This document shows, one piece after another, positions 1 through 37,749 of a stretch of 37,749 nucleotides of DNA. The notes beneath the pieces were generated by a model that saw only the letters and a program-made list of their open reading frames with translations, ran no database searches and was not told where the DNA came from. The first letter of the stretch is position 1, and every line of letters starts with the position of its first letter. Source of the DNA: an uncultured Verrucomicrobia subdivision 3 bacterium (GTDB lineage Bacteria > Verrucomicrobiota > Verrucomicrobiia > Limisphaerales > UBA11358); NCBI GenBank assembly GCA_903822015.1, contig CAIJNQ010000128.1, positions 1-37,749 of the forward strand. Direction: 5' to 3'. A program made the translations under genes and the position numbers.

Positions 1-114
1 CAGTTGGAGGCGGGGAATTGGAGGACGGAGAAATTCATTTTGATTTACGAATGGCGATGGACGACTGACGCGCGAACCGGCGGACGGCCCGGTATGCGCC
101 GATCGCCCAAGTGA

Positions 115-357
115 TTATTCGATTTCCAGTTTGTAATCTTCAATGACCGGATTGCTCAACAGCTTGTGCGCCGCCTCATTCAAGGCTTTGGTGGCGGCGG
201 CCTTGTCGGTGCCGGGCGCGAGGTCGATCTCGATGTATTTGCCGATGTGGACGCCCGTGACACCGGTGTAACCCATGTGTTCGAGGGCGGTCTGGACGGT
301 TTTGCCCTGCGGATCCAGGACGGCTTTCTTGGGGGTGATGATGATTTTAGCTTTCAT
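115..357 (-). CDS. purS: Phosphoribosylformylglycinamidine synthase subunit PurS
   Basis: About 80 aa, MKAKIIITPKKAVLDPQGKTVQTALEHMGYTGVTGVHIGKYIEIDL; PurS-like size and motif. Internal start at 357 preferred over 369. Confidence 0.9.
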   Translation of the reverse strand: MKAKIIITPKKAVLDPQGKTVQTALEHMGYTGVTGVHIGKYIEIDLAPGTDKAAATKALNEAAHKLLSNPVIEDYKLEIE

Positions 358-372
358 GCTCGCGCACATAGA

Positions 373-414
373 GTTTCAGGTTTCAGGTTTCAGGTTTCAA
401 GTTTCAAGTTTTGA
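373..414. repeat. Heptanucleotide tandem array (GTTTCAR)n, about 5-6 copies, between divergent purS and zwf
   Basis: gtttcag gtttcag gtttcag gtttcaa gtttcaa gttttga read directly. Confidence 0.9.
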
Positions 415-521
415 AATCAACCGCGTCCCCGCCCTCAACCTTATCCCCGCCCATTGCCGAAAATGAGGATGACGAGGATTGCGGCATTGAAATTTTTCCC
501 ACCCTGCGCCATTGTTCAGCC

Positions 522-2084
522 ATGAGTTATTCGGAACAACATGATCAGCCGACGGTATGCCACATTGGCGAGACCCGCAAACCGGTGGAGCCGTGCACCA
601 TCGTCATCTTCGGCGCGAGCGGCGACCTGACCGCGCGCAAGCTGATTCCCGCGCTGTATCACCTCGCCAAGGACAAGCAGATGCCGCCCGACTTCCGCAT
701 CATCGGGTTTGCGCGCCGGGAAAAAACCGACGAAACGTGGCGGCAGGAATTGCGCACGGCGCTGGACCAGTTTTCACGCACGAAGCCGGTGGACGAGCCG
801 GTGTGGAAGGATTTTTCGGCGAAGGTGTTTTATTGCGTCGGGGACCTGACCGATGCGGCGGCGTACCAAAAACTGGAGCAGAAGCTGACCGGCTTCGGCA
901 GCGCGCCGCTGCGAAAGAACCTGCTGTTTTACCTGGCCACGCAGCCCAGCCAGTTCGGGGCGGTGGTCCAGCAATTGCATGACGCGAAGCTGCTGCACAA
1001 GGAAAACGGGGTACACGGCTGGCAGCGGATCGTGGTGGAGAAGCCATTCGGCCACGACCTCGCGTCGGCGCACGCGCTAAACGCGGAACTGACGCGCTTC
1101 GCGCACGAATCGCAAGTTTGCCGCATCGACCATTATCTCGGCAAGGAAACGGTGCAGAACATCCTGATGTTCCGGTTTTCCAACTCGATCTTCGAGCGCC
1201 TGTGGAACCGCGAATCGGTGGACCACGTCCAGGTCACGGTCAGCGAAAAACTGGGCGTGGGCGAGCGCGGGGGTTATTACGAGGAAGCCGGGGCGCTGCG
1301 GGACATGGTGCAGAACCACATGCTGCAGGTGCTGTCGCTGATCGCCATGGAACCGCCGGTATCGCTGGAAGCCGAAGCGGTCAGAGACGAGAAGGTGAAG
1401 CTGCTCAAATCGATCCGCCCGCTGACCGCGGACAATGTGGCCAAGCAAGTCGTGCGCGGCCAGTATTTCGCGGGCGCGGTGGACGGCCAGGCGCGACCGG
1501 GCTACCGGCAGGAGCCCAAGGTGAACCCGGCCTCGAACGTGGAAACGTTTGTCGCGATGAAGCTGCTGATCGACAACTGGCGCTGGTCGGGCGTGCCGTT
1601 TTATCTGCGCACGGGCAAGAACCTGCCGCAAAGCGCCAGCGAAGTGCGCATCCAGTTCCGCCCCACGCCGAGCGTGTTATTTGCCGCGCAATGCGGGCAG
1701 AACCTCGACGCGAATGCGCTCACGCTGCGATTGCAGCCGAACGAGGGGATTTCCCTGCATTTCAACGGGAAGGTGCCCGGCATCAGCACCCAGGTGCGGC
1801 CGGTGCGGATGCACTTCAGCTACGACGCCGAGTTCGGCGCCTACACGCCGGAGGCCTACGAGCGGCTGCTGCTGGACGCCATCGCGGGCGACGCGACGCT
1901 GTTCATCCGCCGCGACGAAGTGGAGACCGCGTGGCAGATCGTGGATTCGATCCGGGCGGGCTGGAATGACAAGCCGCTGACGAACCGCGAATTTTACGCC
2001 GCGGGCACGTGGGGTCCAATCGCCGCAGAGGATCTGCTCGCCCAACTCGGCCACGAATGGCATGAACCGCAGGTGATAAAATAA
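522..2084 (+). CDS. zwf: Glucose-6-phosphate 1-dehydrogenase
   Basis: IFGASGDLTARKLIPALYHLA nucleotide-binding motif and RIDHYLGKETVQN active-site motif; start at 522 (MSYSEQ) preferred over 411. Confidence 0.95.
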   Translation: MSYSEQHDQPTVCHIGETRKPVEPCTIVIFGASGDLTARKLIPALYHLAKDKQMPPDFRIIGFARREKTDETWRQELRTALDQFSRTKPVDEPVWKDFSAKVFYCVGDLTDAAAYQKLEQKLTGFGSAPLRKNLLFYLATQPSQFGAVVQQLHDAKLLHKENGVHGWQRIVVEKPFGHDLASAHALNAELTRFAHESQVCRIDHYLGKETVQNILMFRFSNSIFERLWNRESVDHVQVTVSEKLGVGERGGYYEEAGALRDMVQNHMLQVLSLIAMEPPVSLEAEAVRDEKVKLLKSIRPLTADNVAKQVVRGQYFAGAVDGQARPGYRQEPKVNPASNVETFVAMKLLIDNWRWSGVPFYLRTGKNLPQSASEVRIQFRPTPSVLFAAQCGQNLDANALTLRLQPNEGISLHFNGKVPGISTQVRPVRMHFSYDAEFGAYTPEAYERLLLDAIAGDATLFIRRDEVETAWQIVDSIRAGWNDKPLTNREFYAAGTWGPIAAEDLLAQLGHEWHEPQVIK

Positions 2085-2420
2085 ATTCATGGGGAGGAGC
2101 GCGATTGCGGCCCCCCAATTGATTTTTTCATCATCCAACCATACAGGTTTTTTGGGGACGGAACAAGATGGGGACAGCGACACGCCGTCCCTCCCAATTA
2201 ATAATGGCAGCATTTCTGACGGGAAGAACGCCCTTGGTGGCGCAAGTAACCAAACGGTTAAAAACAACGTTTTCGTTAAAACACCAACAAAGCGGAGGAT
2301 TTACCGGGTCAAAAAAAATAATTCAACTATTTTTGAACCCCAAACGGGGTGGCGCCGTCTGATATTACGAATGGTTTGGGTTTTCGCTGTTCGTTTAGGG
2401 TTGGCATAGGGATTTTGCTC

Positions 2421-2539
2421 GTGGTGCGGCTCGGACAGCGACCCCAAGTTGGCCGCACCACCCTTCTGAGCGCCCCGGTGAGGGCGTATAAATCTCGTCA
2501 CCGAGCGAGGCCGGACGCAAGTCCGGCCTTGTGTTTTTT
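2421..2539 (+). ncRNA. Candidate structured RNA or attenuated leader ending in an intrinsic terminator, upstream of accA
   Basis: 10-bp stem GTGGTGCGGC(2421-2430)/GCCGCACCAC(2452-2461), a small CGCCC/GGGCG hairpin, then a GC-rich hairpin plus T-rich tract; no convincing ORF. Confidence 0.4.
2509..2539 (+). terminator. Rho-independent terminator
   Basis: GGCCGGAC-GCAA-GTCCGGCC followed by TTGTGTTTTTT. Confidence 0.8.
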
Positions 2540-2591
2540 ACGGGATAAATCCCATTGATTCAGGCGGAAAAGCCATTAAACTTTCCCACGC

Positions 2592-3596
2592 ATGAAACAT
2601 CAGCTTGATTTCGAAAAGCCGATCACTGAGTTGCAGAACAAGCTGGACGAACTCCGTCTGCACCCCGAAAAGCACTCCCTAGGCATCAGTTTTGAAGAGG
2701 AAATCCAGATCATCGAGAAAAAGCTGGAGGAAACCCGGCGCCAGGTCTTCTTGAACCTCACCGCCTGGCAACGCGTCCAACTCGCGCGGCATCCCAAACG
2801 GCCTTACACGCTGGATTACATCAAGCATGCGTTCACCGATTTCCAGGAACTCCACGGCGACCGGCTATTTGCCGAGGACCGCGCGATGGTCGGCGGTTTT
2901 GCCAAAATCGGCGAACATCGCGTCATGGTCATCGGCACGCAAAAGGGGCGGGACACGAAGGAAAACATCCTGCGCAATTTCGGGTCGGCGCACCCGGAAG
3001 GCTACCGCAAGGCGCTGCGGCTGATGCGGCTGGCGGCCAAGTTCGGCCTGCCCATCATCACGCTGATCGACACAGCGGGGGCGTATCCGGGCGTCGCGGC
3101 GGAGGAACGCCACATCGCCGAGGCCATTGCGGTGAATCTCCGCGAAATGACGCTGCTGGAAGTGCCGGTGATCGCCGCGGTCATCGGCGAAGGCGGTTCC
3201 GGCGGCGCGCTGGGCATCGGGGTCGCGGACCGGGTTTTGATTCTGGAGAACGCCTATTATTCCGTGATCAGCCCCGAGGGCTGCGCGGCGATTTTGTGGA
3301 AAGACCGCGCGAACGCCGCCAAGGCGGCCGCCGCGCTGAAGATCACCGCGAAAGACCTGCTCAAGTTCAAACTGATCGATGATGTGGTGCCCGAACCGCT
3401 GGGCGGCGCGCACACCGACGCCGCGGGAACCGCCGCGAACCTGAAGACGCACCTGCTCAAGCATCTTGAGGAAGTGCTAGCCCTGCCGGTCGCGGAACGC
3501 CTGAAAGTGCGGTACGACAAGTTCCGCGCGCACGGACATTTCACGGAGAAAACCGAGTCCGCCGAGAGCCATGCCGTGCCCCAGGCCGCAGGATAA
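2592..3596 (+). CDS. accA: Acetyl-CoA carboxylase carboxyltransferase subunit alpha
   Basis: LDFEKPITELQNKLDELR, HPKRPYTLDYI, LHGDR, IGEGGSGGALGIGVADRVLILENAYYSVISPEGCAAILWKD. Confidence 0.96.
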   Translation: MKHQLDFEKPITELQNKLDELRLHPEKHSLGISFEEEIQIIEKKLEETRRQVFLNLTAWQRVQLARHPKRPYTLDYIKHAFTDFQELHGDRLFAEDRAMVGGFAKIGEHRVMVIGTQKGRDTKENILRNFGSAHPEGYRKALRLMRLAAKFGLPIITLIDTAGAYPGVAAEERHIAEAIAVNLREMTLLEVPVIAAVIGEGGSGGALGIGVADRVLILENAYYSVISPEGCAAILWKDRANAAKAAAALKITAKDLLKFKLIDDVVPEPLGGAHTDAAGTAANLKTHLLKHLEEVLALPVAERLKVRYDKFRAHGHFTEKTESAESHAVPQAAG

Positions 3597-3602
3597 AACG
3601 CC

Positions 3603-4577
3603 GTGCTTTATCCACTGACTTTTCAGCCGGCATTCAAGGAACGCGTCTGGGGCGGACGCGAACTGGCGCGGCTTTACGGCAAAAAACTTCCACCCGGCGC
3701 GGTGATCGGCGAATCCTGGGAAATCGCCGACCGACCCGGTGATGCCAGCCTCATTGCCAACGGCCCGCTCGCGGGAAAAAACCTGCGCTGGCTGATGGAA
3801 CAGCACGCGGAGGAAATTCTCGGCAGCGCCAAACCGGCGGCGGACGGACGCTTTCCCCTGCTCTGCAAAATCCTGGACGCGCGCGAAAAACTGTCACTGC
3901 AGGTCCATCCGCCGGCCGACAAGGCGGCCGCGCTGAAAGGCGAACCCAAGACGGAAATGTGGTATATCGCCGACGCCGCGCCGGGCGCAAGCCTATATGT
4001 GGGACTCAAGCGGGGCGTGACGCGGGCGGTATTTGAGGAAAAAATCGCCGACGGCAGCGTGGCGGATTGTTTTCACCGGATACCGGTCAAGGCGGGCGAC
4101 ACGATGTTTCTGCCCAGCGGCCGCGTGCACGCCATTGGTGACGGCCTGGTGATCTTTGAGATCCAACAAAATTCCGACACCACCTACCGCGTGTTTGACT
4201 GGAACCGGGTCGGCCTGGACGGCCAGCCGCGGGAGCTGCACATCGCGCAATCGCTGGCGAGCATCAATTTCAATGATTTCGAGCCAAAGCTGGTGGCAAC
4301 CCAGTTCATCACCGAGGGAAAAATTCCGAAACGCGCGCTGGTGGACGATCCGCTGTTCCAGGTGGAAACATGGAGACTGGATTCCGGCGCGAGCGGATGG
4401 CTGAAGCCAAAACATTTGCAAATAGTCGCCGTGACGACCGGCACAGTGGAAATCCGGGGCGCGACGACGACCGTGACATTATCCGCCGGCCAGTTCAGCC
4501 TGATCCCGGCGAGCCTGGAAAAGACGGAAGTTTTGGCGAAGACGGAGGCGGCTCTGCTGCGGGTCGAGGCCAATTGA
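3603..4577 (+). CDS. manA: Mannose-6-phosphate isomerase, class I
   Basis: KERVWGG, ESWEIADRPGDAS, PLLCKILDAREKLSLQVHP, KTEMWYI, GRVHAIGDGLVIFEIQQNSDTTYRVFDW. Confidence 0.92.
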   Translation: MLYPLTFQPAFKERVWGGRELARLYGKKLPPGAVIGESWEIADRPGDASLIANGPLAGKNLRWLMEQHAEEILGSAKPAADGRFPLLCKILDAREKLSLQVHPPADKAAALKGEPKTEMWYIADAAPGASLYVGLKRGVTRAVFEEKIADGSVADCFHRIPVKAGDTMFLPSGRVHAIGDGLVIFEIQQNSDTTYRVFDWNRVGLDGQPRELHIAQSLASINFNDFEPKLVATQFITEGKIPKRALVDDPLFQVETWRLDSGASGWLKPKHLQIVAVTTGTVEIRGATTTVTLSAGQFSLIPASLEKTEVLAKTEAALLRVEAN

Positions 4578-4579
4578 TT

Positions 4580-4786
4580 TCACCACAACGTGCCGGGCGA
4601 CGGCGCGTGACCTTCTTTCCGGCGGCGGAGATATTCCCGGTGCAATTGGAATTTAAGCCTCAACTTTTTCAATGGCGAAGCGGAACCCAGTTCTTCCGCA
4701 TATTTAGTTTGGATTGATTGCCACAAACCGGATTGTTTGGCGCGGGCAAAATTGAATGGGCCGCATTCCACAAAGCCATTTTTCAT
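4580..4786 (-). CDS. Small conserved-looking hypothetical protein downstream of the yqgE-like gene
   Basis: 68-aa ORF fits exactly between manA stop and the YqgE ORF stop (6-nt gap), same strand as yqgE. Confidence 0.55.
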   Translation of the reverse strand: MKNGFVECGPFNFARAKQSGLWQSIQTKYAEELGSASPLKKLRLKFQLHREYLRRRKEGHAPSPGTLW

Positions 4787-4792
4787 AGTAGG

Positions 4793-5368
4793 TCAGTTCA
4801 GCGACAAATCATCCGGCATCTGGGAGAGCAGCTTGTTTTTCCAGCCGCCTTTGGATTTCAAAATCTTGGGCCAGAGCTGGTCGGGCGAGGTTTCAAAAAC
4901 GAGCTCAAGCGAAGCCGGGAAAGTGAGCCATGATTTGCGCTGCATTTCCATTTCGAGCTGGCCGGGGGACCAGCCGGCGTAACCGGCAAACAACTTCACC
5001 TTCTTCGCCGCGGAAAACGATTCACCGACCTCGACCAGTTCATCGAGCGAGTGACCGAGGGTCAAATTGGGGAAGACATTCGCATCGGGAATGAAATTAT
5101 CCGCGTGCAAAAAACTCAGTGCGGTGGGCTGCACCGGTCCGCCCAGGAACAGCGGCGCCTGTTTAAGGGTATCGGGGAGATCGGCAACCACTAATTCGCC
5201 GACGTTGCTGCCGCTGGAGCGGTTCAGGACGAGGCCGAAGGCGCCCTCGGCATTGTGTTCGCAGATGAGCACCACGGTGCGATGAAAAAACGAACCGGTC
5301 AAATCGCCGCCGTCCAGCAGCAATTTACCTTTTAGAATTTTCCCCGGATCGCCCATAACCAAAGCCAA
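4793..5368 (-). CDS. YqgE/AlgH family protein
   Basis: GKLLLDGGDLTGSFFHRTVVLICEHNAEGAFGLVLNRSSG ... LFLGGPVQPTALSFLH ... KLFAGYAGWSPGQLEMEMQRKSWL. Confidence 0.93.
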   Translation of the reverse strand: MALVMGDPGKILKGKLLLDGGDLTGSFFHRTVVLICEHNAEGAFGLVLNRSSGSNVGELVVADLPDTLKQAPLFLGGPVQPTALSFLHADNFIPDANVFPNLTLGHSLDELVEVGESFSAAKKVKLFAGYAGWSPGQLEMEMQRKSWLTFPASLELVFETSPDQLWPKILKSKGGWKNKLLSQMPDDLSLN

Positions 5369-5497
5369 TGTGCATCACGAAGTCGCATCTGGCAAAAAAA
5401 ATCACCGTGCCGCGGCGGCCGCAAAGAAAAACGCGGAGGGTGGGGTCCCCGCCGCGTCTTCCGCTGACCAAATTTTCCGGCGCTTTCGCCCCGGCGA

Positions 5498-7327
5498 TTA
5501 GAGGGATTTGACCTTTTTCACAATCGCCGCCGCATCAATGCCGAAGTGCGCGAGCAGCTCCTCGGCCTTACCGGAGCGCGGAATGCCGACCACGGCGAGC
5601 TTGTGTACTTTGACGCCTTCGACGCTGAGTTCGCCGGCGACCGCGTCGCCCAAACCGCCTTCGGAATAATGATCTTCCACCGTGATGACCATGTGGCCGG
5701 TCTTTTTGGCCGCGGCGAGGATCACATCCCGGCCCAGGGGCTTGATGCTATAGGCATCGATGACAGTGACGTTGATGCCAGCGGCCTTCAAGGTGTCGGC
5801 GGCTTTCAAGGCCTCAAACAGAGTGACCCCGGCCGAAACGATGGTGACCTTGTCGCCTTCGCGCAGCACCTTCGCACCGCCGACGGGGAATTTCTCGTCG
5901 TTACCATAAATGACGGGGGTCTTCGGGCGCGAGGTGCGGAGGAAGCACACGCCCTTGAGGAGCGCCATTTGTTCCAGCAATTTTTCCGTGGCGACGGCGT
6001 CGCCAGGATACAACACCGTACTGCCGACAATGGCGCGCATCATGGCGAGATCCTCGAGCGCCATCTGCGACGGGCCGTCCTCGCCGATGCTGACGCCGAC
6101 ATGCGAGCCGACGAGCTTAATGTTCGCCTGCGAAATACCCGCAACGCGGATCTGGTCATAGGCGCGGGTGAAGAACGTGGCGAAGGTAGAAGCGAACGGC
6201 ACCTTGCCACGGGCGGCGAGGCCGGTGGCCACGCCGACCATGTTCTGTTCGGCGATGAAACATTCGGTGGAACGTTCCGGAAATTTCTTGAAAAACTTGT
6301 CCGCGAAGGTGGAGTTTTTCGTGTCACCGTCCACGGCCACGATGCGCAAATCCACCTCACCGAGGCGGGCGAGCGCGGCGCCGTAGGCTTCTCGGGTGGC
6401 GATCTTGTCGCCGAGGTTATAATTGATGGGCGGATAGCTCGCGGGAACCGCATTGGCGGGAGCGGGCAACGCATTCGGCGCGGGGATGGCGACACCGAGG
6501 CCGGACTTCGCGCTGGGCTGAAGTTCAGCAATGGCCCGGGCGGCTTCCTCCGGGCTCAGCGGTTTGCCGTGCCAGCCGTCCTTGTCCTGCAAAAAGGAAA
6601 CGCCGGCGCCCTTGTAAGTCTTGGCGATGATGGCGAGCGGCTTATCGTCAAGGCCGACACCGCCGAGCACTTCGGCGATTTCCTCGATGTCGTGGCCGTC
6701 AATATCCTCCACGCGCCAGCCAAACGCCTCAAAGCGGTCGCGATAAACGCCGATATGGTGGCCGAACGCGGTGGCTTCGCTCTGGCCCAGACGGTTGGCA
6801 TCCACGATGGCGATCAAATTATTGAGCTTGTAATAACCGGCGAGCGAGGCGGCTTCCCAGACGGCGCCTTCGGCGATTTCGCCGTCGCCGAGTAGGACGT
6901 AGGTATTGTAATCCAATTTGTCCAAACGGGCGGCGCGGGCAATGCCGACACCGACACCGAGGCCCTGGCCCAGCGAACCGGTCGCCACATCGACAAAGGC
7001 AAGGCGCGGCGTGGGATGGCCTTCGAGGTCACTGCCGAACTGGCGGAGCTTCAGCAATTCAGGGATCGGGATAAAACCATTTTCGGCCCAGGCGGCGTAA
7101 AGGAGCGGAGCGGCGTGGCCTTTGGAGAGAATGAACCGGTCGTTGTTGTAAAAGTGAGGATTCTTGGCGTCGTAACGCATCTGGCCGAAAAACAACGTGG
7201 CCACGAGGTCCGCCGCCGAGCAACAGGAGGTCGGGTGCCCGCTGCCGGCCGCCGTGGTCGCCTCGATGGAATGAATCCGGAGTTGGTTTGCGATGCCCTT
7301 CAACAGTTCAGTATCAGTGTCAATCAT
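5498..7327 (-). CDS. tkt: Transketolase (short, animal-like type)
   Basis: 609 aa; SGHPTSCCSAADLVATLFFGQMRY, NDRFILSKGHAAPLLYAAWAE, LLGDGEIAEGAVWEAA, GDKIATREAYGAALARLG, DGDTKNSTF, GVSIGEDGPSQMALEDLAMMR. Confidence 0.95.
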   Translation of the reverse strand: MIDTDTELLKGIANQLRIHSIEATTAAGSGHPTSCCSAADLVATLFFGQMRYDAKNPHFYNNDRFILSKGHAAPLLYAAWAENGFIPIPELLKLRQFGSDLEGHPTPRLAFVDVATGSLGQGLGVGVGIARAARLDKLDYNTYVLLGDGEIAEGAVWEAASLAGYYKLNNLIAIVDANRLGQSEATAFGHHIGVYRDRFEAFGWRVEDIDGHDIEEIAEVLGGVGLDDKPLAIIAKTYKGAGVSFLQDKDGWHGKPLSPEEAARAIAELQPSAKSGLGVAIPAPNALPAPANAVPASYPPINYNLGDKIATREAYGAALARLGEVDLRIVAVDGDTKNSTFADKFFKKFPERSTECFIAEQNMVGVATGLAARGKVPFASTFATFFTRAYDQIRVAGISQANIKLVGSHVGVSIGEDGPSQMALEDLAMMRAIVGSTVLYPGDAVATEKLLEQMALLKGVCFLRTSRPKTPVIYGNDEKFPVGGAKVLREGDKVTIVSAGVTLFEALKAADTLKAAGINVTVIDAYSIKPLGRDVILAAAKKTGHMVITVEDHYSEGGLGDAVAGELSVEGVKVHKLAVVGIPRSGKAEELLAHFGIDAAAIVKKVKSL

Positions 7328-7389
7328 TGAAGGGGGAGTCTAGCCGAGGAGCGGTGAAAGCCAAGAATGAAAATCGCCGCGGCCGAAAT

Positions 7390-8007
7390 TTATTGCGCCA
7401 GGATGTGGCCGGCAACAGAACAGGCGGGCAGCTCGCCGACGGCGTTAAGCGAGTAGGAGCCGCCGGACGGACAAACGGGCAACACACCCTCCTTGAAATA
7501 TGCCGCCAGATCCTGGGCGGTGGGAACAGCGACCGCGGTCTTGTTTTTTTCGAGCGCCCATTGTTGTTTGGCGGCGTCGAGTTGGCGGAGGTTGTTGATG
7601 CAGGCGTTGCGGTCGGCCGCCTCGGCCTGCGCGGCCTGCGCGGCCTGCGCGGCCTGCTGGGCCTCGGTGAGCTGCTGCAACTGGGCCGACTGCTGCTGGG
7701 CGTAGGCGCTGGTAGCCTTCAACTGCTGGGTGAGTTTCTGGTTCGACGCCTGCAACTGGGTGACCTGGTTGCGGAGGCGGGGCAAATCCTGGTTTTCCGC
7801 GCGCAACCGGGAGATCTCGGAGCCCTGCAGGCCGGCGTTGGCACTCTGGAGGGCATCCAACTTGGATTGCAAATCTTCGGCGTGCTGCTTCTGGGCCTGC
7901 AGGGACACCTGCGCCGCCTCTTTCTGCCGGAGCGTAGAAAAAAGAAAAATCTCGCTGGCGAGAAATGCCCCGACCAGCAGCCAGACCATCCATTTGTTTA
8001 ACTTCAT
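7390..8007 (-). CDS. Membrane-anchored coiled-coil protein with pseudopilin-like C-terminal segment
   Basis: N-terminal TM (MKLNKWMVWLLVGAFLASEIFLFSTL), Gln/Ala-rich coiled coil, C-terminus CINNLRQLDAAKQQWALEKNK...VCPSGGSYSLNAVGELPACSVAGH. Confidence 0.8.
   Translation of the reverse strand: MKLNKWMVWLLVGAFLASEIFLFSTLRQKEAAQVSLQAQKQHAEDLQSKLDALQSANAGLQGSEISRLRAENQDLPRLRNQVTQLQASNQKLTQQLKATSAYAQQQSAQLQQLTEAQQAAQAAQAAQAEAADRNACINNLRQLDAAKQQWALEKNKTAVAVPTAQDLAAYFKEGVLPVCPSGGSYSLNAVGELPACSVAGHILAQ
7623..7658. repeat. 9-bp tandem repeat (CGGCCTGCG)x4 encoding the AAQ coiled-coil repeat
   Basis: Four adjacent copies, last 8/9. Confidence 0.9.
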
Positions 8008-8169
8008 GGCAGCACCTGTTTTGCTTGACCGGGAACCGGCGTGTAACCCGTCGATGTATTTTTGCAAAATGACCCTGTTGCGTGTCCGAAGCAAGGGTAT
8101 AAATGGTAATACGCCCAAACATGCGCTTTTTGAACGCATGGGGCGTCTCGAAACCGACTCTCTAAATTT

Positions 8170-8550
8170 TCAATGAACCAACTCTGCGCCGGCGTCCACC
8201 AAATGGGAACGCGCGCGCATTAATTCTGGTGCCTGCAATGGCCTTTCGCTGCGGTTGAAATCGGCTTGCAAAGGCTCTGCGGGTACGGTTGCAGGAAGTG
8301 AAACCGCGCGCCGGCGCATCGGCTTTTCGTTGGCCTGCATGGCGGCGGAAAATGCCGAATCTGACGGGATGACACTTTCCTTGATGGCGCGCTTCACGTC
8401 GGCCAATTGAATGCCGGATCGGCCTTCTTTGCGGGCGCAATACGCTGCGCGATCCACGACGGCCTTGATGCCGGCCAGATACTTGGCCGAGCTTTGAGCA
8501 TATAACACCAGCAATTCGACTGCCCGCGAATCCAGGCCAGGCACCAAAGC
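8170..8550 (-). pseudogene. Fragment resembling the C-terminal part of an AAA+ ATPase of transposition systems (IstB/TniB/MuB-like)
   Basis: DSRAVELLVLYAQSSAKYLAGIKAVVDRAAYCARKEGRSGIQLADVKRAIKESVIPSDSAF; no Walker motifs in the remaining ORF. Family call is tentative. Confidence 0.4.
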
Positions 8551-8814
8551 GCCGTCGCCAGCCTTGCTTTGAACGCGATCGCGTTCCACCAGATCGACCA
8601 GGCAAACCAGACCATCAAGGCGCTGCGGCATGACGTGGCCGCCATCACGTTGCTGGATGTGCCGTTAAACAACCTGGCCGGCATCACCAATTTTGAAGAC
8701 TTCGTGACGGTGGCCTTGCGGAAGCATGGCACCAGTACCGTTGACCCTCTCGCGGGCGATCCGGCCATTGATCCCGCCACCGGCCTGCCCAAGGCCGTCC
8801 TGGTGAAACCCTGA
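8545..8814 (+). pseudogene. Truncated C-terminal ORF fragment of unknown family, tail-to-tail mosaic with the ATPase fragment
   Basis: Open frame reads HQIDQANQTIKALRHDVAAITLLDVPLNNLAGITNFEDFVTVALRKHGTS...; protein-like composition, no plausible N-terminus. Confidence 0.35.
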
Positions 8815-8847
8815 CGGGGTGGCCGCGCTGATCCTGCCCAGGGGCCC

Positions 8848-8877
8848 GGATCGGTCTGGATCGGTCTGGATCGGCAG
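8848..8877. repeat. 10-bp direct repeat GGATCGGTCT x2 plus partial third copy
   Basis: ggatcggtct ggatcggtct ggatcggcag. Confidence 0.85.
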
Positions 8878-8884
8878 CATTCTA

Positions 8885-9150
8885 CCCCCTGAAATGCCCG
8901 GACAAACCCGGTGCATGCCTCGTGCATCCGCCTTGCAACCCGCTAAAAAAGGCCTTTTTCAGGATCACACGCCACACCCCCCATTTGTTCGACGGTGCAT
9001 TTTTGAAATTTACGGCTTGAAATGTCCGAACTTACGAACCCTTTGTATTTATTGGTGATTCGAACGGACATTTCAGAGGCCCGTTTTCAAAGATAGGAAT
9101 GGCCGGCTTGTTTTGCAGTTTTGAAATCCAAATGTCCGAACCTCGGAAAC
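8885..9150. mobile_element. Putative transposon-end region with repeated AATGTCCGAAC motifs in both orientations
   Basis: ttgaaatgtccgaacttacgaaccc (about 9018), inverted gaacggacatttcag (about 9061), aaatgtccgaacctcggaaaccc (about 9130), weaker tgaaatgcccggac (about 8890). Confidence 0.4.
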
Positions 9151-9245
9151 CCCTTTAATTATAGCCCAATCAAGGCCATTCAAGCCAAATCAACCTGAAA
9201 CCCCGATTTCAAAAATGCGGCGACGTTGTTCACGTCACACGGAAA

Positions 9246-9322
9246 TGGTGCGCGCGGCGGGAGTTGAACCCACAACCTTCGGCTTCGGAGACCGACGCTC
9301 TATCCAATTGAGCTACGCGCGC
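9246..9322 (-). tRNA. tRNA-Arg (anticodon CCG), CCA encoded
   Basis: GCGCGCG TA GCTCAATTGGATAGAGC G TCGGT CTCCGAA GCCGA ... GTGGG TTCAACT CCCGC CGCGCGC A CCA folds as a standard cloverleaf. Confidence 0.95.
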
Positions 9323-9384
9323 AAACTAACTCAGCAAACGGCCAAGATCCATTTTTGAGCCAAGCCAATTTCCAGCCGGCGACC

Positions 9385-9400
9385 CCGGGTGATCACCCGG
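9385..9400. other. Perfect 16-bp palindrome CCGGGTGATCACCCGG
   Basis: Self-reverse-complementary; followed by a second small hairpin CGGGTTTAAGACCCG. Confidence 0.85.
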
Positions 9401-9595
9401 CCGGGTTTAAGACCCGATGCATCAAGTCACCAAAAACCGGCACCGGCTTGAGTCGTGCGGATCATCTTACGCTTTGGACAAACACGCGGGCAAGCAAATC
9501 CGCCGATCGGGTGCGTGATCGGGGAAACACTTTGCCAACAGCCGGCGGCATCCGCCATTCGACAAAAGCGCGATGGCAAGTTATTATATCCGACG

Positions 9596-12484
9596 ATGAA
9601 CCCAAGTTTACTCCGATCGCTGGCGTTTTTTTGCAGCCTACTATGCTGCTTCACCCGCCTGTCGGCGGACGCCCAGGTGGTGGCGACTTCGTTGCCAATT
9701 TCAGGGGCGCAACAGGTTTTCAAAGGTCATATGTCTGCGATAACCAAACGGCTCACCCCCATCCGCCGGCTTGATGGCGGCACGCGTCTGGACCTGGCCA
9801 TCGGCCTGCCATTACGGAACCGCGAAGCGCTGACCAACCTGCTGCAAAAACTTTATCAAACGGGCGATGCCAGCTTTCGCCATTATTTGACGCCAGATCA
9901 GTTCGCCTCCGCTTTTGGACCCAGCCAAGAAGATTACCAGAAGGTGATCGATTTCGCGAAGTCCCACGGACTGGCGATCAAAAGAAGCCACCCTAACCGC
10001 ACGATGCTGGATGTCGCCGGTTCGGTCGCCGATATTGAAAAGGCTTTTCACGTCCACATGCTTGTCTATAAACATCCCTTAGAAGCGCGCACTTTTTTTG
10101 CGGCTGATGCTGAACCTTCCCTGAATCTCGATACGCCCGTACTTTCAGTCAGCGGTCTGGATAATTATGTGAAGCCGCGTCCGCATATACACCCGGTCAG
10201 CACATTTTCTCTGACTAAGATCCGGACATTGGGCGGCGGCGGGGGCGGCGGGGGTGGTGGCGGAGGCGGCTACGCCGGCCCTTTTGAGGGTTATGATTTC
10301 CGCAACGCCTACGCACCCGGCGTTTCGCAGGATGGCTCCGGACAGTCGGTCGGGCTGTTTGAACTTTTCGGCTTCAACGCCCAAGACATCATGGACTACG
10401 AAGACGCTGCCGGCATTTCTCCCTACGTCAATGTGCAACCGGTTTTGATTGACGGTGCCAGCGGCGATTCCGCGAACGCTGATTACACTACCTACCCTGG
10501 TTACCTCAATTATGCCTTCGAGGTCACCGGCGACATTGAAATGGCGATTGCGATGGCGCCCGGATTGAGCAGCGTGCTGGTCTATGAAGGTCCCACGCCG
10601 CTGGATGTGCCACCACTGGGAACAAACTTTATCCAGGCCGCAACCACCACCGCCCAGATCAACGATGTGCTCAATCGCATGGCCACGGACAATCTTTGCA
10701 AGCAACTGAGTTGCTCCTACGGGTTCGATATTAATCTTTCGACGGTGCAGATATTTCAACAATACGCCGCGCAAGGTCAGAGTTTTTTCCTGGCCAGCGG
10801 CGATGCCGGAGCCTACACAGGGCCGGCTGACGAACCAGCAGACGATCCCTACATCACGGTTGTGGGAGGAACAACACTGACGACGGCCTCGGCGTCGGAA
10901 GGAGGAGCCTGGTCATCGGAAACCACCTGGCTCACGCCGGCTTCCTACTCGATCGATCCGACCACGCTTGAGACCGTTTACATTCCTGAAGCAGCCTCCG
11001 GCGGTGGCGTTAGCCTCACTTACAGCATCCCAAACTGGCAACAGGGCATCAGCATGTCGGCCAACCAAGGCTCCACCACCCTGCGCAATTCGCCGGACGT
11101 CTCCATGGTGGCCAACAACCTGAATATCTATTGGGGCAACGATTTTTTAATTCAACCGGCAACTGCCTTTGCGGAGGGCGGCACCAGCCTGGCAGCACCC
11201 CTCTGGGCGGGCCTGATCGCATTGGCGAATCAACAAGCCGCCGCCAATGGCCTGCCCGCTGTCGGTTTTATCAATCCGGCGCTTTACGCCATTGCCAAAA
11301 GCACCAATTACCAGTCCTGCTTTCACGACATCACCACCGGCAGCAACACCAACAGCTCCAGCCCGACCAAATACACGGCGGTGGCCGGCTATGATCTCTG
11401 CACGGGCCTGGGCACCCCCAACGGCGACAATCTCATCGCGGCGCTGCTGGCGCCACCGGCCGAAACCCTGCTGATCACGCCGCCGCTGGGCTTCACTGCT
11501 TTCGGACCCGGCGGCGGGCCGTTCACGGTGACTTCGCAGACTTACACACTGAAAAACACCGGCTCAACGCCCTTGAACTGGAGCCTCGTCAACACGTCCA
11601 CCTGGCTCACAGCCGCGGCCGCCGCCGGCAGTCTGAAAGCCGGCGCCAGCACCGCGGTGAACATCAGCCTCAACCCGGCGGCAAACAATTTCTTGATCAA
11701 CCATGCCAGCGGCAACGTCGCAGTGAACAATCTGACCGCCGGCACGACCCAAAACCGCCAGTTTGACCTGGATGCAGGCAACGGCGGATTCGAAACCGGC
11801 GGCCTCGATGACTGGACCCTGGCCGGCAGCCCCGAGCTTGTATTTGCCCTGGCCGCCGACGGCACGGACATAGCCGGCACCCAGGCATTACCCGGCCAAC
11901 CCGACGGGCTATTTGTGAATACAGGGCTTTACGGTGGCTACCTCGGAGAGTGGGCATGGAATGGTTTCCCGGCAGTCGGTTCACTCTCGCAGGCCGTGGC
12001 CACCAGGGCCGGTCAACAATACCTGGTGTCCTTCTGGTTGACGTGCGTTCCCGACAACTCGGGCGCGACCACGAACAACGAGTTCATCGCCAAATGGAAC
12101 AACGCGACGCTCTACGCCCGAACCAACCTGAACGCTTTCGGATGGACCAACCTGCAGTTCGTCGTTCCGGCCACCGTCGCCAGGACAACGCTTGAATTTG
12201 ATTTCAACAACGACCCGGGCGCCTTCGGATTGGACGACGTCACGGTGGAACCCGTTCCCGCGCCGGTTTTTCGGTCTGTCCAGCTAACGGGCGGCACGAT
12301 CCATCTCACGTGGAGCAGTGTTCCCAATGTTTCTTATCAGGTCCAGTCGGCCAGCAGTTTGAGCAATCCCACCTGGACGAACCTCATCAAAGTAACCGCC
12401 GCTGGAAATCTGGCGGGCACAACGCAGCCAGCTGGTTCCGCCAAGCAACAGTTTTATCAAGTAATTCTGCTGCCAGTTCCCTGA
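9596..12484 (+). CDS. S53 family peptidase (sedolisin/kumamolisin) with pro-domain and C-terminal beta-sandwich modules
   Basis: Signal peptide, pro-kumamolisin region (FRHYLTPDQFASAFGPSQEDY), FFLASGDAGAYTG, EGGTSLAAPLWAGLIALANQ, C-terminal FETGGLDDWTLAGSPEL and final Ig/PEP-like region. Confidence 0.92.
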   Translation: MNPSLLRSLAFFCSLLCCFTRLSADAQVVATSLPISGAQQVFKGHMSAITKRLTPIRRLDGGTRLDLAIGLPLRNREALTNLLQKLYQTGDASFRHYLTPDQFASAFGPSQEDYQKVIDFAKSHGLAIKRSHPNRTMLDVAGSVADIEKAFHVHMLVYKHPLEARTFFAADAEPSLNLDTPVLSVSGLDNYVKPRPHIHPVSTFSLTKIRTLGGGGGGGGGGGGGYAGPFEGYDFRNAYAPGVSQDGSGQSVGLFELFGFNAQDIMDYEDAAGISPYVNVQPVLIDGASGDSANADYTTYPGYLNYAFEVTGDIEMAIAMAPGLSSVLVYEGPTPLDVPPLGTNFIQAATTTAQINDVLNRMATDNLCKQLSCSYGFDINLSTVQIFQQYAAQGQSFFLASGDAGAYTGPADEPADDPYITVVGGTTLTTASASEGGAWSSETTWLTPASYSIDPTTLETVYIPEAASGGGVSLTYSIPNWQQGISMSANQGSTTLRNSPDVSMVANNLNIYWGNDFLIQPATAFAEGGTSLAAPLWAGLIALANQQAAANGLPAVGFINPALYAIAKSTNYQSCFHDITTGSNTNSSSPTKYTAVAGYDLCTGLGTPNGDNLIAALLAPPAETLLITPPLGFTAFGPGGGPFTVTSQTYTLKNTGSTPLNWSLVNTSTWLTAAAAAGSLKAGASTAVNISLNPAANNFLINHASGNVAVNNLTAGTTQNRQFDLDAGNGGFETGGLDDWTLAGSPELVFALAADGTDIAGTQALPGQPDGLFVNTGLYGGYLGEWAWNGFPAVGSLSQAVATRAGQQYLVSFWLTCVPDNSGATTNNEFIAKWNNATLYARTNLNAFGWTNLQFVVPATVARTTLEFDFNNDPGAFGLDDVTVEPVPAPVFRSVQLTGGTIHLTWSSVPNVSYQVQSASSLSNPTWTNLIKVTAAGNLAGTTQPAGSAKQQFYQVILLPVP

Positions 12485-12589
12485 CGGGGGCCCGAAAGGA
12501 TGTTTGGGTGCCTATTCGATCGCCGGCGTGAACATTTTGGCTGGCTCCAATCGCCATCATTACGGCATATAGGATGCTTAATAAGATGT

Positions 12590-12784
12590 ATGAGCATAAC
12601 CGAATCAGGTTTTGTCCTGATGGCAACCATCGCTGTCCTTTTTCTAGCGGTGACCGTGACCAGCCAGGCGGGGATCAGGCCCCCGAGGCGGCACCGGACC
12701 GGTGACAGCAGCCTGAGCGCCCACTCTGTGAATTGGCTAGGGGCCATCGCCCTCACGGCGGCGGTGTTGATCTGCCTGATTTAA
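12590..12784 (+). CDS. Small putative membrane protein
   Basis: Two hydrophobic stretches (FVLMATIAVLFLAVTV; LGAIALTAAVLICLI); only an ORF call. Confidence 0.3.
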   Translation: MSITESGFVLMATIAVLFLAVTVTSQAGIRPPRRHRTGDSSLSAHSVNWLGAIALTAAVLICLI

Positions 12785-12925
12785 GCGCGAACCCGGTGGT
12801 TACCCGATTGAACCAGAGACGGCGACGGGATTGATTCATCGGTCCGAGAGCGGCGAAAAGGTCGAAACCAACCAAATTCGCCCAATCAGCGACATCAGAT
12901 GGACACCAGGCGATATTGAAGCCAA

Positions 12926-13930
12926 ATGTTGGAACAAAAAACAGCGATCATCCTGGCGGCGATTTTTCTCGGCGGCGGGCTGGCCTTTGCCGGACCGGCC
13001 GGGATGCCGGGTCCCCAACCGAATCCGGAAACCGCCCAGCCCACCAACTCATTGCCATCGAAAATCATCACCACGGACGGAATCACCTATAATGCGCCCC
13101 GGCTCTCCCGGGTTGAACCGGACGGGTTACTGGTCGAGTTCCGGCCCGAGGCCGGCGGCACAGGCTGGGCGAAGCTCAAGTTTGCGAAGCTGCCGGAAGC
13201 CCTCCAAAAACAATTCGGGTATGATCCCCGCAAAGCAGCCGACTACGAACATGAACAAAAACTGGCCATGGCGGCGCTGACCCAGAAATTGCAACAGGAT
13301 GAAAAGGCCAGGTCAGCCACGATGACCTTGTTAAACGAGATGACCCGCCCGCCCAACCTGGCGGGCGCGGTGGTGGTGAGCAGCGCCGATCCCGCGATCA
13401 CTTACACCTACTATACACCCGATCAGAAACCGACCGAACTGGGCACGAGTGTCGCCGCCTGCCAACACAGCTACTCGTGCCAGGCCGATTTTGAAGTACG
13501 CGTGGAGCCGGGCGCGGCCGGAGAGCCGGTTCATTTTTACCTCGACAAGGTCAGGATCTCGCTGGGGATGTCCTGCCGGATCATCCTGGCAAAGGACCCG
13601 TATGATTTCATCCGGCTGCATGAGGAGGGGCGCCGGAAAATCTACGAATATTTTTACCGCCGGGGACCGCAACTGGGGAACCGAATCGGCGGCTCCCTGA
13701 TTGGCAAAGGCTTCACCGCACGCGAAGCGGACTTTGAAACCGCAAAAGCCGGCGCCCTACGTGAGGCAGAAGCACTGGTGAAGAGTGAATATCTGGCCCG
13801 GCTCAATGCCATCGCCCGGGAGGCAGACCTCGATTACGAAGCGCTGACGGACCACGGAGCAAACAACCTCGACCGGAACCAGGCCTATCAAGCCGCCGTG
13901 GACAAATTCAGCAAATATATTTCAAATTGA
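12926..13930 (+). CDS. Exported hypothetical protein with metallopeptidase-like HEEG(R) motif
   Basis: Signal peptide; ITTDGITYNAPRLSRVEPDGLLVEFRP; FIRLHEEGRRKIYEYFY. Confidence 0.8.
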   Translation: MLEQKTAIILAAIFLGGGLAFAGPAGMPGPQPNPETAQPTNSLPSKIITTDGITYNAPRLSRVEPDGLLVEFRPEAGGTGWAKLKFAKLPEALQKQFGYDPRKAADYEHEQKLAMAALTQKLQQDEKARSATMTLLNEMTRPPNLAGAVVVSSADPAITYTYYTPDQKPTELGTSVAACQHSYSCQADFEVRVEPGAAGEPVHFYLDKVRISLGMSCRIILAKDPYDFIRLHEEGRRKIYEYFYRRGPQLGNRIGGSLIGKGFTAREADFETAKAGALREAEALVKSEYLARLNAIAREADLDYEALTDHGANNLDRNQAYQAAVDKFSKYISN

Positions 13931-14185
13931 TTAATCAGGCTGAAGCGGGTTGGGGACCGTCATCAACCGGTGGAGATACTTCCGGATCCCAAATCATAAA
14001 GCCCCGGAAGGGCGGCGGGCAGGCTCAAGGCGGGCAGCACCAAGATCAAACCGGCAATGAACCCGATCATTTTCACAACCACAAGAGCTTAAGCCAAGCC
14101 AAAGGCAAACACGAGGTGATCACACGGGGGAATGGCACAACGCTGTCCGCACTTTGCCGGACAACATTCACGATATTCAAAATGA

Positions 14186-14284
14186 TGGACCCGAAGGGAA
14201 TCGAACCCCTGTCATGTGGCCGGCGGAAGCCAGTATTAATTATGGCCTCGACCAACCTTAGTTCTACCATTGAACTACAGGCCC
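14186..14284 (-). tRNA. Aberrant tRNA-like locus (Gly-like D arm, about 27 nt extra in anticodon region)
   Basis: Good acceptor (GGGCCTG/CGGGTCC), D arm (GTTCAATGGTAGAAC) and T arm (AGGGGTTCGATTCCCTT), but 50 nt instead of about 22 between D and T arms. Confidence 0.55.
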
Positions 14285-14338
14285 GACTAAATTGATGGCT
14301 CTGATTACCCGACCGGCCGGAACTTCGGGGCAAGGCGA

Positions 14339-14704
14339 TTATTCGCGCGTGACCTCGGCGATCACGACGCGCATCCAACCGTGATTACCTTGCTGGATGT
14401 AGTTCAACTGCCATTTATCCCAGCCGCGTTTCTGGCTTTCGGCCTTGGCAATGGTCGAGGCCGCGTCCTTTACGTCGAGATAATGTTCGGCTCCGGTTGA
14501 AGGCGCGCCCTGATGAACCTTGATCCGAAAATGCTGCGCATCCTCGTCGTAGATAGAATACATGGGCTGGGTCGGGAGAGATTCATGGTAATCGCTATTG
14601 AAGGAGTGTTCCGGTGACGTGGCACAGCCACCCAGCAAAACCAAGACGGCCACGGGGAAAGATAACAGACAGGGAATCCAGCCGGAGCCAAGAGTTTTTT
14701 TCAT
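14339..14704 (-). CDS. Small lipoprotein of unknown function
   Basis: MKKTLGSGWIPCLLSFPVAVLVLLGGCATSPEHS lipobox. Confidence 0.75.
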   Translation of the reverse strand: MKKTLGSGWIPCLLSFPVAVLVLLGGCATSPEHSFNSDYHESLPTQPMYSIYDEDAQHFRIKVHQGAPSTGAEHYLDVKDAASTIAKAESQKRGWDKWQLNYIQQGNHGWMRVVIAEVTRE

Positions 14705-14757
14705 ATAATTAATTTCTGTTAAGGTTTGGATAATAATGGTCACGAATGACGATCCGG

Positions 14758-14913
14758 TCAACTTTTGGTGCGGAATCCGCCCATGACATAGATGATGAGG
14801 CATATCACCAGCAGCAGTCCGATACCGCCGCCGCCAATGGCCGGGCCGCCAAAGTAAAAGCCACCGCCGCCGAACAAAAGGAGCAGTACCAGCAAAACGA
14901 TTAATAGATTCAT
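14758..14913 (-). CDS. DUF3309-like small hydrophobic protein
   Basis: MNLLIVLLVLLLLFGGGGFYFGGPAIGGGGIGLLLVICLIIYVMGG. Confidence 0.7.
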   Translation of the reverse strand: MNLLIVLLVLLLLFGGGGFYFGGPAIGGGGIGLLLVICLIIYVMGGFRTKS

Positions 14914-15074
14914 GATGGGACGATAACACCCTGAGGTATCTTTACCATGGGGTCTTCTCCCCACCCGGCCATGGTTGACGGCCGCCAAGCGGCGCGGGCG
15001 GAGGCAAGACTTTCCCCAGCGGGAACAAGGAACTTCCTAGTGGTGGCCGACGCCGACGGGAGGTAAATGAAGTC

Positions 15075-15377
15075 ATGCAACCAATCAATGTTTTTCCCAA
15101 CGCCAACGCAGCGGGCGAATTCCTGGCGGGCGAACTCGAACGGCTCATGGCGCTGCCGCTGGATACGACCGAGGATGCCAGAAACTGGAATCTTGAAGCG
15201 GAGAAGGTGATGAACGCGATGGACACGCGCTTCCCCCGGATGGTGATTGAGAAACAGGCCACAAATTTTTTTACTGATGCGGAAATATTCCGGCAAGACG
15301 CCGCTTACCGGCGGACGCAATATCAATGTGTTGCCGGTTATGTTGCCCGCCTGCGCGGGCGGGATGATATAAAATGA
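15075..15377 (+). CDS. Hypothetical protein
   Basis: 100-aa ORF with protein-like composition MQPINVFPNANAAGEFLAGELERLMALPLDTTEDARNWNLEAEKVM. Confidence 0.6.
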   Translation: MQPINVFPNANAAGEFLAGELERLMALPLDTTEDARNWNLEAEKVMNAMDTRFPRMVIEKQATNFFTDAEIFRQDAAYRRTQYQCVAGYVARLRGRDDIK

Positions 15378-15411
15378 GCTGCGGGCAGAAACCCGGGGCG
15401 GCTCGGCCGGG

Positions 15412-15651
15412 GTGAGGGAAACACCCCATGGCGGCATGGCTTCCGCATATCCACCATCCCGGGCGATGACCAAACAATTTCAAGGGTTCGCTGATTCCCA
15501 TTCCCCGGGACAGCCGCCGGCAGGGCGCCAACCACAATGGGTGCAATGCGACAATTCAATGCGTCTGGCGGTGCTGGACGAGTCAGGCAAATGGAAGTCC
15601 TTTTCCAACGACCGGGAATTGACTGACTTTGTCCGGGTGTGCCCCGGTTGA
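15412..15651 (+). CDS. Hypothetical protein
   Basis: 79-aa ORF; C-terminal part CDNSMRLAVLDESGKWKSFSNDRELTDFVRVCPG is protein-like; start uncertain. Confidence 0.45.
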   Translation: MRETPHGGMASAYPPSRAMTKQFQGFADSHSPGQPPAGRQPQWVQCDNSMRLAVLDESGKWKSFSNDRELTDFVRVCPG

Positions 15652-15820
15652 AGTTGTGGCAGGAATTGGCAAGTGATCGCAACGATCACGACGACCCAGT
15701 CAGACTGGTTCGGGGCAGAAATCGGTTCGCCGGACACCGGGCCAATTGTTACAATTATGTGAACTTGGCATTTGGAATGGACATCCCGCATATCAAAGGG
15801 TGAAATCCACTGGCAGGCTG

Positions 15821-18190
15821 ATGACTACCAGAACCGGACGTTTTTCCAACGCCATAACCAACACCTCCGCTGCCTTCGTAACGGCGGCGTTTACGATCAT
15901 TGCCTGCGGCTCATTTGCGGCGCTGATTTTTTCGGGGCCGCTGAACGCGTTCGTCTCCCAGGGCATCTGGATCGGCCTATTCACTGCGCTGGGCGTCGGC
16001 CTCATCGTCTCGCTCGCCAGTTCCTTCACCGGGGCGATTGCCATACCGCAGGACCGGGTGGCGCCGATCCTCGCGCTCATGGCAGTCAGCATCACCGGGC
16101 GCATGAAAGAGGCCTCACCCGAGGAAAAATGCCTCAGCGTGATGGCGGCCATCGCACTGGTCTCGCTCATCACCGGAGTATTTCTATTTCTGCTGGGACG
16201 ATTCCGGCTCGGCAACCTCATCCGCTACATTCCATATCCGGTCATCGGCGGCTTCCTGGCCGGTTCCGGCTGGCTGCTGGTGCGGGGCGCCCTGCACGTG
16301 ATGACCGGCCAGAATTTGAGTATTCGAACGCTCGGGGTCTTACTCCATCCGAAAATGCTCGTGGCCTGGGTTCCGGGCGTCGGGTTTGGCGGCCTGCTCT
16401 TTTTGCTGCTAAAAAGATTGCGCCATACATTCACCATTCCGCTGATGCTCATGGCCGGCATCGGTATCTTTTATCTGGTGCTGTGGCTGGCGGGCGTTTC
16501 CACCCTGGAGGCCAAAGCGCAGGGCTGGCTTCCCCATTTTCCAACGAACCAGAGTTTCGGCAACCTTTCGCCCGTTTCCATCATCCGGCAGATCCCCGCG
16601 CGAATGCTGGGGATGGACTGGGCCATTCTCGCCACGATCCTGCTGACCAGCGTCGTTTCCATCCTGCTCACGGCCAGCGCGCTGGAGCTTGCCGCCGAGG
16701 AAGAGATTGATCTCAACCGCGAACTGCGGGCCGCAGGGCTGGCCACGTTCCTCGTGGGGCTGGGCGGCGGCATGGTCGGCTTTCATTCATTGAGCATGTC
16801 ACGGCTGGTTTTGAGCATGGGCGCCCGCAGCCGCCGGGTGGGGGTGGGCTCGGCGCTGATCTGCGGCGGAGCGATGTTCTGGGGGGCTTCGGTGATATCG
16901 CTCGTGCCACAATTCGTCTGCGGCGGACTGCTGTTTTTTCTCGGGCTCACCTTTCTCTGGGAATGGATTTACGAGGGGCGCCGCACCTTGAACATCGTGG
17001 ATTACGCGGTCGTGCTGCTGATCGTCGCGGTGGTGAGCGTAATGGGTTACCCGGAGGGCGTGGGCGTGGGCATCATCGCGGCGGTAGTCATTTTCATCCA
17101 TAATTACAGCCGCGTGGAGGTGGTCACCCACGCGCACACCGGCACGGAATTTCGCAGCAACGTGGACCGTTCGGTGGGCGACCTGCGGTTCCTGCGGGAA
17201 CACGGCGCACAAATCTATGTGCTGCGACTGCAAGGATTCATTTTTTTCGGCACGGCCAATCACCTCCTGCATGAAGTCCGCCAGCGGGTGAAGCAAGCCA
17301 GCCTGCCTCCGCTGCGGTACGTCATACTGGATTTGCGGCGCGTGACCGGCCTGGATTCCTCCGCCCTATTCAGCCTCAACAAAATCCTGTTGCTGGGACG
17401 CAAAGAAGGCTTTCAACTCATCATGGCGCAACTCACCCCCCAATTGGACACCCAGCTCAAAAAGGGAGGCATGACCGAGCAAACCGGCGCGGGCCTGCAC
17501 CTGACGGCCGACCTGGACCGGGCCATGGAATGGTGCGAGGAACATCTCCTGGCCGATGCGCATCCCGCCACAAACGGCCATTCCGGCACCCTGGCCGAAC
17601 AGTTGATGCTTTCCTGGCCGGCGGCGATCGAACCGGCCCGCCTGATGCCCTATCTGGAACGGCGGGAAGTGCCCGCCGCCACGCATCTCATCCGCCAGTC
17701 TGAAAAATCCGAATCGCTCTACTTTATTGAATCGGGCCGGGTCACGGCGCAATTGGAAATGGAAAATGGCAGCACGTTGCGCCTGCGCACCATGGGTTCC
17801 GGCACCGTGGTGGGGGAAGTCGGCCTCTTTCTGGGCGGCACGCGCGCCGCCTCCGTCGTCACCGAACAGCCCTGTACCGTCCATTGCCTGACCGCGGCGG
17901 CCCTGGACAGGATGAACCGCGAACAACCCGACCTGGCCCTCGCTTTTCATCGCTACCTCATCTGCCAATTGGGCGAGCGCATGGCCAGCAACAGCAAACG
18001 GCTGCTCGACACCCTGGAATGTAACCCGCGAGCGGGCATATGGCCGGGCAGCCGCTTAAACCACCGAGGCGCTTCGCCGAAAAATTCCAATACCGCCCCC
18101 GGTCAACCTTCAGCGATCGTGAGATCCGGACGCCGAGGGCATCAAGGGAAGGATTGCCGGTGCCGGAGGCGGGGAGCCGACGGATTTTGA
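15821..18190 (+). CDS. SulP (SLC26)-like transporter with STAS and cyclic-nucleotide-binding domains
   Basis: SulP-type membrane domain, STAS (LRYVILDLRRVTGLDSSALFSLNKI), cNMP-like (SLYFIESGRVTAQL...GTVVGEVGLFLGGTRAASVVTEQPC). C-terminal tail after about 18018 looks non-native. Confidence 0.88.
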   Translation: MTTRTGRFSNAITNTSAAFVTAAFTIIACGSFAALIFSGPLNAFVSQGIWIGLFTALGVGLIVSLASSFTGAIAIPQDRVAPILALMAVSITGRMKEASPEEKCLSVMAAIALVSLITGVFLFLLGRFRLGNLIRYIPYPVIGGFLAGSGWLLVRGALHVMTGQNLSIRTLGVLLHPKMLVAWVPGVGFGGLLFLLLKRLRHTFTIPLMLMAGIGIFYLVLWLAGVSTLEAKAQGWLPHFPTNQSFGNLSPVSIIRQIPARMLGMDWAILATILLTSVVSILLTASALELAAEEEIDLNRELRAAGLATFLVGLGGGMVGFHSLSMSRLVLSMGARSRRVGVGSALICGGAMFWGASVISLVPQFVCGGLLFFLGLTFLWEWIYEGRRTLNIVDYAVVLLIVAVVSVMGYPEGVGVGIIAAVVIFIHNYSRVEVVTHAHTGTEFRSNVDRSVGDLRFLREHGAQIYVLRLQGFIFFGTANHLLHEVRQRVKQASLPPLRYVILDLRRVTGLDSSALFSLNKILLLGRKEGFQLIMAQLTPQLDTQLKKGGMTEQTGAGLHLTADLDRAMEWCEEHLLADAHPATNGHSGTLAEQLMLSWPAAIEPARLMPYLERREVPAATHLIRQSEKSESLYFIESGRVTAQLEMENGSTLRLRTMGSGTVVGEVGLFLGGTRAASVVTEQPCTVHCLTAAALDRMNREQPDLALAFHRYLICQLGERMASNSKRLLDTLECNPRAGIWPGSRLNHRGASPKNSNTAPGQPSAIVRSGRRGHQGKDCRCRRRGADGF

Positions 18191-19237
18191 ATCCGGCAGG
18201 AACTCCAGAATGCGCGCCAGGGCCCGCTCGTTGCCGAAAAAGTTCTCGCGCAAAATGGTTTCGCGATACCGGTCCAGCCGATCCAGAAAATGCTTCATCG
18301 GCACCTTGAAATCCCGCAGGTCATCGCACATCACGCCGTAGCCGAGCGCATTGAGGTACCAGGCATTAAGCCACTGCTCGAACTGCCAGGCCACCGGCAG
18401 CGAAAACACCGGCTTGCCGAGATACAACGCCTCGCTCATCAGGGTGTAGCCGCCGTTAGTGAGGATCCACGACGCCCCGCCGACCTCCTGGATGAACCGT
18501 TCGTCCGAGCGTGGATAATAGCTGATGTTGCCGTCCGTACCCGCATGCTCCTCGTACGCGAAGACCTTGAAATGAAATGGCAATTCCTTGAGCAGCTCCG
18601 GCAACCGTGTGAACGAACTGCTCGTTTGATACACCACCACGTAGCCGTCGTCGCGCGGGGCGAGGTTCAAGACTTTCTCGCGGAGAATGGGCGGAAAGAA
18701 CTCGACATTCGCGCCAGGCGGCAGGGGCGGATAATAAAACGACGTGGCGAAATGGGCCTCCGTATGATAGTCGGTGAGCCAGACGACGGAGCGCGCGGCC
18801 AGCGCCGGGATCCGCTGGTCCAGCGGCAGCGCCGGCCGTGAAAAGGGAATGACGCCCTGATGATCAAGACTGAGGCAGCGCAGGCCGGCCAGTTCGGCGG
18901 CCCGGGGCAGGAACGGCTCGAAGTCGGTGATGGCCAGATGCGGCTGCCAGTCTTCAATCAGCTGCCGGATTTCGCGGATAATCCGGCCGCGTTGCCGGAT
19001 CAGCGGCAGGTTGCCCCAGAAACTGGCCACGAGTTCCACGCGGTTGTTGCGATACACAAAGGTGAACCCGGGGATCTCCCGCACCTCCGGCAGGAGAGGT
19101 TGCAAAACCTTGAAGGCCTTGTGACTGGCGAGAATTTTGACTTCATGGCCGAGGCGGATGAGCGCCCGGCACAGGGTGATGACCCGCGAGGAATGTCCCT
19201 GGCCTTCGCCGCAACAGCTATAGAGGATGCGCGCCAT
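18110..19237 (-). CDS. Glycosyltransferase-like protein (GT-B type, MJ1255-like)
   Basis: MARILYSCCGEGQGHSSRVITLCRALIRLGHEVKILAS ... ASWILTNGGYTLMSEALYLGKPVFSLPVAWQFEQWLNAWYLNALGYG. Confidence 0.85.
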   Translation of the reverse strand: MARILYSCCGEGQGHSSRVITLCRALIRLGHEVKILASHKAFKVLQPLLPEVREIPGFTFVYRNNRVELVASFWGNLPLIRQRGRIIREIRQLIEDWQPHLAITDFEPFLPRAAELAGLRCLSLDHQGVIPFSRPALPLDQRIPALAARSVVWLTDYHTEAHFATSFYYPPLPPGANVEFFPPILREKVLNLAPRDDGYVVVYQTSSSFTRLPELLKELPFHFKVFAYEEHAGTDGNISYYPRSDERFIQEVGGASWILTNGGYTLMSEALYLGKPVFSLPVAWQFEQWLNAWYLNALGYGVMCDDLRDFKVPMKHFLDRLDRYRETILRENFFGNERALARILEFLPDSKSVGSPPPAPAILPLMPSASGSHDR

Positions 19238-19489
19238 CTCGCCGCCCATTTTCAGCCAATCGCGGACCGGAAGCAAATGACAGTTCGGTGACAAATGAGC
19301 GGCAAACATTCCCGTGGCATCGCAACGGCCAGTTACCGCATCAGATTAGTGCGGGGAAAACTCCGGCGCAGCAACGGGTAGAACGCACTGATGAAAAAAA
19401 CCAAATCACACGGGCCCTTACGAAGCGGGAACCACATCCGGGCGACCGGCCGCCGGGCATCGGCAGCATTGTAAAAATGGAAAAGGCCA

Positions 19490-20134
19490 TCAATCCGGCG
19501 AAATTACGTAGAACTTACCGTCGCCATTCACCACGACGTCCAGGCCGGCATAGATTTTATCCGGGGTAACCAGCCCGACGGGGAACTGCTTCAATTGATC
19601 CAGCTGCGTTTGCAACTCGGGAATGCTGTTGAATTTTCGCTGCACCACCACGCGTTCGGCCACGTCCCGGCGGAGGCGGTTTTCCAACTGCGCATAATCT
19701 TTGCCGGCCTGAACCAGGTTGGTATTGGCGAGGGCCAGACTGGCCTCGGTCTGGGCGTTCCGGCTGGTGAGCGCGGCCAGCTGGTTGGTCAAATCCAAGG
19801 CGTTCCGGCCCAAGGCCTGATTTTGCGCGGCGGACTCCGCAACCTGCCGGCTGAGGTTGGTGATCTGCTCCGTCTGGAGGGCAAGGTTGGATTGGGCTTC
19901 CGTCAACTGGTTAGAAAACACCACGGATGTTTCGGCCAGCGCGTTGGACAGGGTGAGGAGGTTGCCATCGCGGACGGAGATTTGCGCCTGCGCCGTGTCC
20001 AGCCGGTTGGAATAATCCGTAATCGCGGCGGCCGCGGTGTCCAACTGCGCCTGGTCGCTCCACCAGGTCGCGGCGAGACCGACGGCCAGAAGAAGGCTCA
20101 CGACCGCCAGGACGATAGATAAATATGATTTCAT
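19490..20134 (-). CDS. Exported/membrane-anchored coiled-coil hypothetical protein
   Basis: N-terminal TM MKSYLSIVLAVVSLLLAVGLAATWW followed by Asn/Gln/Ala/Leu-rich coiled coil. Confidence 0.75.
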   Translation of the reverse strand: MKSYLSIVLAVVSLLLAVGLAATWWSDQAQLDTAAAAITDYSNRLDTAQAQISVRDGNLLTLSNALAETSVVFSNQLTEAQSNLALQTEQITNLSRQVAESAAQNQALGRNALDLTNQLAALTSRNAQTEASLALANTNLVQAGKDYAQLENRLRRDVAERVVVQRKFNSIPELQTQLDQLKQFPVGLVTPDKIYAGLDVVVNGDGKFYVISPD

Positions 20135-20366
20135 AATTTTTTCAGGGCGCAGCGACCAGCCATGCCGACCGGCCCAGAATCACATTACCATATGCGGCCG
20201 GCGGGTAAAAAGGCAAGCAGACTACACTCCCGTCCGATCATGAAATGAAAACCGGCGGTCACGGTCAAGGCAGCGAAAGTGACATTCCGGTGACATTTTT
20301 CCGCAAGCGCCCCGCAGCCATTTCAAACCGGACCGGGCGAGTGAAGAAACCAGTTTAGGCACCTTT

Positions 20367-20768
20367 TCATTCCCAAACCCGGAAGGGCAAACCCGCCTGG
20401 TCCATGAACGCGTAACAGCGCGGACAGCGGCCCGGATGTCGCCAGTTCTCAACGAAATGTTTTGCCGAGACCGGACAGGCCGGCTTCAACTTCTGCCATT
20501 CGAATTGGCGCGGCGCGGCGCGCTGGGGAGCAAACAGGCTGTCCCGCAAAATCACAGGCGGGATTTCCGGCCGCACGAAGGCGGAAAAATTCCGGGCGAA
20601 ATCCCGGTGCCCGGCCAGACGGCGGACCCGCGTGAACACGTCGTACAACTCCCGGCATTCGCGGCAGAGGATGGTCTGCACGTCACAATGCAAACCGCTG
20701 TCCGGACCGCCGGAAAGGTCGGCATGATACTGGCATTGCGTGCATTGAAAGTGATAGGTCCGGCACAT
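20367..20768 (-). CDS. Hypothetical protein with multiple Cys-X2-Cys zinc-ribbon motifs
   Basis: CTQCQYH, CRECRE, CPRCYAF. Confidence 0.7.
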   Translation of the reverse strand: MCRTYHFQCTQCQYHADLSGGPDSGLHCDVQTILCRECRELYDVFTRVRRLAGHRDFARNFSAFVRPEIPPVILRDSLFAPQRAAPRQFEWQKLKPACPVSAKHFVENWRHPGRCPRCYAFMDQAGLPFRVWE

Positions 20769-20950
20769 GCATAACCAATCTCGCCGGAGGGACAGACATT
20801 TTCAAGGCGCGCTGCGGCCATTCGCCGCCGATTCGCGCTCACCCCCTCCATGTCATCCGGTTTACAGGGGGATGAGAATTCCATCCGGATTTGCGGCAAA
20901 GCCACATTGGCATTTAGGATCTAATCACCTAACCCGAAACGGAACCGGGC

Positions 20951-21400
20951 ATGGGTTATGCTTTTTATCAAAATGTGAGTTCAACCATGACATGGGGTGG
21001 TTTGACCAGAGATGACCGGCTAACGCATATCTGGTCGCTGCTGGTGCACTCGGCCCATGCCCGCAGGGGATTGACTTATGCCATGCTGGAACAGCTCATA
21101 GGCGTCCCCGAACGAGCCATCGGGTGCTGGCTGACTCCGATCCAGGACTATTGTAATTTTCATAATCTGCCGCCCCTGACGTTACTGGTGGCGAATGATG
21201 CCGATGATCCGCTCATCGGAGATTTCACCGAGGCCGATGTTTTCGGGGAACGGGCGCGCATTTATTTGTTTGACTGGCTGGGCCGGAAAACCCCAACACC
21301 GGAGGACTTCCGACGGACGACCAACCAGGATGCCGGGGAGATGCCGTGGTATCATAGCTGGCAACCCTGGGCGGATTTGCGGCAATACGCAGCGATGTGA
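20951..21400 (+). CDS. Small protein resembling a standalone MGMT-like winged-helix domain
   Basis: RRGLTYAMLEQLIGVPERAIGCWLTPIQDYCNFHNLPPLTLLVAN resembles the 'LT/YxELA..IG...R.VG..L.PIQ.YC...LPPLT.LVV' pattern; probable start MTWGGL near 20987. Confidence 0.6.
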   Translation: MGYAFYQNVSSTMTWGGLTRDDRLTHIWSLLVHSAHARRGLTYAMLEQLIGVPERAIGCWLTPIQDYCNFHNLPPLTLLVANDADDPLIGDFTEADVFGERARIYLFDWLGRKTPTPEDFRRTTNQDAGEMPWYHSWQPWADLRQYAAM

Positions 21401-21566
21401 TCCGGCCTGCCCGGGCGCACCACGGCCAAGGGATGAAAACTCCGGCAATGGTACCGACGGCGGCTGCAGCCGGGAGATTCACCGGCAAGGCGGAGCCGGC
21501 GCGGGGCGAGGTTAAAACAATGATTGCTTTATTAAAAAATAAGGAGAACTTGAACAGGTCGCAAGC

Positions 21567-21995
21567 ATGGGTGAATTATTTCAAGTGGTATACACGAGCA
21601 CGGCCGCTGAATCGTTCAGCCGGGCGGAGTTGCTGGACATGCTCAAGGGCAGTGTCCAGCGGAACTCGAAGGCGGGGATCACCGGGTTGCTGCTCTACCA
21701 GGATCGCACCTTCATGCAGGCGCTCGAAGGCGAAAAGGCGGTGGTGACCACGTTGTACGAGAAGATCAGCCACGATCCGCGGCACCGCAACGTCATCCCC
21801 CTGCTGCAAGGCCCCATAGCGGAGCGGCATTTTCCGAATTCGGCGATGGCCTTCCGCGATCTGGAGACGCCGGAGCTCAAGAAACTACCGGGCTACAGCG
21901 AATTTTTGAACACGCCCCTGAGCGGGGAACAGTTTAAAAAAAACCTGCCCCTGTGCGAAAAGTTGCTGTTGCTGTTCAAGCAGAACATCCGCTGA
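21567..21995 (+). CDS. BLUF-domain blue-light sensor protein
   Basis: VVYTSTA, RNSKAGITGLLLYQDRTFMQALEGEKAVVTTLYEKISHDPRHRNVIPLLQGPIAERHFPNSAMAF; AAGGAG upstream. Confidence 0.92.
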   Translation: MGELFQVVYTSTAAESFSRAELLDMLKGSVQRNSKAGITGLLLYQDRTFMQALEGEKAVVTTLYEKISHDPRHRNVIPLLQGPIAERHFPNSAMAFRDLETPELKKLPGYSEFLNTPLSGEQFKKNLPLCEKLLLLFKQNIR

Positions 21996-22156
21996 AAGAC
22001 TTCCGATACGAAGCCCCGGCAAAATTCCGCCCCGATGCCCCTTGATCCCTGGAGGAGGCGCGGCTTCACGGCGGGATAAGATGCCGGCGGACTTCAATTG
22101 GTTTGACCCGGCGGCCGGTTTTTTTCATATCATGGGAAATCACTTTTGTGAAATAA

Positions 22157-22816
22157 TTGAAAACGACAATCGTCAGCGCATTCATCCTGCTCGTCCTGTT
22201 CATGGCCCATCCGGCCGCCGCCCAGACCGGGGCCGATCCCATCATCGCCCAGGGCAATGGATTGGTCATCAAACGAAGCCAGCTGGAGGAAATCATCGGC
22301 GCCATCAAGCGGGCCAGCCTGATAAACCATGAAGCAATCACGCCGGAAAAATTAAAGGCCATTGAAAACCAGACGCTGAAGCGGATGATCCAGGTCAGGA
22401 TCCTGTTGAGCATGGCCACCGACGCGGACAAGGCGAACGGCCAGACCAATGCCAGGCAACAACTGGCCGCCCTGCTGGCCCGCGCGGGTTCCCAAGAGGA
22501 GTTTGACAACAAACTGAAATCCGTGGGCATGACCCCGGAAGGTTTGCAAACCAAAATCCTGCAAGAAGCGACGGCGACGGCGACGCTGACCCGCAAATTG
22601 GGCGTGACCATCTCCGAGGCGGAGGCCAGGCAATATTATGACCACCATCCGGAAAGTTTCACCGCGAACGGCGGCCCGCCGGTTGAATTCAAGAGTGCGG
22701 AAACCAAGATCAAAGATTTTTTGATCCGGCAAAAGACGGAAGAACAGAGTGCGGGATATCTGGAAAAATTGTACCGCGCCGCGAATGTTCAAATACTGGA
22801 CCCCGCTTTGCGGTGA
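22157..22816 (+). CDS. Exported SurA N-terminal-like protein (PPIase/chaperone family without obvious PPIase domain)
   Basis: TTG start, signal peptide, LEEIIGAIKRASLINHEAITPEKLKAIENQTLKRMIQVRILL, ISEAEARQYYDHHPESF. Confidence 0.75.
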   Translation: MKTTIVSAFILLVLFMAHPAAAQTGADPIIAQGNGLVIKRSQLEEIIGAIKRASLINHEAITPEKLKAIENQTLKRMIQVRILLSMATDADKANGQTNARQQLAALLARAGSQEEFDNKLKSVGMTPEGLQTKILQEATATATLTRKLGVTISEAEARQYYDHHPESFTANGGPPVEFKSAETKIKDFLIRQKTEEQSAGYLEKLYRAANVQILDPALR

Positions 22817-22859
22817 TCCGGCGCCCCGACGGAACCCCTTAATTTGCCATGGGGTTAAA

Positions 22860-23555
22860 TCAACTCCCGGCCATGGGCTCGCGCCGACCAGCGGACCAGC
22901 CTTTGCGAAGCAGGTTCAGGGTGCGTTTCAGCAAAGGCGATGCGGGAGGGGAGGCCGTTTTGGCAGGGCTGCCAGCCTCCGGCTTTTCCGCCAACCGCTT
23001 TGCCCGGCGACGGGGATGGGTGCCGGGAGATTGATTGGTGGCCGGACACCGGATCCGCTCCGCCATGCGATCCAGATTGCAACTTTTCAGCAGGTAGTCC
23101 GACGCGCCGTCACTCAACGCCCGATCCCGCCATTCCGGATTAAAGCAGGTGGTGAACATGAGGACGCGGGTGGAACGGGTGAGCGACTTGATAGGCCGCA
23201 CGGCGTCCAAACCGTTGCGATCACCCATCTGAACGTCCAGCAGGATGACATCGGGTCCGGGTTTGCTGGCGAGTTCACTCAATAAAGCGTCCGGCGAGGA
23301 AAAGTGCCGGGCACATTGGATGCCCTGGTAGTGGCCCAAGGCTTCGGCGACCAGCGCTCGCACGGAGTCATTATCGTCCACCAGCCACACTTTTACCGGA
23401 ACAGCAGAGCTGGCGGTGGTTTCATTCAAAGGCAACCCGGCGGGGCCGGATTGGTCAGGCACGTTAAGCACAGGTTTAACGTAGCTTGACCAATGCCAAC
23501 CTGCCGATCGCGCGGCCGACCATCCGCCGACCATGAGAAACACCAGATAGTACAA
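22860..23555 (-). CDS. Response regulator receiver-domain protein
   Basis: VKVWLVDDNDSVRALVAEAL ... PDVILLDVQMGDRNGLDAV ... RVLMFTT ... ALSDGASDYLLKS; no HTH recognised; start uncertain. Confidence 0.85.
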   Translation of the reverse strand: MYYLVFLMVGGWSAARSAGWHWSSYVKPVLNVPDQSGPAGLPLNETTASSAVPVKVWLVDDNDSVRALVAEALGHYQGIQCARHFSSPDALLSELASKPGPDVILLDVQMGDRNGLDAVRPIKSLTRSTRVLMFTTCFNPEWRDRALSDGASDYLLKSCNLDRMAERIRCPATNQSPGTHPRRRAKRLAEKPEAGSPAKTASPPASPLLKRTLNLLRKGWSAGRREPMAGS

Positions 23556-23707
23556 GGGTATTCGGCATTATATTCTGATTAGCGACCAGCCGACGACGAC
23601 GGATTCCGCGCCAGACCGGTGACGGATTCTATTCAGGGTGAAAAATAACCAACAAGCGATGGCCGGCGTTTCCGGAGACGTGAAGAATACCATTCCCTCC
23701 CGCAAAG

Positions 23708-23971
23708 CTAGCGAGCCGACATCGAATCGTAAGGAAGTGAAGCCGCCGGCCCATGACCCGTGGCACAAGCTGCGATCAAACCCGCGATCACCGCACCGTA
23801 AAAGACGGGGTGATTCCCGGGCGTGAAAGATTTCTCCGCAGCGTCTCGATCCTCGTTCTGTTGTTGCATCCAGGCGGCGCGATCGCCGGCGGGCGGGGTC
23901 AAAGAGGCACAGCCGCCGCCCGCCAGGGCCAGGACAATGACCAGATTCAATACCGGCGTCAGCGGTTTCAT
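23708..23971 (-). CDS. Small lipoprotein
   Basis: MKPLTPVLNLVIVLALAGGGCASLTPPAGDRAAW lipobox. Confidence 0.65.
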   Translation of the reverse strand: MKPLTPVLNLVIVLALAGGGCASLTPPAGDRAAWMQQQNEDRDAAEKSFTPGNHPVFYGAVIAGLIAACATGHGPAASLPYDSMSAR

Positions 23972-24135
23972 GGATTTCAAACGAGTAAAATATTTTGAGT
24001 CCGGATTCGCTTCCAATGAACTGACGAAGGTTCGGTGTGTAAAATTCACGTAAATTGGGAAAATTCAGGTCCGCGACCGGCGAAAAGTTTGTCAAGGCTG
24101 CGGGATTGGTTTAAACCGTCCGGGTGTATCGAAAA

Positions 24136-25182
24136 ATGCTGTCTTGGTTGCTGTTGGGGGTCCTGGTCGGCTTGAGCACCACGGGTTGCGGCACGTACAT
24201 GGCGCATCGCCTGGCGCAAGCCCCGAACACGTATCCCGATTGGTTTGCGCCCGAAGCGCCGGTGTTATTGGGGTTCAGCTCAAAATTTCTCACCAACTTC
24301 CCGAAACAATTTGTCGAGGTCGGGCCGCCGGACGCAAAGCTGTGTTACCGCATCCTGGAGCCGGCGGATTATCAACTGGAAGTCGCTGCCACCAACTGGC
24401 TGGAGCATGGCCGGACCGAGACCGAATTTGATTTTCACGCAAACCTGCCCGGCCCGGCCAACCGCTGGACAACGGCACCTCGCGGAACAGTGGTGTTGCT
24501 ACACGGCTACGGGTTGGCCCAATTTTCCATGGCACCCTGGGCATTGCGTCTGGCCGGGGAGGGGTGGCGCTGTGTGCTGATCGACCTGCGGGGGCACGGC
24601 AAATCCACCGGGAAACACATTTATTACGGCATCCATGAGGCGCGGGACTTGAGCCAGCTGCTGGATCAACTCGGGCAGGACGGCCGGTTAAAGCAACCGG
24701 TGGCGGCCATGGGCGAATCCTATGGCGCGGTGATGGCCCTGCGGTGGGCGATGTTGGATCCGCGCGTCGGGCCGGTGGTGGCGATCGCCCCGTATGCGAG
24801 TTTATCCAACGCGGTCATGAACCTGCGGGAGGAATATGCCGACTGGATGCCAAAATTCATTTTGCGGGCGGGCTTGAAGAAACTCCCGGGGGTGCTGGGG
24901 GTACCGGCCGGTGAACTGGATACCACCATGGCATTGACCAGAAAACCAATCCGGGCGTTTTTTGTGGCGGGAGGGAAAGATAAGATCATGCCGGAAGCGG
25001 AGGTTGAACAGCTTCAGAAAATGGCCGCGCCGGGGAGCGAACTGGTTCTGGTGCCTGCCGCCACGCATGAAACGGTCACCTACCAGATGGCCGATCTGAC
25101 GCCATCCGTGCTGGCCTGGCTGACCAGCCAAAACGGTCCGGTGAAACCGGCCGGCACCAAGCCGGGGATCACCGCGCAATGA
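24136..25182 (+). CDS. Alpha/beta hydrolase lipoprotein
   Basis: LSTTGCGTYMAH lipobox; VVLLHGYG; MGESYGAVMALRWA; GGKDKIMPEAEV; THETV. Confidence 0.9.
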   Translation: MLSWLLLGVLVGLSTTGCGTYMAHRLAQAPNTYPDWFAPEAPVLLGFSSKFLTNFPKQFVEVGPPDAKLCYRILEPADYQLEVAATNWLEHGRTETEFDFHANLPGPANRWTTAPRGTVVLLHGYGLAQFSMAPWALRLAGEGWRCVLIDLRGHGKSTGKHIYYGIHEARDLSQLLDQLGQDGRLKQPVAAMGESYGAVMALRWAMLDPRVGPVVAIAPYASLSNAVMNLREEYADWMPKFILRAGLKKLPGVLGVPAGELDTTMALTRKPIRAFFVAGGKDKIMPEAEVEQLQKMAAPGSELVLVPAATHETVTYQMADLTPSVLAWLTSQNGPVKPAGTKPGITAQ

Positions 25183-25284
25183 CAGACAGCAGGTCAGGGC
25201 CGCCGGCGAGCATAGACATGGGTTATGCTCAGCCACACAACTTGGTATTTATGCCACGGACCCGACCTGTGCCATCTTCAGTGC

Positions 25285-26400
25285 ATGATGAATACAACCA
25301 TTCAAGACGTGACAACCCCGGCAAAGCCGGAGCCAAGCGGCCCGGTTCAACCGGCCCAACCGATGCAGCTCGGCATCGACAGTTTTGCCACGGCCTTCAC
25401 CCATGACGCCGCCGGCAGCGCCGCCAATCCCTCGGAAGCCATCCGCCACCTGGTGGACCGCATCGTCCAGGCCGAACAGGCCGGCCTCGATGTGTTCGGC
25501 ATCGGCGAGCATCATCGCAAAGAATTTCTTGATTCGGCGCCGCCGGTGATTCTCGCGGCGGCGGCCACGCGGACGAAGCGCATCCGTCTCACCAGCGCGG
25601 TGACGGTGCTAAGCGCGGCTGATCCGGTGCGCGTGTTCCAGGAGTTCGCCACGCTGGACCTGCTTACGCAGGGGCGGGCGGAGATGGTGGTCGGGCGCGG
25701 GTCGTTCATTGAATCGTTCCCGTTGTTCGGGCTGGACCTGGAAGATTACGACTCCCTGTTCGCCGAAAAACTTGAGCTGCTGCTCAAGATCCGGGAAAAC
25801 GAACACGTGCATTGGAAAGGAAAACATCGCGCGGCGCTGACGGGTCAGGGAGTTTATCCCCGGCCGTTTCAGAATCCGCTGCCGGTCTGGCTGGGGGTGG
25901 GGGGGACCCCGCATTCCTTCGCCCGCGCCGGGGCCCTGGGACTGCCATTGATGGTTGCCATCATCGGCGGCGAAACCCGGCGCTTCCGGCCACTGGTGGA
26001 GGGCTACCGGCAGATGGGCCGGCGGGCGGGATTTACCGCGGAACAGCTCAAGGTGGGCGTGCATGCCCTGGGATATGTGGCCGACACAACCGAGCAGGCC
26101 GTGGAAGAGTTTTACCCCGGCTACGCCCGGGCGTTCACGGAAGTGGGCAAGGAACGGGGCTGGCCGCCGGTGACGCGGGCCCAATTCGATGCGCTGCTCG
26201 GCCGGCACGGAGCCCTGCTCGTAGGGAGCCCGGAACGGGTTGCGGAGAAGATACTGGAGCATAGCGAGGCCCTGGGCGGCCTATCGCGGATCAGCTTCCA
26301 GATGGATGTGGCCGCACTGCCGCACGCCAAGCTCATGCACGCCATCGAGCTGCTGGGCACCCGGGTCGCGCCCCTGATACGCGCCGCCGCCAAGGGCTGA
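25285..26400 (+). CDS. LLM-class flavin-dependent oxidoreductase
   Basis: AEQAGLDVFGIGEHHRKEFLDSAPPVILAAAATRTKRIRLTSAVTVLSAADPVRVFQEFATLDLLTQGRAEMVVGRGSF. Confidence 0.93.
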   Translation: MMNTTIQDVTTPAKPEPSGPVQPAQPMQLGIDSFATAFTHDAAGSAANPSEAIRHLVDRIVQAEQAGLDVFGIGEHHRKEFLDSAPPVILAAAATRTKRIRLTSAVTVLSAADPVRVFQEFATLDLLTQGRAEMVVGRGSFIESFPLFGLDLEDYDSLFAEKLELLLKIRENEHVHWKGKHRAALTGQGVYPRPFQNPLPVWLGVGGTPHSFARAGALGLPLMVAIIGGETRRFRPLVEGYRQMGRRAGFTAEQLKVGVHALGYVADTTEQAVEEFYPGYARAFTEVGKERGWPPVTRAQFDALLGRHGALLVGSPERVAEKILEHSEALGGLSRISFQMDVAALPHAKLMHAIELLGTRVAPLIRAAAKG

Positions 26401-26611
26401 TCCAGGATTCCGGCGGACGGACCATCAGGGCGGTGGGAGACCACCGCCCTGCCTTGGCGGGAGGATTGTAGGCTGGTAGAAATGCCCGACATCAGGAGCG
26501 GACGCAGAAATTGAATGGTCGTAGAAGACCCCATGGCGACCCAGCGGATCGATATGTATTCTTCAAGGCAGCATCGCCCGGGTCGTTAAGACGCCGGCAC
26601 AACAACTCATC

Positions 26612-26986
26612 ATGAAAAAAATCATCACGTCATTTTTTTGCGGTTTATCACTGTGGGCGGACGCGCAAACCAGCGGGGGCGGCGACCCGCCGGCGCCCGG
26701 TCCCGATAACAATCACAACTACGCAATACCCGGGGGCGGGGCATTTGTCACCCCGGGCAAAGGCTTCATCGCACCCGGCACGGGCAATCATGGTTTTGCC
26801 TCGCCCGGACAGACGAATGGCTTCAGCAGGCCAGGCAAAGGCTTTGTCGCGCCGGGTCACGGCTTCATTGCGCCACGTCAGACCAACGGGTTTGTTACTC
26901 CGGGCAATGGTTTCATCGCGCCCCGTCCCGGCAATGGCTTCGTCACACCGCGTCAACCGCCGACGAACTCGCCGCCCCAAACCTGA
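26612..26986 (+). CDS. Small exported Gly/Pro-rich tandem-repeat protein
   Basis: Short signal peptide then repeats GFVTPGKGFIAPGTGNHGFASPGQTNGFSRPGKGFVAPGHGFIAPRQTNGFVTPGNGFIAPRPGNGFVTP. Confidence 0.65.
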   Translation: MKKIITSFFCGLSLWADAQTSGGGDPPAPGPDNNHNYAIPGGGAFVTPGKGFIAPGTGNHGFASPGQTNGFSRPGKGFVAPGHGFIAPRQTNGFVTPGNGFIAPRPGNGFVTPRQPPTNSPPQT

Positions 26987-27489
26987 ACGTGAAGCCGCCG
27001 GGTGAATACCGGTTTTGATTTTTTGGGATGACAAAAGTGCAGCTAGGCCTGAACGGGTGGCCGATGGGTAAAACACCCCATACCAATCCCAACAGCTTGA
27101 GAGAAAAATGACGGTACCCGGTGGCGATCGTTTCTTCAGCGGACATCCCCTGTCCCACCTCCTTGTCGATTGCCGCCGGGCAAATCGTTGCCGATCAGGA
27201 GCGTTATCGGGCGCACCACCAACGTGGTAATTACCATGGCGACAACGCGCCGCAATATATCGAAACGCCGGCGCCGATGGGCAATTGGGAAGTACGGAGG
27301 TGTCGATGCCTTGAACGCCGCAACCGGTCACCGCATTCCCCATCCGGATTCCACTTCAATTCCCGTTCCCGAATTTTTGATTTGAGCATCCTCGCGGCGA
27401 CTCCGCCATCGGGGAAAATTGACACCTTGACGCGGTAATCAAAGCAACTTATCTATACCATCGACAATATATTTGGACCCAACGCAATC

Positions 27490-28449
27490 ATGTGCTTCCA
27501 TAAATTAAAATTGCCGGGAACCTTGCTTTTGTTCAGCCTGGGGTATCTCGGCACCCTAAGTTCGCCGGCGCAGTCGAACCTCACCAACGGCCTGATTGCC
27601 TACTTTCCGTTCGACGGCAACGCGATCGATGCGACCGGCAATGGCCACGACGGGGTGGTAAAGAGCGCCACGCTGACCACCAACCGGTTTGGTCAGTTGC
27701 AAAGCGCCTACGCCTTCAACGGCACTACCAGTGTGGTGGTGGTGACGAATAGCAGTGATCTGCAGCCGCTGTCAGATTTAACCGTAAGCGTTTGGGCGCA
27801 GGTCCCCAGCCTTCCGAACGGGACGTTTTATTTATTGTTTGCCAAACATTCCGACACTTTCAACACCAGCGGCTGGTTTATGGACCTGGTGCCGCCCAGT
27901 GGCGGTCTTCCATTGCAATTCCAAGCCGCTCCCTATTTTGATGTCAATTCGCCCCAGGCCAATATCCCGACCAACACATGGTTTCAGGCGGTCTTTACCT
28001 ATCAGCTTTCAACGCGGAGCTGCAACTTGTACATCAACGGGCTGCTCGCCGACAGTCGGGTGCGCATATACAACACGAATAGCGATCCAAACCCGTTCAC
28101 CATGGGAGCGGAGTCGTCGTCCGGCACGGGCACCGGCTACATTTATTATTTCAAAGGCTTGTTGGACGATATCCGGTTTTACAATCGAGTCTTGTCCGGC
28201 ACCGAAGTTCAGCAGCTTTATACGCAGGAGAGCGGTCCGCCCGCCCCGCCCTACATCACCGTCAACAAAGCCCTGCATTTCAATTTCTCGTCGCTAAGCG
28301 TGGGCACCAATTATCAACTACAGGCCTCAACCGACCTGGTCAGCTGGTCGAATGTGGGGACCCCATTTACCGCGACCGCCACCACTAATTCCCAATATCT
28401 GGACATAGGCGACTGGAACAGCTACTGGCGCTTGAAAACCGCACCTTGA
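27490..28449 (+). CDS. Exported LamG/concanavalin-like domain protein
   Basis: GLIAYFPFDGNAIDATGNGHDGVVKSATLTTNRFGQLQSAYAFNGTTSVVVV ... GLLDDIRFYNRVLSGTEVQQLY; LQASTDLVSWSNVG tail. Confidence 0.9.
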   Translation: MCFHKLKLPGTLLLFSLGYLGTLSSPAQSNLTNGLIAYFPFDGNAIDATGNGHDGVVKSATLTTNRFGQLQSAYAFNGTTSVVVVTNSSDLQPLSDLTVSVWAQVPSLPNGTFYLLFAKHSDTFNTSGWFMDLVPPSGGLPLQFQAAPYFDVNSPQANIPTNTWFQAVFTYQLSTRSCNLYINGLLADSRVRIYNTNSDPNPFTMGAESSSGTGTGYIYYFKGLLDDIRFYNRVLSGTEVQQLYTQESGPPAPPYITVNKALHFNFSSLSVGTNYQLQASTDLVSWSNVGTPFTATATTNSQYLDIGDWNSYWRLKTAP

Positions 28450-28579
28450 GCTGCAGCCCGCCGTTTGGCAGGCGCGTTTGCCGGCAGTACTACGGGTTGA
28501 ATTCATTTCATCCCGGGTTACCGAGGAGAGGAGTTTCAAACTCATTTCAAGTTTTCGTTCTCATCGCCTCAACTCCTCC

Positions 28580-29023
28580 TCACTGTTTCAGCCGGAAGAA
28601 GACCGTGCCGGCGGGCGGTGAGTTGGTGGCGCTGTTTTTGACGACGGAGCCGAGGTAGTTGCCCCAGGTGCCGGTGGAAAGATTGTTGTTGGTTTGAAGT
28701 GTCCAGCCGGTGGTCGAAGGATCTCACGACACAATGGCTTGGTTGCCAACGTGCGTAATGATGAGTATCGGCGAGCCAGGCGTCTGCACGACTTGGAGCA
28801 GCGACCAGAAGCCGCCGGTCAAGGAGTAATTGCCTCCGGTCATCACGCCGCTGGCATCGGGCTGGCCGATAGTGCCCGAGACCTGGTAGGTCCCGCCGAT
28901 GCTGGTGCCGCCGCCACCGGCGATCTTATACCAGTCTATCGAGTAGCTTTGGCCAAAAAGCGACGAGCCACAAAAGCAAACCGCCAAGACGCCAAGGCGC
29001 CAAGTTTTCAGAATTGTTTTCAT
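28580..29023 (-). pseudogene. Small exported protein gene interrupted by in-frame TGA at 28724-28726
   Basis: SYSIDWYKIAGGGGTSIGGTYQVSGTIGQPDASGVMTGGNYSLTGGFWSL...HVGNQAIVS*DPSTTGWTLQTNNNLSTGTWGNYLGSVVKNSATNSPPAGTVFFRLKQ*; frame maintained across the stop. Confidence 0.8.
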
Positions 29024-29046
29024 AATTGAATTTCTGGTTTTAACGG

Positions 29047-31965
29047 TTATTTTGCCGACGCGACTTTTTGGTCGATTAATTGTTCCAACCTCTCCAGCCG
29101 CGCTTTCAAATCAGCATTCTCGGCCTTGAGTGCTTCAATCTGACTTTCTGCCTGCTGGCTTCTACCTTCGACCTTTTCGTTGAGCCCCTGGATGGCCGCC
29201 AGGGCCACACCGCCTTCATCCACCACGGAGATATGCCTATCATCGTTGCCGTCCAAGCCGAATGACGAGTGAAAATCCTGGGCCACCGGCCCGATGTGCC
29301 GCGTCGCCGCCGCATCATTCCGATAGTTCCATTCGGTCACCGGCAGCGCCAGCACTTTGTCCAGAACCGTCCTGGTATTCAGCGGCGTGAAATTCTCCTT
29401 GGCATTCCGATCGCTCGTCAGCTTGGTGCCGCGGGCGTAAACATCCCCCGCGCAATACATCGTGCCATCGTTCGTGATCACCAACACGAAGGAAAGGTTG
29501 TTCCCGAATTCAGCCAAAATACTGTTGGCCGTCCCGGCGGGAATGTTCGCGGATACGCTAAGCGCGCCATCCAGCGCCGCGCCGCCATCCACGGTCACCC
29601 GCAGCGCCGGGCTGGCGGTCAACGCCGTGGATTTGTTATCAAAAAAGGCCACGGGATTCGGCCAGCCACCCGTCCGCGTGCCATAGACATTCAGCGAATC
29701 CACCGCGCCCGAGTTAGTGACGGTCGTCGTACTGGTGAAAGTGTTGCCACCGGTGAAACTCTGGTTGGCACCCAACAAAGCCGCGTTCGCCGGCAGGCTG
29801 GTCAGGTTCGCGCCGCTGATGGCGGGCAAGGCGCCAGTAAGATTTCCGGCGTTCAGACTGGTCAGGCCGCCGCCATTGCCGTTGACGACGCCGGCAAAGT
29901 AGGTCTGGGTCTGAATTCCCGGCGTGCCGATGCGGATGGCGTTGTTTTCGCCGGGCACACCCACATTACCGAGGACGATGTTGTTGCTTTCGCTGGCGGT
30001 GTAGGAGGAGCCGGCACCATAGCCGAGGGCGATATTATTATTGCCGCTCGTAATGGCGGTCAGCGCCACATTGCCGACGGCCGTGTTATTGGAACCGGAG
30101 ACATTCCCGGCCAGCGCGCCATTGCCGGTGGCGGTGTTGTAGGAACCGCTGGTGTTACCGAAAAGCGCCCCGCTGCCGCCGGCCGTGTTGAACACCCCGG
30201 TGGTATTTGAGTTAAGCGCGTAGTTGCCATCAGCCGTGTTACGGGTCCCGGTCGTGTTGGCGGTCAGGCTGCTGTAACCGACGGCTGTGTTATCAGAACC
30301 GGTCATGCTTGGGTTGCCTGAGGGGCCGAAAGCAAAATTGCGATGGCTGTCGCCGGTCAGTTGCGAAGCGCTGAGATTGGTCAGCCCGGTGGCATTGCCG
30401 GTGAGCGTTCCGTTGATGGTCACCCCCGTGGTGTTCCAGGTCAGCGCGCCATGATCGCCGCCATTTTTGGTTCCGAGCAGGCCGCCGCTGAAGCCCCAAA
30501 GCGCCGGGCCGTCCACCTGATAGTTGCCAGTGCCGAAATTGGTGACCGTGTTGCCGTTATAAGCCAGACCATGATTGGGATCCGAACCCTGTTCGCCGCG
30601 CAGATAAAGGACGTGGGAAAAGAGATACACGTTGGTGTTGATGGAAAAATAGTTGTCGGGTGTCACCGCGGTGTTGATGCCCATACCGCCCTGCGCGCGG
30701 ATGAGGAATTGATTGTTGGCTGTGGAGCTGAAAACTGCGCCTACGGAATCATCCGCCCAGACGAAAGCGCCTTGGTGCAACGCCTGGGCGCGGGTGCCGC
30801 CGGCGAAAGAAACGGGGCCGCCGGCGATATTCTGGTAACCGCCGGGGACCGTGGCGTAATTGGCGCTGGCGGTATTATTATAGCCGCCGCCGACGGTGGC
30901 TTGATACTGGCCGTTCGCCACGTTTTGCTGCCCACCGGCGATGGTGCCGGACCGACTGGAGTTTGTGTTATTTTGACCTCCCGTGATCACCGAATACAAG
31001 CCATTCGCCAAATTCTCATAACCACCTCCGACCATTGCAAAATCTCCCAGCGTCTGATTCCCCTGACCACCGCCGATGGTGCTGGCACCACCAGTGGCGG
31101 AGTTTAACGCCCCTCCACCTATGGTAGTGTCGGCAATACCACCGTAGATGATGTTTTCAACCCCGCCACCGATCACACAATAAGTGGAAGGGTAGATAAC
31201 ATTACCATAACCTCCGCCGATAAAAGAATAGTCGGCGGCATTCGTGTTATAGGTTCCGCCGGAGATCACACCATTCTGGCCGGATACGTTATTATAGGCG
31301 CCGCCCCCGATGAACCCACCGGAAGTTGAAAAAACGAGATTGGATTCCCCGCCGACGATCGCATCGTAATTGATCCCCACAAGGAGGTTCCCCTGCCCAC
31401 CCGCGATGACACCGAAATATCCTCCGTATTGGGCATTGCCAGAACCACCCAGCAGGCTGTTGTAACCATAGGTGCTGGAGAAGCCGGGAAGCACCGATTG
31501 CGACAATATTCCGCCGCTGATCTGCGAGGCGGACAAACCTCCCAGCACATTGCTTGCGCTGTTGGCAAAGATGGCGTAGGGCGTCGGAGTCAGAGATTGA
31601 AATGGAGACAATGGTATATAGGCAAGAGTGTTGGCGGGATTGTTTGTGCGCACATCCACTTCGAGCCAGTAGTTCGAGCCGGTGAACAGACCCGCGCCAA
31701 AATCGATTGTCGTGATAAACAAACCACCGGTCACGGCGATGCCATTGGTCAGGTCGTTGGCACCAAACTGAGTGTTACCCAGCGGGTCGACAAACAGTTT
31801 AAAACGGAAATCATAAAGGCCGCTGGCCGGGCCACTGCCGCTGTTCAAGCGGCCTTGGTAAGTTAACGCCGTGCCCTGGGCATGGGCAGTTGCAAGTTGC
31901 AAGTTAAAGGTTGCAAGTACAAGCAAGGTTAGTGCGATGCAGATTAAAAGTATTTGCGATTTCAT
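29047..31965 (-). CDS. Large exported surface protein with YadA-head-like repeats and C-terminal peptidase S74 intramolecular-chaperone domain
   Basis: Repeats GGGYENLANGLYSVITGGQNNT and NTAVGNVALTAITSGNNNIALGYGAG; C-terminus SDRNAKENFTPLNTRTVLDKVLALPVTEWNYRND...HIGPVAQDFHSSFGLDGNDDRHISVVDEGGVALAAIQGLNEKV. Confidence 0.88.
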   Translation of the reverse strand: MKSQILLICIALTLLVLATFNLQLATAHAQGTALTYQGRLNSGSGPASGLYDFRFKLFVDPLGNTQFGANDLTNGIAVTGGLFITTIDFGAGLFTGSNYWLEVDVRTNNPANTLAYIPLSPFQSLTPTPYAIFANSASNVLGGLSASQISGGILSQSVLPGFSSTYGYNSLLGGSGNAQYGGYFGVIAGGQGNLLVGINYDAIVGGESNLVFSTSGGFIGGGAYNNVSGQNGVISGGTYNTNAADYSFIGGGYGNVIYPSTYCVIGGGVENIIYGGIADTTIGGGALNSATGGASTIGGGQGNQTLGDFAMVGGGYENLANGLYSVITGGQNNTNSSRSGTIAGGQQNVANGQYQATVGGGYNNTASANYATVPGGYQNIAGGPVSFAGGTRAQALHQGAFVWADDSVGAVFSSTANNQFLIRAQGGMGINTAVTPDNYFSINTNVYLFSHVLYLRGEQGSDPNHGLAYNGNTVTNFGTGNYQVDGPALWGFSGGLLGTKNGGDHGALTWNTTGVTINGTLTGNATGLTNLSASQLTGDSHRNFAFGPSGNPSMTGSDNTAVGYSSLTANTTGTRNTADGNYALNSNTTGVFNTAGGSGALFGNTSGSYNTATGNGALAGNVSGSNNTAVGNVALTAITSGNNNIALGYGAGSSYTASESNNIVLGNVGVPGENNAIRIGTPGIQTQTYFAGVVNGNGGGLTSLNAGNLTGALPAISGANLTSLPANAALLGANQSFTGGNTFTSTTTVTNSGAVDSLNVYGTRTGGWPNPVAFFDNKSTALTASPALRVTVDGGAALDGALSVSANIPAGTANSILAEFGNNLSFVLVITNDGTMYCAGDVYARGTKLTSDRNAKENFTPLNTRTVLDKVLALPVTEWNYRNDAAATRHIGPVAQDFHSSFGLDGNDDRHISVVDEGGVALAAIQGLNEKVEGRSQQAESQIEALKAENADLKARLERLEQLIDQKVASAK
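31889..31923 (-). repeat. Heptanucleotide array within signal-peptide codons of the S74 protein gene
   Basis: + strand: gttgcaa gttgcaa gttaaag gttgcaa gtacaag; encodes LVLATFNLQLAT. Confidence 0.85.
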
Positions 31966-32008
31966 GGCGTGGTGAGTTGAGGTTTAATTTCTATGTTGGA
32001 AAGGGAAA

Positions 32009-32890
32009 TCAAGGTGTCAGCGGGCGCACGGCCTGGACGCGGTAGAAACGAACCGGCAGGTTGGTGTCAATGAAACCCGCCGTGGTCGAGGAACCGGCGA
32101 AGGGTGAAACCAGTCCCAGACCACTGTCCGTCCAGAGGTTGGCGCCCAAGTTTGAGGTTTTTTGCAGATAGTAAAACCGCGTGGTCACACTGTTCCAGGT
32201 CAGGCTTGCCGTGGTGCCGCCGGGCCCGAAGCTCCCGCTGGTGATCCGGAGGATGCTGTTGATATTGTTGGGATCCGTGCCGGCCAGATAGTCTTGGCCG
32301 ACGGTCATGCCCTTGCCGGTGGGGTCGGCGCCGGCGCTGATGTTCGTGGTGCCGAAGTTTTGCAGCAGCCAGGCGATCGGCAGGCCATTGGGTGCCAGCG
32401 CGCCTTGCCGGATGCTATCGGTCTGGACGAACGCCACGGTGTTGCTCAGGGAAATCCAGCCGCAATTCGCGCTCCACACGCTGCCGTAAAGCTTGCCAGT
32501 GGCCAGATCCACCCGGGGTGCCCCGTTGGGCTCGAAGTTGATCCAGCCGATGTTTGCGCCCCAGGCGTAGCCGCGGAGGTTGCCGAACCCGTCCTGGTTC
32601 ACGCCGAAGTCCGCGGCGGAATTGTTCTGATACTGGATCTGGTTGACGGGCGCACCGCTGCCGAGGTTGATCCACCCGACGTTGGCGGAATACAGATAGC
32701 CGGAGCAGACATACTCGCCAATAACGGCGCCATTGGCGGTATCACCGGTCCCATTGATCCACCCCACGTTGGCGCCATAGGCGTATTTATTGACGGGGTC
32801 AATGGTCGTGGCGGCGTGAAGCAAGGCTGAAGGTTGAAGGCCGAAGGCTGAAAGCAGCGCGACTAGGAGGAGTTTGGTTTTCATAAACAC
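32009..32890 (-). CDS. Exported repeat protein with GWI/GWIN motifs
   Basis: YAYGANVGWINGTGD, YLYSANVGWINLGSG, YAWGANIGWINFEPNG, YGSVWSANCGWISLSN. Confidence 0.8.
   Translation of the reverse strand: MFMKTKLLLVALLSAFGLQPSALLHAATTIDPVNKYAYGANVGWINGTGDTANGAVIGEYVCSGYLYSANVGWINLGSGAPVNQIQYQNNSAADFGVNQDGFGNLRGYAWGANIGWINFEPNGAPRVDLATGKLYGSVWSANCGWISLSNTVAFVQTDSIRQGALAPNGLPIAWLLQNFGTTNISAGADPTGKGMTVGQDYLAGTDPNNINSILRITSGSFGPGGTTASLTWNSVTTRFYYLQKTSNLGANLWTDSGLGLVSPFAGSSTTAGFIDTNLPVRFYRVQAVRPLTP
32823..32857 (-). repeat. Heptanucleotide array within signal-peptide codons of the GWIN-repeat gene
   Basis: + strand: aaggctg aaggttg aaggccg aaggctg aaagcag; encodes LLSAFGLQPSAL. Confidence 0.9.
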
Positions 32891-32902
32891 CTTGGAATTT
32901 AC

Positions 32903-34078
32903 TCAGTGTGAAATGTTCGCCCACGGGCTGGTGGCCGTGGCGGCGGAACCGATTGGGCCGAAGTCATTCGCAGTGCCGTAGTTTACATAATTGGCGAGGC
33001 CGCCACCAATAACCACGTTTTTAAGGATCACATTATTGGTATTGGCGGCGTTGACAATTTCAATTCCCAGAACTCCGTTCGCGGTCACCACATGATTTTC
33101 TTCGATCAGATTATTACTATCCTGGATGATAAGGGCCCCAACTGTATTCAAACTAAAGTGGTTTCGGGAAATAATCGAGTTACCGGAAGCATTACCACTA
33201 TTGTAACCATATAATGAGTTGTTCAATACTTCGCAATCCTCCACCACATTGGCGCTGTTTCCGGCGGCACAATTAATGCCAGTACCGCTATTCGAGACGA
33301 TGCGACATTTGCGGATTTCGTCCCCTAAACCCAAGCATTCGAAGCCATCACCATTGTTATTCTGGCAGCTGCAATCCAGCGCCCGGCTGGCGATGAGGTT
33401 GAACCCGCCGGTGCTGTTATATTCCGACTGGCACTGCCTCACCGTGCCATTCGCAACCGAGAATCCATAGCCGCCATTATTCCGGGCGATGCAACCCGCT
33501 ATGTCACCGCCACCCGAACTGCCGCCTGAATATATCCCGTCGCCGGCGTTGCCGATGAACAGGCAATCCCGCACGATGCTGCCCGCCTCCGTGTACAGAC
33601 CACGTGCGCCATTCCCGGAAATGGTGAGATGCTCGAAAACCAAATTGCGCGGAAAGCCGCTCAACCAGGCATCCACACCAATCGCGCCCCAACCCGTCAC
33701 GGTGCCATTGCGAACGATCACATTGGTAAAAGTGCCACCCACAAAAACACCATCCACGGAGCCGGGAACCCCCTGCAGGGTGAAGCCATTTAGATCCAGC
33801 GTCACATTGCCACTCACGATGGTTATTCCCGATGACCCGCTGATGCCGTTAAGATTGGCCGTCAGATAATACGACCCCGGTGCGTTGATTATTAATGGCA
33901 ACGTAGAAATCGGCGTGCGCGGCTCGATCTGCGCCAGCGTCTTCATCGTCGGCGCGGGAGATCCCGGCGGCGTGAGGCTGCCTTGGGCCAGCACGGCTGA
34001 AGGCTGAAAGCTGAAGGTTAAAAGGAGCGACAGTCCGACGCATTGAGCGGTGAGCTGAATTTGGGTTTTTAGTTTCAT
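32903..34078 (-). CDS. Exported right-handed parallel beta-helix (NosD-like) repeat protein
   Basis: GSYYLTANLNGISGSSGITIVSGNVTLDLNGFTLQGVPGSVDGVFVGGTFTNVIVRNGTVTGWGAIGVD; repeated short beta-rungs. Confidence 0.88.
   Translation of the reverse strand: MKLKTQIQLTAQCVGLSLLLTFSFQPSAVLAQGSLTPPGSPAPTMKTLAQIEPRTPISTLPLIINAPGSYYLTANLNGISGSSGITIVSGNVTLDLNGFTLQGVPGSVDGVFVGGTFTNVIVRNGTVTGWGAIGVDAWLSGFPRNLVFEHLTISGNGARGLYTEAGSIVRDCLFIGNAGDGIYSGGSSGGGDIAGCIARNNGGYGFSVANGTVRQCQSEYNSTGGFNLIASRALDCSCQNNNGDGFECLGLGDEIRKCRIVSNSGTGINCAAGNSANVVEDCEVLNNSLYGYNSGNASGNSIISRNHFSLNTVGALIIQDSNNLIEENHVVTANGVLGIEIVNAANTNNVILKNVVIGGGLANYVNYGTANDFGPIGSAATATSPWANISH
33993..34027 (-). repeat. Heptanucleotide array within signal-peptide codons of the beta-helix gene
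   Basis: + strand: acggctg aaggctg aaagctg aaggtta aaaggag; encodes LLLTFSFQPSAV. Confidence 0.9.
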
Positions 34079-34365
34079 GTTTCGGGGTGGTTACGTTTGT
34101 GGCTGACGAAAAATGTCAGCCCGGAGACGGGTGCCCGCGGGGGCGGTGACTTGACCGGTGTCCGGACGGATTTGAGGGATAAAGCTGTTATGCGCCGGCA
34201 GGGCCAGCGTGTAAAACAAACTTTTTGTTTCCATACCGGGTCAGGTTTGGATCCGCCGGGCACCGGCGGCACCTTCTTGATTTCATGACTCTTATGTCAC
34301 CCGCGGCCGGAAAAATCAATAAAAATCTCTTGAAATCTAATCCTGAACATTATGTTTAGGCACCA

Positions 34366-34380
34366 GCGGGCGAAGCCCGC
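34366..34380. other. Short perfect hairpin GCGGGC-GAA-GCCCGC
   Basis: Read directly. Confidence 0.75.
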
Positions 34381-34407
34381 CGCCCCGGCGACCCAGCATC
34401 AATAAAG

Positions 34408-34435
34408 GGGCCGGAACCGTCGCCGGTTCCGGCCC
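34408..34435. other. Perfect 11-bp inverted repeat GGGCCGGAACC-GTCGCC-GGTTCCGGCCC
   Basis: Read directly; no T-tract, so terminator function is uncertain. Confidence 0.8.
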
Positions 34436-35286
34436 GCTTGGGGTGGTGAAGACATTCACATTTCCACCCCGCAATGTTTCAAAGTCAACCGGACGCAGTC
34501 TGGGCTGAAGCCGCCGACGTCCGGTTGTCGCGATGTCCCCTCCGCGTCATGATTATACCGCCGGCTCTAACAAGCTTCCGTGGCGGGCCCATCCGCCCGA
34601 CTTCACGGACATACTCAATCTTCACCCCGATCACAGCGCCAACGCGGGACTTCACGGCCCTTCGCGCGAGTCATCTTCCGGTCGCCGGAGGTGGCCGGTT
34701 TAAAACGGGCAACGCCGGCGGACCAGAAGGTCCCGCCCCACTCGACATGAAAGGGGTGAAGAAAAATGTTTCCGCACAATTTCAAGGATCCAGCCACCAC
34801 GGCCGCCGCAAACAGCAAATGGCGCGTTGAATCCAGCGCCCCAGTGCCGGGCGCCGGCTTTGCCTGATTGCTGATCGGCTGGCGGCCGGGTATCATGTAA
34901 GCATAACTGCCGCCAAACGGTCTGTTTTATTGTAATCCTAATACAATTCCGGAGCCTTTCCGGATATTTCCCCAATAATTCACGTACCATCGGGAAGTTT
35001 CCCCAAAAAAACAATACGGTCAGCGATGGTGGCTGTTACCTGAATAGGAAAAAATAATGTATAATTATCGGACAAACTGGCTGACTGGCGGCGTGGGCAA
35101 CCCATTTAGTTGCCGGGCTTATTTTTAATCATTTATAAAAAGAGAAATCATGATCAAACTGGGTCGTGGACTTTAAACTTTTCCAGACCTTGAATTGGTA
35201 TTTCGCTCCAGATAAATGAGAATTCGGAAAGGGTTTACGGTTAAGGACCATGCGGCACCCAGGGGTTGCACAAGGCCTAATAAATT

Positions 35287-36189
35287 ATGAAGCACTTTCG
35301 CTCCGTCAAAGACTCCATCGCGCAGCCGCTACACCGCTTCGGCCGTCTCCTGGCCGGGTCGCCGCGAAGCCTCAGTCAAGCCATCCTCGCATCCCTCGGT
35401 GCCGCCGCCAAAGCCGCGTACTTCGTCCCCGGAAGCCACCTCTCCCGGACCGTGGGAAATTTCTGCCGCGTGACCGGGCGCACCGATACGTGGCCCGTCT
35501 ATAGCCGCATGGTTGACAACCTCCAGACCGCTGCGCTGCAATTTGCCCGGCTCCATCGCCATGGCCGGTCCGAGCTCCTGGCCCAAACCGCCATCGCCCC
35601 CGGGGTCGCAGCCGAATTGCAACGCCTGCGGCAGGACGGAACCGGGGGGATCATCGTGGTGCCGCACTGCATCGGCGCGGTTCTGAGCAGCGCCAAATTG
35701 AGCACTGTCTGCCCCACCCTGCTCCTGGTCAAAGAACCGCGCGACCCCGGCCGCTGCGAGCTCATGCTTGATTACGTGCGCAAACTCGGTCCCGAATACC
35801 TTCTCGCGCGGCGTACGCCACCGGCCACCGTCATGCGCCAAATCATCCGGGCCTTGCACGACGGCAAAGTTGTCGTTGGCACCACGGACCTGGTGAACGC
35901 GGGGGAGGATTCGGTGGAGACGAAGATCTTCGGCCAGCGCATCCTCAGTCCCGGCTGGCCGGCCCGCCTCGCCGCCCGGTTCAACGCTCCCATCCTGCCC
36001 GGTTACATTCACATGGACGGAGATCAAATCATTCTGCTCGGGGATGAAGCTTATGTTGAAGGCGACATCGACCGGGGCACCCAGCGCTGGGCCGACAGCT
36101 TCGAGAAACATTTCCGCCAATACCCCTCCGACTGGGCATTCATGCTGGATAAGAACTGGGCCCGCGTCCTAGCCGCTGCCGCCACCTAG
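35287..36189 (+). CDS. LpxL/LpxM-like lipid A acyltransferase family protein (divergent)
   Basis: GGIIVVPHCIGAVLSS, LLVKEP, YVRKLGPEYL, ALHDGKVVVGTTDLVN, YPSDWAFMLDKNW. Confidence 0.65.
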   Translation: MKHFRSVKDSIAQPLHRFGRLLAGSPRSLSQAILASLGAAAKAAYFVPGSHLSRTVGNFCRVTGRTDTWPVYSRMVDNLQTAALQFARLHRHGRSELLAQTAIAPGVAAELQRLRQDGTGGIIVVPHCIGAVLSSAKLSTVCPTLLLVKEPRDPGRCELMLDYVRKLGPEYLLARRTPPATVMRQIIRALHDGKVVVGTTDLVNAGEDSVETKIFGQRILSPGWPARLAARFNAPILPGYIHMDGDQIILLGDEAYVEGDIDRGTQRWADSFEKHFRQYPSDWAFMLDKNWARVLAAAAT

Positions 36190-36272
36190 GTCACCACCAC
36201 GCCTCCATACCGCTCCGACCTTTTTTCCAGCATGTCGGAAAGGGCGGGTCAGCGGTAAGACCCTAAATTCAA

Positions 36273-36307
36273 TTCCAGACTCAAAATTCCGAATTCCGAG
36301 TTTGAAA
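36273..36307. repeat. Degenerate 7-bp-periodic sequence
   Basis: ttccaga ctcaaaa ttccgaa ttccgag tttgaaa. Confidence 0.45.
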
Positions 36308-36588
36308 TCAGTCTCCGCCGTGCCTGCTCACCTCGCCGCGAGTCATCATCTGGTCTCCTGGAAGATTAACGATGCCGGCAGGGCGGGCGGTCGCCTGCCC
36401 GCCGTCGGTGGAGCGAGACTGCGGACGTGTTGTTTGGTTTGGTTATGATCACGGCTCGCGGGGACGCTCGCCCTACCCGTGGAAAACAGCGTAACGCAGT
36501 GACGCGCCTGCCGTTGGCCCGGTGGTCACAGCCCATCAGGGGAAACTCTTCCCACGCCGCAGCTCCCCTCGGAATTTTCAGACACGCT

Positions 36589-37209
36589 CTAGGGATGACT
36601 GGCAACCGACACCAGCGGCCTCGTCCGGGCTTCCCGCGTCATGAATAGGAATCCATTCTTATACACCACCGTTCTGGCAAAATCTTCCCGGTCCGTGTAG
36701 GAACCGGTGGTGGTCTCCGAGAAGCCATCGCCATAAAACGAACTGATGGTGTAGGTTTTTTTCGCGTAATCATACACCGCAGTGCCGCACGTGACGATGT
36801 CGCCCCCCTGCCCGTCACTGAACAGACCATACACTTTCAGGGCCGGCGCATTTTCGTCATACGTTAAAATGGCGTTCATCGGCTGCTTGTAAAATCTGGA
36901 ATGCACGGTAAAGACCTCATATTTGCCGGCCACCGTGCAGGCGGTTTGCGTGAGCGCCTCCTCATATACCTTGCCCGAGGCGTAGGTCATCACGTTACTA
37001 ATCGCAGCATTGGTCCAAAAGGGAACGGCGGCCAGTTGCGGCACCAATGGCAACGCATCGCCCGGTGTGGCCACAATTTCCCGGAAACGCGCCGGCGTCA
37101 TGGTTTCCCGGTATAAGGAGGCGGCATTGGTGCCCGCCACCGCGTCGGCGGCCCGCAGCGGGCCGCCGCAGACCAGAATTGAAAACAGGAGGAGTAGGGA
37201 TTTTTTCAT
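36589..37209 (-). CDS. Exported hypothetical protein
   Basis: MKKSLLLLFSILVCGGPLRAADA signal peptide, 206 aa. Confidence 0.8.
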   Translation of the reverse strand: MKKSLLLLFSILVCGGPLRAADAVAGTNAASLYRETMTPARFREIVATPGDALPLVPQLAAVPFWTNAAISNVMTYASGKVYEEALTQTACTVAGKYEVFTVHSRFYKQPMNAILTYDENAPALKVYGLFSDGQGGDIVTCGTAVYDYAKKTYTISSFYGDGFSETTTGSYTDREDFARTVVYKNGFLFMTREARTRPLVSVASHP

Positions 37210-37418
37210 ATAAGTCAGGGGGTGCGCATCATTTCCCGGCAACGGCATCGCGGCGACGGGTTCGGTCCGGATGCTGATACGCAGACCGGGCACAGGGCAC
37301 AAGTAAATAAACCGCCGCCAACCGCCTTTATTCCCTGGATCACCGGGGAATGGCCGAGCCGGGTCAGTCACCAGATTGTCACTTGGGTAAATCCGCCCGA
37401 GGCACTATTCTCGCCCGC

Positions 37419-37694
37419 GTGCATAAAACAGTTCTGATGCTGTTGCTCCTCGCTTCCGGCTTGCGGGCCGCCCTGGCGGCGCCGACGGCGATGGAATCCG
37501 CCATCGCCGGCCGGGTGCTCATCCTGGACAACAGCACCGTGCCGTTGAAGACGGCCAAGGCCACGCTCATTGTCGGCCCGCTCACGCGCACCAACGGCAT
37601 CTATGCCGGCGATTTCAAGGTGAAGGTCTTCCCGTACTTCTTTAAATCCGGCCTGCCGCAAGGTGCGGGTCTCCGCCTGCAACCCGATTTTTAA
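37419..37694 (+). CDS. Exported hypothetical protein (GTG start)
   Basis: VHKTVLMLLLLASGLRAALAAPTAMESAIAGRVLILDNSTVPLKTAKATLIVGPLTRTNGIYAGDFKVKVFPYFFKS. Confidence 0.65.
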   Translation: MHKTVLMLLLLASGLRAALAAPTAMESAIAGRVLILDNSTVPLKTAKATLIVGPLTRTNGIYAGDFKVKVFPYFFKSGLPQGAGLRLQPDF

Positions 37695-37700
37695 AACCGC

Positions 37701-37749
37701 ATGAAGAAATCCCAGGTCTCTTTTGAAATCCAGTTGACCTTGGATCCGG
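37701..37749 (+). CDS. Start of a CDS running off the window
   Basis: ATG AAG AAA TCC CAG GTC TCT TTT GAA ATC CAG TTG ACC open to the window end, 6 nt after the previous stop. Confidence 0.45.
   Translation, partial: MKKSQVSFEIQLTLDP

Follow-up and report, generated by a model that had tools for sequence, protein, structure and literature searches.

Heptanucleotide tandem arrays lie in the leader-coding starts of three consecutive minus-strand genes of an uncultured Verrucomicrobia subdivision 3 bacterium. The most probable reading of these arrays, although it leaves considerable room for doubt, is that heptanucleotide repeats endemic to the genome and its relatives occupy a tolerant slot in cleaved leaders and rewrite it concertedly, under selection that keeps the reading frame; repeat DNA appears to rewrite the export tags, which do not seem to serve as on/off switches. 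Signal peptides (SPs) evolve rapidly, and one can rarely trace where they came from; here the DNA still reveals the source of a segment, namely a repeat class found throughout the genome.

Arrays in the leaders of three consecutive genes

The window, i.e., the whole stretch of 37,749 nucleotides that was analysed, contains three confirmed period-7 arrays in leaders (Table 1). Tandem Repeats Finder assigned period 7 to 33995–34017/34024, 32823–32852 and 31888–31918, and a lag-7 scan of the window returned 33995–34015, 32823–32852 and 31888–31905, with degenerate units that can be followed to 31923 by reading the sequence. The original prediction had counted about five tandem 7-bp units per leader; the arrays do exist, but they are imperfect and comprise about three to four units, not five clean ones. 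The residues that they encode are LLTFSFQPSAV in the gene ending at 32903, SAFGLQPSAL in the gene ending at 32009 and LATFNLQLAT in the gene ending at 29047, and the claim that different genes use different units proved right, e.g., the TTCAGCC type versus the TTGCAAC type. The P1 protein further contains repeats rich in glycine, and its end is of the Peptidase_S74 (endosialidase chaperone) type.

Table 1. Array-bearing genes of the window and the arrays in their leaders
Feature	Position	Strand	Remarks
Exported right-handed beta-helix protein, 'P3' family	32903..34078	-	Pfam PF13229; 391 aa
Heptamer array	33995..34024	-	Coding-strand TTCAGCT/TTCAGCC type, encoding (T)FSFQPSA of the leader; recoding test
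Exported protein of no known family ('AATTIDPVNKYAYGANVGW'), 'P2'	32009..32884	-	291 aa from ATG
Heptamer array	32823..32852	-	Coding-strand TTCAGCC/TTCGGCC/TTCAACC, encoding SAFGLQPSA of the leader; recoding test
Exported protein, 'P1' family	29047..31965	-	972 aa; N-terminal region TYQGRL
Heptamer array	31888..31923	-	Coding-strand TTGCAAC type, encoding LATFNLQLAT of the leader; recoding test
Small exported protein	28724..29023	-	99 aa; 8-bp array in leader
8-bp array	28982..29004	-	Leader of gene 28724-29023; similar case, other period

Among the heptamer arrays of the window, the best is (GTTTCAG)5.6 at 373–411, which is located directly upstream of a glucose-6-phosphate dehydrogenase gene and not within any secreted gene. 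A perfect 9-bp repeat, CGGCCTGCG, is present in 3.9 copies at 7623–7657, in a predicted gene (7390–8007) without a Pfam match.

SPs were predicted by simple rules; a basic N-terminus, a hydrophobic stretch and a small residue at the cleavage site were seen in the leaders by eye and by hydropathy, and we infer that the array-bearing peptides function as SPs. The arrays had been proposed to encode the hydrophobic core itself, which is not the case: in the two window genes measured, the Kyte–Doolittle mean was 2.2–2.3 over the nine residues before the array versus 0.1–0.3 inside it, and, since the hydrophobic stretch precedes the array, what the array encodes is the last part of the h-region together with the c-region. 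SPs that have an array are as long as those that lack one (median 26); the possibility that array insertion lengthens the leader was ruled out by this equality, and the arrays therefore replace leader sequence instead of adding to it. The frame logic of the original prediction was correct, as a stop-free heptamer array yields rotated versions of one 7-residue peptide in the three frames; each frame of a TCAGCCT array, for instance, is a rotation of SAFSLQP. The leader slot may tolerate arrays because cleavage removes this segment once the protein has been exported and only weak hydrophobicity would be needed there, and also because stop-free units such as TCAGCCT read SAFSLQP in any frame.

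Synonymous recoding of the leaders

Leaders are low-complexity sequences, and this general property could let period 7 arise by chance from the codons chosen for a conserved peptide. When the three window leaders were recoded with synonymous codons, however, only 0.08%, 0.26% and 0.18% of trials came up to the lag-7 score of the real sequence; with a rate of 0.3% at most, coincidental codon choice does not account for the window arrays. The 8-bp array of the small exported protein was reproduced in 0.14% of trials. Over the whole P1 and P2/P3 leader sets, 29 arrays were seen versus 1 predicted by recoding, and the peptide itself varies along with the repeat unit, which makes chance codon choice barely credible. 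The members below the array threshold have a lag-7 identity of 0.359 versus 0.295 in recoded leaders (maximum 0.314); members without a clear array thus retain a decayed period-7 signal.

Distribution of heptamer arrays in the genome and its relatives

In this genome (assembly of 2.85 Mb in 310 contigs, 73% complete) and in its relatives, period 7 prevails among tandem repeats. A set of 405 kb of the genome, in which sampled stretches were combined with the window and with two contigs chosen for their hits, contained 38 segments at lag 7 and 0–7 at each of lags 5, 6 and 8–13; apart from the harmonic 14, no other lag exceeded 7 segments, and the shuffled set contained none. The placement survey covered 1.1 Mb sampled from four genomes and found 55 arrays with 39 unit types. 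Intergenic arrays made up 24 of the 55, although only 11% of bases are intergenic (p = 2e-9), and 11 of the 31 genic arrays lay in the first 105 nt of genes versus 11% of coding bases; both excesses are significant when the four genomes are pooled. The number of arrays per 100 kb was 13–27 in intergenic regions, 3–18 in the first 105 nt and 0.6–3.5 in gene bodies. Of the 49 genomes in the taxonomic family, 24 had arrays of the TTCAGC type, and the reversed control pattern was almost nil.

A genome-wide enrichment of heptamers at SP positions, expected in the original prediction, was not found in the sampled stretches, where a lag-7 score of at least 8, the threshold for calling an array in an SP, was reached in 2 of 240 random SP genes. 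The association is instead with particular families: in sets that were gathered because the window genes have arrays, and which count the window genes among their members, lag-7 arrays are present in 21 of 54 leaders of beta-helix and 'GANVGW' (P2/P3) proteins (Fisher p = 1.6e-15; 0–2 of 54 at control lags, harmonic 14 excepted) and in 8 of 69 leaders of TYQGRL/S74 (P1) proteins (p = 1.3e-4), the latter family having been searched afterwards as a check. The proposal of repeat-born SPs is thereby narrowed: many related genomes do have array-encoded SP segments, with varied units, in three families of exported proteins, but neither a general link to SPs nor the identity of the array with the hydrophobic core was upheld.

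The lack of enrichment in SPs at large, together with the existence of mid-gene arrays that encode the same periodic peptide, would be expected if selfish repeats were inserted neutrally at tolerant sites and the peptide were selected for tolerance only. Such an explanation is improbable, as the unchanged SP length points to replacement, not addition, and the array register is near-constant and the family bias strong.

When 84,980 species were scanned for three TTCAGCN units with Ala-Gln-Gly after them, 11 matches were obtained, of which four (L237, L238, L239 and L243) are in real leaders, in records that carry the label Verrucomicrobia or match genomes of this genus; the other seven were rejected as not being leaders. 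The class-wide search with the AQG-x-LTPP start pattern found few members, and the order-wide search with the array pattern produced a single match, a TYQGRL gene of another family. Heptamer arrays at 4883–4913 of locus L058 and in the gene 16529–17528 of locus L233 encode the residues that precede a type IV pilin-like FTLIE/FTMVE motif; such leaders are a further kind of cleaved leader.

Unit diversity and probable turnover of the leader arrays

Leader units found in the relatives include TCAGCCT (SAFSLQPSA), TCAACCC (STLNPQLST), TCTGCCT (SAFCLLPSA), TCATCCT, GCAACTT and GGCAACC. In one pair of genes, from genomes G032 and G040, the mature parts are 80% identical and the SPs just 36% identical, with TCAGCCT units in one leader and GGCAACC units in the other. 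In the beta-helix family, the tree requires the array state to change 10 times, and well-supported branches force at least 6 of these changes. The unit type is associated with the resident repeat spectrum of the genome (exact p = 0.03 for nine genomes, with relatedness ignored and one mixed genome left out); CTCAAC-poor genomes have TCAGC leaders and CTCAAC-rich genomes have mostly TCAAC leaders, with two partial exceptions. Counted from the mature part, most members have the array in one and the same register modulo 7. This constancy fits homogenisation in place and selection acting on the cleavage region equally, and it could also mean that there was one ancestral array followed by in-place drift instead of repeated acquisition.

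A single origin would be taken further if one ancestral array-bearing leader had spread among the three families as a shared SP module, through recombination at 5' ends, and its units had drifted later. The three families, with unlike mature parts, do have a common register and context, e.g., STLNPQLSTVFAQG, and their genes are close together in several genomes. The leader segments preceding the array, however, differ from family to family, ordinary array-less leaders are common in these families, and the transition between TCAGCCT and GGCAACC in close relatives demands a joint change of all units; a shared module is accordingly rather unlikely, if less so than neutral insertion.

The favoured reading is that of endemic repeats rewriting a tolerant slot. 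The genome and its relatives contain many short dispersed heptanucleotide arrays, chiefly intergenic and at the 5' ends of genes, and in the three exported-protein families such arrays fill a fixed slot that starts with the last part of the h-region and stops just short of the predicted signal peptidase cleavage site. The arrays in the slot would decay by point mutation and then be rehomogenised or replaced, probably through slippage or conversion from other arrays, with selection holding the frame and a length of about four units; we infer this turnover, and it would be the reason why species differ in unit type and why the type shifts towards the resident repeat. A stronger version of this proposal, in which active spreading of repeats rewrites the fixed leader slot to match the resident heptamer, so that new SP sequence comes mainly from repeat DNA and less from point mutation, and in which the frame is switched now and then as a side effect, is tentative and clearly less probable than the general form, though ahead of the shared module. 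The families form a natural series in which perfect arrays grade into decayed ones and these into ordinary leaders, with swaps of units in close relatives, and repeat-driven evolution of export signals is therefore directly testable in them.

Copy number and reading frame

Slipped-strand gain or loss of heptamers could toggle the surface-protein cassette, a possibility raised in the original prediction, and these genes would then be contingency loci comparable to Neisseria opa. Seven is indeed not divisible by three, and one beta-helix paralogue of genome G040 (locus L131, about 1450–1530) is out of frame at its array: its ATG-led leader and its mature part are in different frames across the TTTCCGC array, for which reason the mature frame, which stays open over about 323 aa, lacks an in-frame start codon. 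This lone copy, however, may be a pseudogene, and every other array-bearing member examined is in frame. In the P2 family (the gene ending at 32009), all seven arrays begin 11 residues before the mature part and are of equal length, the copy number being the same in 7/7 orthologues in a comparison made between species, with one genome per species. Three perfect units are present in just 8 of 29 arrays, and SP arrays are not longer than arrays elsewhere. Phase variation is thus not supported, because about four units are fixed across orthologues and most arrays are imperfect; frame switching in these leaders is unlikely, and the contingency-locus model as a whole falls somewhat behind the shared module in probability. 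Heptamer-bearing leaders should not be called phase-variable without copy-number data.

Comparison with known repeat systems

The CTCTT pentamer repeat in the leader-coding region of Neisseria opa, the copy number of which varies and switches the frame at about 1 in 1000 per generation (PMC3960869), is the nearest precedent. The likeness is one of position, not of behaviour: both systems have, in the leader-coding region of surface-protein genes (putative ones in the present case), short tandem repeats whose unit length is no multiple of three, but, unlike in opa, the copy number here is fixed in the orthologues compared, the arrays are often imperfect and there are several unit types. According to the description of Mrazek 2007 given in PMC4679880, heptamers are the commonest class of long-unit repeats in many genomes, and dispersed heptanucleotide repeats include TAACTGA of Beggiatoaceae (PMC4679880) and GGGAATC of Xanthomonas and Nostoc (PMC4692102). 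The present repeats have the marks of this dispersed class, with period 7 prevailing over other periods and over shuffled sequences and with an intergenic preference, and they resemble other bacterial heptanucleotide repeats in forming many short arrays of about four units, mostly intergenic and often near genes. They differ in having many unit types per genome and in that one set of genes uses them as leaders. The repeat class is already known from other bacteria; no report of heptamer-built leaders in Verrucomicrobia was found in the literature searched, which is a part of the whole literature only.

Palindromic elements inside protein genes of Rickettsia are another instance of repetitive DNA read in frame as extra peptide; these elements are longer and palindromic and add residues, whereas the heptamer arrays described here lie in a fixed leader slot. 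Mid-gene heptamer arrays were also observed in large genes, often several per gene (loci L054, L048, L066, L081 and L082), where they encode inserted periodic peptides, e.g., NLQPSTF and LVTRHSS.
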